Assembly: GCA_017463155.1 (NCBI GenBank)
Contig: JAFTPT010000016.1
Span: 1-46,696, forward strand
Origin: Blautia sp.
GTDB lineage: Bacteria; Bacillota; Clostridia; Lachnospirales; Lachnospiraceae
DNA: 46,696 nt
Direction: 5' to 3'
A program made the translations under genes and the position numbers. The notes under the pieces are model-generated. The model was given only the letters and a program-made list of their open reading frames with translations, did no database searches and had not been told where the DNA came from. Each line of letters starts with the position of its first letter. Position 1 is the first letter of the stretch. This document shows positions 1 through 46,696 of the stretch, piece by piece.

Positions 1-139
1 AAGACTGATACAGAGCGGCTTCTATGATTTGGCCACAGCGTACCAGTCGGTGCACGTCAACTATTGAAAGCGCCGTATACGAGAACCGTACGTACGGTGC
101 TGTGAGAGGACGGGGGGTAATCACCCCCTCCTACTCGAT
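1..139 (+). mobile_element. 3' end of a group II intron (domains V and VI)
   Basis: Only the tail of the intron lies in the window. Positions about 68-101 fold as a domain V hairpin: AGCGCCGTA at its base pairs with TACGGTGCT, with an AGAA-type loop and a small 3' bulge, and the AGC catalytic triad is at the base. The next hairpin (about 103-137) has a GGGGGG/CCCCC stem and an unpaired A inside CCTACTC opposite GAGAGG, as expected for the domain VI branch-point adenosine. The intron should end at the AT at 138-139. It sits immediately upstream of the ribosome site of the cupin gene, so that gene's 5' leader was the insertion target. The 5' part lies outside the window. Confidence 0.85.
2..67 (+). 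CDS. Group II intron reverse transcriptase/maturase, C-terminal tail (partial)
   Basis: An open frame enters from the left edge and ends at TGA 65-67, just before intron domain V, which is where intron-encoded proteins normally stop. The visible tail ends FYDLATAYQSVHVNY. Only about 21 residues are present, so no catalytic motif can be checked. The identification rests on position inside the intron more than on the sequence. If complete, the protein would assist intron splicing and retro-mobility. Confidence 0.6.
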   Translation, partial: RLIQSGFYDLATAYQSVHVNY

Positions 140-162
140 TTTTCCAAAAAAAGGAGGATATC

Positions 163-594
163 ATGGGAAAATATGACCATCTGTTTGTGAGGACGCCGCG
201 TCCCCTTGAACTGACCCATTACCGTCTGCCGCAGGACATCCGCCGCAGCATCGCCTGGATGGATTCCAGCGTCAACGACGGAGCCTGCAGCATCGAATGC
301 ATCTGGTATTACAAGCCGATGGAGGGACCGCCCGCCCATGTCCACGAGGACAGCACGGAGATCCTGGGCTACTTCGGCTCGGATCCGTCGGATCCCTACA
401 ACCTGAACGGCGAGATCATCTACACGATCGATGGGGAGGAATATTCCATCACGGAGAGCACGCTGATCTTCCTGCCCAAGGGCCTGTGGCACAGCCCGTA
501 CAAGGTCGTCCGCGTCGACAAGCCGATCTTTCACTTTGCGATCCTGCCGGAAAGACACTTTTCACAGCTTTTAAAACAGCAGGAAAATAAATAA
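163..594 (+). CDS. Cupin-domain protein
   Basis: A 143-residue single-domain cupin. The first metal-binding motif is H59-V-H61-E62 followed by the TE-ILG-YFG stretch, and the second-motif histidine is H110 in LWHSPY, so a metal site of the usual His-His-Glu-His type is plausible. There is no signal peptide or membrane segment, so it should be cytosolic. The start is fixed by AAAGGAGG eight bases upstream of the ATG. It lies directly after the intron end and 66 bases before the UGSC-family gene on the same strand, which suggests co-transcription. The substrate cannot be told from the sequence; small cupins include dioxygenases, isomerases and sugar or oxalate binders. Confidence 0.75.
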   Translation: MGKYDHLFVRTPRPLELTHYRLPQDIRRSIAWMDSSVNDGACSIECIWYYKPMEGPPAHVHEDSTEILGYFGSDPSDPYNLNGEIIYTIDGEEYSITESTLIFLPKGLWHSPYKVVRVDKPIFHFAILPERHFSQLLKQQENK

Positions 595-660
595 GCCGCC
601 CTGTATGAGGGCAGCGGAGAATTATTGCAGACAAGCCGGGACGGAGGTGACGGAATCGAT

Positions 661-2340
661 ATGACATACACTGTATTATCACCCTGGGCGGCGGTCGAGA
701 CGCCGGAAAGCACGATCTTCAGCCCCAGGATCACAGAACTGGAAGGGAAGACCATCGGCCTTTTTTCGATCTTTAAAAAGACGTCGCCGATCGTGCTTGC
801 AGAGCTTGGGAAATTTCTGAAACAGGAGTATCCGGGGATCAGGCTGAAGGAATTCCAGTATCCCAGGGATACCGAGGAGATCGAGTTCGACACGAAATAC
901 GAACCTCGTCTCCGCAAATGGCTCTCCGATGTGGATCTGGTGATCTCCGGCTACGGGGACGCGGGGAGCTGTGCCATGTATATGGCGATCAACACGGCCT
1001 ACATTGAAAAGCTGGGCGTTCCGACTGTCGCCATCTGCCGGGCCGGCCTTTGGACCTCCGCCATGCAGGGCGCTTCCTCGCATTTTATGCCGAACCTTCG
1101 CCTGATCGAGCTGGAACTGCAGGATCTTTCCATGGTACTGGTGGACCAACACTGTATCGAGGATGTGATCCGTCCGGCCGTGCTTACGATCAAGGATGAG
1201 GTCGTCCGGCTCGCCACGGCTCCGATGACAAAAAAAGAACAGCCGGTCAAGGTGGAAAAGGACCCCCTGGCGGCTGCGACATTCACGGGAACGCTTGATG
1301 AGATCAATACGATCCTGTACCGGCATGGCTGGACAAACGGCACCCCGGTGGTCCCTCCCACCCGGGAAAAGGTAGACGAGATCCTGCAGGGAACGGATCT
1401 TAAGCCGGATGAAGTGATCGGAAGGATCCCGCCCCGCATGGGCATTGCGACCGTGGAAAAGATCGCCGTCAACGCGGTGATGGCCGGCTGTCTGCCTACG
1501 CACCTGCCGGCCGTGATCGCGGCGGTGGAAGCCATGCTGGATCCGGCCATCCATGTGGTAGGCTGGACCTGCAGCGTGCGAAGCTGGATGGGCCCGTTCA
1601 TCACCATCAACGGTCCGGCGAGGCTGGCGCTCGGGATGGAAACCGGCAGTACGTTCATGGCCGGATACAAGAGAGCGGCTTCCTCCATCGCCAGGGCTGT
1701 CGCCTACTGTATCATGAACATCGGCGGCGTCCGTCCAAAGCTCGAGGACAACGCGTTTCTCGGCGGCGAATGCCGGTTCGGCGTCTGCTTTGCCGAGGAT
1801 GAGGAGAACAGTCCCTGGAAGGGACACCAGACGGATTTCGGCTTCAAGGCCGAGGATTCCACGGTCTCCCTGTTCTGGCCGGTCGGCCGGCAGAAGATCA
1901 TCTCCGCGATCGAGCACAACGATCCGGAGAGCATCCTCGAAAAGCTGTGCATACCGGAGGACATCGGCTTTGTTCCGGGGTGCATGTATGTGCTGACCCC
2001 GCCGGTCGCGAAGGCCCTGCAGGACTACGGCATGTCCAAGAAGGACGTGATCGACTATATCGTGGAGTATGCCCGCCGGGATATATCTCCCGAATACCTG
2101 CGCTGGGTGACCGGCAACAACCACATTCCAAAAGGAGTTCCGGTTCCCGCCAACACGCGCTACAATGTGCGGAAGTACTGGAACAAGGACCATATCTGCA
2201 TCATCGTGGGCGGGAGTGACAAGGTGTACACAGGCTCTGCTTTTGTGGGCGGCGGGGACCACGGCGGTCCCGTCTGCGCCAAGATGAAGCTCCCGAAGAA
2301 ATGGAACAGCCTGGTCAAAAAATACAAGGATATGACATAA
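661..2340 (+). CDS. UGSC-family (seleno)protein-like, with Ala in the U/C position
   Basis: A 559-residue protein. The N-terminal half resembles the UGSC family, named for a Sec/Cys-Gly-Ser-Cys motif. Here the corresponding stretch reads GYGDAGSC (about residues 97-104): the selenocysteine/cysteine position is alanine encoded by GCG, while the downstream Cys is kept. The C-terminal part (from about residue 205) contains NGTPVVPPT, PPRMGIATVEKIAVNAVMAG and CSVRSWMGP. I chose ATG 661 because GGAGGTG stands 11 bases upstream and MTYTVLSP looks like the family start; a TTG at 625 would add 12 residues. The function of the family is uncertain, with a redox or thiol reaction often assumed. A 12-bp hairpin follows the stop. 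Confidence 0.6.
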   Translation: MTYTVLSPWAAVETPESTIFSPRITELEGKTIGLFSIFKKTSPIVLAELGKFLKQEYPGIRLKEFQYPRDTEEIEFDTKYEPRLRKWLSDVDLVISGYGDAGSCAMYMAINTAYIEKLGVPTVAICRAGLWTSAMQGASSHFMPNLRLIELELQDLSMVLVDQHCIEDVIRPAVLTIKDEVVRLATAPMTKKEQPVKVEKDPLAAATFTGTLDEINTILYRHGWTNGTPVVPPTREKVDEILQGTDLKPDEVIGRIPPRMGIATVEKIAVNAVMAGCLPTHLPAVIAAVEAMLDPAIHVVGWTCSVRSWMGPFITINGPARLALGMETGSTFMAGYKRAASSIARAVAYCIMNIGGVRPKLEDNAFLGGECRFGVCFAEDEENSPWKGHQTDFGFKAEDSTVSLFWPVGRQKIISAIEHNDPESILEKLCIPEDIGFVPGCMYVLTPPVAKALQDYGMSKKDVIDYIVEYARRDISPEYLRWVTGNNHIPKGVPVPANTRYNVRKYWNKDHICIIVGGSDKVYTGSAFVGGGDHGGPVCAKMKLPKKWNSLVKKYKDMT

Positions 2341-2347
2341 CGGCACG

Positions 2348-2382
2348 GAACGGGCAGGGATGATGATCACCCCTGCCCGTTC
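2348..2382. terminator. Bidirectional hairpin between convergent genes
   Basis: A perfect 12-bp inverted repeat (GAACGGGCAGGG at 2348-2359 and its complement at 2371-2382) with an 11-base loop lies between the UGSC gene and the convergent VWA gene. It is followed by TCTC on the plus strand. Confidence 0.7.
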
Positions 2383-2403
2383 TCTCTGTGCAGAATGCTT
2401 TAT

Positions 2404-4542
2404 TCAGCTGTTTTTGGAGAGCAGCCGGACCATGTAGTAGAATTCCTGCCGGTATTCGTCATCACCCAGATGATCCTTTGCGAGCGTGAGGACCGTGTCA
2501 AAGGAGGCGTCTCCCTTGTTGGGATCGTCCCGGAGGATCATGGCGAACTCGGCTACCGCGGAGGCGAAGAGCAGGTCATCGCCCGGATCCTCGGTGAAGT
2601 CGGCGGCGTTGACCGCGTAGGCAGATTCCTGTGCCGCCGTTTCGCCCGGCTCCTTGTAGCGGATGGAGACGGTCGCGTACTCGGTCGAGAAGTTTTCGTC
2701 ATTGTTTTCCTGTTCAGCGGACCCGGCGGACGGATCGTCCGTGCCTGCGCCTGAAGGAGCGGATTTTGCGCTGCTGTTCTTCTGGTACTTGAGGCTCACG
2801 GATTCCTCGCTGCCCGCGGGGATCAGCTCGTACAGAGCGATCACACTGTGGCCGGCACCGATCTCGCCGGCGTCCTTTTTGTCGTCGCGGAAATCGGTGG
2901 CATCCATCAGCCGGTTCTCGTAGCCGATCAGCCGGTAAGCGTTCACCTGCTCCGGATTGAACTCGACCTGGAGCTTGACGTCCTCCGCCACGGTGTGGAA
3001 GCTTGCGCCCATCTCCTCGACCATGACCTTGCGGGCCTCCAGAAGAGAGTCAATGTAGGCGTAGTTACCGTTCCCGCAGTCCGCCAGACGCTCCATGTTG
3101 TCGTCACGGATGTTGCCGGTGCCGAAGCCAAGGACCGAGAGATAGATGCCCTTGTCCTTCTTCTCGCGGATGAAGCGCTCCAGCTGGTCCGGTTCGGAGA
3201 TGCCGATGTTCAGGTCCCCGTCGGTGGCCAGGATGATACGGTTGTTGGCGTCCTCGCGGTAGTTCTGCTCCGCCAGGGCATAGGCCTTCTGGATGCCGCC
3301 ATCCCCGTTGGTGCCGCCTTCGGCCACGAGTTCCTCGATGGCGTTTGCGATGGCCTTTTTGTCATCGCCCGTCACGCTGTCCAGCACGACCTCCACGCCG
3401 TTCGCGTAGGTGACGATGGAGATGGTGTCGTCCTTGTCCAGCTGGTCGACGAGCTGCAGGAAGGATTTCTGCAGCAGCGGCAGCTTGTCCGCGTCGCTCA
3501 TGGAGCCGGACACATCCAGGAGGAAGGTCAGGTTCTCGGCAGGCGCCTCGGAGAGATCGATGTCCTCGGTCTTCATCCCGATGAACAGCAGCTGGTGCTT
3601 TTCGTTCCAGGGACACGCGGCGACCCGGGTGGTGACGCCGAATTTCTCACCGTTTTCGGGGGCCTTCAGGTCATAGGAAAAATAGTTGATGAATTCCTCC
3701 GGACGGACGGCATCCGGGTCGATCCAGTCAAGCTCGTATCCGTCCTCGATCATGCGCCGGACGTTGGCGTAGGAAGCGGTATCCACATCCGCGGAGAAGG
3801 TGGAGAGCGGCTCGGTCTGGACCAGGGAAAACCCGCTGGCCTCGTTCTTTGCGTAGGTCTCGCCGTTGTAGGGCACCGGGTACGGATCCCAGTAGGCCAC
3901 ATCGGCAGTGTCGCCCACAAAGTAGGCTTCCGAAGCCATGGCCGGAGCCGCTTCCTCGTAGGCAATCTCCTCCGCCATAAACAGGTCGTTGCTGTCCTCG
4001 TAGAGAACGTCCTCCGCGATATCCGCCTCCGCTTCCGTGACGAGGTCTGCCTCCGCCGGCATCGGTTCAACAGCCGTACTTCCACTCTGAGACTCTTCGA
4101 TGGTAGGCTGATTGGCGGCTGTGTCTGCGTTCGTGCTGGCATTTGTTTTGGCAGTCTGCTCGGTTTCACCGGTAAGTTCGGCCGAATTCCGGCTGCGATT
4201 TGCCTGGTACTGATATGTACCGATGCCGATCCCCAGCACGCAGGCCGCGGCGATGACGCCCGTCATAGCCCGGAAGGACAGGATCTTACGCTCTTTTCCG
4301 GCGTTTTTTTCTTCTGTAGGATTCATACCTGGTGCTTTGATTTCGACCGAACCGTGGCTGCTGTCTTTATCCGCAGGCTGTTCTTCCGATATCCGGTTCA
4401 CAACATTCCCGGAGGTATTATCCATATCTGTTTGCACATCATCCGGATTCTGTCCGGTCAGCTCCGGCTCGATCCGGCTCCACAGATCCGGTGTCTTTTT
4501 ATTCATATACTCTTTGTACTCCTGTCTGAAATCACGCTTCAT
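2404..4542 (-). CDS. Membrane VWA-domain protein (YfbK/DUF3520-like) with anti-sigma-like N-terminus
   Basis: A 712-residue protein. The N-terminus (MKRDFRQEYKEYMNKKTPDLW) is a short cytosolic segment of the kind seen in anti-sigma factors. One membrane span is near residues 93-113 (GVIAAACVLGIGIG). An acidic linker of about 100 residues follows, then a VWA domain with a MIDAS motif (DVSGSMSD, then GGTNGDGG and ATDGDLN), and a C-terminal DUF3520-like region. ATG 4542 gives GGAGG a 7-base spacing; ATG 4548 would be only 1-2 bases from it. The gene overlaps the end of the ECF sigma gene by 11 bases, so translational coupling and a sigma/anti-sigma relation are likely. The VWA part would then face outside. 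The sigma-binding role is inference. Confidence 0.75.
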   Translation of the reverse strand: MKRDFRQEYKEYMNKKTPDLWSRIEPELTGQNPDDVQTDMDNTSGNVVNRISEEQPADKDSSHGSVEIKAPGMNPTEEKNAGKERKILSFRAMTGVIAAACVLGIGIGTYQYQANRSRNSAELTGETEQTAKTNASTNADTAANQPTIEESQSGSTAVEPMPAEADLVTEAEADIAEDVLYEDSNDLFMAEEIAYEEAAPAMASEAYFVGDTADVAYWDPYPVPYNGETYAKNEASGFSLVQTEPLSTFSADVDTASYANVRRMIEDGYELDWIDPDAVRPEEFINYFSYDLKAPENGEKFGVTTRVAACPWNEKHQLLFIGMKTEDIDLSEAPAENLTFLLDVSGSMSDADKLPLLQKSFLQLVDQLDKDDTISIVTYANGVEVVLDSVTGDDKKAIANAIEELVAEGGTNGDGGIQKAYALAEQNYREDANNRIILATDGDLNIGISEPDQLERFIREKKDKGIYLSVLGFGTGNIRDDNMERLADCGNGNYAYIDSLLEARKVMVEEMGASFHTVAEDVKLQVEFNPEQVNAYRLIGYENRLMDATDFRDDKKDAGEIGAGHSVIALYELIPAGSEESVSLKYQKNSSAKSAPSGAGTDDPSAGSAEQENNDENFSTEYATVSIRYKEPGETAAQESAYAVNAADFTEDPGDDLLFASAVAEFAMILRDDPNKGDASFDTVLTLAKDHLGDDEYRQEFYYMVRLLSKNS

Positions 4543-5077
4543 ATCCATACCTCCTCAGCTTGTTCATCGCCTGGCGGTATCTCCAGGTTACTGTTCCCAG
4601 GGGCATTGAAAGGATCTCGGCGATCCGCTCAAAGGTCTGCTCACCGATGATCTTCAGGTGGACGATCTCACGTTCGGATGGCTTCAGCCTGGAAAGGATC
4701 TGCTCGACCGTGACGGAGGCGACCACTTCCTCGGCAATATCCTCCTGTACAGGAGCGGGCACGCCGGCTTTTTCCGGGTCCTCCGTATAATCCGTCGGGA
4801 TCTCCCGTCCGGCGGTGCGCAGATGATCGATCGCGGCGTTGTGGGCGATCCGGGAGAGCCACTGCCTGTGACCGTTTCCGGGGATATACCGGTCTGCCTG
4901 TTTCCAGATCCGGATGAACAGATTGCTGGTGATGTCCTCCGCGTCCTCATAGCTGCCTACGATCGCAAGGACCAGGTGAAACAGATACCCGGCATAGGCG
5001 TTGTAGATCTGGTGCAGCGCATCCTTGTCACCGCTCCGGATGCGGCTCATGCAAAGATCAAATTCTTCGTTTCCCAT
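4532..5077 (-). CDS. ECF-type RNA polymerase sigma factor
   Basis: 181 residues with the two sigma-70 regions of extracytoplasmic-function factors. Region 2 lies around residues 10-85 (YAGYLFHLVLAIVGSYEDAEDITSNLFIRIWKQ). Region 4 lies around 120-178 (LSRLKPSEREIVHLKIIGEQTFERIAEILSMPLGTVTWRYRQAMNKLRR, a helix-turn-helix for the -35 element). AAGGAG lies 7 bases before the ATG. It is the first gene of a two-gene minus-strand unit with the membrane VWA protein, whose start overlaps its end, so the partner probably controls its activity. Autoregulation is common in this class, and a possible ECF-type -10 element lies about 35 bases upstream. Confidence 0.9.
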   Translation of the reverse strand: MGNEEFDLCMSRIRSGDKDALHQIYNAYAGYLFHLVLAIVGSYEDAEDITSNLFIRIWKQADRYIPGNGHRQWLSRIAHNAAIDHLRTAGREIPTDYTEDPEKAGVPAPVQEDIAEEVVASVTVEQILSRLKPSEREIVHLKIIGEQTFERIAEILSMPLGTVTWRYRQAMNKLRRYGYEA

Positions 5078-5112
5078 ACAAACACTCCTTTCTGCGGTGG
5101 GCTTCTACTCTA

Positions 5113-5140
5113 TATACGAACCACGGCAGAGATTTTTATG
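5113..5140 (-). promoter_or_regulatory. Candidate ECF-type promoter of the sigma gene
   Basis: On the minus strand an AAAAATC tract is followed by TCTGCCGTGGTT and then CGTATA (complement of 5113-5118). CGT-type -10 elements are typical for ECF sigma factors, which often transcribe their own gene. No sigma-A promoter of equal quality is seen here. This is a weak call without comparison to other ECF loci. Confidence 0.3.
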
Positions 5141-5220
5141 GCTTTTTTTCTGCTTTATCATAAGTATTTTCGGCCGGGTGATCTTGTGCTATACTGAAAT
5201 AAGAAAGGCGGGTGGTCGAA

Positions 5221-5487
5221 ATGCTTCGGATCCTGGCAATCTATCTGGTCTGCATCAATATTTTCTCATTGCTTCTGTTCGGGATCGATAAGCGAAAGGC
5301 AAAAAAGGGAGCCTTCCGAATCTCCGAAAAGGGATTGTTTCTGTCAGCCATCCTCGGCGGGAGCATCGGAGCCATCCTCGGCATGCATCTGTTCCATCAT
5401 AAGACAAGACACTGGTATTTCCGGTACGGGCTGCCGCTGATCCTGGCTGTCCAGATCGTTATCGGCCTTTTTGCTTATTGTAAGTGA
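5221..5487 (+). CDS. DUF1294 small membrane protein
   Basis: 88 residues with three hydrophobic segments (about 4-20, 40-56 and 68-85) separated by basic stretches. DKRKAKKGAFRISEKGLF, LGGSIGAILGMHLFHHKTRHWYF and the final short helix follow the pattern of the DUF1294 family (YdzA/YbdJ-like). I use ATG 5221 rather than GTG 5212, because GGCGGGTGG stands about five bases upstream. TATACT at 5190-5195, preceded by TG at -1, may be an extended -10 element. The function of the family is unknown. It is divergent from the sigma gene and 78 bases before pyruvate kinase. Confidence 0.75.
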   Translation: MLRILAIYLVCINIFSLLLFGIDKRKAKKGAFRISEKGLFLSAILGGSIGAILGMHLFHHKTRHWYFRYGLPLILAVQIVIGLFAYCK

Positions 5488-5565
5488 CAGGTGCCGATAA
5501 GACAAGTATGGTTGGTGGATGATCATGCAGATCCAAACGATTATAAAAAAGGAGGAAGGATACAA

Positions 5566-6981
5566 ATGCGTAAAACAAAGATCATATGCACGATCGGGCC
5601 CTCCAGCGCCAGTGAGGAGATCCTGACAAAAATGTGCCGGGCCGGTATGAATGTGGCTAGGCTGAATTTCTCACACGGAACACACGAGGAGCATCAGGAA
5701 AAGATCGATCTGATCAGAAAGGTCAGGGACAAGCTTCAGTATCCCCTTCCGATCATGCTGGATACAAAAGGACCCGAGTACCGGATCCGGGATTTTAAAA
5801 ACGGAAAGGAAATCCTGAAGGACGGGCAGACATTCTCGTTTACCACGGAGGAGGTTGTCGGAGACAATACAAAGGTTTCGGTCAGCTACAAGAAGCTGAT
5901 CCAGGAGCTTGCGGTCGGAGATGAGATCCTTGTCAACAACGGACTGCTGGTCTTCAAGGTAAAGGAATTAACGGATACCGAAGCCGTCTGCGAGGTCGTC
6001 TCGGGAGGCGAGATCTCAAACCGGAAGAGCATGAACTTCCCGGGACATGTATTTGAAGGCGACTACCTGAGCGAGCAGGACAAGGGCGATCTTCTGTTCG
6101 GGATCAAAAACGATGTCGACTTTGTCGCCGCGTCCTTTGTCTCCAATAAGGAGAATGTGCGTGAACTCAGAGATTTCCTTGATGAAAACGGCGGAAGCGG
6201 TATCGATATCATCGCAAAGATCGAGAACCGGTCCGGTGTCGACAACATCGACGAGATCTGCGAGATCGCGGACGGGATCATGGTGGCAAGGGGAGACCTT
6301 GGCGTGGAGATTCCTTTTGTCGAGGTACCGGCCATCCAAAAATATCTGATCAAAAAGTGCCGGCTTCTCGGCAAGAGGGTCATCACGGCTACGGAGATGC
6401 TCGAGTCGATGATCCACAATCCGAGGCCGACCAGGGCGGAGATTTCCGATGTCGCGAACGCGGTCTATGATGAGACCTCGGCGGTGATGCTTTCCGGTGA
6501 ATCGGCAGCGGGAAAATACCCGGTTGAGTCCGTCAGGAACATGGCGGAGATCGCGGAGTATACAGAAAACAGCATCGATTACGTGGCCAGGTTTTTCAGG
6601 ACCGAGTATGTCATCAGGAACAATCTGGACGCACTTTCCCATGCGACCTGCGCGATGGCGATCGATACGAAGGCAAAAGGGATCGTGATCAGCTCCATGT
6701 CCGGGACCACGGTCCGGATGGTGAGCCGGTTCCGCTGTCCGGTGGACATCGTTGGCATGACGACGTCGCCGAAGGCCTGGCGCAAGCTGAACCTCAGCTG
6801 GGGCGTGACGCCGGTCCTGAGCGAGGAATTCGATTCGGTGGATGTCATGTTCTACCACGCCGCCCGCCATGCCAGGGAAGTTCTGGGCGTGCAGAAGGGC
6901 GACAACATCATCCTGACCGGCGGACAGAAGAGCGGTCAGGCCGGAGGTACGAATACGATCCGGCTGGAGGAGATCAAGTAA
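5566..6981 (+). CDS. pyk: Pyruvate kinase
   Basis: 471 residues. It makes pyruvate and ATP from phosphoenolpyruvate and ADP in the last step of glycolysis. Clear signatures are the N-terminal KIICTIGPSS, SHGTHEEH (substrate-binding region), LDTKGPEYRI, IIAKIENRSGVDNIDEI with the catalytic lysine, VARGDLGVEIP and MLSGESAAGKYPV. The length matches enzymes lacking the extra PEP-utiliser domain found in Bacillus. ATG 5566 follows AAAAAAGGAGG at good spacing; the upstream in-frame extension has no support. One small deviation is TKGPEYR where most family members have TKGPEIR. The gene is followed after 22 bases by an acetyltransferase gene. Confidence 0.97.
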   Translation: MRKTKIICTIGPSSASEEILTKMCRAGMNVARLNFSHGTHEEHQEKIDLIRKVRDKLQYPLPIMLDTKGPEYRIRDFKNGKEILKDGQTFSFTTEEVVGDNTKVSVSYKKLIQELAVGDEILVNNGLLVFKVKELTDTEAVCEVVSGGEISNRKSMNFPGHVFEGDYLSEQDKGDLLFGIKNDVDFVAASFVSNKENVRELRDFLDENGGSGIDIIAKIENRSGVDNIDEICEIADGIMVARGDLGVEIPFVEVPAIQKYLIKKCRLLGKRVITATEMLESMIHNPRPTRAEISDVANAVYDETSAVMLSGESAAGKYPVESVRNMAEIAEYTENSIDYVARFFRTEYVIRNNLDALSHATCAMAIDTKAKGIVISSMSGTTVRMVSRFRCPVDIVGMTTSPKAWRKLNLSWGVTPVLSEEFDSVDVMFYHAARHAREVLGVQKGDNIILTGGQKSGQAGGTNTIRLEEIK

Positions 6982-7003
6982 AGGGATCGTTGGAGGAAAA
7001 AAG

Positions 7004-7738
7004 ATGAACGAGATCTTATTGAGACAGCTGGCGGCTGACTACTGCTGCTCCGAAGAGGATGTAAGAGATCGACATAATCATTTTACGGTACACGAATTTC
7101 GGGAAGAACGGAGGAAGTACCGGGAAAGCAAGGAATGTATCCTTAAGATCGCGGATGTGAACGGGAAGCTCCTGTTTACAGGCCACGAGCCGATGATCGG
7201 CTGGTGCGGGGAACGGTTCAGAGATACCGGCAGTGAATGGTTTTTTGACGCTGCGACATTCCGAAGCCTGGACGCGCGGCTTACGGAAGAAGGATTCCGG
7301 ATCATGACGGTCCGCCCGTTCTTTATTTCGGATACGGTCACACCGGTTGAACCGGACGGTTTTTCGGTGCGCTGGTATGAGGCGGACGATATCGAAGAGT
7401 TCCGGGGAGGGGACCGCTTTAAGGAGGCCTACACCTTTGATCCGGACGCGCCGGACGTTCTGGGCGTAGCTGCCGTACGCGGGGAGCAGATCCTCGGCAT
7501 GGCCGGAGCGAGCGCCGACAGCCCGTCCATGTGGCAGATCGGGATCAACGTGGAACCCGAGGCAAGAGGGACAGGCGTAGCCAGGACGCTGGTGACGCTC
7601 CTCAAGAACGAGATCCTGCAAAGGGGAAAGCTCCCCTACTACAGCACAGCCATGTCACATCTGGCGTCCCAGCGGGTCGCCCTGGGGTCCGGATTCAAGC
7701 TTTCGTGGGCGGAGCTGCTCACCGGAAGAGCGGAGTGA
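7004..7738 (+). CDS. GNAT-family N-acetyltransferase
   Basis: 244 residues. The C-terminal half carries the GNAT fold: QIGINVEPEARGTGVARTLVTLLKNEI holds the acetyl-CoA-binding motif A (ARGTGVA at about residue 185) and is followed by a final strand and helix. The first 120 residues are an N-terminal domain typical of larger GNAT proteins and resemble no family I can name. The start is supported by TTGGAGG seven bases upstream. It is probably co-transcribed with pyk. The acetylated substrate is unknown. Confidence 0.75.
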   Translation: MNEILLRQLAADYCCSEEDVRDRHNHFTVHEFREERRKYRESKECILKIADVNGKLLFTGHEPMIGWCGERFRDTGSEWFFDAATFRSLDARLTEEGFRIMTVRPFFISDTVTPVEPDGFSVRWYEADDIEEFRGGDRFKEAYTFDPDAPDVLGVAAVRGEQILGMAGASADSPSMWQIGINVEPEARGTGVARTLVTLLKNEILQRGKLPYYSTAMSHLASQRVALGSGFKLSWAELLTGRAE

Positions 7739-7798
7739 CGGAAGGATATGATCGTGCCGCAGACAGGATGTTTTTAAGCCCTGGGAGGATCATCAGTA

Positions 7799-7827
7799 TT
7801 GAAGACAGCGGCGGATTCTGCTAAACT
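7799..7827 (+). promoter_or_regulatory. Candidate sigma-A promoter for the small protein/clostripain unit
   Basis: TTGAAG at 7799-7804, a 17-base spacer, then TAAACT at 7822-7827. The leader to the small gene is about 80 bases. The 174-base gap after the acetyltransferase gene makes a new transcript likely. Confidence 0.45.
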
Positions 7828-7912
7828 ATAGATGGATTGATTTCAGTACCAACGGAGTGGCAGCGGGGCTTCGCGGTCATTCCTTGTGATCAAAAAAAGG
7901 AGGTTTGCAGCA

Positions 7913-8059
7913 ATGGAAAGACCACACAGCAGAAAAGTCAAGGTCGTAGAAGGTGAAGCCGAAGTCAAAAAAGGCGAAAAGCTTGATACCGTAATGGCAG
8001 GCAGCGGCGAGGCTCCGCTTGCCGGAAACGAGAAAAAGGAAGACGAAAAGGAAGGCTGA
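7913..8059 (+). CDS. Small highly charged protein upstream of the clostripain-like peptidase
   Basis: 48 residues: MERPHSRKVKVVEGEAEVKK, a GEKLDTVMAGSG centre, then a lysine/glutamate-rich tail. AAAAAGGAGG stands eight bases before the ATG, and codon use resembles neighbouring genes, so it is likely translated. It has no signal peptide or membrane segment. It ends 28 bases before the secreted peptidase gene, so the two probably share a transcript. I do not recognise a named family. Its place suggests a partner, regulator or substrate of the peptidase, but that is guesswork. Confidence 0.6.
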   Translation: MERPHSRKVKVVEGEAEVKKGEKLDTVMAGSGEAPLAGNEKKEDEKEG

Positions 8060-8087
8060 TCCAGAGCCTGTGAAAAGGAGATAGGAC

Positions 8088-10613
8088 ATGGGTAGATTCA
8101 GAAAAGCGTTACAGGCGGCGGGGATCGCCGCTGCGCTGTGTGCAATGCTCTTCCAGAGCGTGCAGGCGAAAGGCGTTGATACCAACTATACGCAGGTCTA
8201 CGGCCAGGTGGCCAAGGGCGCACGGAACAAGTACGTGAAGCTCCGCGGCAACGGCAAGGACAAGGTCACTCTCATGGTCTACATGATCGGGACCGACCTG
8301 GAGAGCAAAAACGGCATGGCTACGAGCGACCTGAACGAGATGCTCTACGCCGGCCTTGACAATTCCAAGGTGAACGTTCTCATCCAGACGGGCGGCTGCA
8401 AGCGTTGGCGCAATTCCGTGGTCAGTGCGGGAAAACAGCAGCGCTGGGCATTGAACGGACAGGGGATCGCGCTCCTGGATGAGAAAAAAGAAAAGACCAG
8501 CATGACGGATGAGGACGAACTGTCCGATTTTATCAAGTTCTGCGTCAAAAACGCTCCCGCGGACCGCTATATGCTGATCTTCTGGGATCACGGCGGCGGT
8601 TCGGTCAGCGGTTACGGCTATGACGAGACAAATCCCACGGATTCCATGAATATCGGCGAGATCTCCAAGGGCCTCAAGGACGCCGGCGTAAAATTCGATT
8701 TTATCGGTTTTGACGCGTGCCTGATGGCAACGCTCGAGACAGCCATCGCCATGGAGCCCTACGCGGACTACCTGATCGCCAGCGAGGAATCCGAGCCGGG
8801 TACCGGCTGGTACTACACCAACTGGCTCAAGCTGCTGAACGAGAGTTCTTCGACGAACACGCTGAACCTCGGCCGGCAGATCTGCGATGACTTTACCTCC
8901 AAGAACGCCATGTACGCGTCCAGCACGGGCACGACTCTTTCCGTGGTCGATCTGGCGGAGCTCGGAGGCACCGTGGCCGGCAGGCTCGGCGATTTCGGCG
9001 CGGATCTGACCACACAGCTGCAGAGCAACCAGTATCAGGAGGTCGCAACGGCCAGGAACGGAAGCCGGGAATTCTCCCCGTCCAACCGTCTTGACCAGGT
9101 GGACCTGGTGGACTTCTGCCTGAACCTGAATACCAAGGAGAGCAAGAGCTTTGCGGAGGCGGTCCAGTCTACCGTCAAATACAACCGTGTGAACGGGATC
9201 ACCAACGCCTACGGCCTGAGCATCTATTTCCCGAATTCCAGCCTGAAATCCGTCAACTCGATGGTCCAGATCTGTGAGGACATCGGCGTGGATTCCGGAT
9301 GGATGGAGGGAATCCGTACATACGCGACGCTTGAACAGTCCGGACAGATCATGGCGAACAACGGCTACAGCTATGGCAGCGGCTCCGGCAGCCTTCTGGA
9401 TATCCTTCTCGGCAGCGGCAGCTCCGGAAACGGCTCCTACAGCTACTCCAGCGGCTCCGGTTCCTCCGGAGGCGGAAGCTTCTTAAGCTCCCTGTTCCAG
9501 GATGCTTCCTCCGGCTCCTACAGCCAGAGCTCCGATACCGGCAGCCTGCTTTCCGCGCTCTTTGGCGGCGGCAGCACAGCCACACAGACACAGCAGACGC
9601 AGAGCACAGGCTCAGGTCTTCTCGAGGCGCTGTTCGGAGGCGGAAGTTCTTCTTCCTCTCAGCCCTACACATCCTACGGCTCCTACGGGAACATGAGCGA
9701 GCAGGATATCTACAACATGCTCATGCAGGCCTATGGCCAGCAGGGCACGAACAACGCCTACAACGCTTACGGAAGCACCAATCCTTACAGTGCAGCCGGC
9801 GGCGGGACCGCGGCCAGCCTGATGGACCTTCTGACCGGCGGCTATCAGTCCACCAGCGGCGCCTACTACGGTGTAAACGATTATTCCTCCATTTACGGGA
9901 ACTCCGGAAGCACCGGCTCCACCGGTTCGGACCTCATGAGCCTCGCGGCACAGATGCTGTTCGGACGGGCGATGGTCGGTTCCCAGACTCTGGAGCTCAC
10001 GGAAAAGGACGGCGAGCAGGTCCTTGAACTCAGCGAGGATATGTGGGACCAGATCACGGATGCGGAGCTGAACGTATTCGTGGACGACGGAGAAGGCTAC
10101 ATCGATCTGGGACTTGACAATGTCCTGGATTACACGGATGACGGAGACCTGATCGACGACTGGAACGGTACCTGGCTTACGCTCATGGGACAGCCGGTCG
10201 CCCTCTATCCGGTCAGCGATGAGGACGTGGACGATAACGGCCTGTATATCACGACCAAGTTCACGCCGGTTCTTCTGAACGGCGAGCGCGTCAACCTGAT
10301 CATCGAATTCAACGAAGAGACGGGCGTGGATTCCGTCCTCGGCGCACAGGATGTACTTCCGACCGGCGTGCAGGCGAAGGGTTATCGCGATCTGGAGCCG
10401 GGCGATGTGATCCAGCCGGTCTGCGATTACTTCACCTACGACGGTACATTTGAATCCCAGTACACGCTGGGCGATCCGTTCATCGTGCCGGATGACGCCG
10501 ATCTTCAGGTTGCGAACATGAAAGTGACCGGCGGAAGCCGCATGCTCTACACAGCCCGCCTGACTGATATCTACCAGGCGAACTACTGGCTGCCGATGAC
10601 CGAGTTCAAATAA
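8088..10613 (+). CDS. Secreted clostripain-like cysteine peptidase (C11 family)
   Basis: 841 residues. A signal peptide spans residues 1-27 (basic start, hydrophobic core, cleavage after VQA). The C11 catalytic domain is about residues 60-410: the catalytic His is near 168 in FWDHGGGSVSGYG and the catalytic Cys near 211 in GFDACLMATLETA, preceded by MVYMIGTDLES. Family members cleave after Arg or Lys. From about 425 to 630 follows a low-complexity Ser/Gly/Tyr/Gln-rich region with recurring LLSxLFGGGSS-type blocks, then a C-terminal domain of about 200 residues rich in acidic residues. ATG 8088 has AAAGGAG seven bases upstream. The long flexible insert may be a cell-wall spacer or a site of self-cleavage. 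A strong terminator follows. Confidence 0.9.
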   Translation: MGRFRKALQAAGIAAALCAMLFQSVQAKGVDTNYTQVYGQVAKGARNKYVKLRGNGKDKVTLMVYMIGTDLESKNGMATSDLNEMLYAGLDNSKVNVLIQTGGCKRWRNSVVSAGKQQRWALNGQGIALLDEKKEKTSMTDEDELSDFIKFCVKNAPADRYMLIFWDHGGGSVSGYGYDETNPTDSMNIGEISKGLKDAGVKFDFIGFDACLMATLETAIAMEPYADYLIASEESEPGTGWYYTNWLKLLNESSSTNTLNLGRQICDDFTSKNAMYASSTGTTLSVVDLAELGGTVAGRLGDFGADLTTQLQSNQYQEVATARNGSREFSPSNRLDQVDLVDFCLNLNTKESKSFAEAVQSTVKYNRVNGITNAYGLSIYFPNSSLKSVNSMVQICEDIGVDSGWMEGIRTYATLEQSGQIMANNGYSYGSGSGSLLDILLGSGSSGNGSYSYSSGSGSSGGGSFLSSLFQDASSGSYSQSSDTGSLLSALFGGGSTATQTQQTQSTGSGLLEALFGGGSSSSSQPYTSYGSYGNMSEQDIYNMLMQAYGQQGTNNAYNAYGSTNPYSAAGGGTAASLMDLLTGGYQSTSGAYYGVNDYSSIYGNSGSTGSTGSDLMSLAAQMLFGRAMVGSQTLELTEKDGEQVLELSEDMWDQITDAELNVFVDDGEGYIDLGLDNVLDYTDDGDLIDDWNGTWLTLMGQPVALYPVSDEDVDDNGLYITTKFTPVLLNGERVNLIIEFNEETGVDSVLGAQDVLPTGVQAKGYRDLEPGDVIQPVCDYFTYDGTFESQYTLGDPFIVPDDADLQVANMKVTGGSRMLYTARLTDIYQANYWLPMTEFK

Positions 10614-10630
10614 TAAACTGAAACAAGACA

Positions 10631-10658
10631 CGCGGAACGGGGGACCGTTCCGCGTTTT
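10631..10658 (+). terminator. Intrinsic terminator after the clostripain gene
   Basis: A perfect 10-bp stem (CGCGGAACGG with its complement at 10645-10654) around a GGGA loop, followed by TTTTCATT. Confidence 0.85.
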
Positions 10659-10667
10659 CATTGAAAA

Positions 10668-10695
10668 AAGACAGAGAACCGTCCCTTTGTCTTGT
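10668..10695 (-). repeat. Copy of the AAGACAG/CTGTCTT interspersed repeat
   Basis: About 27 bases, bounded by AAGACAG-like and TTGTCTT ends with the core GGGACGGTTCT on the minus strand. Related copies lie at 40517-40545, 40556-40584 and 46435-46462. Here it lies between convergent genes just after the terminator. Confidence 0.7.
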
Positions 10696-10704
10696 TTGTC
10701 TTGT

Positions 10705-11541
10705 TTAATTCGATCCAAAGAGCTTGATCTTATTTCGCACGACTTCTTTCATGGCTTCAATCTCATAGGGGATCAGGTTCATCAGGGTATGTGCGCCGGC
10801 CTCAATTCCACGGTCGATCCCGGCCCTTCCGGCCTTGTCCAGATCCGTAAAGATATTCACTTTGCAGATACCGCGCCGGGCTGCCTCGCGAAAATCGTCG
10901 TCAGAAAGACCGCTGCCTCCATGGAGCACCAGCGGCAGATCCGTGAGCTTCGAGATCCGGCTGATACGGTCAAAGTCCAGCTTGGGCGGGAACCGGTAGT
11001 CTCCGTGTGCGTTGCCGACCGCGACAGCCAGGGCATCGATGCCGGTCTTATCAACGAAATCCAGGGCCTGCTCCGGGTCCGTGAAATAGTCTGAAGGCTT
11101 CGCCAGCTTCCCTTCTCCTTCATTGTCTCCCACGTGTCCCAGTTCTCCTTCGACGGTAGCCCCCATCGCATGACAGATCCGTACCATCTCCGCTACGCCG
11201 GACAGGTTTTCCTCATAGGAGGCCGTGGAACAGTCATACATGATGGAAGTGAAGCCGAGCTTCAGCGCTTCCATACATTTGTCAAAGGTCAGGCCATGGT
11301 CGTAATGCACGGCCACGGGTACGCTGGCTTTTTTTGCCATGGGAATGAGATATGCAGCCACAAGCTCCAGCGGCATGGCCGGCAGCAGCACTTCAGCCGT
11401 GCCTACGATCACCGGCGCGTGTAATTCCTCGGCTGTTTCGATAACGGCTCTTGCCATTTCAACGTTTACTGCGTTAAAATAGCCAATAGCATACTGATTT
11501 GTCCTGGCGTCCTCCAATATATCCTTCATATTTACAAGCAT
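10705..11541 (-). CDS. Class II fructose-bisphosphate aldolase family protein
   Basis: 278 residues. Zinc-dependent class II aldolases reversibly split ketose bisphosphates into a triose phosphate and an aldehyde. Visible signatures are GYFNAVNVEMARAV, VAVHYDHG (catalytic Asp and first zinc His), VEGELGHVGDNEGE, AVGNAHGDY (zinc His), LVLHGGSGLSDDD (zinc His and phosphate-binding loop) and KVNIFTDL. The length fits the tagatose/fructose-bisphosphate aldolase group (GatY, KbaY, FbaA). The exact substrate cannot be told. GGAGG lies nine bases before the ATG. It is divergent from the EamA transporter. Confidence 0.92.
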   Translation of the reverse strand: MLVNMKDILEDARTNQYAIGYFNAVNVEMARAVIETAEELHAPVIVGTAEVLLPAMPLELVAAYLIPMAKKASVPVAVHYDHGLTFDKCMEALKLGFTSIMYDCSTASYEENLSGVAEMVRICHAMGATVEGELGHVGDNEGEGKLAKPSDYFTDPEQALDFVDKTGIDALAVAVGNAHGDYRFPPKLDFDRISRISKLTDLPLVLHGGSGLSDDDFREAARRGICKVNIFTDLDKAGRAGIDRGIEAGAHTLMNLIPYEIEAMKEVVRNKIKLFGSN

Positions 11542-11672
11542 TCTATTATTCCTCCCTTCGGTCGGACATCCTTGCTTAGCATATCATAATCGGAGGCGCT
11601 TGTGTATGCCAAAAAAGAGCATCCGGAAAAACCCGAGGGAGAAACCTTGACACAGGAGTGACCATACATCCG

Positions 11673-12566
11673 ATGAATGACAAAAAACAACTGAAAGGTC
11701 ATCTGCTCTCCATTCTCTGCGTCATTGCGTGGGGAACCTCTTACCTTGTGAGCAAGAACCTGGTGGAAAAGATCACGCCGGCACAGCTGATGATCCTGCG
11801 CTTTGTGATCGCGTGGGCAGCGATCTGGCTCCTCTATCCGAAGTGGTATTTTAACTGGCGGGAAGAAGGACAGTTTCTTGTACTTGCACTGGTCGGCAAT
11901 ACCCTTTACTATCTGGCCGAAAACACGGCGCTCCGATTGACCCTCGCAAGCAACGTCAGCATTCTGGTCTCGGCGGCCCCGATCGCGTCTGCTCTGATCC
12001 TGCGGTTTTTTGAAAGGGATGAACGCCTTTCAAGACGGCAGATCACCGGCATAGGGATCGCTTTTTTCGGCGTCCTGTTTGTTGTTTTTAACGGTGTGTT
12101 TGTGCTGAAGCTGAATCCGCTGGGAGATCTGCTGGCGCTCGCAGCAGCGTTCTGCTGGGCGCTTTACGGATTCCTGTGCAAACGGATCATGGACAGATAC
12201 GATACGTTTCTCTGCACCCGTAAGCTGATGTTTTACGGAATGCTGACCATAACGCCCCTTCTGCTTAAGGACGGAGGCCTGAAAGGCATCCGGCTGCTGC
12301 AATTCAAAGATTTCTGCGGCGTGGCCTATCTCGGCCTGGTCTGCAGTGCCCTTTGTTATCTGATGTGGAATGAAGCGATCGCCGAGATCGGCGCAATGAA
12401 GGCGAATCTTTATGTCTATGCCGTTCCGGTCGTGACCATGATCGCGAGCGCCATCTTCCTTTCCGAGGGAATCACATGGGGCGGCGCGGTCGGAGGTATG
12501 CTGGTGGTCGGAGGAATGCTGCTGAGCAGTGTGACAAAGCCTTTTGGAAGGAGCAGGCATGTATGA
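11673..12566 (+). CDS. EamA/DMT-family transporter
   Basis: 297 residues with about ten predicted membrane helices arranged as two EamA repeats (first about 10-135, second about 150-285). Typical stretches are HLLSILCVIAWGTSYLVSKNLV, YYLAENTALRLTLASNVSILVSAAPI and YLMWNEAIAEIGAMKANLYVYAVPVV. Such proteins export or take up small metabolites; the substrate is not predictable. The start is uncertain: ATG 11673 has AGGAG 14 bases upstream, while GTG 11658 overlaps that AGGAG, so I prefer the ATG. The stop overlaps the start of the next gene in ATGA. Confidence 0.88.
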   Translation: MNDKKQLKGHLLSILCVIAWGTSYLVSKNLVEKITPAQLMILRFVIAWAAIWLLYPKWYFNWREEGQFLVLALVGNTLYYLAENTALRLTLASNVSILVSAAPIASALILRFFERDERLSRRQITGIGIAFFGVLFVVFNGVFVLKLNPLGDLLALAAAFCWALYGFLCKRIMDRYDTFLCTRKLMFYGMLTITPLLLKDGGLKGIRLLQFKDFCGVAYLGLVCSALCYLMWNEAIAEIGAMKANLYVYAVPVVTMIASAIFLSEGITWGGAVGGMLVVGGMLLSSVTKPFGRSRHV

Positions 12567-13138
12567 TCATTCGTGAAGATATGCTGGAGCTGACAAGGAG
12601 AATGACGCGTTCCAGGAATTGTTTTGACAGGATCGCCGGCAGTTATATGGACCGGGATGGGTATTCCGACGGCAGTTTTAATATAAGCTTTTTGAAGCTG
12701 TCAGCGGCCGAGGCGGAGGAGAAGCTGCGGATCGCAAAGACGATCCCCTTTGCAAAGACCAACGAGGAGCTGAAGCTGCATCCTTTTCCGGGAAGGGATA
12801 CAAAACAGATCTGTCAGCTTCTGATGGGGCTTCGGGAATGCGGACTAAAAAATGACGCATTGATGGACACATTCTGTGAATGGGTTGCCGGCCGCTACCG
12901 GAGCGAGGTGGATTACGGGATCTTTTTGTATCACGGAAGGTATGACGTGCCGGTCAAAGCCTCTGATAAAGAACGGCTGTGGGAATCCGAGGAAGTCTAT
13001 GATTTTCTGATCTGCGCGGTCGGTCCGCTGACAGGGGATTACGAGATGACGGATCCGGAGTGGGGATTTCTGTTCCCGGCGTTTACCGACAGGAGCACGG
13101 ATCTGTCGCATATCGCGGTATACAACAGAAAAAAATAG
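12563..13138 (+). CDS. DUF4317-like protein
   Basis: 191 residues, soluble. The start MIIREDMLELTRRMTRSRNCFDRIAGSYMDRDG resembles DUF4317 proteins of Clostridia, which begin with a similar motif before a conserved xGxYxD turn; the middle has LMGLRECGLKNDALMDTFCEW. Function is unknown. ATG 12563 overlaps the transporter stop codon (ATGA), and AAGGAG stands nine bases before it, so the two genes are translationally coupled. Directly downstream lies a lone antisense-RNA unit in the other direction, whose hairpin could also terminate this gene. Confidence 0.6.
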   Translation: MIIREDMLELTRRMTRSRNCFDRIAGSYMDRDGYSDGSFNISFLKLSAAEAEEKLRIAKTIPFAKTNEELKLHPFPGRDTKQICQLLMGLRECGLKNDALMDTFCEWVAGRYRSEVDYGIFLYHGRYDVPVKASDKERLWESEEVYDFLICAVGPLTGDYEMTDPEWGFLFPAFTDRSTDLSHIAVYNRKK

Positions 13139-13140
13139 AG

Positions 13141-13226
13141 AAAAGAAAATGACCGCCCCTCCCCAGGATAACGGTCATTTTCTTTTAACCTAACTGGGCT
13201 AACCGTCTATCGGCAGCACCTTTTCT
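13141..13226 (-). ncRNA. Solitary antitoxin-like RNA (type I unit without its toxin)
   Basis: Transcription from the minus-strand promoter at 13233-13261 should begin near 13226 and run through GGTGCTGCCGATAGACGG to a perfect 15-bp hairpin (13141-13155 with 13172-13186). The sequence closely matches the antisense RNAs of the two toxin units at 15.5 and 16.3 kb. On the plus strand only the last codons of the toxin gene (AAAAGAAAATGA) remain, and no toxin frame precedes them. Confidence 0.6.
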
Positions 13227-13232
13227 ACATTT

Positions 13233-13261
13233 ACTATAGAATATAGATTCATGTATGTCAA
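13233..13261 (-). promoter_or_regulatory. Consensus promoter of the solitary antisense RNA
   Basis: On the minus strand TTGACA (complement of 13256-13261), a 17-base spacer, then TATAGT (complement of 13233-13238). The same hexamers and spacing recur in the two complete units. Confidence 0.8.
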
Positions 13262-13323
13262 TTGTGAGAGAGTACTCTGGGTTTCGACAGATCTGCTTGC
13301 AGTCAATGGTGCAAGTATTTTGT

Positions 13324-13352
13324 TGTCAACATAGCGAGAATGCCTTATAATT
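13324..13352 (+). promoter_or_regulatory. Sigma-A promoter of the Ig-like surface protein
   Basis: TTGTCA, a 17-base spacer, TATAAT. The leader to ATG 13426 is about 66 bases. Confidence 0.75.
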
Positions 13353-13425
13353 GAATAAACAATACATGACAAAGCTGGTAAATATGATTTTACCATAAAT
13401 TCATGTTTAGATGGAGGACAATGAA

Positions 13426-15126
13426 ATGAAAAAGAATCTGTTCCGATTCATCGTCTTACTGGCCTTGACACTTCTATTTCCGTCTGCAGTGACATGGGCA
13501 GAAGAGGCACAGGAAATAGAGAGCGTTCTGTCTGACGGAGCGGAAGTTCCGGAGGATGCACAGCTTGAAGAGGAAATGGTAACTTTCGAAGAAGAGGCTG
13601 AAGCTTTTGAAGAAGAGGGAGAACCTTTCGAAGACGAGAGCGGAGCCTTGGAGGAAGAAGAGCTTCTGACAAGCAATGCGCCTATTGTCAACGAGGGGAA
13701 CAGTGACGGGGAACTGGAAATCAATATGTACCTGACCGTCGACGGTGGCACTCCGTTGTATCTTCACGATATCACATTTTATGTGGGATTGTTTGAAACA
13801 GACGAAGCCGGGGACGATTATCTTGTGGATATCGAGCCAATTTCCTTCTGGGATTCCTGCAGTGAATCCGCTGTCATCAGAGGACTGGATACACAGAAGC
13901 AGTACCATGTGAATGTGGTTGATGAGTACGGTGAGATTGTCGAAGTAGGTACGATGGGCAATAGCACATACGCTTCATATTTTTGGAATGGAAATGAGGT
14001 GCTGTTTTCAGAATCTGATACGAGTGTACAAGCAGATGTTTCAATCGAATTTATTGATGTTCCCGATGGCTATTATAAACCTGGTGAGATAAAGATCACA
14101 AAGAAATGTTTAGGATCCGACGGGAAAGCGAAAAAATCCATGCAGACCTTCTACGCAGGGATTTTTGCAGATGCAGACTGTACGATTCCGTCGGATCGGG
14201 TCGCTGAAAACATACTCGAACTCGATATGGATGGTAATTCGTCTGTTACTGTATCCACACTGGTGGAAATACCTGAATCCGACTTTTCGCTATATATTGC
14301 GGAGGTGGATGAAGACGGGAATCCGGTTAGTGAAGACATACAATTCCTGAGTAAATACCAGGTCAGCTACAGTAACAGCAGAGTCGTATTTGATACAGAA
14401 TCATTGCAAAAAAGTGTAACCATCACAAATCGTGAGAAGCCGGCTGAGCCTGCTTTATCAATTTCCAAAAAAGCTGTTACGCTGTATACAAAGGGATCGA
14501 CCAAAGCAACTTTGAAGGCGACTCTTAAGAATGGCAAAGGCACCATAAAATTCAAGACATCGAATAAGAAGGTTGCAACCGTTTCCAGCAAAGGTGTCGT
14601 CACAGCCAAGAAGGCCGGAAAGGCAGTGATCACAGCATACGTAAAGATAAACGGGAAGACGTATGCAGCGGACTGCACTGTTACGGTAAAGAATCCGTCA
14701 CTGTCTGTAAACAAGACATCGGTGACTCTGACGGAAGGGAAGACCTTTACAATCGTCGCAAAAGCAGTTCCTTCCGGAAAGGTGACATATACTTCTTCGA
14801 GCAAGAAGACAGCCACGGTAAGCAGCAAAGGGATTGTGACGGCGAAGAAAAAAGGAAATGCAACCATAACCGTGAAAGCGAACGGTGTGACGAAGAAAGT
14901 CAAAATCGTTGTCAAAGCCAAGCCTAAAGCCGCAAGTACGACGACGAAAAAAAGCTCTGGAAGTAGTTCGTCGTCCTCTTCTTCGAGCTATGTGTATGTA
15001 GCTGGCAGCGGTACTAAATACCACACGACCAATCACTGCGGAAATATGAATCCGAATAAAGCCCGTCGCATGACTTTACAGCAGGCAAAGAGTCGAGGAT
15101 ACACGGCGTGCAAGAATTGCCATTAA
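13426..15126 (+). CDS. Secreted Ig-like (BIG2) surface protein with C-terminal Cys/His module
   Basis: 566 residues. A signal peptide (MKKNLFRFIVLLALTLLFPS, cleavage near AWA-EE) is followed by a glutamate-rich stretch (about 25-80) and two regions that look like prealbumin-type or SpaA-like surface domains (for example TFYAGIFADADCT). Two BIG2-type Ig-like repeats span about 343-421 and 424-499 (VATVSSKGVVTAKKAGKAVI and TATVSSKGIVTAKKKGNATI). A serine-rich linker then leads to a terminal module (about 524-566) with YHTTNHC and GYTACKNC, resembling the zinc-binding Ada-type module. Related tails end the ImmA and MBL proteins nearby. ATG 13426 has GGAGG eight bases upstream. It has its own promoter and terminator. 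It is probably extracellular; the ligand is unknown. Confidence 0.75.
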   Translation: MKKNLFRFIVLLALTLLFPSAVTWAEEAQEIESVLSDGAEVPEDAQLEEEMVTFEEEAEAFEEEGEPFEDESGALEEEELLTSNAPIVNEGNSDGELEINMYLTVDGGTPLYLHDITFYVGLFETDEAGDDYLVDIEPISFWDSCSESAVIRGLDTQKQYHVNVVDEYGEIVEVGTMGNSTYASYFWNGNEVLFSESDTSVQADVSIEFIDVPDGYYKPGEIKITKKCLGSDGKAKKSMQTFYAGIFADADCTIPSDRVAENILELDMDGNSSVTVSTLVEIPESDFSLYIAEVDEDGNPVSEDIQFLSKYQVSYSNSRVVFDTESLQKSVTITNREKPAEPALSISKKAVTLYTKGSTKATLKATLKNGKGTIKFKTSNKKVATVSSKGVVTAKKAGKAVITAYVKINGKTYAADCTVTVKNPSLSVNKTSVTLTEGKTFTIVAKAVPSGKVTYTSSSKKTATVSSKGIVTAKKKGNATITVKANGVTKKVKIVVKAKPKAASTTTKKSSGSSSSSSSSSYVYVAGSGTKYHTTNHCGNMNPNKARRMTLQQAKSRGYTACKNCH

Positions 15127-15137
15127 TATGTATGAGA

Positions 15138-15174
15138 CAAATACCCCTCAGTTCATCTGCGGGGTATTTGCTTT
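15138..15174 (+). terminator. Intrinsic terminator after the Ig-like protein
   Basis: A perfect 10-bp stem (CAAATACCCC at 15138-15147 with GGGGTATTTG at 15161-15170), followed by CTTT. Confidence 0.85.
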
Positions 15175-15391
15175 AAATGGAAAAGAGCTAGTCAAAAGAA
15201 ACTCAGTCCAATAAGTTGGAACAATAAATAACTCGAGAAGGGTGTGCAACAAAATAGATAATAAGAACATATTGAGCTAATCATTGTTGTGTGATAAATT
15301 ATATTTGGGTGCTGCCATAGAAGGTAGGCGGTTAGCCCTCTGCGGAGGGCGTTTCTTGAGCCCTCCGGCGAAAGAAAGGAGGGCGATGCAA

Positions 15392-15487
15392 ATGGACGTA
15401 ATCGAATTGATGACGGTTTTGGGCTACACGTTTACCGTGTTTTTCGCCGGAATCACTTTAGGTGCGTTTTTGAGTAAAAGAAAATGA
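15392..15487 (+). CDS. Small hydrophobic holin-like toxin, copy 1
   Basis: 31 residues: MDVIELMTVLGYTFTVFFAG, then ITLGAFLSKRK, a single membrane helix with a basic tail. This fits the putative holin-like toxins of type I systems (TxpA/BsrG-like in size and layout), which damage the membrane when overproduced. GGAGG at 15378-15382 has ideal spacing to ATG 15392; ATG 15386 would be only three bases away. The ribosome site is paired in the leader (GCCCTCC 15360-15366 with GGAGGGC 15378-15384), and an alternative hairpin lies at 15335-15350. Such occlusion is typical of type I toxin messages. The stop codon lies inside the hairpin shared with the antisense RNA. Confidence 0.7.
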   Translation: MDVIELMTVLGYTFTVFFAGITLGAFLSKRK

Positions 15488-15563
15488 CCGCCCTCCAGCT
15501 AAGGTTAACGGTCATTTTCTTTTAAGTTAACAGGGCTAGCCGTCTATCGGCAGTACCTTTTAT
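15476..15563 (-). ncRNA. Antisense antitoxin RNA, copy 1
   Basis: Predicted from the consensus minus-strand promoter at 15570-15598, starting near 15563. It is convergent with the toxin message and overlaps its 3' end, including the stop codon and the 15-bp hairpin formed by 15476-15490 and 15509-15523. This is the arrangement of TxpA/RatA-type systems, where the RNA pairs with the toxin transcript 3' end and blocks it. The exact 3' end cannot be read from sequence. Confidence 0.65.
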
Positions 15564-15569
15564 GCATTT

Positions 15570-15598
15570 ACTATAGCATACGGAATCTTACATGTCAA
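15570..15598 (-). promoter_or_regulatory. Consensus promoter of antisense RNA copy 1
   Basis: On the minus strand TTGACA (complement of 15593-15598), a 17-base spacer, TATAGT (complement of 15570-15575). Confidence 0.85.
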
Positions 15599-15693
15599 TT
15601 ACAGCGGGATGGTCAAAAGGATTCCGAGGGATTCCAGAAGGATTTCAGTCCAATAAACTGGAATGATAAATTACTTGATGGAAGGAGAAGTAT

Positions 15694-15936
15694 ATGACAC
15701 TTGAGGAACGAGATGAACGGATGCGCGAAGAGGGCCGTGAAGAAGGCCGTATGGAAACGCTGGTATCATTGGTGTGCAAACAACTTTCCAAAGGAAAAAC
15801 ACCGCAGGAGATCGCGGAGATTCTGGACATGGACCTTTCTGTAATTCAGAAAATCTGCGATACAGCGGCGGACTTTGCATCGGAGTATCCGATCGATGAT
15901 ATTATGGCTGCTCTTGAAGAAAAAGAATGGATATGA
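15694..15936 (+). CDS. Free-standing Rpn C-terminal protein (candidate detached antitoxin)
   Basis: 80 residues: MTLEERDERMREEG, two REEG-type repeat units, then METLVSLVCKQLSKGKTPQE and a conserved tail ending MAALEEKEWI. It is nearly identical to the last 90 residues of the full Rpn protein at 25782-26714 and begins at the equivalent internal methionine (ATG 26442 there). GAAGGAG lies six bases before the ATG, and codons are intact, so it is probably a working gene and not decay. Rpn nucleases are known in E. coli to be held in check by short C-terminal products made from internal starts. A separate gene for this piece suggests a detached antitoxin or an anti-addiction gene. It lies between the two toxin repeats; a 37-base motif shared with them precedes it. 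Confidence 0.7.
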   Translation: MTLEERDERMREEGREEGRMETLVSLVCKQLSKGKTPQEIAEILDMDLSVIQKICDTAADFASEYPIDDIMAALEEKEWI

Positions 15937-16209
15937 AAAGAGCAGGATCACGAAAACTGAAAACATATTTGTATTCAATTGTATATGAGTTGGTTGTCCA
16001 TCAGGGGGGATTCAAAGAAACTCAGTCCAATAAGTTGGAACAATAAATAACTCGAGAAGTGAGTGCAACAAAACAAATGATAAGAACATATTGAGCTAAC
16101 CATTATTATATGATAAATTATAGTTGGTGCTGCCATAGAAGGTAGGCGGTTGGCCCTCTGCGGAGGGCTTTTCTTAAACCCTCCGACGAAAGAAAGGAGG
16201 GCGATGCGA

Positions 16210-16305
16210 ATGAACGTAATCGAACTGATGACTGTTCTTGGATACACGTTTACTGTGTTTTTCGCTGGAGTCACCGTAGGTGCGTTTTTAAGCAAAAGAA
16301 AATGA
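16210..16305 (+). CDS. Small hydrophobic holin-like toxin, copy 2
   Basis: 31 residues, differing from copy 1 at three positions (N for D at 2, V for I at 21, V for L at 23), all conservative for a membrane helix with a SKRK tail. GGAGG sits nine bases before ATG 16210 and is again opposed by CCCTCC upstream, so translation is probably blocked in the full-length message. Conservation of the protein against drift at the leader suggests selection on the peptide. See copy 1 for the proposed role. Confidence 0.7.
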   Translation: MNVIELMTVLGYTFTVFFAGVTVGAFLSKRK

Positions 16306-16380
16306 CCGCCCCTAGCCCAAGGATTGCGGTCAATTTCTTTGAGTAACCAGGGCTGACCGTTTATCGGCAGCACCTTTCAT
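16294..16380 (-). ncRNA. Antisense antitoxin RNA, copy 2
   Basis: Predicted from the promoter at 16387-16415. It overlaps the 3' end of toxin copy 2. The hairpin arms (16294-16308 and about 16327-16340) differ by one base pair and a shorter end compared with copy 1. Enough sequence difference exists from copy 1 that each RNA may prefer its own toxin. Confidence 0.6.
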
Positions 16381-16386
16381 GCATCT

Positions 16387-16415
16387 ACTATAGCATATGG
16401 AATCTGATATGTCAA
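16387..16415 (-). promoter_or_regulatory. Consensus promoter of antisense RNA copy 2
   Basis: On the minus strand TTGACA (complement of 16410-16415), a 17-base spacer, TATAGT (complement of 16387-16392). Confidence 0.85.
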
Positions 16416-16520
16416 TTGCAGCGGGGCGGTCTGGAATTCGTATATGGGAGAGTATTCTGGAATTCGTAAAAATTACAAGCGCTCATAATGAGAAAAACAG
16501 GTTTTCAAATAATTAACTGG

Positions 16521-16560
16521 ATTGCCCCCGTTTCGTTGAGGAGACGGGGGCAATAATGTT
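16521..16560 (+). terminator. Strong hairpin upstream of the XRE operon
   Basis: A perfect 11-bp stem (ATTGCCCCCGT at 16521-16531 with ACGGGGGCAAT at 16544-16554), followed by AATGTT. It insulates the XRE operon from the toxin units. Confidence 0.65.
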
Positions 16561-16567
16561 ATGATAG

Positions 16568-16581
16568 CTGTATCGATACAG
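16568..16581. promoter_or_regulatory. Perfect 14-bp palindrome, candidate operator
   Basis: CTGTATCGATACAG is its own complement and lies about 100 bases upstream of the XRE gene promoter. XRE-type dimers bind such dyads. The distance from the -35 element (about 100 bases) is a weakness, so the link to this regulator is inference. Confidence 0.35.
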
Positions 16582-16683
16582 AAACAACATATACGCTCGT
16601 TCTCGCAGCCTTTCTGTAAAATGAAGGCATGGAGCTTTCCAGAATACGATATGTAAAAAATGAACACAATGATTCTGACGTTA

Positions 16684-16712
16684 TTGACAATTATAGACAC
16701 ATTGATTATAAT
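16684..16712 (+). promoter_or_regulatory. Perfect consensus promoter of the XRE-ImmA operon
   Basis: TTGACA at 16684-16689, a 17-base spacer, TATAAT at 16707-16712. Transcription should begin near 16719, which excludes an ATG at 16629 as the start of the XRE protein. Confidence 0.9.
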
Positions 16713-16754
16713 AAAAATGATAGTGATCATTTAGTTATGGAAATGGAGAGTTGT

Positions 16755-17279
16755 ATGCTTTCAAGATGGGTTTTAACGGAAGAAGAACGGGACAAATACA
16801 TAGATGCATTGACGGAAGAACTCACGGTGCTCCGGGTAAAGGTGGGTATCTCGCAGAGTGATCTGTGCAATATGATCGGTGTATCCAGACAGACTTACTC
16901 CGCAATCGAGAACAGCCGTAAACGGATGACATGGCCGACTTACCTGTCGTTGGTTTATTTTTATGACTCCATGAGTGCCACGCGGGACATGCTGCGGAGT
17001 TCTCCTGCATATCCAAAGGAACTGCTGTATCGTCTGAATGATGGAAAGAGCCCGGAGGCAGGCCTTTTTGGACAGACGGACTTGAACGACATACTGAAAG
17101 AACTGGATGACCAGGCCATGCATTCTCTTCGTACAATGATTCTGGTAGAATATGCGCGCTGCAAGAAGCTGCCGGGAGATGTTGTAGTGAAAGCCTATGA
17201 AGGGGTGAATTTTATGGAGGCTGCCCCGGACGCTGCTACAGAAACCGCATTGCAGAATATCAGGAACAGAAAGAAATGA
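16755..17279 (+). CDS. XRE-family transcriptional regulator
   Basis: 174 residues from ATG 16755. The helix-turn-helix is at about residues 20-75 (LRVKVGISQSDLCNMIGVSRQTYSAIENSRKRMTWPTYLSL); the rest is a helical C-terminal part of unknown role. The start is placed by GGAG six bases upstream and by the consensus promoter at 16684-16712; two other ATGs (16737, 16743) lack a ribosome site. The stop overlaps the ImmA gene start in ATGA, so the two are coupled. This pairing of XRE repressor and ImmA peptidase is the classic switch of ICEBs1 and related elements, where the peptidase destroys the repressor. No integrase is visible near it. Confidence 0.85.
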   Translation: MLSRWVLTEEERDKYIDALTEELTVLRVKVGISQSDLCNMIGVSRQTYSAIENSRKRMTWPTYLSLVYFYDSMSATRDMLRSSPAYPKELLYRLNDGKSPEAGLFGQTDLNDILKELDDQAMHSLRTMILVEYARCKKLPGDVVVKAYEGVNFMEAAPDAATETALQNIRNRKK

Positions 17280-17953
17280 ACAGCACAGAGATAAAGAAGC
17301 TGGTTCGAAGATTCCGGTCCGAGTACAAAATAAAAGAAGTCACGGCAAGTTCTTTGGAAACAATATTTCAGAAGCAGGGTTTTACGATCGTGGAATTTAA
17401 TCCGGTATTGAATGACCCTGATGTTTCCACGGTTATAGAGAATCTTGGCCTGACGGACATGGTTCGCCGCTCAAACGGATTTCTTTATATGGATTCGAAC
17501 TACCGCCTGGTTTTTGTAAATGAAAAGCTGAACGAGGATGAGCGGAAGATCGTTCTGGCACATGAAGAAGGTCATTATCTTTGCGGACATGCATTTACAA
17601 GAGAAGTTGTGGGTCGGAATGTGGCTGAAGAACAGGAGGCGAATGAGTTTTCTCATTACCTGTTACAGGATCCGGTCAATGTCCGCGCATCAAGGGCAAT
17701 ATCCCGTTACAAAAAGCCGTTGATCATCGGTGCCGTTGTAGCCGGGCTTGCGGGCGGAGGCAGTGCGGTCTCCCGGGAATACCGTGAGCAACAGTTGTAC
17801 CAAGGTGAGTACTATGTGACTATGCATGGGGAGAAATATCACAAAAAGAATTGCGTAACGATCGAAGGACATGAAGTCAGACGATTGACAAAGGAAGATG
17901 TTGAATCGGGCAAATATGAACCGTGCAGCGTCTGCCAGCCGGACGAGGATTAA
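17276..17953 (+). CDS. ImmA/IrrE-type metallopeptidase with membrane span and Cys/His tail
   Basis: 225 residues. The zinc-peptidase core is at about 85-130: LAHEEGHYLCGH (HExxH) and a downstream EEQEANEFSHYLL helix supplying the third ligand. A membrane span (KPLIIGAVVAGLAGGGSAVS, about 146-165) and a terminal module with KYHKKNC and YEPCSVC follow. Ordinary ImmA proteins are soluble and lack both additions. The C-terminal Cys/His module is shared with the next protein and the Ig-like protein, suggesting a common ligand or metal. The topology puts either the peptidase or the module outside; cytosolic peptidase with external module is more likely given an XRE target. The gene overlaps the XRE gene by four bases and is followed by the MBL gene after 16. 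Confidence 0.85.
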   Translation: MNSTEIKKLVRRFRSEYKIKEVTASSLETIFQKQGFTIVEFNPVLNDPDVSTVIENLGLTDMVRRSNGFLYMDSNYRLVFVNEKLNEDERKIVLAHEEGHYLCGHAFTREVVGRNVAEEQEANEFSHYLLQDPVNVRASRAISRYKKPLIIGAVVAGLAGGGSAVSREYREQQLYQGEYYVTMHGEKYHKKNCVTIEGHEVRRLTKEDVESGKYEPCSVCQPDED

Positions 17954-17969
17954 AAACGAGGTGTTTTGA

Positions 17970-19082
17970 GTGAAGAGATTTATACATGCAGTATATACCC
18001 TTCTTTTGATGCTTGCTCTCCTGGGAACCATCAGCACGGTTCGTGCAGCGGAACCATTCGAAGTGCATGTGCTGGATGTGGGACAGGGACAGGCGGTACT
18101 GATTGAAGCAGACGAGCACTTTATGCTGATCGACGGTGGTGGTAGAAGCGCCTCTTCCTTTGTAATCAGTTATCTGAAACAGCATGGAGTAGATGAACTG
18201 GATTATGCTGTGGTTTCTCATTATGATGAAGATCATATGAGCGGGATTATCGGTGTATTAAATGTATTTCCGGTCAATATCCTTCTGCTGCCGGGATATG
18301 CCGGAGATGGAGATCTGTACCAGTCGCTGGCAGTAGCTGCACTTTCAAATGGATGTGCGATCCTTCATCCGGATACAGGAATGCTTTTATCTCTAGGCAC
18401 GGGACAGATCGATGTGGTCGGACCCGTGAGATCAGACTATCCAACAGACAATAACAGATCTCTGGGATTCCGAATTGGGTATGGAGACACACATGTGCTT
18501 GTATGCGGAGATGCGGAGCAGGACAGTGAGATCGATATGGCCGACAGTGGTCAAGACCTTTCAGCCGATGTTTATGTGGCAGATCACCATGGCAGCAGTA
18601 CCTCCAGTATGGATGCGTTTCTGGAGTCAGTCAATCCTGCTTACGCGATCATCAGCTGCGGGCAGGACAATGGATACGGACATCCATCCATGGAAACGCT
18701 GCAGCGGCTGCAGAATCGTGCAATCTCCATGTTCAGAACGGATGACCAGGGGACGATTGTAGCCTGCTCAGATGGCACAGACATCTGGTTTGAATTACCT
18801 CCTTCAGATAACTGGGCAGCAGGGAGTGGTTCTGTTGCATTGGAAATGGAGCCGGTTGAATCAGAGACTTTGATTACCAGACAGGTGAATACCGAAGATG
18901 CAGATGGTCAGCAAAACGATGCAGAATTCCGGTATGTCTGTAATACAAACACGAAGAAGTTCCATGAGCCGGATTGCAGCAGCGTTGAAAAGATAAAAGA
19001 GAAAAACCGGCTGAACACGAATCTCACCAGGGATGAGCTGATTGCTGAAGGGTATGAACCATGCGGGAACTGTAAACCGTAG
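17970..19082 (+). CDS. Secreted ComEC-like metallo-beta-lactamase-fold protein
   Basis: 370 residues starting at GTG with GAGGTG ahead of it. A signal peptide (residues 1-26, LLLMLALLGTISTVRA-AE) precedes an MBL domain (about 30-270): VLDVGQGQAVLIE, LIDGGG, SHYDEDHMSG (the metal-binding SHxDxDH form of ComEC/Rec2 proteins), VCGDAEQDSE and DHHGSSTS. Free-standing ComEC-like MBL proteins are thought to be nucleases or phosphodiesterases acting outside the cell. The last 45 residues hold CNTNTKKFHEPDC and GYEPCGNC, the same small module as in the ImmA and Ig-like proteins. Position in the operon after ImmA implies common control by XRE. Confidence 0.85.
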   Translation: MKRFIHAVYTLLLMLALLGTISTVRAAEPFEVHVLDVGQGQAVLIEADEHFMLIDGGGRSASSFVISYLKQHGVDELDYAVVSHYDEDHMSGIIGVLNVFPVNILLLPGYAGDGDLYQSLAVAALSNGCAILHPDTGMLLSLGTGQIDVVGPVRSDYPTDNNRSLGFRIGYGDTHVLVCGDAEQDSEIDMADSGQDLSADVYVADHHGSSTSSMDAFLESVNPAYAIISCGQDNGYGHPSMETLQRLQNRAISMFRTDDQGTIVACSDGTDIWFELPPSDNWAAGSGSVALEMEPVESETLITRQVNTEDADGQQNDAEFRYVCNTNTKKFHEPDCSSVEKIKEKNRLNTNLTRDELIAEGYEPCGNCKP

Positions 19083-19136
19083 TGAATAAAGAGAGTAGCA
19101 GCATATGCAATAATAAGGAACGAAGGAGGCCTCAGA

Positions 19137-20234
19137 ATGAAAAAGCAAATTGGTTTACTATTGGCATTATGTCTGATGACTGCACATGGAACCAGTGTAT
19201 CTGGCTCTGACATAACGTATGTTGAAGATCATATTGGCAGCTTATACTATGAGGTCCCGAACATAGCATCAGATCAGATTCGTGAAAACGAAGATAGTAA
19301 GTTTTATAATGGAGATGGCTATATAATCGGAACAATGTTCACTCCTCTTGATATGGACGTCTCAGGTACGGCTACCACAGCGTATGCGGATGCAATCTGG
19401 TGCGGGGATGGTGTTGGTATCCTTTTGGTGACATTCCCGAAGGATTCCTCAGAGCAAATGAAAACGACGTGTAAAGAAATTTTCGAACATATGGGTCAGA
19501 CCGTATATTCGGAAGACTGGACAGAAGAACCGACGGGAATCACCTTTGAGGGCACCTCGAGTACGAATGATGAAGAGCCTGCTTCATTGATCTCTGCAGC
19601 AGGTGCCTCTCGGGAGACATCAACAGGATCAGCTTCAACAGGCGAAGCAAATGCCCTGTCCCGTGCAGAATCGTATTTGAAATTCTCCGCATTTTCACAT
19701 GAAGGCCTTGTTGATCAGCTTGAATTTGAAGGCTTTTCTCATGAAGAAGCCGTGTATGGAGCTGATCATTGTGGAGCAGATTGGAATGAGCAGGCAGCTC
19801 AGAAAGCGAAATCCTATCTGTCGTTTTCTTCATTCTCAAAGAGCAGCCTGATTGAACAATTAGAATATGAGGGCTTTACTAATGAACAGGCTGAATATGG
19901 AGCCGAACACTGTGGAAGCGATTGGGATGGCTCTCAGACTGGCGTTTCAGCGGGGATGGAGAATGCACTTAAGAAGGCGGAATCTTATCTGAAATATTCT
20001 GCATTTTCCTATGAAGGCCTGGTCGATCAACTGGAATTTGAGGACTTCTCTCATGAGGAAGCCGTATACGGAGCTGATAACTGCGGAGCGGATTGGAATG
20101 AGCAGGCTGCTCTAAAGGCAGAATCTTATCTGAAGTATTCTTCATTTTCAAGAAGTGATCTGATCGGACAGCTGGAATTTGACGGCTTTACACATGCACA
20201 GGCGGAATACGGAGTGAATGCGGTGGGGTATTGA
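19137..20234 (+). CDS. Ltp-type repeat protein (four host-cell-surface lipoprotein repeats)
   Basis: 365 residues. A signal peptide (residues 1-22) has no clean lipobox. A globular region of about 110 residues and a Ser/Thr-rich linker lead to four tandem repeats of about 45-50 residues (from about residue 170 to the end) of the form SYLKFSAFSHEGLVDQLEFE, GFSHEEAVYGADHCGADWNE. These match the Ltp repeat family (PF07553 type). In phage TP-J34 the Ltp lipoprotein blocks phage DNA injection. Repeats 1 and 3 are most alike, as are 2 and 4, which suggests duplication of a pair. AAGGAGG lies seven bases before the ATG. Likely role is surface binding or superinfection exclusion, by analogy only. Confidence 0.75.
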   Translation: MKKQIGLLLALCLMTAHGTSVSGSDITYVEDHIGSLYYEVPNIASDQIRENEDSKFYNGDGYIIGTMFTPLDMDVSGTATTAYADAIWCGDGVGILLVTFPKDSSEQMKTTCKEIFEHMGQTVYSEDWTEEPTGITFEGTSSTNDEEPASLISAAGASRETSTGSASTGEANALSRAESYLKFSAFSHEGLVDQLEFEGFSHEEAVYGADHCGADWNEQAAQKAKSYLSFSSFSKSSLIEQLEYEGFTNEQAEYGAEHCGSDWDGSQTGVSAGMENALKKAESYLKYSAFSYEGLVDQLEFEDFSHEEAVYGADNCGADWNEQAALKAESYLKYSSFSRSDLIGQLEFDGFTHAQAEYGVNAVGY

Positions 20235-20510
20235 TGCCTTATCTGGGAGCATCATCAGTTTATGAGAGAAAAATGAAATAATAGAAGATGGATTAAATGA
20301 TAAAGTAGCCGAAGACATAACAGTAGAGAAACCAAAACACGAGAGGATTACTTTTCTTACCAGCTTTAAGCGTTCAACAGGTTTTACTTGACGCTTGGCA
20401 GGGCAAGAAACTCTTTAGGGAATTGTAAGTATTGATCCTAAGAAAAAACGTATTGTACCTGGTTTTTTAACCTGAAATGACTAAACACATTAAAAGATCG
20501 GAGTTTACAG
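20235..20510. other. AT-rich intergenic region without a clear gene
   Basis: 276 bases between the Ltp gene and the 11-residue-repeat gene. It has no convincing gene. CCTGGTTTTTTAACCTG near 20459 is a small inverted repeat. A TTGACG near 20388 lacks a good -10 partner. From here to about 23.7 kb base composition becomes clearly richer in A+T than the flanks. Confidence 0.4.
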
Positions 20511-21695
20511 ATGAAAAAGAAAGAATGTGTACTACTTTTGACGGTCGTTTTGTTGGCTTCTACTTCTGTGCATCAAGTGATTGCAATGCCTGATTTATCT
20601 GGTTTGATTGAGGCTGCTTCTGAAACGGTAGCGGGTGTTTCTGCAACTGCTGAGAGTGCAAAAGAAGCGGTAACCAGTGCTGCGGGAGACGCAGGAGAAG
20701 TTATTTCTGGTGCGGCTAGTCAGGCGGGAGAAACTATTTCTAATGTTGCAGGCCAAGCAGGGGAAGCTTTAACTAACGCTGCTGGACAGACGGGAGAACT
20801 AATACTTAATACTGCAGAGCAGGCTGGAGAATTAGCATCAGGTGCAGCAAAAAAGATTGGAGATACTGCAGTAGTAGCAATAACTCAGGTTCAAGATATT
20901 TCATCTGGATTTGCGTCAAAAGCGGAAGATGTAATATCGGTATGGGCAGAGAACGCAGGAAATACAGCTGATAATATTAAGAAGATGGCTAGTGAAGCAG
21001 GAGTGACAATTCAAGAGAATGCTACTGATTTAGGAACTCTTACCATGGAAGAAGTGTCCAAATTGACCAAAACGGCTGGAGGATTTGCTGATAAAACCAT
21101 TAGTACAGTTTCAAGTGCTTCAGATCTTGTAATTGATCAAGCAGGACATGTAATTAATCTTGCTGCAGTAGGAATGGGCCAAGTGACGAAAAGCGCAGAA
21201 GAAGCCGTTGAAGTTCTAAAACAACATGGTGCGACTTTAGTGGAAATTGCTAACGAGGCAGTTGCTGAAATTGATTTAGATGATGAGAACAACTGGGAGA
21301 TAGCCAGAGAAAAAGTAGATTATGCTATTGAGAAAGCTGTTAATGCAGGAGTGATTGGAAGAAAACTTGATATGGACACTGTACATTGTGTTACGCGAAT
21401 AGTGTTCGGGGCGATGATGTATGGACATCAGTATTCTTCCGGGCGTATTACCCTTGGTAAATTCGCAACGTCAATGTCGGAAGTACTCATCAGGGAAGGA
21501 CTTCCTACAGGTGTTGGATTTGTAGTAAACCGTTTGTTTCCGGAAGCCAGCGGTATGGCAAAAGATGCAGTCTATTATTTCATTGCCGTAGCGTATGGCG
21601 ATAAGTCTGGCGATGAAATCCAACAGGAAGAGGAAGCTTTATTAAAAGTCGGAAATGAAGAGATGGCAGATCTTGTGGTTAATCAAGGTAAATAG
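20511..21695 (+). CDS. Secreted Ala-rich protein with 11-residue amphipathic repeats
   Basis: 394 residues. A signal peptide (MKKKECVLLLTVVLLASTSV, cleavage near VIA-MP) is followed by about 200 residues of amphipathic helix. The clearest part has five tandem 11-residue units (AGEVISGAASQ, AGETISNVAGQ, AGEALTNAAGQ, TGELILNTAEQ, AGELASGAAKK), the period found in LEA proteins, synuclein and lipid-droplet proteins that lie flat on membranes. From about residue 255 a different, globular domain begins (VDYAIEKAVNAGVIGRKLDM, then CVTRIVFGAMMYGHQYSSG). I do not recognise a family for the whole. It is probably the first gene of an AT-rich operon. A lipid-interacting secreted protein is the most likely role, as inference. 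Confidence 0.65.
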   Translation: MKKKECVLLLTVVLLASTSVHQVIAMPDLSGLIEAASETVAGVSATAESAKEAVTSAAGDAGEVISGAASQAGETISNVAGQAGEALTNAAGQTGELILNTAEQAGELASGAAKKIGDTAVVAITQVQDISSGFASKAEDVISVWAENAGNTADNIKKMASEAGVTIQENATDLGTLTMEEVSKLTKTAGGFADKTISTVSSASDLVIDQAGHVINLAAVGMGQVTKSAEEAVEVLKQHGATLVEIANEAVAEIDLDDENNWEIAREKVDYAIEKAVNAGVIGRKLDMDTVHCVTRIVFGAMMYGHQYSSGRITLGKFATSMSEVLIREGLPTGVGFVVNRLFPEASGMAKDAVYYFIAVAYGDKSGDEIQQEEEALLKVGNEEMADLVVNQGK

Positions 21696-21717
21696 GACTG
21701 GAAGGTGGTTTTGAAAG

Positions 21718-22551
21718 ATGGCTAATTTCTCTCAAGTTGATAATTATTTGAATAAAGGATCAGCTACTTTATTGACTATAACAAAAATGATAGAAGGGAT
21801 TATGACAGGCTATAGTCTGTTTCTTCTATGGCGCACATTATCTCCAATAATCAAGGAAGTGATGCAAGGCTCCATTGATTTTATAGAAATTCTTAAGCAG
21901 CTTGGCTCGGAATTAGGGCTGACAGACTCTATTTTTAATGGTTGGTTGGATGTGACTACTGTCGGCATGGTGTTTTCTTCTATTATGTATTTTGGATTGT
22001 TTATTGCTATAGTTGTAGAAATGCTGATGATCGTAATTGAGAGTATCTCTCTGCTTATTCTTAGAGTAACGAGGTCAGGAGCTGCGGTAGTTAAAACTTT
22101 ACATCAGTTTTATTTGGCCTTTGACATAGTTCATTTATTATGGATGGGTTACGCAACGTTCTTGTATTTCCAGAACAATCAGCAAAATAGTACGGGAAAA
22201 AGCTTAATAATAGCCCTGGTCATCATAGGAATTGTCTATCTAATTGTAATGTTATTGCATATATGCTACCATAAAGATATTGCGATGGCTATGTCAACGG
22301 TTAGTTATGAGATAAGAGAGGGAAAGACAGGAGACCTCAAAAAGACTCATTTATCAGGAATCAGTTTTCTATTTGGGACTCCGTATATGTTCATTCTTGT
22401 TATGGTAGTAGTCGATATGTTTAAAGCGCAACCGTCTTTGCGGGAAATGTCAAGGGGACAATTAGCGATTACAATTACAATTCTTGCAGTTTTTGTAATT
22501 AAACACTTATCAATTTGCTTCTGCAATAGGAATCTGAAAGCTGCAAGGTAG
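21718..22551 (+). CDS. Multi-pass membrane protein of unknown function
   Basis: 277 residues with five or six hydrophobic segments: about 16-38, 78-112 (long, perhaps two), 130-150, 163-187, 213-235 and 248-270. A charged loop (residues 188-212, with YEIREGKTGDLKKTH) lies between the last pairs. There is no recognisable transporter or enzyme motif. The start follows GGAAGGTGG with a rather long spacing. It lies 22 bases after the 11-residue-repeat gene, so the two are probably expressed together; the repeat protein might act at the membrane near it. Confidence 0.6.
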   Translation: MANFSQVDNYLNKGSATLLTITKMIEGIMTGYSLFLLWRTLSPIIKEVMQGSIDFIEILKQLGSELGLTDSIFNGWLDVTTVGMVFSSIMYFGLFIAIVVEMLMIVIESISLLILRVTRSGAAVVKTLHQFYLAFDIVHLLWMGYATFLYFQNNQQNSTGKSLIIALVIIGIVYLIVMLLHICYHKDIAMAMSTVSYEIREGKTGDLKKTHLSGISFLFGTPYMFILVMVVVDMFKAQPSLREMSRGQLAITITILAVFVIKHLSICFCNRNLKAAR

Positions 22552-22708
22552 CACTTCTTGAAGATTATTTCTTCTGTATTTGTAATAATTGCCGGAATTA
22601 CCTTTAGACTGGGGCTTCAGCCCTATATTAGCTAAGTAGATAACCCGAGTCGGTAGGATTGCTTGCTATGAGCATGGTAATGCATATATTGGCAGTACTG
22701 CTTTAATC

Positions 22709-23725
22709 ATGCCTGTGCAGATACGAGCCTATAGCATAGATAAGGATTCTCTGTATAACGGAAAAACAATCGACGAGATGGAAGAAAACTATGGGGGTCG
22801 CCTCCAAATCGAAAGTGTGTATAGAGATGGGCAAGAGCTTGAGCTTAAGCAAAGTCAAGTGGTAAGGGCGTCGGACGTAATCGTTATAGTGGGAGAAATA
22901 CAAGATATTGATTCTTTTGATGATAATGGCTTAACAGAAACTACCGATGAGAAGTATCTATCTTTTGAGATGTCAAAACTTGAGATAGTTGTATCGGAGA
23001 AGAAAGTCGAGAAGATATTATACAAACTATCAGATAAGGGTATTCGGATTAATAGAATTCGCAGACGCGGTAAGGATATCCCGATTTCGGAAGATCTGTT
23101 TGCTGAAAAGGGCGATATAATATCTGTTACCGGTAGGACTCAGGCGATAAAAAAGAGTATAGAAGATATCGGTTATATCAAAGATGATGGGGATGTTGCA
23201 GACGTTCCATTACTTCTATTATCAATCGCTCTTGCAATTCCGATTGGCTTAATCAGCTTTCCAGGCACATCATTATCGCTGGGTACCAGCTGTTGCGCAC
23301 TTATAATCGGGATGATAGTAGGATGTGCGCATGATTCAAAGCCTAGGATTGGATATATTCCCACAGGAGCTAAGTGGTTTCTTAGAAGTATCGGCTTGAA
23401 TCTTTTTATTGCAGCTACTGCTTTAGAGAGACCTTTATTACCGAGTGAAATATTCAATGTTCAAAACATCTATGTCGTGCTGGCTGGTATTATTTCTATC
23501 GTTGTACCTGCAGCACTTGCAGTATTGTTCGGAAGGATAGTACTACGCCTTGCCCCGGCGGATTTATATGGCGGGCTGTGTGGATGTGCGACTTCAACAC
23601 CTGCATTAAACTCTCTGTCAGAGGTTACAGGCAGTACTATTTTTACTGTTGGATATGCCCCGGCTTACGTAACAAGTAATATCTGCTTGACCTTGGTTGG
23701 AGCCATACTTATGACATTATTATAA
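22709..23725 (+). CDS. Half-size AspT/YidE-type transporter (two RCK_C domains plus one membrane half)
   Basis: 338 residues. Two regulatory TrkA-C (RCK_C) domains are at about 5-75 and 85-155 (for example KVEKILYKLSDKGIRINRIR, then DIPISEDLFAEKGDIISVTG). A membrane half with the AspT/YidE signature (DVPLLLLSIALAIPIGLISF, GGLCGCATSTPALNSL, VGYAPAYVTSNICL) follows to the end. Full family members of about 550 residues have an additional membrane half before the RCK_C domains, which is absent here. Upstream in the same frame only 23 codons follow a stop at 22637 and no ribosome site is visible before ATG 22709. It is either a 5'-truncated remnant or a half-transporter that must pair with another protein such as the preceding membrane protein. 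Confidence 0.7.
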   Translation: MPVQIRAYSIDKDSLYNGKTIDEMEENYGGRLQIESVYRDGQELELKQSQVVRASDVIVIVGEIQDIDSFDDNGLTETTDEKYLSFEMSKLEIVVSEKKVEKILYKLSDKGIRINRIRRRGKDIPISEDLFAEKGDIISVTGRTQAIKKSIEDIGYIKDDGDVADVPLLLLSIALAIPIGLISFPGTSLSLGTSCCALIIGMIVGCAHDSKPRIGYIPTGAKWFLRSIGLNLFIAATALERPLLPSEIFNVQNIYVVLAGIISIVVPAALAVLFGRIVLRLAPADLYGGLCGCATSTPALNSLSEVTGSTIFTVGYAPAYVTSNICLTLVGAILMTLL

Positions 23726-23746
23726 TTAGAAGCAGGTGTAAGCTAA

Positions 23747-24475
23747 ATGTCTCCTAGAAAACGAATTTATGAAGTCATTGAGAAGTCTGATGGAAAAGAC
23801 GCATTAAGCAGTATCTATGACTATGCAATGATCATAATCATTGTACTCAGTCTGTTGCCCTTAGCATTTAAGCAAGATGTTCCATTTTTCAGGATAACGG
23901 ATGTTATTACGGTAACCGTATTTATCATCGATTATTGCCTTCGGTGGATGACTGCAGACTACAAAATCGATAATAGGAGCGTTAAGTCTTTCATCAGATA
24001 CCCGTTTACACCAATGGCAATCGTTGACCTCTTGTCAATTCTGCCATCCCTGACTGTTTTGAGTCAAGGTTTCAAGGTCCTGCGTGTTCTTCGTATGATT
24101 CGTGCAATGCGGGTAGTACGTGTGTTTAAAGTGATGCGCTACTCAAAGAGCATCGAGATTATTGGGAACGTACTCAAGAAATCAAAGGATTCACTGATTG
24201 CAGTATGTATGCTCGCAGGAGGGTATATCCTGATATCTGCATTGATTATTTTTAATGTGGAGCCGGATTCTTTTAATACTTTTTTTGATGCGATTTACTG
24301 GGCGACGGTGTCATTGACAACGGTCGGTTACGGAGATATCTATCCGGTGTCCACGATGGGACGAATCATTACCATGATTTCTTCTGTGTTTGGAATTGCA
24401 GTTGTAGCATTACCGGCAGGCATTATAACGGCAGGATATATGACGGAGTTGGAGAAACGGAATAAGGAGATCTGA
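23747..24475 (+). CDS. Voltage-gated potassium channel (six-helix type)
   Basis: 242 residues. S1 to S6 are visible: S1 about 24-42, S4 as an arginine ladder (VLRVLRMIRAMRVVRVFKVM, about 107-126), pore helix and filter TTVGYGD (about 186-192), and S6 to about 228. The sequence resembles KvAP/Kch-type bacterial channels. It conducts potassium on depolarisation. Spacing to the half-transporter is 21 bases and to the zinc-ribbon gene two bases, so all three are likely one unit. RCK domains often gate potassium transport, so the neighbouring RCK_C protein may have a functional link, though it belongs to another family. Confidence 0.9.
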   Translation: MSPRKRIYEVIEKSDGKDALSSIYDYAMIIIIVLSLLPLAFKQDVPFFRITDVITVTVFIIDYCLRWMTADYKIDNRSVKSFIRYPFTPMAIVDLLSILPSLTVLSQGFKVLRVLRMIRAMRVVRVFKVMRYSKSIEIIGNVLKKSKDSLIAVCMLAGGYILISALIIFNVEPDSFNTFFDAIYWATVSLTTVGYGDIYPVSTMGRIITMISSVFGIAVVALPAGIITAGYMTELEKRNKEI

Positions 24476-24477
24476 GC

Positions 24478-25389
24478 ATGAAGATGATTAAAATGGTATG
24501 CCCATACTGTGGTGCACAGCTGGAAATTGGTGAAGACCGCAGCATGTGCTACTGCTCCTACTGCGGAAGCAAGATTCTCATTTCGGACGATGAAAACAAT
24601 ATTACCGTGCGTTTTGAGAATGCGAAACAAGCGGGATATGAGTTTGAAAAAGGGCGAATGGAGGCCCAGGAAGAGGGCCATTCGAATATCGAACTTGCGA
24701 ATACGATAAAAGAGTTGATTGAGCCGCTGGAGCAGCGGGACCTCCTGGAAGGACGGAAACAGAGTTTAGAATCATCGTATAATAAGCTGCATACTGAGCA
24801 AACGAAACAAAGTAAACGATCAAAGGCAGGTCCTGTATTGACGAGTGTTCTTTTCTTTTTCTTTCTCGCTGCGGCTTCTTCTGCGATGCGTTCAGGGTTA
24901 TTTGCTTTACTCGCGATCGTGCTGCCTGTTTTGTTGTACAAATTGCTGAAGAAAAAGAATCTGACAGAGAAAGAGGACCTCGAAAAGCAGATTCGTTTGA
25001 AGGAAGAGGAGATAAATCTCACAAGACAGCACATAGAAGAACTAAACGACAGCTATGATTTTTCTGTTGTTCCCGAAGAGTATCAATATTCCGAAGCCAT
25101 CGATTTCTTTTATAGAGCGTTAATGACTTCGAAAGCATATACGATGCAGCAGGCAGTTGTATTATATGAAGATTATCTTAAGGAAGAGGAGAAAAAGCTG
25201 CAAGAGGAAGAAAGGTTACGTCTGCAGAAGCAGGAACTGGAAGAACTGAGAAGCCTTAAAGAATCTCTGAAGAAAGAGAACAAGAAGAAAAAGAATTCAG
25301 ATACCCTTGATAAAGCTTTAGTGATTGGCAGCACTTTATATGCCGGAGCAACTATCATTAGAGAATTGAAAAAACTATCTGACAAGTAG
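24478..25389 (+). CDS. Zinc-ribbon, membrane and coiled-coil protein
   Basis: 303 residues. The N-terminal zinc ribbon is built from CPYCGAQLEIG and CSYCGSKI. A polar helical region and then one or two membrane spans (SVLFFFFLAAASSAMRSGLF and ALLAIVLPVLLYKLL, about 120-155) follow. The rest is mostly coiled coil (about 160-195 and 235-285, rich in E, K and L). The ribbon closely resembles that of the TM2 protein at 31438, so the two are paralogues in this part. Function is unknown. GGAG lies ahead of the ATG inside the end of the channel gene, which implies coupling. A hairpin terminator follows. Confidence 0.7.
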   Translation: MKMIKMVCPYCGAQLEIGEDRSMCYCSYCGSKILISDDENNITVRFENAKQAGYEFEKGRMEAQEEGHSNIELANTIKELIEPLEQRDLLEGRKQSLESSYNKLHTEQTKQSKRSKAGPVLTSVLFFFFLAAASSAMRSGLFALLAIVLPVLLYKLLKKKNLTEKEDLEKQIRLKEEEINLTRQHIEELNDSYDFSVVPEEYQYSEAIDFFYRALMTSKAYTMQQAVVLYEDYLKEEEKKLQEEERLRLQKQELEELRSLKESLKKENKKKKNSDTLDKALVIGSTLYAGATIIRELKKLSDK

Positions 25390-25418
25390 GATTGAAATAC
25401 GGAGCTATGAGGTTTACG

Positions 25419-25462
25419 CCTGGTATCTTAAGCCACCACCTTGAGTACCAGGTGATTTTCTT
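25419..25462 (+). terminator. Terminator of the AT-rich operon
   Basis: An imperfect stem with CCTGGTA (25419-25425) and TACCAGG (25446-25452), extended inside by TTAAG/CTTGA, followed by TGATTTTCTT. Confidence 0.55.
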
Positions 25463-25485
25463 ATCTTTTCAATTGGGACTATCTG

Positions 25486-25514
25486 TTGCGCACAGGCAGA
25501 CTTTATGCTACTAT
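25486..25514 (+). promoter_or_regulatory. Candidate promoter of the rpn gene
   Basis: TTGCGC, a 17-base spacer, TACTAT. It would give a leader of about 260 bases before ATG 25782. Confidence 0.45.
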
Positions 25515-25781
25515 ATCAGTAAGCAAGTCTAATCTTCTAACACAGCAGATCCTGCTGTTCAAAGTGGAGTTCTCCACGGTTACCCTTGCTGGAAAACATA
25601 ATATCGGCAGGGAGCCGTTGGAGCGTATCTAGATATGAGGATGGGTTGCTTTTGTGTACTCCTCTAATAACGCATGTTATTATCTGATCACGTCTGGCGG
25701 ATGCCAGTGCTGTCAGCCACTCACGCTTCGCGTTCGCGGGACAGTACTAGGCTCCCTGACCACCACAGAAGGGAGTACTTT
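25515..25781 (+). other. Long structured leader of the rpn gene
   Basis: No gene is seen in this stretch. It holds several short hairpins (for example CAGCAGATCCTGCTG near 25543). The last one (25743-25779) pairs CTCCCT at 25752-25757 with AGGGAG at 25770-25775, which is the ribosome site of the rpn gene, and adds an outer AGTA/TACT pairing. Translation of the full-length nuclease may therefore be restrained while the internal start stays open. Confidence 0.45.
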
Positions 25782-26714
25782 ATGGAAAAAACGAGAAACA
25801 CGGTCACAAACGGAAAAACAAATGCAGTTAAGCGGTACGAGGACCTTGATTTTACCGATGATTTTATGTTCTGCAAGATCCTGCAGAATAATCCGCAGCT
25901 CTGCAAAGAACTGACGGAACTGATCCTTGGAAAAAGGATTGGCGGGATCGTCCAGGTTGACCGTCAGGAATCTATTGAGATCACAGCCGATGGAAAAGGT
26001 GTTCGGTTTGACATCTATATGGAGGATGACGAGCAGACAGCCTACGACATTGAGATGCAAAAAGGGCTGTTCAAGGCGATTCCGAAACGTGCGAGATATT
26101 ATCAGGGAATGATCGATCTGAATCATCTGGAGCGTGGAGCACGGTATGAGGATCTGATGCCCTGCTATATTATCTTTATCTGTATGGAGAACCCGTTTCC
26201 GGAAGTGGGTTTGCATAAGTACACGTTCCGCAATGTCTGTGACGAGAAACCGGACCTTATACTGGAGGATGGTGCAGTCAAGGTGATTTTATCTGCGGAA
26301 GGAACGGCCGATGATGTTTCGGAAGAGATGAAAGGCTTTCTGAACTTTCTCACTAGCCGTCAGAGTAATACGGACTTGACCCGACGTTTGGCAGAGGAAG
26401 TGGAAAAAGCCAGGCGTCATGAGAGATGGAGGATGGAGTATATGACATTACAGGAACGGGATGAACGGATGCGTGAAGAGGGCCGAGAAGAAGGCCGAGA
26501 AGAAGGCCGAGAAGAAGGCCGAGAAGAAGGACGTATAGAAACGCTGGTATCGTTGGTGTGCAAACAACTTTCCAAAGGAAAAACACCGCAGGAGATCGCG
26601 GAGATTCTGGACATGGACCTCTTTGTAATTCAGAAAATCTGCGATACAGCGGCGGACTTTGCACCGGAGTATCCGATTAATGATATTATGGCGGCTCTTG
26701 AAGAAAAGATATGA
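25782..26714 (+). CDS. Rpn-family recombination-promoting nuclease (PD-(D/E)XK), full length
   Basis: 310 residues. The nuclease domain spans about 15-200: LDFTDDFMFCKILQNNP at the start, then FDIYMEDDEQTAYDIEMQKG, the PD-(D/E)XK-type active-site region with E-M-Q in place of E-x-K as is usual in this group. Rpn proteins cut DNA, promote recombination and can be toxic and anti-phage. The C-terminal part (about 205-310) holds RERW-type helices, five 12-base REEG repeats and a helical tail. An internal ATG at 26442 follows a good ribosome site (see separate entry). GGGAG seven bases ahead of ATG 25782 sets the start; the leader hairpin may hide it. Confidence 0.88.
   Translation: MEKTRNTVTNGKTNAVKRYEDLDFTDDFMFCKILQNNPQLCKELTELILGKRIGGIVQVDRQESIEITADGKGVRFDIYMEDDEQTAYDIEMQKGLFKAIPKRARYYQGMIDLNHLERGARYEDLMPCYIIFICMENPFPEVGLHKYTFRNVCDEKPDLILEDGAVKVILSAEGTADDVSEEMKGFLNFLTSRQSNTDLTRRLAEEVEKARRHERWRMEYMTLQERDERMREEGREEGREEGREEGREEGRIETLVSLVCKQLSKGKTPQEIAEILDMDLFVIQKICDTAADFAPEYPINDIMAALEEKI
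26442..26714 (+). CDS. Predicted intragenic C-terminal Rpn product (antitoxin-like)
   Basis: 90 residues in the same frame as the Rpn nuclease: MTLQERDERMREEG, the REEG repeats, then IETLVSLVCKQLSKGKTPQE to MAALEEKI. GGAGG at 26428-26432 stands nine bases before ATG 26442, as good as any true start in the window. In E. coli short Rpn products from internal starts bind and inhibit the long form. The free-standing gene at 15694 begins at exactly this methionine, which strongly supports its use as a start here. Confidence 0.65.
   Translation: MTLQERDERMREEGREEGREEGREEGREEGRIETLVSLVCKQLSKGKTPQEIAEILDMDLFVIQKICDTAADFAPEYPINDIMAALEEKI
26475..26534 (+). repeat. Five tandem 12-base units in rpn
   Basis: Five units of GAAGAAGGCCGA type (first GAAGAGGGCCGA, last GAAGAAGGACGT), each coding for REEG or EEGR. 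The free-standing copy at 15727-15750 has only two. Unit number thus varies between copies by whole multiples, keeping the reading frame. Confidence 0.9.
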
Positions 26715-26749
26715 GATGAAAAGTCAGAGCAAAGGAGGATGAAAAACCG

Positions 26750-27415
26750 ATGAGTACACAGATGGATCTCATCCGGCAGCGGCACAGCGTGCGACAGTAT
26801 CTTGACAAGAAGATTCCGCAGGATGTCCGCGAACAGTTAAACGGCTTTGCCGACGAGTTGAACCGGAAAGCACATCTTCATATACAGATCCTCTATGATG
26901 AGCCGGAATGCTTCTCCTCCCGTATGGCGCATTATGGCAAATTCGAGAATGCCGATAATTATATCGTTATGGCCGGAGAGAAGGCGGCAGACCTTGATGA
27001 GCGCTGCGGGTTTTACGGCGAATTGCTCGTCCTGAAGGCACAGGAGTTAGGTCTGAACACCTGCTGGGTGGCACTGACTCATGGGAAGAGCAAGGCTGTG
27101 CTCGCACCGGGTGAGAAAGTAGTTATCATCATTGCCCTTGGCTACGGGAAGACGCAGGGTGGAAAGCACAAAAGCAAAAGTGCGGCTGATGTCAGCAATA
27201 TCAGTCCGGATGCGCCTGCATGGTACAAGAACGGGATTGAGGCCGCGCTTCTTGCCCCCACAGCCGTCAATCAGCAGAAGTTCAGGTTTGAGAGGAACGG
27301 AGATACTATAACCGCGAAGGCAGGGATCATCGGAACCTGCCTGAAGATCGACCTCGGTATCGTAAAATGTCACTTTGAGATCGGCGCGGGAAAAGAAAAC
27401 TTCAAATGGGGTTGA
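26750..27415 (+). CDS. Nitroreductase-family protein (TM1586-like)
   Basis: 221 residues. The start MDLIRQRHSVRQYLDKKI is the usual FMN-phosphate-binding RHSVRxY element of nitroreductases. GFYGELLVLKAQELGLNTCWVALT and APAWYKNGIEAALLAPTAVNQQKFRF follow as in the larger putative nitroreductases similar to TM1586. These flavoproteins use NAD(P)H to reduce quinones, nitro compounds or other electrophiles. AAAGGAGG lies nine bases before the ATG. The next gene (ArsC/Spx type) begins 11 bases after the stop, so a shared role in redox stress is possible. Confidence 0.82.
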   Translation: MSTQMDLIRQRHSVRQYLDKKIPQDVREQLNGFADELNRKAHLHIQILYDEPECFSSRMAHYGKFENADNYIVMAGEKAADLDERCGFYGELLVLKAQELGLNTCWVALTHGKSKAVLAPGEKVVIIIALGYGKTQGGKHKSKSAADVSNISPDAPAWYKNGIEAALLAPTAVNQQKFRFERNGDTITAKAGIIGTCLKIDLGIVKCHFEIGAGKENFKWG

Positions 27416-27426
27416 GAAGGAGGTCT

Positions 27427-27789
27427 ATGATGACGACAGTTTATTGTTATTCCAGATGTTCCACATGCAAGAAGGCCCTTAAATGGCTGGATGACAATCA
27501 GGTTGGGTATAAGGTGATCGATATCAAGGAGGACCATCCGGATGAAGCGACGCTTCGGAAGCTGCATGCGAAGAGCGGCCTTCCGCTGCGGAAGTTTTTT
27601 AACACCAGCGGGCAGCTTTACAGGGCGATGGAGCTTTCAAAGAAGCTGCCCGATATGAGCGAGGACGAGATGTTCAGGCTGCTTTCGTTGGACGGGATGC
27701 TGGTCAAGAGACCGCTTCTGATCACTGACGATAAAGTGCTGACGGGATTTAAAGAGGATGACTGGGAGGAAGTGCTTATTCACAGATGA
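27427..27789 (+). CDS. ArsC/Spx-family thioredoxin-fold protein
   Basis: 120 residues. CSTCKKALKWL near the N-terminus is the Cx2C active site, and the body (LRKFFNTSGQLYRAMELSKKLPDMSEDEMFRLLSLDGMLVKRPLLIT) has the cis-proline region of the ArsC/Spx/MgsR group. Members are arsenate reductases with thiol chemistry or RNA polymerase-binding redox regulators. The length and KRPLLIT fit the YffB/Spx-like branch better than true ArsC. GAAGGAGGT lies four to five bases before ATG 27427; ATG 27430 has slightly better spacing and would drop one residue. Confidence 0.8.
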   Translation: MMTTVYCYSRCSTCKKALKWLDDNQVGYKVIDIKEDHPDEATLRKLHAKSGLPLRKFFNTSGQLYRAMELSKKLPDMSEDEMFRLLSLDGMLVKRPLLITDDKVLTGFKEDDWEEVLIHR

Positions 27790-27794
27790 AGAAG

Positions 27795-27888
27795 ACTGTA
27801 ATTCGGAAATTCTGTGATGTGGAGTCCGGATTTGCACCGGAGTAACCGATCAATGACATTATGACTGCTCTTGAGGAAAAAGGTGTGA
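27795..27888 (+). pseudogene. Remnant of an Rpn C-terminus
   Basis: About 94 bases that align with the last 95 bases of the rpn gene (TCCGGATTTGCACCGGAGTA, then TTATGACTGCTCTTGAGG), but with changed codons and a TAA in place of the TAT in the conserved EYPI stretch. It directly precedes the UPF0158 gene. This is a third trace of Rpn material in 12 kb. Confidence 0.7.
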
Positions 27889-27889
27889 G

Positions 27890-28387
27890 ATGAAAAAGGA
27901 TAAAATTACGGTTCCGTTAAAGCTGATCACCGATGCAATCGAGATGACCATGGATGAATGGAACCAGTATCTTGATATTGAAACAATGGAGGTCGTAAGT
28001 CTGCCTGAAGATCTGTATGATGAAGAGGACCGGGAAATGGCAGAGCTGATTGACGAGGGTTGGAATACACGGTTTTTCGCGCTGCCCTCAAAATACGATA
28101 TTCACGAGTACAGCATCATGGAGAGCTTTATCTGGAGCCTGCCGGAAGGACAGATGCAAAATTATCTTCAGAACGCAATCAGGGGCAGAGGGGCATTCCG
28201 GAGATTCAAGGACGAAATCCTAAGATACGGGGTTGAACAGAGCTGGTACGCATATCGGGAAGAAGCCTACCGAAAGATCGCCCGGGAGTGGTGTGAGGAC
28301 CATGGTTTCTTGTATGAGGAGGACCGGAAGCCGGCAGCAGAGAATACATCCGTTTCATCGGTGGATGGAAGGGACCCGCTGTCCTGA
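27890..28387 (+). CDS. UPF0158-family protein
   Basis: 165 residues, soluble and acidic. MTMDEWNQYLDIETMEVVSL and the RGAFRRFKDEILRYGVEQSWYAYREEAYRKIAREW stretch are the marks of UPF0158, a family of unknown function. The last 25 residues (after FLYEED) have no counterpart in my memory of the family and may be new sequence gained at a rearrangement, because gene debris surrounds it. The ribosome site (GGTGTGAG) is inside the Rpn remnant and is weak. Confidence 0.75.
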   Translation: MKKDKITVPLKLITDAIEMTMDEWNQYLDIETMEVVSLPEDLYDEEDREMAELIDEGWNTRFFALPSKYDIHEYSIMESFIWSLPEGQMQNYLQNAIRGRGAFRRFKDEILRYGVEQSWYAYREEAYRKIAREWCEDHGFLYEEDRKPAAENTSVSSVDGRDPLS

Positions 28388-28463
28388 AGCTTCCGGCCCA
28401 AAAGATCGAAGAGATGATCAAAAACGGAGACTTTCAGCAGGCCATGCACATCGCCGGTGAGTG

Positions 28464-28772
28464 TCACTCCCTTGTCGGTAAGCTCCCATTTGACGACGGC
28501 ACGCTGGCTGTCAATGGCCATGGTACAGTCTTTATCGTTGAAATCAAGGCTTCTTTCTCAGAGCGGTTCAACTGTTTGATATGCCACTCCCGGCTGAGAG
28601 CTTCATGCTTGTCAGCATATTCTTCGAAATAGACAAGTTCCACAGGTCTTCGCGACCGCGTATATTTCGCACCGGTTCCGTTATTATGGGCTTTAAGACG
28701 GGCCTCCAGATCTGTCGTCCATCCACAGTACAGGGATCCGTCAGCGCAGCGGAGCAGATATACGTAATTCAC
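28464..28772 (-). CDS. GIY-YIG nuclease-domain protein (UPF0213/YhbQ-like)
   Basis: 102 residues from GTG 28772. NYVYLLRCADGSLYCGWTTD has the YVYLL...YCG form of GIY-YIG domains. LEARLKAHNNGTGAKYTRSRRPVELVYFEEYADKHEALSREWHIK contains the conserved Arg and Glu, as in small YhbQ-type proteins of 80-100 residues. These are single-domain nucleases with roles in DNA repair or unknown. No strong ribosome site precedes the GTG; it starts seven bases after the stop of the short ABM-like gene and may depend on it. The last 25 residues look like extension into former neighbouring sequence. Confidence 0.78.
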   Translation of the reverse strand: MNYVYLLRCADGSLYCGWTTDLEARLKAHNNGTGAKYTRSRRPVELVYFEEYADKHEALSREWHIKQLNRSEKEALISTIKTVPWPLTASVPSSNGSLPTRE

Positions 28773-28779
28773 GGCTGCT

Positions 28780-28887
28780 TCAGAAGGCTTCGACAACCTG
28801 TTCAATGACAGGAGCCTTTGTGAGCAGCGGCTTGAAGGCATCGGAGCATTCCGGCTTTGTTTCAAACATGGCGATGATCGTGATCAT
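28780..28887 (-). CDS. Miniature antibiotic-biosynthesis-monooxygenase-like protein
   Basis: 35 residues: MITIIAMFETKPECSDAFKP, then LLTKAPVIEQVVEAF. The first part looks like the opening strand and helix of ABM-domain proteins, and the end resembles their last strand and helix, as though the middle was deleted. AAAGGAGGT lies seven bases before the ATG and an extended -10 element lies upstream, so it may still be translated. It could serve mainly as a leader for the GIY-YIG gene. Too short for a functional monooxygenase. Confidence 0.5.
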   Translation of the reverse strand: MITIIAMFETKPECSDAFKPLLTKAPVIEQVVEAF

Positions 28888-28909
28888 GGGCATTACCTCC
28901 TTTGAAATG

Positions 28910-28918
28910 ATTGTATCA
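28910..28918 (-). promoter_or_regulatory. Extended -10 element for the mini-ABM/GIY-YIG unit
   Basis: On the minus strand TGATACAAT, that is TG, one base, TACAAT. No clear -35 element is seen 17 bases upstream. Confidence 0.45.
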
Positions 28919-29028
28919 TACTTTCACGCTGGTGTGGGCATCGACCTTTCGATCCTCGAGATCTTTTTCGAGGTGCCGGTTGACGACTTACGAGAGGAGA
29001 CAAGCTAACGTGGTATGAATGAAAGATC

Positions 29029-29178
29029 CTTCTTCGTGAGAATGTCTTTGAAGAATACAGCGGAACCTTTACCGAGCAGTTCGTTTTTGAACAGCTGATC
29101 AGCTTTTCGTACATACAGGCAGAAGGAGCAGAATGCAGGAAGGGAAAGTCATCGTATGCCCACCGGGAAAACAGGTAG
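29029..29178 (+). pseudogene. Remnant of a DUF4143 AAA-type ATPase
   Basis: The frame reads LLRENVFEEYSGTFTEQFVF, then EQLISF, which is the conserved GxxxEQxVxxEL segment of DUF4143 proteins, before running into unrelated sequence and a TAG at 29176. The rest of the gene is missing. Just upstream (about 28929-29008) is another short stretch with gene-like codons, also without a start. Confidence 0.5.
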
Positions 29179-29203
29179 CAGCAGACGGAGGGAGTGATAC
29201 CCA

Positions 29204-29677
29204 ATGAATTCCTTTGATGAATTGGTAGAAGTTGTACGTCGGTTACGTGCAGAGGACGGCTGTCCATGGGACAGGGAGCAGACGCACGGATCCTTGAAGC
29301 CTCCCGTGATCGAAGAAGCGGCGGAAGTGATCTGCGGCATCAATATTTATGAACAGACCGGGAATCCGGACAATCTGCAGGAAGAACTGGGAGACTTATT
29401 GCTTCAGGTGCTCATGCAGGCTCAGATCGCGGAGGAAGAGGGCATCTTTACCCTGGACGATGTTATAAAAGGTATCAGGGAAAAGATGATCCGTCGTCAT
29501 CCGCATGTTTTCGGGAACGCAAAAGTCAAAAATTCCGGAGAAGTCCTGGTGAATTGGGAGGAGATCAAGAAGCAGGAGAAAGCCGGCAAGGAAGATCCGG
29601 GGAGATACCTTGCAGATGCTTTTGATGAAGCAGAGAAACTGATCGACAAAGCGCGAAAACGAAAAGAAGGTCACTGA
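29204..29677 (+). CDS. MazG-family nucleotide pyrophosphohydrolase
   Basis: 157 residues, one MazG domain. CPWDREQTHGSLKPPVIEEAAEV and NLQEELGDLLLQVLMQAQIAEEE carry the ExxE and ExxD metal-binding motifs; RRHPHVFGNAKVKNSGEVLVNWEEIKKQEK is the characteristic second half. It hydrolyses nucleoside triphosphates to monophosphates and pyrophosphate, removing damaged nucleotides. The protein has one domain where E. coli MazG has two. GGAGG lies 11 bases before the ATG. Confidence 0.93.
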   Translation: MNSFDELVEVVRRLRAEDGCPWDREQTHGSLKPPVIEEAAEVICGINIYEQTGNPDNLQEELGDLLLQVLMQAQIAEEEGIFTLDDVIKGIREKMIRRHPHVFGNAKVKNSGEVLVNWEEIKKQEKAGKEDPGRYLADAFDEAEKLIDKARKRKEGH

Positions 29678-29709
29678 TGGAAAGTCGGAATACAGGAGGA
29701 TGAGAGATT

Positions 29710-30453
29710 ATGAGCATACAAATGATACTGAACAGGATGAAACCAATTCTTTTTTTACTGTCATGTCTCATCTGCCTTGCCTGCCGGATTTCCTATGCGG
29801 AGGACCTGGGCTATAAACAGATCGACCAGGAAACAGCAAAAGAGATGATGAAGCAGGAGGACGGCCATATCATCGTGGATGTCCGCACGCAGGAGGAGTA
29901 TGCCGAGGGGCATATCCCCGGAGCGATCTGCGTCCCGAACGAGTCCATCGGCACCGATTCTCCGGAAGAATTGCCGGATCCTGACCAGATCATCCTGGTG
30001 TACTGCCGGAGCGGGCGGAGGTCCAAGGAAGCGTCGCAGAAGCTGGCGGCCATCGGGTACACGAATATTTATGAGTTCGGCGGTATTATTGACTGGACGG
30101 GTGAGATCGTAACGGAGGATGCCATGAAGCTGATGATTGGTGATACAGAAGTCCCTGTAATCTGGGAAGAGAACGCGTCGGTGGAGGAACTGGCCTCACT
30201 TCTTCCACTCAGGATTCCGATGTCCATGTATGGCGGGTTCGAGCAGGTCGGCCCCATCGGACAGAGCATCATAAGCGACGATGAACAGACGGTGACGGAA
30301 GCTGGTGACATCGTACTTTACTCCGGAGACCAGATTGTGATCTTTTACGGTTCAAATTCCTGGGCGTACACGAGGCTCGGGCATGTGGACCTTGATCAGG
30401 AAGAGATGGAAGAATTGCTGGGAAATGGCGACGTGGAGATCACGATAGAATGA
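29710..30453 (+). CDS. Exported rhodanese fused to a cyclophilin-like domain
   Basis: 247 residues. A signal peptide (about 1-30, LFLLSCLICLACRISYA) is followed by a rhodanese domain (about 35-140: IIVDVRTQEEYAEGHIPGA, VYCRSGRRSKEAS with the catalytic Cys) and a second domain (about 142-247: MIGDTEVPVIWEENASVEEL, PMSMYGGFEQVGPIGQSI, AGDIVLYSGDQIVIFYGSNSW) of the small bacterial cyclophilin-like fold. Rhodaneses transfer sulfane sulfur. Each domain is common, the fusion less so. The Cys in the signal region is not in a clean lipobox. It begins 32 bases after MazG. Confidence 0.8.
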   Translation: MSIQMILNRMKPILFLLSCLICLACRISYAEDLGYKQIDQETAKEMMKQEDGHIIVDVRTQEEYAEGHIPGAICVPNESIGTDSPEELPDPDQIILVYCRSGRRSKEASQKLAAIGYTNIYEFGGIIDWTGEIVTEDAMKLMIGDTEVPVIWEENASVEELASLLPLRIPMSMYGGFEQVGPIGQSIISDDEQTVTEAGDIVLYSGDQIVIFYGSNSWAYTRLGHVDLDQEEMEELLGNGDVEITIE

Positions 30454-30543
30454 GGTTGAACCGTATGTTTAAAAAGAGCCTGTCCGAGGAGCGGCAGCTG
30501 AAACCAACTACAAAAACCCGATTCTTGAAAGGAGACCAATCGT

Positions 30544-31359
30544 ATGAAGCTTGGAATCTGTAATTTTTGTATCCCGGGGACGGGCGTTTTCGCGCCGCAG
30601 ATCGTCAGTGAATTTGGACTGGACGGTATGTCGATCGAGTATGGCTCCTGGGAGCATGGAAATCCGCTCTCCCAGAGACGTCTGCAGGACCTCTATCTGG
30701 AGGCACAGCAGAAATATGCCATCGAATATCCGAACATCGGTGTGAGCGACGGCGACAATATCCCGTTCAAGGCAGCACCGGGAACAAGGGAAGATGAGAT
30801 ATTCAATATGATGGGCACGGGCGCTGTCGACGCGGCGGCCTATATGGGAATAAAGCTGGTCTTCTTTTCCAATTTTGGTCCCAGCCATATTAAGACCGAC
30901 GAGGATTTTGAGAACGCGGCCCGGCGGTACCGCTATTTCTGTGATTATGCAGGGGAAAAGGGGATTCAGATCGGATGTGAAAACCCGAATACGGTGGAAG
31001 AGCAGAAAAAGCTCTATGAAATGGTAGACCGGGAGAACTTTTATCTGTTCTTTGATTCCGCGAATCATCACTGTCTGGCGGATTACGATGTACATAAGTG
31101 CCTCCGGGAGCTCTATCCTTACTATGTCGATCAGATGCATGTAAAGGACGGCGTTCCGGGCAAAAATGCGTCCATGGTCCTGGGAACCGGCTCCACGGGA
31201 TTCCGGGAGACGATCGATATCCTGAAAGAAAAGAACTATGACGGCTGGCTGATCCTGGAGAACCTGTATGAGCTGGAGGATATGCGCAGGATTGATCCGG
31301 ATTATTTTGAGATCATGAAGGCTGACATTGCGGCGCTGAAGGCGGCCGTCCGGAGATGA
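30544..31359 (+). CDS. Sugar phosphate isomerase/epimerase (xylose-isomerase-like TIM barrel)
   Basis: 271 residues. The TIM-barrel family with metal-binding acid residues is seen in GIQIGCENPNTVEEQ, LFFDSANHHCLADYD, DQMHVKDG and DGWLILENLYE. Members interconvert sugars or inositol derivatives or act as epimerases; the substrate is not predictable. MKLGICNFCIPGTGVFAPQIVSEFGLDGMSIEYG is a typical opening. AAAGGAG stands nine bases ahead of the ATG. It lies alone between the rhodanese and the TM2 gene with gaps of about 90 and 80 bases. Confidence 0.85.
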   Translation: MKLGICNFCIPGTGVFAPQIVSEFGLDGMSIEYGSWEHGNPLSQRRLQDLYLEAQQKYAIEYPNIGVSDGDNIPFKAAPGTREDEIFNMMGTGAVDAAAYMGIKLVFFSNFGPSHIKTDEDFENAARRYRYFCDYAGEKGIQIGCENPNTVEEQKKLYEMVDRENFYLFFDSANHHCLADYDVHKCLRELYPYYVDQMHVKDGVPGKNASMVLGTGSTGFRETIDILKEKNYDGWLILENLYELEDMRRIDPDYFEIMKADIAALKAAVRR

Positions 31360-31437
31360 GGATCAGGTGGGGAAGCACTTTGACGCGGGAGGATCGAATA
31401 GACTCCCGGGAAAGATGTCACTGGAAAGGAGTAAGCC

Positions 31438-32049
31438 ATGAAGCTGATCAGTTTGAGATGCACAAGCTGCGGTGCGGAGCTGGAAGTGGATCCGGAGAGA
31501 AGCGTGGTATTCTGCTCATACTGCGGGACAAAGCTGCTCATCGACGATGAGTCGATCCGCATTACAAACCGGATCGTGGATGAAGCGAGGCTCAGGGAGG
31601 CGGAGGTGCGGCTGAAGGAGCTGGAGTATGCTCATGAGAGGGAGCTCCGCGAGGAGACGATCCGGCAGGAGCAGAAGAAGTCATTCCGGCTCGCGGTGAT
31701 CGCCTACGTCTGTGCGCTGGCGGTGTCCTACCTGATTCCGTGGCTTCGTGAATATGCGATCCTGGTGTTTGTTTTTGGCGGGATCGCGCTGATAAGCTTA
31801 CGGAGCGGGGACAGGCGCAGCAATGCATCCGGGCTGCCGGCGGGGACGTCGTCCCGCAGCAAAGGGGCCGCCGCTCTCCTCTGCTTTTTCTTCGGCGTGT
31901 TCGGAGCCCACTATTTTTACGTGAGACGGATCGGAATGGGATTTCTGTATCTGTGTACGTTCGGACTGTTCGGGATCGGCTACGTGATCGACATTATCCG
32001 GATCCTGTGCGGCACGTTCCGGGACAGTGAAGGACGGTATCTTCGATAG
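31438..32049 (+). CDS. Zinc-ribbon and TM2-domain membrane protein
   Basis: 203 residues. The zinc ribbon (CTSCGAELEV and CSYCGTKLLI, residues 7-40) is followed by a charged helix and two membrane spans (about 80-120). The C-terminal TM2 domain (about 140-195) carries FFFGVFGAHYFYVRRIGMGF and YVIDIIRILCG. Function is unknown. The ribbon is a paralogue of that in the protein at 24478. AAAGGAG lies eight bases before the ATG. A strong bidirectional terminator separates it from the convergent UroD-type gene. Confidence 0.82.
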   Translation: MKLISLRCTSCGAELEVDPERSVVFCSYCGTKLLIDDESIRITNRIVDEARLREAEVRLKELEYAHERELREETIRQEQKKSFRLAVIAYVCALAVSYLIPWLREYAILVFVFGGIALISLRSGDRRSNASGLPAGTSSRSKGAAALLCFFFGVFGAHYFYVRRIGMGFLYLCTFGLFGIGYVIDIIRILCGTFRDSEGRYLR

Positions 32050-32074
32050 AGAAAGAATGCCATATTCAGATCAT

Positions 32075-32122
32075 GAAAAGAAGCGCCGCCGGAGGGTTTT
32101 CCTCCGGCAGGCGCTTCTTTTC
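32075..32122. terminator. Strong bidirectional terminator
   Basis: GAAAAGAAGCGCC and GGCGCTTCTTTTC form the outer arms and GCCGGAGG/CCTCCGGC the inner ones, with a single extra A on one side and a GTTTT loop. It serves the convergent TM2 and UroD-type genes. Confidence 0.9.
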
Positions 32123-32141
32123 GGTTCATCCGGGCTGCGGA

Positions 32142-33395
32142 TCAATAATGTCCGTATTTGTCGAGTGTTTCGAACATGGCGTCCAGGTTTTCGGGTTTGG
32201 CGTTCTCGAGGGAACCGTCAAAGTCAAAGATGTATCCGCCGTCGGGCATGCAGTCCTCCAGCAGCTGGCGAGTCATCCGGATTACGGTTTCCTTGTTGCC
32301 GAATTCGAGCTGGGATACGGGAAGGTTTCCGCTGATGCAGGCGGTCCCGCCCAGGATCTGTTTGGCACGCTTCATGTCTGCTTTTTCAAAATGATACAGG
32401 ACCTTCCCCTTCGGAACGTCCGTCAGCATATCAAGACGGCTGTTGTAGGGGCCTTCCGTGTAGATGTAGGGTGTCACGTCCATATCGATCAGGGCCATCA
32501 TGATCTTTTTGAGCGGCTTCCAGTACAGGCGCTCGTACTGCTCGTCGTTCATGAAGCCGTCCATCGCCTTGTGCAGCGGGAAGAAGACCCTCTTTACCGG
32601 CATGTCGACATATCTGAAATACTGCAGGTTGGCGATCTGCTGGTTCGCGAACATGTCGCAGGCCTGCTCGATGTACTCCTGCATGTCTTCATCAATGAGG
32701 TCTTCAAAGATCCCCATCGTGCCCCTGAAATAATCACCGAGGATATCGTAGGGAGCCTCGGAGCTGCCGGTGAAAAGCGGCGGGAATCCGATGTCGGACA
32801 GCTGTTTGGAATAGACATTGCTGATCGCCGCGCATTCGGCATCCGCTTCCTGGATCTGCCGGAGTATCTTAAAGGCTTCCTGCATGGCAGGACTGTAAAG
32901 CGGCGCCAGCATGCCGGTGTTCAGGACGACCGTGGGCGTAAGCTTTACATTTTCGAATGCCTTCAGGGCAGGGTATGCTCTTGGGATATATTTGCGAAGC
33001 ATAAATCCCGTAAAATCGCCGAGCATCTCCGGGTATTCTTCCGGAGTCATGAACTCACGCTCGATGACCTGGTGGGAACTGGTGTCGGGAACCTTGGTCC
33101 CCGGACGTCCGGGCCAGTCGATCATCTGGGACTGCGCGATCTCGTTTGCTTTTCCGCTGGTATAACGAGCGCCGTAGGAGCAGTCCAGCATGGGATGAGA
33201 ACTGTAGAAGGCAACAGCCGCTTTGCCGGCCGCTTCCTGATCATAGTAGATATCCCGGTAACTGGAGCCCTGGGAGCGCTGTACCCATGACGCAAAGAAA
33301 GGCGCCAGGGGGACTCTGTCTGTTTTTTCAAGGCGGATCGCCTTGTTGATCCGTTCCAACCGCTCATTGAATTTTGCTTTGTTATCCTCTGACAT
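32142..33395 (-). CDS. Uroporphyrinogen decarboxylase-family protein (corrinoid methyltransferase-like)
   Basis: 417 residues. The URO-D-type TIM barrel starts with ERINKAIRLEKTDRVPLAPF and contains NTGMLAPLYSPAMQEAFKIL, YTEGPYNSRLDML and ILGGTACISGNLPVSQLEFG. In anaerobes most such genes serve as methyltransferases (MtaA, CmuA type) that move methyl groups to or from corrinoid proteins, and few make haem. No corrinoid protein is next to it. ATG 33395 has GGAGGTG seven bases ahead; a longer in-frame start at 33428 is less likely. It is divergent from a PucR-type regulator with a perfect dyad between them, so control by that regulator is likely. Confidence 0.82.
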   Translation of the reverse strand: MSEDNKAKFNERLERINKAIRLEKTDRVPLAPFFASWVQRSQGSSYRDIYYDQEAAGKAAVAFYSSHPMLDCSYGARYTSGKANEIAQSQMIDWPGRPGTKVPDTSSHQVIEREFMTPEEYPEMLGDFTGFMLRKYIPRAYPALKAFENVKLTPTVVLNTGMLAPLYSPAMQEAFKILRQIQEADAECAAISNVYSKQLSDIGFPPLFTGSSEAPYDILGDYFRGTMGIFEDLIDEDMQEYIEQACDMFANQQIANLQYFRYVDMPVKRVFFPLHKAMDGFMNDEQYERLYWKPLKKIMMALIDMDVTPYIYTEGPYNSRLDMLTDVPKGKVLYHFEKADMKRAKQILGGTACISGNLPVSQLEFGNKETVIRMTRQLLEDCMPDGGYIFDFDGSLENAKPENLDAMFETLDKYGHY

Positions 33396-33477
33396 ACTGA
33401 TACACCTCCGCGATACTGTATCAATCATTTGTTTCCTGCCGGTACATGGCAGACGGCCCTTTGGTCCATCTGTTTTT

Positions 33478-33483
33478 ATTATA
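33478..33483 (-). promoter_or_regulatory. -10 element of the UroD-type gene
   Basis: TATAAT on the minus strand, about 83 bases upstream of ATG 33395. The -35 region (CTATGA) is poor, as expected for a promoter that needs an activator. The PucR-side dyad is centred about 74 bases upstream of the presumed transcript start. Confidence 0.5.
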
Positions 33484-33516
33484 GCGCCGGGAGAAGATTT
33501 TCATAGCCGCCGCATG

Positions 33517-33545
33517 TTGTTATTCTTCCGCAGCTATGCTACAAT
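33517..33545 (+). promoter_or_regulatory. Promoter of the PucR-type regulator
   Basis: TTGTTA at 33517-33522, a 17-base spacer, TACAAT at 33540-33545. The -10 element lies inside the dyad at 33534-33556, which points to autorepression. Confidence 0.65.
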
Positions 33546-33556
33546 TTGTAGCATAG
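33534..33556. promoter_or_regulatory. Perfect 23-base dyad, candidate PucR operator
   Basis: Arms CTATGCTACA and TGTAGCATAG separated by ATT, without mismatch. It is the only long dyad in the divergent gap and covers the regulator's own -10 element. Confidence 0.65.
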
Positions 33557-33607
33557 ACATCGATACCCGGACGGGGCAGATGAAAACACCGGAAGGAGGG
33601 GCGGTTT

Positions 33608-35272
33608 GTGAAGATTACGATGGATATGCTGGCTTTTCTGCTGCAGGAAAAGGAGCGGGTGGATGAGCCGGAGCAGGCTGGCCGGATCCTTTATGCACGA
33701 TTTGATGTGCCGGACCGGGAAGTCAGGCACATCCGTCTGCTGCCGGGCCGGTCTGAGGCCGGGCCCCGCAGTGGCGGACACGTTGCACCGGGCTGCAAAT
33801 CCGCACCGGAAACGGATGATACATTGTACGTGACGGACAGCGAAGATTTCCTGCGGGCAGATGGCTGCGGGAGAGGAAAACGGCAGCTGATCGTGGCCCG
33901 AAAGCCATCCGGCAGCAGCGGGCCGGAGGTGGATCAGTCACTGTTCCGTGAAGCAGAAAACTGCCTTGTTTATGAGACGGAGATGGATGAGCAGATGTTC
34001 ATGGAATGCCTGCAGGATCTTATGCAGGAGCTGCTGCAGTGGGAACTGTCCCTGACGAACGGGATCCTGACGCTTGCGAGCGCGGAGGAACTTTTTTCCC
34101 TCGGGAGGCAGGTTCTCCGGCGGGACTATGCCATCGTCGACGTGGATATGAAGCTTGCCTATTGTACGGAGGGATACGCGAAAAGCCGGCAGCTCACGGA
34201 CGGGCGCCTTTCCGAGGAGCTTTTCCAGAGCCTTGTGTCGCGCAGGGATTTTCATGAGGTTGCCGCGGAGCGGAAGAGTTTTTATTTTACCAATCTGCAG
34301 GATGGCGGCAGGATCATCTGCCACAATATTTTTGCCGGAGGGCAGTACATTTCCCGGCTGGTCATGCTCCTCGGGAAAGAGGAGGAGACGCTTCAGAGCG
34401 GCGGCGTCAGGCTTTTTGAATTTTTTGCAAAGCAGGTCCAGTTTATCTATTCTCACATGAACCTGATGCAGGGACATCATTCTGCCGACAATATGCACAG
34501 CCTCTGCCGGTCGCTGCTCGCAGGAACGATGACCGATCCGGCTGTGCAGAAGGCGGTCCTTCGGACCTACGAGTGGGATTCGGGGCACCGGTTCACGGCG
34601 GTCGTGCTGCGGTTTTTCAGCGGGGACGGCTGGGATCCGCAGCTTCTGACCACCTTGCCGTTCCTGGCCGTACAGCTGGAACGGCTCTATCAGGGCTCCT
34701 GCGCGGTCCAGAGTGAAAAGGAGATCGTGCTGGTCGTCAATTTTGACAGCCCCGCACAGCCCGGCACGGACAGCAGCCTCCAGAAGGGCTTCTGGCAGCC
34801 GCTTGCCTATTTTGTACGGGACAACATGTGCAAGGCCGGGATCAGCCCGGCGTTCAGCGATTTTTCACGCTTTACGGACGCGGTAAAAGCCGCGCGGGCC
34901 GCCCTGGAGATCGGGACTGTCCGGGATCCGGATTTCTGGTACTACCGGTTTGATGATTACCGGCTTTCCTTTGTGGTCACCGAGCTGCAGAAGACCCTCT
35001 CGCCGCAGATGCTGTGCCATCCGGCGCTCGACATACTGGCCGCCTACGACAGAGAGCATTCCGCGGACCTTTTCGAGACACTCCGGATGTTTCTGCTCTG
35101 CAATATGAACATGACCACGGCGGCCGGAAAGCTCTTTATTCACCGGACTTCCTTCTGCCGGCGCATGAACCAGGTGCTGGCGCTGACGAAGCTGAACCTG
35201 GATGATCCGGACACCGTCTTTTCACTGCAGCTGTCTTACCGCCTGATCGGGCCGGAAATAGAAAGGAGATAA
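33608..35272 (+). CDS. PucR-family transcriptional regulator
   Basis: 554 residues starting at GTG, with GGAGGGG seven bases before it. The N-terminal part (about 1-270) is a sensor region, perhaps GAF-like in its second half (YAIVDVDMKLAYCTEGYAKS). A middle GGDEF-like degenerate domain typical of PucR proteins follows (about 320-450). The C-terminal helix-turn-helix is at about 480-545 (ILAAYDREHSADLFETLRMFLLCNMNMTTAAGKLFIHRTSFCRRMNQV). It is divergent from the UroD-type gene and three bases before the macro-domain gene, so both may be regulated by it. The inducer is unknown. Confidence 0.82.
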   Translation: MKITMDMLAFLLQEKERVDEPEQAGRILYARFDVPDREVRHIRLLPGRSEAGPRSGGHVAPGCKSAPETDDTLYVTDSEDFLRADGCGRGKRQLIVARKPSGSSGPEVDQSLFREAENCLVYETEMDEQMFMECLQDLMQELLQWELSLTNGILTLASAEELFSLGRQVLRRDYAIVDVDMKLAYCTEGYAKSRQLTDGRLSEELFQSLVSRRDFHEVAAERKSFYFTNLQDGGRIICHNIFAGGQYISRLVMLLGKEEETLQSGGVRLFEFFAKQVQFIYSHMNLMQGHHSADNMHSLCRSLLAGTMTDPAVQKAVLRTYEWDSGHRFTAVVLRFFSGDGWDPQLLTTLPFLAVQLERLYQGSCAVQSEKEIVLVVNFDSPAQPGTDSSLQKGFWQPLAYFVRDNMCKAGISPAFSDFSRFTDAVKAARAALEIGTVRDPDFWYYRFDDYRLSFVVTELQKTLSPQMLCHPALDILAAYDREHSADLFETLRMFLLCNMNMTTAAGKLFIHRTSFCRRMNQVLALTKLNLDDPDTVFSLQLSYRLIGPEIERR

Positions 35273-35275
35273 AAG

Positions 35276-36376
35276 ATGCCATTTCGAATCGTTCGCAACG
35301 ATATTACAAAAATGCATACGGATGCTATCGTGAATACGGCCAATGACCAGCCCACCGTGGGTACGGGCTGTGACAGCGCCATCTACAAGGCAGCCGGATA
35401 TGAGGAGCTTCTGAATTACCGGAAAGAGAAGATCGGCGTCGTCCCGGAGGGAGAAGCGTTTATCACGCCCGGTTTTCATCTGCCGGTCAGGTATATCATT
35501 CACGCGGTGAGCCCCCTGTACCGTGGCGGGGGTGAAGGAGAGGAAGAAAAGCTCCGTTCCTGCTACCGCAGGAGCCTGGCCCTTGCGAAGGAGCATGGAG
35601 TCCGGTCGATCGCTTTTCCGCTGATCTCGACCGGCGGGTTCGGGTACCCCAAGGAGGAAGGCATGCGCATCGCCGTGGACGAGATCCACGCCTTCCTTCT
35701 GAAGGAGGAGATGGAGATCTTCCTGGTCGTCTTTGATGACAAGGCGACGAACCTCGGTGAGAAGCTCTATCCAGGCCTTGATTCCTACATTGACCGGCAC
35801 TATGTGGAGGAGAAGCGAAGCGAGGAGTATGGCGCGTACGTCGGCACAACACGGCCCGCGGCGGCAGGGCCGGCAGCCGCGCAGGGCACGGGAGGGCTCC
35901 CTGTCGAAGAGATAAAGGAGCGGCGGCGCAGATCTGAAGCGGCGGAAGAGGATGCGCAGGAAATGCTGGCGGAGCCCCTGTGCCTCGATTTCGAGGAGGA
36001 GCATGAGAGCCGGCTGGAGGAGCGGATGCGGCATCTGTCCGATACCTTCTCCCAGTACCTGATGTACCTGATCCAGAGCAGGCATATGGAGAACGCGGAC
36101 GTTTACAAGCGGGCGATCGTCGATAAAAAGATCTTCTCCAAGATCAAGAACAATGTGAATTATCATCCGCAGAAGCTGACAGCGCTCTGCCTGTGTGTCG
36201 GCGCAAAGCTGAACCTGGATGAATCGAAGGATCTTCTGGCCAGGGCCGGGTATGCATTGTCGCCCTGTGACAAGACGGATATCATTTTTTCGTATTTTAT
36301 CGAGAACGGGATCTACGATATGATCGAGCTGGACATCCAGCTCGAGGAGCACGGACTTCCCTGCATTATTTCCTGA
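35276..36376 (+). CDS. Macro-domain protein with a C-terminal helical domain
   Basis: 366 residues. The macro domain (about 1-170) binds ADP-ribose or related molecules: DAIVNTANDQPTVGTGCDSAIYKAAG and FPLISTGGFGYPKEEG are the binding loops. A variable, charged linker (about 180-245) leads to a C-terminal domain (about 255-366: RHMENADVYKRAIVDKKIFSKIKNNVNYHPQKLTALCL, then LDESKDLLARAGYALSPCDKTDII) with a helix-turn-helix-like pattern. The domain is found in other Firmicutes proteins after macro and other domains, but has no named function that I know. AAAGGAG ahead of the ATG overlaps the end of pucR, so the genes are coupled. Confidence 0.85.
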   Translation: MPFRIVRNDITKMHTDAIVNTANDQPTVGTGCDSAIYKAAGYEELLNYRKEKIGVVPEGEAFITPGFHLPVRYIIHAVSPLYRGGGEGEEEKLRSCYRRSLALAKEHGVRSIAFPLISTGGFGYPKEEGMRIAVDEIHAFLLKEEMEIFLVVFDDKATNLGEKLYPGLDSYIDRHYVEEKRSEEYGAYVGTTRPAAAGPAAAQGTGGLPVEEIKERRRRSEAAEEDAQEMLAEPLCLDFEEEHESRLEERMRHLSDTFSQYLMYLIQSRHMENADVYKRAIVDKKIFSKIKNNVNYHPQKLTALCLCVGAKLNLDESKDLLARAGYALSPCDKTDIIFSYFIENGIYDMIELDIQLEEHGLPCIIS

Positions 36377-36515
36377 GTTGCTTTTGGGGCTTGAAAATGC
36401 CGGACCTGGAGGGTCGCTTCGCGGGAGACCTGTTTTAAAAATCTTTGTCGTATAATGAGCCTGACGAAAAGAAAAAAAGCCCTTACGGGCCAAAGAACAA
36501 AAGGAGGGCAATCAT

Positions 36516-37181
36516 ATGCGTAAAGGTTTGACAGAGGTCGTTTTTATCCTGGACAGAAGCGGTTCCATGAGCGGACTTGAGGCCGACACTATCGGCGGTT
36601 TCAACTCCATGATCGAGAAGCAGAAAAAGGAGGAGGGCGAGGCGCATATCTCGACGGTACTATTTGACGACCGGTCCGAGGTGCTCTATGACCGGGTGCC
36701 GGTAAGCCGGGTCGAGCCGATGAATGACAGGCAGTATTATGTCAGGGGCTGCACGGCGCTGCTCGACGCGGTCGGAGGAGCGATCCATCACATTGCGAAC
36801 GTGCACAAATACGCGAGAGAAGAGGACCGGCCGGAGAAGACCCTGTTCATCATCACCACCGACGGCATGGAGAATGCCAGCCGGGCCTACAGCTACGAGG
36901 AGGTCCGCAGGATGGTGGAGAAGGAGACCGACAAGTATGGCTGGGAATTTCTCTTCCTGGGCGCGAACATGGACGCCATCGAGGTTGCCGGACGGTTCGG
37001 GATCCGCTCTGACAGGGCGCTCAACTATGAGAGTGACCATGTCGGAACGCAGCTGAATTACCGGGTCCTCTCCGAGACGGTTTCCGCCGTCCGCCGCGCC
37101 AGGACCCGTGAGGAGGTTTCCGAAGGGATGGAGGCCTGCTGCGCACCGATCAGGGAGGATTATAAGAAGAGACACAGATAA
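36516..37181 (+). CDS. Cytosolic VWA-domain protein
   Basis: 221 residues, entirely a VWA domain. FILDRSGSMSGLE is the MIDAS DxSxS motif, CTALLDAVGG gives the Thr, and ITTDGMENASRAYS the Asp. It has no signal or membrane segment. Similar stand-alone VWA proteins occur with stress (TerY-like) or ATPase systems; here the closest neighbour is a macro-domain gene. AAAAGGAGGG lies eight bases before the ATG. TATAAT at 36451-36456 suggests its own promoter, though the -35 region is poor. Confidence 0.82.
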   Translation: MRKGLTEVVFILDRSGSMSGLEADTIGGFNSMIEKQKKEEGEAHISTVLFDDRSEVLYDRVPVSRVEPMNDRQYYVRGCTALLDAVGGAIHHIANVHKYAREEDRPEKTLFIITTDGMENASRAYSYEEVRRMVEKETDKYGWEFLFLGANMDAIEVAGRFGIRSDRALNYESDHVGTQLNYRVLSETVSAVRRARTREEVSEGMEACCAPIREDYKKRHR

Positions 37182-37213
37182 AAAGACAGACGGAACGAGG
37201 GGACGCCCGACCA

Positions 37214-38494
37214 TTATGTAGATGTGGTAAGGGGGATGCGGATCGTGACCACGGTCCCGCCCTCCTTCCGCGGGGTGATCTCGAGAGAAGCGCTGCACAT
37301 GAGATGCAGCCGTTCGGTGACATTCGCAAGACCCGTATGGATCTCATCGTCGGAGGCCGGCCTGTAATCCGGGCCGGTGTTCTCCACGATCAGGATGCTT
37401 TCCGTGTCGGAACGCCGGGTGCGGATCGTAATATACAGAGGCGACAGCTCCGGATCAACGCCATGCTTGACGGCGTTTTCCACGATGGGCTGCAGCGTCA
37501 GCGGCGGCAGCCGGAAGGCTGTGTACGGTGTGTCATATTCGACGAACAGCAGTTTTTCGTAGCGGGCTTTTTCAACCGCCAGATAGGCTCGTGTATGCTC
37601 GAGCTCTTCTTCAAAGGGGATCAGCTCCTTCCTGGAAAGGGCGCTGAAATTCTTGCGCAGATAGGTCGTGAAATCCTCGATGACCTGCTGCGCTTTTTTT
37701 GCGTCGATCGCGCAGAGGTAGTAGATGCTGGACATCGTATTATAGATAAAGTGCGGGCGCATCTGCAGAAGGAGGATATCCGTCCGCTGCTGCTCATTTT
37801 CCTTTGTCTTGGCAATGATGTTTTCGACCAGGTCCCAGAGCAGCTGTATATACATGAAGAGGCCGGAAAGCGTTGTTCCGAAGACGATCAGTAAAAGACC
37901 GTAAAAGCGCATCTGGATCAGCATGGCGATCAGAGGGCCAAGCAGATAGGAGTAAAAGGCCTGCCGCTGTCCTTTTGACAGCTTATGCCGTGAGCGGACG
38001 ATGGCCGCCAGCAGGATCAGGATCTGCAGGGCCGGCGGCACGAGCAGCCATGGGTAGGAGGCGCCTCGTTCGTACGTATTTGCCCCGGTGATGCGGTAGA
38101 AGTTTCCGGCTGCAAGATTGGAGATGAGCATGACGACATAGATGCTCCACAGCGCCAGGATGATCCGGAGCAGATTGCTTTTTCGCCAGTCTTCACCCAG
38201 GGTGTGAACAAAAAAGAGCGTAAACATCGGGATCAGGAGAGAGGACAGCAGGGATTCCAGAAAAAGGAAGAGCCGGGACTGAAAAGCACCTTCCGGCCCG
38301 ACTAAAAGAAGAGACAGATTTGTGATCAGGTCGGAGGACACATAGGCGAACATGACAAGGAAAAAGGAGATAAAGAAGGTGCGCTCCTTTGGGTCAAAAT
38401 AGTGGATCCGGAAAGACAGAATGACTCCAAGGACAGTCACCACCAGGCCGGCCGCAGCGATGGAAAAATTGAGAAGATCGATCCATTCATTCAT
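37214..38494 (-). CDS. LytS/YesM-like sensor histidine kinase
   Basis: 426 residues. Six or seven membrane spans cover about 1-215, then a His_kinase-type domain with QMRPHFIYNTMSSIYYL (the phosphorylated His) and a HATPase domain (LQPIVENAVKHGVDP as N-box, TGLANVTERLHLMCS as G-box). This is the LytS/AgrC-like group that senses envelope or peptide signals. It starts two bases after the stop of the XRE-receiver regulator, so they form a two-component system. GTG or ATG choices are not an issue; ATG 38494 is used. Confidence 0.88.
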   Translation of the reverse strand: MNEWIDLLNFSIAAAGLVVTVLGVILSFRIHYFDPKERTFFISFFLVMFAYVSSDLITNLSLLLVGPEGAFQSRLFLFLESLLSSLLIPMFTLFFVHTLGEDWRKSNLLRIILALWSIYVVMLISNLAAGNFYRITGANTYERGASYPWLLVPPALQILILLAAIVRSRHKLSKGQRQAFYSYLLGPLIAMLIQMRFYGLLLIVFGTTLSGLFMYIQLLWDLVENIIAKTKENEQQRTDILLLQMRPHFIYNTMSSIYYLCAIDAKKAQQVIEDFTTYLRKNFSALSRKELIPFEEELEHTRAYLAVEKARYEKLLFVEYDTPYTAFRLPPLTLQPIVENAVKHGVDPELSPLYITIRTRRSDTESILIVENTGPDYRPASDDEIHTGLANVTERLHLMCSASLEITPRKEGGTVVTIRIPLTTST

Positions 38495-38496
38495 GT

Positions 38497-39087
38497 TTAT
38501 CGAAGCCCTCCGACAGAGTACCGCAGCTTTTTGAGCTGGGAAAGCACATCCTCCTCATGGAGCGGTTTTACCAGAAAACCGCTGGCGGGGGTATCCCAGG
38601 CGGAGATCGCGTAGCCGGGATAAGCCGTCAGGAAGATGACGTTGGTAAAGGGATAGATCTCGACCAGCCTGCGGCAGAGCTCGATACCGCTGGTCTTGCC
38701 GATCTCGATATCCAGAAAAGCGATGGATACACGGTTTTCACGGGCATAGGCCAGCGCTTCCGAGGCTCTGGTAAAGCCGACGATCGAGGCATTGGGCATG
38801 GCTGCTGTGAGGACCGGTATGGCGCCGGCGAGCATGATGTCTTCGTCATCGACGATGATCACGTTCGGCGAGGCCGTCTCCCGGGAGGCCGCATTCAGCA
38901 GGACGGAGACATCGACGTCAAGGCACACGGCGAGGCGTGAGATAAGGATGGCATCCGGCAGCCGCCGTCCGTTTTCCCAATGGGCGATGCTGGACCGGTC
39001 GACAAACAGTTTATCTGCCAGCTGTTTCTGGGACAGGTTTTTTTCTGCCCGGAGAGTTCTGAGTATTTCGGCAAAGGTCGGTTCCAT
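38497..39087 (-). CDS. Response regulator with XRE domain ahead of a receiver domain
   Basis: 196 residues. Residues 5-62 are an XRE-type helix-turn-helix (LRAEKNLSQKQLADKLFVDRSSIAHWENGRRLPDAILISRLA). Residues 75-190 are a receiver domain: NVIIVDDEDIM (acidic pocket), FLDIEIGKTSG (phospho-acceptor Asp), FLTAY and the KPL lysine. Most response regulators have the receiver first and use LytTR, OmpR or NarL domains for DNA, and LytS-type kinases usually partner LytTR, so this order and combination is unusual. GGAGG lies nine bases before the ATG. The kinase gene follows after two bases. Confidence 0.88.
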   Translation of the reverse strand: MEPTFAEILRTLRAEKNLSQKQLADKLFVDRSSIAHWENGRRLPDAILISRLAVCLDVDVSVLLNAASRETASPNVIIVDDEDIMLAGAIPVLTAAMPNASIVGFTRASEALAYARENRVSIAFLDIEIGKTSGIELCRRLVEIYPFTNVIFLTAYPGYAISAWDTPASGFLVKPLHEEDVLSQLKKLRYSVGGLR

Positions 39088-39145
39088 ACATTTATTCCTC
39101 CGGCTGTTTTCCGGTTCGATGTCCGGTCAGTGGTTTCTTTCTCTT

Positions 39146-39174
39146 ATAATAGTTTCTTTTCATCATTTTTGCAA
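39146..39174 (-). promoter_or_regulatory. Promoter of the two-component operon
   Basis: On the minus strand TTGCAA (39169-39174), a 17-base spacer, TATTAT (complement of 39146-39151). The leader is about 52 bases. Confidence 0.65.
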
Positions 39175-39214
39175 TGACAGCCGGAAAGAAGTCGTGGCAA
39201 TATGTCACTGTCTA

Positions 39215-39243
39215 TTGAAAAGCCATCCCATACAGCTTATAAT
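39215..39243 (+). promoter_or_regulatory. Promoter of the diguanylate cyclase gene
   Basis: TTGAAA at 39215-39220, a 17-base spacer, TATAAT at 39238-39243. It lies back-to-back with the regulator promoter, about 41 bases apart, so one binding site could control both. Confidence 0.8.
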
Positions 39244-39336
39244 ATATGTAATTTAAATGCGCAGATTGTAACACCCACACAACCGCTTTGCAGGACATAG
39301 CAACGCAGGATTCAGAATGAAACAGAAAGGAACGGA

Positions 39337-40503
39337 ATGATTAGTTATTATTCTTCGATCATCCTATTATGCTGGGCGGCACTGGGTGTTCTTTGTGTTC
39401 TTGTCAGTGAGAATGACCGGATCCCGGCCGAAGAAAAGCGCAGCCTCTACATGACCTATCTGGTGATCGCGGCAGCGGCCCTGGCGGAGTGGATCGGCGT
39501 ACAGCTGGATGGAAGGGAAGGGATCCCCCTGCAGGTACTGGCCATGGTCAAATGCGCCGACTATGCGCTCACGCCGATGGCCGGCGGCATGCTGGTCTGG
39601 GGAATGAAAGAGGGCAGACGCTGGAAACAGCTGTTGCTGGGGCTGTTGATCAGCAACACGGTATTCCAGATCGTTGCCTGCTTTGCCGGATGGATGGTGG
39701 CTATCGACGAACATAATCACTATACCCACGGACCGCTGTATTTTGTATATGTGCTGGTCTACCTGACTGCGATGGTGCTTGTGGTCATCGGCTTTATCTC
39801 CTACGGGAGGAACTTCCGGCAGCGGAACCAGAAGTCCCTGTATATGATCATGCTGATGGTGTTTTTTGGAATCCTGATGCAGGAGTTTCTGGGAAGGGAA
39901 TTCCGGACAGCGTACATTTCCATGACACTGGGCGCGGCCCTTCTGTATATTCATTATTCCGAGTTCCTTCAGATGCGCATGGACGAAGAGATCCTGAAGC
40001 AGCGGGTGCAGATCGATACGGACCCGCTGACAGGTACGTACAGCCGGTACGCATATTCTCAGGCGCTTAAAGGGATGGACGCATCCGGGAGGATTCCGGA
40101 GGACCTGGTCATCTTTGCCATCGATATCAATGAGCTGAAAACGATCAATGATACGCTTGGACATGATGCGGGCGATGAATTGATCTGCGGTTCAGCCCGG
40201 TGCATTCAGGAGGTCCTGGGGGAATACGGACGCTGCTACCGGACCGGAGGAGACGAATTTGTGGTCCTGGCGAACATGGACCGGCAGCAGGCTGAGGAAG
40301 CAGTCCGCCGCCTGGATCAGGTGACGTCCTCCTGGAAGGGGCATCTGGTTAAGGAAGTTGCCTTGGCCGCGGGGTTTATCGTGGCTGCGGATTTTGAGGG
40401 GCTTTCGGCGGAAAAGCTGGTCCGGGAGGCGGATTTTGCGATGTATGCCGCCAAATCAGAGTACTACAGGCGGACCGGAAAGGACCGGCGCCGGAAAAGA
40501 TGA
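39337..40503 (+). CDS. Membrane diguanylate cyclase (GGDEF)
   Basis: 388 residues. Six or seven membrane spans (about 1-215) precede a complete GGDEF domain (about 225-385): DPLTGTYSRYAYSQAL, FAIDINELKTINDTLGHDAGDELI and the catalytic RTGGDEFVVLAN. It should make cyclic di-GMP; no inhibitory RxxD site is visible five residues before GGDEF, so product inhibition of that kind is unlikely. No EAL domain is present. AAAGGAAC lies seven bases before the ATG. It is divergent from the two-component genes. Confidence 0.92.
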   Translation: MISYYSSIILLCWAALGVLCVLVSENDRIPAEEKRSLYMTYLVIAAAALAEWIGVQLDGREGIPLQVLAMVKCADYALTPMAGGMLVWGMKEGRRWKQLLLGLLISNTVFQIVACFAGWMVAIDEHNHYTHGPLYFVYVLVYLTAMVLVVIGFISYGRNFRQRNQKSLYMIMLMVFFGILMQEFLGREFRTAYISMTLGAALLYIHYSEFLQMRMDEEILKQRVQIDTDPLTGTYSRYAYSQALKGMDASGRIPEDLVIFAIDINELKTINDTLGHDAGDELICGSARCIQEVLGEYGRCYRTGGDEFVVLANMDRQQAEEAVRRLDQVTSSWKGHLVKEVALAAGFIVAADFEGLSAEKLVREADFAMYAAKSEYYRRTGKDRRRKR

Positions 40504-40516
40504 AAATAAGACAGGG

Positions 40517-40584
40517 TAAGACAGGGGACGGTTCTTTGTCTTGTTCGCTTAAGCAAACAAGACAAAGAACCGTCCCCTGTCTTA
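40517..40584. repeat. Perfect 29-bp inverted repeat made of two AAGACAG repeat copies
   Basis: Arms 40517-40545 and 40556-40584 are perfectly complementary, with a 10-base loop holding GCTTAAGC. Each arm is a copy of the interspersed repeat also found at 10668 and 46435. It stands between the convergent cyclase and lipase genes and must act as a strong bidirectional terminator. Confidence 0.9.
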
Positions 40585-40589
40585 TTTTC

Positions 40590-42512
40590 TTACCAGGAGC
40601 CGTAGCGGATGGAGATGATCTTGGTGGCATCTGCTTCCACGGCCAGCTGGCGGTAATTGCTTCCCTCCCAGTAGTAGGTGATGCCGACGGCGGTCGTCCG
40701 TTTGAATCCGGCTGCGGTCAGCTTCTTGAAGGCCGTATCCTTGTTCATGCCGATGGTGACACCGAGCAGGCAGTATCCGTTGACGTTTTTGGTCAGGTTG
40801 ATCATCGAGGCCGGAGATTTCTGCTGGTCTGCGACCGGCTTCGGGAAGGAGAAGGTGATGCCGTCCTTCCAGGTGTAATAGTTGTACTCCGCGTACCGGG
40901 TCTGGTAGCTGCCGCCCGGGAATGTCTGGATGATGCTGCTGTAGGGTTTGCGGTAGTAGCTGGTCAGGTCCGTCATCTTTTTGACGGTCACCTTGCAGGT
41001 GGCCTTGACCTTGGTTCCTTTGATGGTGGCGGTGATGGTTGCCGTACCGGCCTTTTTGGCCGTGATCTTGCCCTTGGTGCTGACGGTAGCCACGTTCTTG
41101 TTCGAGGAAGACCAGATCACGGACTTGGTGGTGTTCTTAACCGTCGCGGTGAGCGTGGCGGTCTTGCCTACATACAGGGTCTGGCTGGTCTTGCTGAGCG
41201 AAATGGACGGCTGGGGCTTTTTGACCTCGACACTCTTGGTGGCGGAATAGCCGCTGTAATAGTACTGCCCGTCGATATTCATGAGGGAACGGACCTTGAA
41301 GTAATAGCGTTTGCCGCCCATGAGGCCGGATTTGGTATAGGAGAGGGTGTTCCTGCCGCTTACCCTGGCCAGGAGCTTAAATCCGGAGGACTTTTTCTGC
41401 GAATAGGAAATCTCGTACCCGTCGGCGTGGCTTACCTGTTTCCATTTGATAGCGGCTTTGCCGGCAGAAGGGCTGCTGACGGAGGAGAGCGTGGGAACGA
41501 TCATTTCCTTTGAGAAATAGCCCTGGATCTCCGTGGTACCCATGTCCGCCATGACCATGGCCATGTAGGTGTAATCCATGTGCTCCTTGAAAACATCGGG
41601 ATAGTATTGGTACGGCGTGTTGACCAGATAACGGAAGGCGAGGTCGAACCGGTGCTTCCGGCTCTTGTTCGTCATGTTTTTGTAGTCGAAATAGGTGATC
41701 GAACCGCCCTTTCCGCAGTCGATCCGCACGGGGACCTTTGGCACTACATCGGCTTTGTTTACATAGTTGTAGAAATTGTAAAAATCGGAGGCTCCGGTTC
41801 CGTTCGTGTAGTAGTTGGGGCAGGCGTAGGTGTAGACGTACGTCATGTTCTGCGGAGCCAGGGAGGCGCCTTCCAGAGCGACCCTGGAAGCCACGGCGGC
41901 GCCGTAGCTGTGCCCGACGATATACAGGATGGTATTCTTGGAGGTGAGCTTGTTGTCGCTCAGGTATTTCTTCAGGTCCGCCAGCGCATTCCTGCCGGGC
42001 GTCTGAAATCCGTCGGTCTGTGACTGGACATCGCTCTTGATATCCTGCCAGTTGGTGGTTCCCCGGAAAACGGCCAGCACGACGGTCCGGCGGTTGACCT
42101 TCTGCGCGCTCATGGCGAACAGGGAGGCAGGCCGGTTCATCTCATCCTTGTCAAAATGGAGCTTTCGGATGCTTTTGGTAAAGCCGAGAGCCTTAGCGGT
42201 CCGTTCGACCTTCTCGTAGGGGTGGGAACCATAACCCGAGTCCGCACAATTGCCTGCGATGGCGATGCCTGCGGCGGCGAGCCGGCTGTTGGGCCCCTTG
42301 ATGGAGGAGGTCTTAAAATCGTTCCAGTCCCAGCTGAGAAGGATCGTCCGGTTGGAGAACGGGACCGAAACCTTTTTGACCGTGGAGGCTGCGTGTACCG
42401 GCATGGCAGTCAGCAGGCAGAGAAGCAGCCCCAAAAGAAGGATTGCGTGAGGACTAACTTTTTTGAAGAGATGCATATCACGGGTCCGGAGGACCGAGCG
42501 CTTGTTTTTCAT
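40590..42512 (-). CDS. Secreted class-3 lipase-like protein with fibronectin-like and Ig-like domains
   Basis: 640 residues from ATG 42512 (GGGAGG seven bases ahead). A signal peptide spans about 1-42 (AILLLGLLLCLLTAMPVHA). The alpha/beta-hydrolase domain (about 50-330) has LAVFRGTTNWQD, YIVGHSYGAAVAS with nucleophile Ser (GHSYG) and YACPNYY. A fibronectin-III-like stretch (about 340-435: AAIKWKQVSHADGYEISYSQ) and one BIG2-type Ig-like domain (about 440-520: VATVSTKGKITAKKAGTATI) follow. The last 100 residues are a small repeat-like domain. It should act outside the cell on lipid or ester substrates. It follows the CapA gene by 104 bases. Confidence 0.85.
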   Translation of the reverse strand: MKNKRSVLRTRDMHLFKKVSPHAILLLGLLLCLLTAMPVHAASTVKKVSVPFSNRTILLSWDWNDFKTSSIKGPNSRLAAAGIAIAGNCADSGYGSHPYEKVERTAKALGFTKSIRKLHFDKDEMNRPASLFAMSAQKVNRRTVVLAVFRGTTNWQDIKSDVQSQTDGFQTPGRNALADLKKYLSDNKLTSKNTILYIVGHSYGAAVASRVALEGASLAPQNMTYVYTYACPNYYTNGTGASDFYNFYNYVNKADVVPKVPVRIDCGKGGSITYFDYKNMTNKSRKHRFDLAFRYLVNTPYQYYPDVFKEHMDYTYMAMVMADMGTTEIQGYFSKEMIVPTLSSVSSPSAGKAAIKWKQVSHADGYEISYSQKKSSGFKLLARVSGRNTLSYTKSGLMGGKRYYFKVRSLMNIDGQYYYSGYSATKSVEVKKPQPSISLSKTSQTLYVGKTATLTATVKNTTKSVIWSSSNKNVATVSTKGKITAKKAGTATITATIKGTKVKATCKVTVKKMTDLTSYYRKPYSSIIQTFPGGSYQTRYAEYNYYTWKDGITFSFPKPVADQQKSPASMINLTKNVNGYCLLGVTIGMNKDTAFKKLTAAGFKRTTAVGITYYWEGSNYRQLAVEADATKIISIRYGSW

Positions 42513-42616
42513 AGTGATACCTCCCGTAAGTACAGCTGCGATTGAATTGTGACGGCTCTGATGCTTGTCTTTGGTGATGGGGCCTTTGTGTATGCAAACA
42601 ATGATTCTCGGCCCGG

Positions 42617-44143
42617 TCATTCCGTGCTGTCGGTTTCCATGTTCACGTCTCCGGAATCTGTGGAATCGACCGAATCGGCTGATTCGGTGGCTGCTGCAGA
42701 AGGAGCTGCCTTCGCAAGCCCTGCTGTGTAATCGAGCTCCGTGTCGGAGTAGTAGGAGCTGGAGATGTCAAGGCCCAGGTTTCCGTAGTACTGCAGCTCC
42801 GTGATGGAATCATTGTCGTACACGTAATTGCCCTGGGGATCGAGCATGCTGCCGTCCCAGTCATAGCGGACGTCCAGAAGGCTTTCCGCGGTGCTGGGGG
42901 TCACGTTCATGGACATGACCTCCTTGAATTTGCGGTTGAGGTTCCTGACGGTGAAGATATCACCGATGTAGTTGCGGACGCTGTGCTGCGCCGCCAGGGT
43001 ATCGTTATAATCCTCCAGCATATAGGGCCCGAATTCGCCGGTATCCATGTTGTAGTGCATGACCAGCGGCCGGACCGTCTGGTCCAGGATATCGATGGTG
43101 GTCACGCCGTCGGTCACGGTCTTCTGGATCGTGAAGGAGGCCATGCCGCCCAGAAGCTCCGGAAGCTCCTGCTGGGTGGAGACAAAGTTTCCGAGGGAGT
43201 AGTAAATGGCCATGTTGTGGCCCTCGTTGTCGGTCAGCCGGCCATAGGGCTGCAGCACATGCGGATGTCCGCCGATGACGACGTCGACACCCTGCTTCAT
43301 CAGGAAATTGGCCCATTGCTTCTCATATTCGTTGGGCATGGGCTCATCCTCGGTGCCCCAGTGTGCGACAAAGATCACACAGTCGGCGGCGGCTTTGGCC
43401 TTGGCGATCATCTGGGCGACCTTCTCGTGGCCGACATTGAACATGTCGATCATGAATTCGCGGCCTTCGCCGGCTCCGGAATTGTTGGTTCCGTAGGTAT
43501 AATCAAGAAAAGCGATCCGGATGCCGTTGACGGTCACGACCTTGACGGAATCCGCGTCCTCCTGGCTGTCGTGGATGCCGAGGTAGGTGATCTCCGGATG
43601 GCTGTTCTGCCAGAAATCCAGCGTCTGCTCGATAAAGTCGTAGCCATAGTCGTCGATGTGGTTGGTCGCATGCTCCACGACGTCAAAGCCCATGTTGACC
43701 AGGGAATCTCCGACCTCCGTCGGTGTGGCGAAGGAGGGATACGAAGCGATGGCGTCATGCTCGTGGGTCAGAACGGTCTCCTGGTCCACGATGGCCAGAT
43801 CCGCCGCCTGGATCTCATCCGCGACATGTTGATAGATCTTGTCATAGTTCCAGACGCCGGAATCACTCTGCCCGGCCTGAAGAAGGCTTCCGTGGTACAG
43901 GTTGTCGCCCACGGCGATGACGGAGGCAGTCGATATCACGGGAACCTTTTTGGCGGCTTCCTCGGCCTCGGCCTTCTCCTCGGCTTCTTTTTTGGCTTTC
44001 TCTACAGGCTTCTGGACAATATTGTAATCCAGCCGGTTGAACAAAAGCACCAGCAGCACCAGCACCACGACGGCACAGAGCATGCTGATCTTGGAATTCA
44101 TCCTTTCAATGATATTTAAGGGAGTGTTCTCATTTCTTTTCAT
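42617..44143 (-). CDS. CapA-family metallophosphatase-like protein
   Basis: 508 residues. One membrane span near the N-terminus (about 18-36, SMLCAVVVLVLLVLLF) acts as anchor, followed by a Lys/Glu/Ala-rich coiled stretch. The PGA-synthesis CapA domain (about 75-380) has VIAVGDNLYHG, VDQETVLT, ATNHIDDYG, FVAHWGTEDEP and GGHPHVLQPYG, all metal-ligand positions of the calcineurin-like fold. CapA (PgsA) in Bacillus helps make poly-gamma-glutamate; many homologues without PgsB/C neighbours, as here, have unknown roles. The C-terminal 100 residues are a serine-rich tail. TATAAT at the complement of 44209-44214 is a possible -10. Confidence 0.9.
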   Translation of the reverse strand: MKRNENTPLNIIERMNSKISMLCAVVVLVLLVLLFNRLDYNIVQKPVEKAKKEAEEKAEAEEAAKKVPVISTASVIAVGDNLYHGSLLQAGQSDSGVWNYDKIYQHVADEIQAADLAIVDQETVLTHEHDAIASYPSFATPTEVGDSLVNMGFDVVEHATNHIDDYGYDFIEQTLDFWQNSHPEITYLGIHDSQEDADSVKVVTVNGIRIAFLDYTYGTNNSGAGEGREFMIDMFNVGHEKVAQMIAKAKAAADCVIFVAHWGTEDEPMPNEYEKQWANFLMKQGVDVVIGGHPHVLQPYGRLTDNEGHNMAIYYSLGNFVSTQQELPELLGGMASFTIQKTVTDGVTTIDILDQTVRPLVMHYNMDTGEFGPYMLEDYNDTLAAQHSVRNYIGDIFTVRNLNRKFKEVMSMNVTPSTAESLLDVRYDWDGSMLDPQGNYVYDNDSITELQYYGNLGLDISSSYYSDTELDYTAGLAKAAPSAAATESADSVDSTDSGDVNMETDSTE

Positions 44144-44292
44144 AACGGGATCCTTTTTATGTCGGCCGCGGGCAGAAGACCGCGTACGTTTTTTGATTAT
44201 TTTCTTCCATTATAACAGGTTTTCGGGAAAAACAAATCCCATTTTAGGACATTTCATGAGAAGATGCCTGCGACAACCTTCTGTAAGTATGA

Positions 44293-44298
44293 TATAAT
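44293..44298 (+). promoter_or_regulatory. Extended -10 element of the VanX-type gene
   Basis: TGATATAAT, that is TATAAT preceded by TGA, 56 bases ahead of ATG 44354. The -35 region holds GCGACA at an 18-base distance. Confidence 0.5.
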
Positions 44299-44353
44299 AG
44301 GAACAGTTTCGAAAGACTTCCTGAGACGCAGGATACAGAAAGGACTTATCGCA

Positions 44354-45001
44354 ATGAACAGAATTCCAGAGCAGGATTCATCCGGGTTTGTGATGCTGTC
44401 GGATTTTATTCCTTCCATCGTGCAGGAGATCCGGTATCATTCTACCTATAATTTTGTCGGGGAAAGGATCGACGGGTACGAGGAGCCCTGCGCGCTCCTT
44501 ACGATCGAGGCGGCCCGGGCGCTGAAGGCTGTCAGCAGCGAGATGAACGTTAAGGGATACCGCCTCAAGATATTCGACGCCTACAGGCCGGTTTCGGCCG
44601 TGCGCCATTTTATCCTGTGGGGCATCGAGGACCAGGACATCCGCATGAAGCCGTACTTTTATCCCGATGTTGAAAAGCAGGATCTTTTTATCAAGGGATA
44701 TATTGCCAGACAGTCGAGCCACAGCAGGGGGAGCGCGGTCGACCTGACGCTGTTGGACATGAAGACCGGAAAAGAGATGGATATGGGCAGCCCGTTCGAT
44801 CTTTTCAGCGAGGTGTCCCATCCGGATTACCGGGGAATTACGGAGGAGCAGTACGAAAACCGTATGTTCCTGCAGAACGCGATGGTGCGGAACGGCTTTC
44901 TCCCCATCGATTGTGAGTGGTGGCATTTTGCCCTGAAGGATGAACCTTATCCCGATATTTATTTTACATTTCCGGTCACGGTAAGGTCTCTGCGGAGATG
45001 A
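44354..45001 (+). CDS. D-alanyl-D-alanine dipeptidase (VanX/DdpX family)
   Basis: 215 residues from ATG 44354 (AAAGGA ten bases ahead). The zinc site is visible as SSHSRGSAVDLTL (SxHxxGxAxD) and EWWHF, with FDAYRPVSAVRHF holding the conserved Arg. The enzyme splits D-Ala-D-Ala; without VanH/VanA neighbours it most likely recycles cell-wall peptides (DdpX-like) and does not confer vancomycin resistance. There is no signal peptide, so it is cytosolic. The thioredoxin reductase gene follows after 121 bases. Confidence 0.9.
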   Translation: MNRIPEQDSSGFVMLSDFIPSIVQEIRYHSTYNFVGERIDGYEEPCALLTIEAARALKAVSSEMNVKGYRLKIFDAYRPVSAVRHFILWGIEDQDIRMKPYFYPDVEKQDLFIKGYIARQSSHSRGSAVDLTLLDMKTGKEMDMGSPFDLFSEVSHPDYRGITEEQYENRMFLQNAMVRNGFLPIDCEWWHFALKDEPYPDIYFTFPVTVRSLRR

Positions 45002-45122
45002 TCCGGGCGACCCATCCGGCCGATACGCTTTTTCGAACGACAGGGATAAGATTCCTGAACGGCGGGGTTTCACCTTTGGCGGCGCGGCTGTGCAAATAAC
45101 AAAACGGAGGATTCGAACTATT

Positions 45123-46091
45123 ATGGAAAGGATTTATGATACGATCATCATCGGTGCGGGCCCTGCGGGGGCGTCCGCGGCAATCTATGCGTCGAGGGCG
45201 AGACTTTCTGCGCTTTGGCTTGATAACCGGCTGATCCCGGGAGGACAGATCGCGGACAGCGGCAGGGTCGACAATTACCCGGGGCTGCCGGGGATCAGCG
45301 GGGCGGACATGGGCGAGGCTTTTGCGGAACACGCGAAGAAGCTCGGCATGGAGCCTGTCCGGGAGGAAGTGAAGGAGATCAGGGTTACGGGAGCATCTGC
45401 AGAAGGTGCGCCTGTGGCCGGCAGAGGGCCTGCGAAGCCGCTGTTTCTGGTCACGACGTCGAAGGGACAGTACCAGGCTTATACCGTGATCTACGCCGCG
45501 GGGGCGGCGCACCGGCATCTTGGGATTCCGGGCGAAGAGGAACTGTCGGGCGCGGGAGTATCCTACTGTGCGACCTGCGACGGTGCTTTCTACCGGGATC
45601 TGGAAACCGCGGTCGTCGGCGGCGGCAATACAGCCTGCGAGGACGCTTTGTTCCTGTCCCGGGTCTGCAGCAAGGTCTATCTGATACACCGCCGTGATCA
45701 GCTTCGCGCAGACGCGGTCCTGCAGGATCTTGTCAAAAAGTGTGAGAATATCGAGATCCTGTGGAATACGGTTCCTGATTCGGTGGAAGGGGAAGAGGAA
45801 GGGGAGGTCACGGGTCTTGCGGTCAGAAATGTGGCAGATGGCGAGATCCGCACGCTTCCCGTGCCCGGCATTTTTATCGCAGCCGGGATGATCCCCAACA
45901 CGGAGCTCGTGAAGGATCTGGTACAGACGGACGACGGCGGGTATATCATCGCGGATGAGACCGGCCGCACCAGCTGCCCGGGCTTTTTTGCGGCGGGGGA
46001 TATACGGACCAAGACACTCCGCCAGGTGGTCACTGCCGTCTCGGACGGAGCCAACGCTGTGAACTCGGTGCAAACTTATCTTCTCATTTAA
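45123..46091 (+). CDS. trxB: Thioredoxin reductase
   Basis: 322 residues from ATG 45123. The FAD-binding motif is IIIGAGPAGASAAIYASRA at the N-terminus, the redox pair CATC at about residue 147-150 (YCATCDGAF), the NADPH-binding VVGGGNTACEDAL, and the C-terminal FAD motif FFAAGDIRTKTLRQVVTAVSDGANAV. It reduces thioredoxin with NADPH. Residues 85-105 hold a small insertion (GASAEGAPVAGRGPAK) compared with E. coli. The start has GGAGG with long spacing (11 bases). No thioredoxin gene is in the window. Confidence 0.93.
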   Translation: MERIYDTIIIGAGPAGASAAIYASRARLSALWLDNRLIPGGQIADSGRVDNYPGLPGISGADMGEAFAEHAKKLGMEPVREEVKEIRVTGASAEGAPVAGRGPAKPLFLVTTSKGQYQAYTVIYAAGAAHRHLGIPGEEELSGAGVSYCATCDGAFYRDLETAVVGGGNTACEDALFLSRVCSKVYLIHRRDQLRADAVLQDLVKKCENIEILWNTVPDSVEGEEEGEVTGLAVRNVADGEIRTLPVPGIFIAAGMIPNTELVKDLVQTDDGGYIIADETGRTSCPGFFAAGDIRTKTLRQVVTAVSDGANAVNSVQTYLLI

Positions 46092-46650
46092 AGTATTAAA
46101 TGGGGGCTCGCTTGCGTGCCGTTTGGGGGTAGGTACGAGATATGTGGCTGCTCGGGACACGCTTGTCTCCTTGGGATCGCTCCGCCGCATATTATTACGT
46201 GCTTCAGCCAAGCCTTGGGCCAAATGCTACTGTATGAAACGTGGAACGGTATCGTGTCCCAAGGCGGCTTACGCACGTAAAGCTATGCTCGCGATCCCCG
46301 ACGTCGACTGCAAGTGCCCCTACGCAGCCAGCATATCTCTGTACCCTTCCCCAACGCGGCAGGCTGCGCTCGCTGTGGATCTCAGCTGTCGGCCAGGTGC
46401 TATCTCAAGCAAGTGGAACGCTCCGCGTTCCAGAAAGACAGGGGACGGTTCTCTGTCTTGTTCCACCCCCGTTCCACTGCATCTAATTCCCGGGCTCTGC
46501 CCGGACCCGCCCCTCGTCGGGGAGGCAGGAAAGCAGCTTCTGGCTGCTTTCTACTTATAGGGTGATCCGTGTCATTCCGTCAAGGGCTGCCCGGATGCTG
46601 ACGCGTCCAGCGTGCTGTCCCTTGACTCCATTCCCGCTCCCAAAACATCA
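46092..46650. other. Non-coding, hairpin-rich tail region
   Basis: About 560 bases after trxB with no credible gene (frames here have poor codon use and no ribosome sites). Several hairpins follow one another: CCGGGC/GCCCGG at 46490-46504, CCCC/GGGG at 46510-46522, GAAAGCAGC/GCTGCTTTC at 46529-46551, and GTCAAGGG (46579-46586) with CCCTTGAC (46619-46626). It could be a structured RNA, a remnant or the end of a mobile element. Confidence 0.4.
46435..46462 (+). repeat. Copy of the AAGACAG/CTGTCTT interspersed repeat
   Basis: AAGACAG, the core GGGACGGTTCT, then CTGTCTTGTT. It is almost identical to the arms of the 40.5 kb inverted repeat. Confidence 0.85.
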
Positions 46651-46680
46651 AAAAAGACAAAGCTGTCTGTCTTTTTTTTT
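46651..46680 (+). terminator. Intrinsic terminator at the right end
   Basis: AAAAAGACA (46651-46659) pairs with TGTCTTTTT (46668-46676), followed by more T residues. It may end a transcript through the hairpin-rich tail. Confidence 0.75.
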
Positions 46681-46696
46681 CTTGATTATGTAGTAT

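What the first reader, a model, noticed from the sequence alone, without database searches (positions are those of the whole stretch)
25782..26714. Rpn nuclease gene with a probable intragenic antitoxin start
ATG 26442 lies in frame inside rpn, nine bases after GGAGG, and would give a 90-residue C-terminal protein. In E. coli, short internal Rpn products inhibit the toxic anti-phage long form. The long form here also has a leader hairpin over its ribosome site, so the short product may be favoured.
Basis: partly seen in the sequence, partly recalled or inferred. Interest (0 to 1): 0.82.

Follow-up and report, generated by a model that had tools for sequence, protein, structure and literature searches.

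The report
Nuclease gene hiding its own antitoxin
A bacterial DNA-cutting defence gene very likely carries, inside its own end, a second start that makes a small protein to keep it in check, and a separate copy of that small protein lies about 10 kb away; this is a further example of a system already described in E. coli.

Summary
The gene at 25782-26714 is an Rpn nuclease. ATG 26442 is in frame (codon 221), nine bases after GGAGG, and gives 90 residues. This is not chance. Of 67 homologues from a family-wide search, 65 have Met at or within three residues of the site. GGAGG precedes 55 of those 65, against 18 of 390 other in-frame ATGs. In 50 of 50 genomes the ribosome-site match beats the mean of synonymous shuffles. 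A profile alignment puts this Met on the internal start of E. coli RpnE. It has three fewer four-residue repeats than the long form. By published E. coli data such a mismatch should stop it neutralising its neighbour. No pair examined was matched: 0 of 10 intact copies in relatives, 0 of 14 E. coli records. The leader hairpin is weakly supported and partly made by a dispersed repeat. Verdict: a new member of a known kind (RpnL/RpnS). The unmatched spare antitoxins are the open question.

The parts
25782..26714 (+). rpn gene, long form RpnL (310 aa): PD-(D/E)XK nuclease domain, then a long helix with REEG repeats and C-terminal helices
25769..25775 (+). ribosome-binding site AAGGGAG of the long form, 6 nt before ATG 25782
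25751..25776 (+). predicted leader hairpin (UCCCU with AGGGA, up to 7 pairs); most of its 5' arm is the end of a dispersed repeat; weak support
26428..26432 (+). internal ribosome-binding site GGAGG, 9 nt before ATG 26442
26442..26714 (+). nested gene for the short form RpnS (90 aa), predicted antitoxin
26472..26531 (+). five four-residue repeats (REEG), 12-nt period; within the long helix predicted at residues 214-264
15694..15936 (+). free-standing rpnS copy (80 aa), starts at the equivalent ATG, two REEG repeats instead of five
15682..15687 (+). ribosome-binding site AAGGAG of the free-standing rpnS, 6 nt before its ATG; in-frame TGA at 15676-15678 rules out an upstream extension
27783..27881 (+). 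decayed remnant of a further rpn tail (in-frame stop; the start region is missing)

Best explanation
The gene is an Rpn toxin-antitoxin gene-within-a-gene. The full ORF makes RpnL, a DNA nuclease with a C-terminal dimerising tail. A second ribosome site, GGAGG + 9 nt + ATG 26442, starts RpnS, the tail alone. RpnS is predicted to pair with the RpnL tail through the long repeat-bearing helix and keep the nuclease off until phage or another stress releases it. The free-standing rpnS at 15694-15936 is a duplicated ribosome-site-plus-RpnS module that makes its own small protein. With three fewer repeats it is predicted not to neutralise this RpnL, so it would be an orphan, out-of-register antitoxin. 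Shown by sequence: the ORFs, the ribosome sites, their conservation, and duplicates that start at the same point. Inferred: translation (shown for E. coli genes and one C. difficile gene), and binding, inhibition and phage defence (shown for some E. coli Rpn proteins).
For: Rpn family match. Family-wide set of 74 loci, 67 with a full ORF: Met at or within 3 residues of the site in 65 of 67; GGAGG within 20 nt in 55 of 65 against 18 of 390 upstream in-frame ATGs; in 50 of 50 genomes the site is stronger than its own synonymous-shuffle mean (Wilcoxon 9e-16); the Arg codon in W-R is AGG in 39 of 40 against 110 of 697 other Arg codons. GGAGG is kept under WRxEYM, MEERYM, LEVDYM and KEAYM, in different codon phases. 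The profile alignment places Met221 on the Met of E. coli RpnE's KERLMTIAER, also the first residue of ypaA. Of 13 distinct tail copies beside a parent gene that cover the site, 13 keep ATG with a ribosome-site energy of -7 or lower, and 10 keep an intact frame. The window copy starts exactly there with AAGGAG and a preceding in-frame TGA. The predicted structure has a long helix 214-264 and three helices after it, broadly like RpnAS as described in PMC10327210.
Against: No expression, toxicity or phage data for this gene or close relatives. No solved structure by sequence; Foldseek gave no PDB match at E <= 0.001. No PADLOC model matches it. No + strand promoter-like site in or before the gene. 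Single genes are mostly not significant in the shuffle test (8 of 53 at p<0.05); the strength is in the set, whose members are related. E. coli Rpn proteins fall in another Pfam family (PF04754), and RefSeq calls E. coli RpnE inactive. Two of 67 family homologues lack Met near the site; eight of 61 lack it, seven of them Treponema sequences with Arg there and one paralogue with Leu.
Confidence: 0.86

Rival explanations
1. The internal start is real and makes the short tail protein, but the short form is a structural subunit or assembly partner of the nuclease rather than an inhibitor, as for Cas11d made inside the cas10d gene.
For: The sequence only shows that a second start is selected for. 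Mixed oligomers are known: two RpnAS with two RpnAL (PMC10327210). The Cas11d example is given in the same paper.
Against: For RpnA, RpnB, RpnC and RpnP2 the short form blocks toxicity, SOS induction or DNA cleavage in the assays reported (PMC10327210), and the start here is in the aligned column of the E. coli start.
Confidence: 0.1
2. The GGAGG-ATG is a by-product of protein conservation (W-R-x-E-Y-M) and codon bias; there is no second product.
For: EYM is conserved at protein level, and shuffle tests of single genes are mostly not significant.
Against: The Arg codon is AGG in 39 of 40 against 16% elsewhere; GGAGG is kept under other residues and in another codon phase; 50 of 50 genomes beat their shuffle mean; tail copies start exactly there.
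Confidence: 0.03
3. The free-standing rpnS at 15694-15936 is a dead fragment left by duplication and decay, not a gene.
For: Other rpn tails in this genome are remnants (27783-27881, and two on contig C31 seen in L005 and L006). Its repeat number differs from its neighbour's. YN00 gives dN/dS about 0.5 for the pair. In relatives 3 of 13 copies have lost the frame.
Against: Intact ORF with its own AAGGAG, an in-frame stop just upstream, NG86 dN/dS 0.13-0.19; 10 of 13 such copies keep frame and ribosome site; E. coli ypaA, listed as a pseudogene in the MG1655 record, is made as a protein (PMC10327210).
Confidence: 0.3

Closest known systems
Rpn toxin-antitoxin genes of E. coli (RpnA-E, RpnP2); short product also seen for one C. 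difficile rpn (PMC10327210)
   Same: PD-(D/E)XK nuclease with a short C-terminal product from an internal start at the same alignment column; four-residue repeats shortly after the internal Met; separate copies of the tail gene near some parents
   Different: Other Pfam family (PF12784 here, PF04754 for RpnE); the tail copy lies about 10 kb upstream rather than directly downstream; toxicity, inhibition and phage defence untested here
E. coli rpnE-ypaA pair
   Same: Separate tail gene with its start at the internal-start point; repeat length different from the neighbour in 14 of 14 records examined
   Different: In E. coli the free tail also differs in its last residues from the RpnE beside it and equals the tail type of RpnE in the 7 single-gene records read; in the window the free tail is the same type as the RpnL tail
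Displaced orphan modules of contact-dependent inhibition and Rhs loci (recalled, not tested)
   Same: Old C-terminal parts persist beside the gene after a new tail is acquired
   Different: Here the kept part is an intracellular antitoxin with a built-in start, not an immunity gene for a secreted toxin

Membership tests
Rpn (RpnL/RpnS) toxin-antitoxin family | Belongs to the Rpn/putative transposase nuclease family | tested here: met
   TIGR01784 E 5e-33, above cut-off; the same model hits E. coli RpnE, E 1.7e-50
Rpn (RpnL/RpnS) toxin-antitoxin family | PD-(D/E)XK catalytic residues (RpnA D63, E82, Q84; passages of PMC5350276) | tested here: met
   D77 and E91 invariant in 19 of 19 sequences, Q93 in 17 of 19; equivalence to RpnA is by motif, RpnA itself was not aligned
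Rpn (RpnL/RpnS) toxin-antitoxin family | Internal translation start with ribosome site before the variable tail | tested here: met
   (by sequence, not by expression)
Rpn (RpnL/RpnS) toxin-antitoxin family | Four-residue repeats 8-20 residues after the short form's Met, in its first helix (PMC10327210) | tested here: met
   REEG x5 from residue 11 of the short form; helix 214-264 in the model
Rpn (RpnL/RpnS) toxin-antitoxin family | Long form toxic, short form neutralises it | not testable with these tools
   Needs expression tests
Rpn (RpnL/RpnS) toxin-antitoxin family | Anti-phage activity | not testable with these tools
   Needs plaque assays

The most novel reading that the evidence does not exclude
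Separate rpnS genes form a standing stock of out-of-register antitoxins: by displacement or recombination at the internal start, an RpnL can change its repeat number or tail while the old or next matching antitoxin is already encoded nearby. They would not be backups for the present nuclease but protection against past, future or incoming RpnL variants.
Probability: 0.2. Interest if true: 0.65.

Novelty: new member of a known kind. Interest (0 to 1): 0.42.

Why it matters
It extends, by nucleotide-level evidence across a bacterial family, the E. coli finding that Rpn nucleases encode their own antitoxin inside the gene. It gives a simple sequence rule (GGAGG, 8-9 nt, ATG at W-R-x-E-Y-M and its variants) for finding such antitoxins. 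It also points to a testable puzzle: separate antitoxin copies recur and keep their start sites, yet in no pair examined here do they match the neighbouring nuclease in repeat number.

Tried and rejected
Leader hairpin as a conserved control of RpnL: not supported. The 61-nt fold is within chance (z -1.03); the 98-nt fold is stronger than shuffles (z -2.39) but most of its pairs are upstream; the ribosome site opens in a wider context; most of the 5' arm is the end of a repeat found at five places in this genome, this one included. Leaders of relatives were not compared.

Phage-borne rpnS as counter-defence: no relative of the 80-aa form in viral contigs, no match of the 90-aa form in the phage records at E <= 0.01. 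The full protein gave 7 phage records with partial matches, at most 68% of the query, not followed. The full protein was not searched in viral contigs, nor either form in plasmids.

Internal promoter before the short form: no + strand site by consensus scan.

Long form broken but short form kept, as a sign of antitoxin selection: seen in six of ten loci looked at (L010, L039, L050, L140, L167, L177). Three printed nothing (L172, L184, L195) and one is a contig-edge case (L193). Breaks falling by chance in the longer N-terminal part would look the same, so this is not used.

Selection against matching repeat numbers: not claimed. In the E. coli records random pairing of the observed lengths would give about 1 match in 14 (own arithmetic), so 0 of 14 only shows that the copies are not kept in register.

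Structure match: Foldseek gave no PDB hit at E <= 0.001; the top weak hits include McrBC, EndoMS and EcoO109I, PD-(D/E)XK nucleases by recall.

Full report
Observation. The ORF 25782-26714 encodes 310 aa. ATG 26442 is in frame at codon 221, GGAGG lies at 26428-26432 with nine bases between, and the product has 90 residues. The protein is an Rpn nuclease by Pfam PDDEXK_2 and NCBIfam TIGR01784. A model from a 19-sequence alignment (mean pLDDT 85, pTM 0.68) has a mixed alpha/beta part, one long helix at 214-264 and three helices after it. Met221 lies in the long helix, followed after nine residues by five REEG repeats.

Is it more than chance? First set (loci): of 101 ORF rows, 61 passed as full-length, the window gene included. 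Met is at the site in 53. The eight without are seven Treponema sequences with Arg (from five genomes) and one paralogue with Leu. Mean ribosome-site energy is -10.9 against -7.3 for synonymous shuffles and -3.2 for other in-frame ATGs; 50 of 53 are below their own shuffle mean, but only 8 of 53 reach p<0.05 alone. GGAGG lies within 20 nt in 45 of 53 against 26 of 445 other ATGs. Part of this set was found with peptide patterns that included this motif, so I made a second set.

Second set: 250 genomes of the family, each from a different genus in the tool's table; 53 of 250 have a match at E <= 1e-40, the window's genome among them (the tool scored at most nine candidates per genome in most cases). 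All 74 matches outside the window's genome were fetched with flanks of up to 3 kb; 7 of 74 had no full ORF and were dropped. Some of these loci are the same as in the first set (for example L033 and L139). Of 67, 63 have Met in the exact column, 2 within three residues, 2 none. GGAGG precedes 55 of 65 against 18 of 390 upstream in-frame ATGs. With one gene per genome, 50 of 50 beat their shuffle mean (Wilcoxon 9e-16). The Arg after Trp is coded AGG in 39 of 40, against 110 of 697 other Arg codons in the same genes. GGAGG is also kept where the residues are MEERYM, LEVDYM or KEAYM, and in another codon phase. This is selection on nucleotides, as expected for a start site. Sequences related by descent are not independent, but they come from 50 genera.

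Relation to the proven system. In PMC10327210 (abstract, all of Results, Discussion and passages read) all five E. coli rpn genes make a short C-terminal protein from an internal start, and a C. difficile rpn cloned in E. coli does so too. The short form blocks toxicity (RpnA, RpnB, RpnP2), SOS induction (RpnA, RpnB) and DNA cleavage (RpnA). The repeats set the specificity: RpnC with one repeat more is no longer blocked by the original short form. A profile alignment of the window family with E. coli RpnE (hhalign probability 78%, E 1.8e-5) puts Met221 on the Met of KERLMTIAER, which is the first residue of ypaA as well.

The free-standing copy. In the same window 15694-15936 encodes 80 residues, 89% identical to the rpn tail and 79% with gap columns counted. 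It starts at the ATG equivalent to 26442, six bases after AAGGAG, with an in-frame TGA six codons upstream. Homology to rpn begins about 17 nt before its ATG, so what was copied is the ribosome site and the short form. It has two REEG repeats against five. NG86 dN/dS is 0.13-0.19, but YN00 gives about 0.5, so constraint is likely, not proven. It lies between the two copies of a direct duplication with 818-bp spacing, just after a third copy of a 44-nt box that heads both copies; the 33-nt core of the box has three matches in the genome at up to three mismatches, all here.

How common are such copies? Around 128 parent entries (some the same gene reached twice) there were 18 hits. Twelve cover the start, of which L033 and L139 are one locus; a second copy at L015 and one at L093, both, bring the distinct copies to 13. 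All 13 keep ATG and a ribosome site of -7 kcal/mol or lower. Ten keep an intact frame; L016, L132 and L194 do not. One of the ten (L139) lies in frame at the end of an unrelated ORF, so it is nested rather than free-standing, and L073 and L078 are close relatives of each other. The six hits that do not cover the start are L028, two mutual hits of full-length genes at L041, L157, L182 and the window remnant at 27783-27881. Not counted, because no intact parent lies in the locus or the start does not align: L053 (which keeps ATG and site), broken genes L010, L039, L050 and L055, and tail-like ORFs in L005/L006, L024, L094-L096, L098 and L099. NG86 dN/dS of eight pairs ranges from 0.06 to 0.54, pooled pN/pS 0.32. 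The ten intact copies all differ from the neighbouring long form in the length of the repeat part: window -12 aa, L015 -12 and +8, L139 -4, L073 +12, L078 -24, L146 +16, L093 about +12 by eye, L188 -11, L003 -7 in a heptad-like coil.

E. coli control. rpnE is found in 5,371 of 5,426 genomes. From 60 rows spread down that list I fetched 20 and added MG1655. In the 14 records with both genes, rpnE and ypaA differ in repeat length in 14 of 14, always by a multiple of four residues, in seven combinations; some of these records carry identical pairs. In the 7 records with a single gene, RpnE itself carries the tail type that is separate elsewhere, 7 of 7. The separate copies thus look like displaced or donor tails. 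PMC10327210 mentions downstream copies and fusion or loss; I did not find the repeat mismatch stated in the parts I read (its supplement was not available), nor a further paper on it in the listings. Random pairing would give about one match in 14, so avoidance is not shown.

Leader hairpin. A stem over the RpnL ribosome site is predicted, with low accessibility for 30-60 nt of context but mostly open with 80. The internal site is mostly open with 40 nt or more of context and largely closed with 30. Most of the 5' arm belongs to a repeat found at five places in the genome. It may lower RpnL translation in this strain; I have no evidence that it is a feature of the family.

Verdict. By sequence, a real internal start and a new member of the RpnL/RpnS kind, in what is probably a Lachnospiraceae genome (this name rests on record titles of the nearest relatives). 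Function is inferred. The new lead is the out-of-register separate copies.

Noticed in passing
L033:1486-3321 (same place as L139): An rpnS module with its ribosome site and ATG lies in frame at the 3' end of a 612-aa multi-membrane ORF that is not an Rpn, so the antitoxin start is nested in an unrelated gene.
   Followed up: partly
window 15195-15583 and 16014-16400: Direct duplication (spacing about 818 bp) of an element encoding a 33-aa hydrophobic peptide, type-I-toxin-like by recall; no Pfam match. The box at its head occurs a third time just before the free-standing rpnS; no other match in the genome at up to three mismatches.
   Followed up: partly
window 25659-25755: Dispersed intergenic repeat at five places in the genome; its end forms most of one arm of the leader hairpin of rpn.
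   Followed up: partly
window 16629-17953: HTH regulator followed by an IrrE-like metallopeptidase (weak capP match in PADLOC), a pair often seen in defence or mobile regions (recalled).
   Followed up: no
window 19137-20234: Protein with four Lipoprotein_Ltp stretches (PF07553), a family recalled for superinfection exclusion; with rpn it lies in a stretch of lower G+C (0.39-0.49) in a contig otherwise at 0.50-0.60.
   Followed up: no
L003 (G000:C50): A second, distant rpn in the same genome has its own downstream tail copy that keeps GGAGG-ATG; its repeat part differs by a seven-residue unit instead of four.
   Followed up: partly
window 68-139: Group II intron match (Rfam RF00029) at the contig start.
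   Followed up: no
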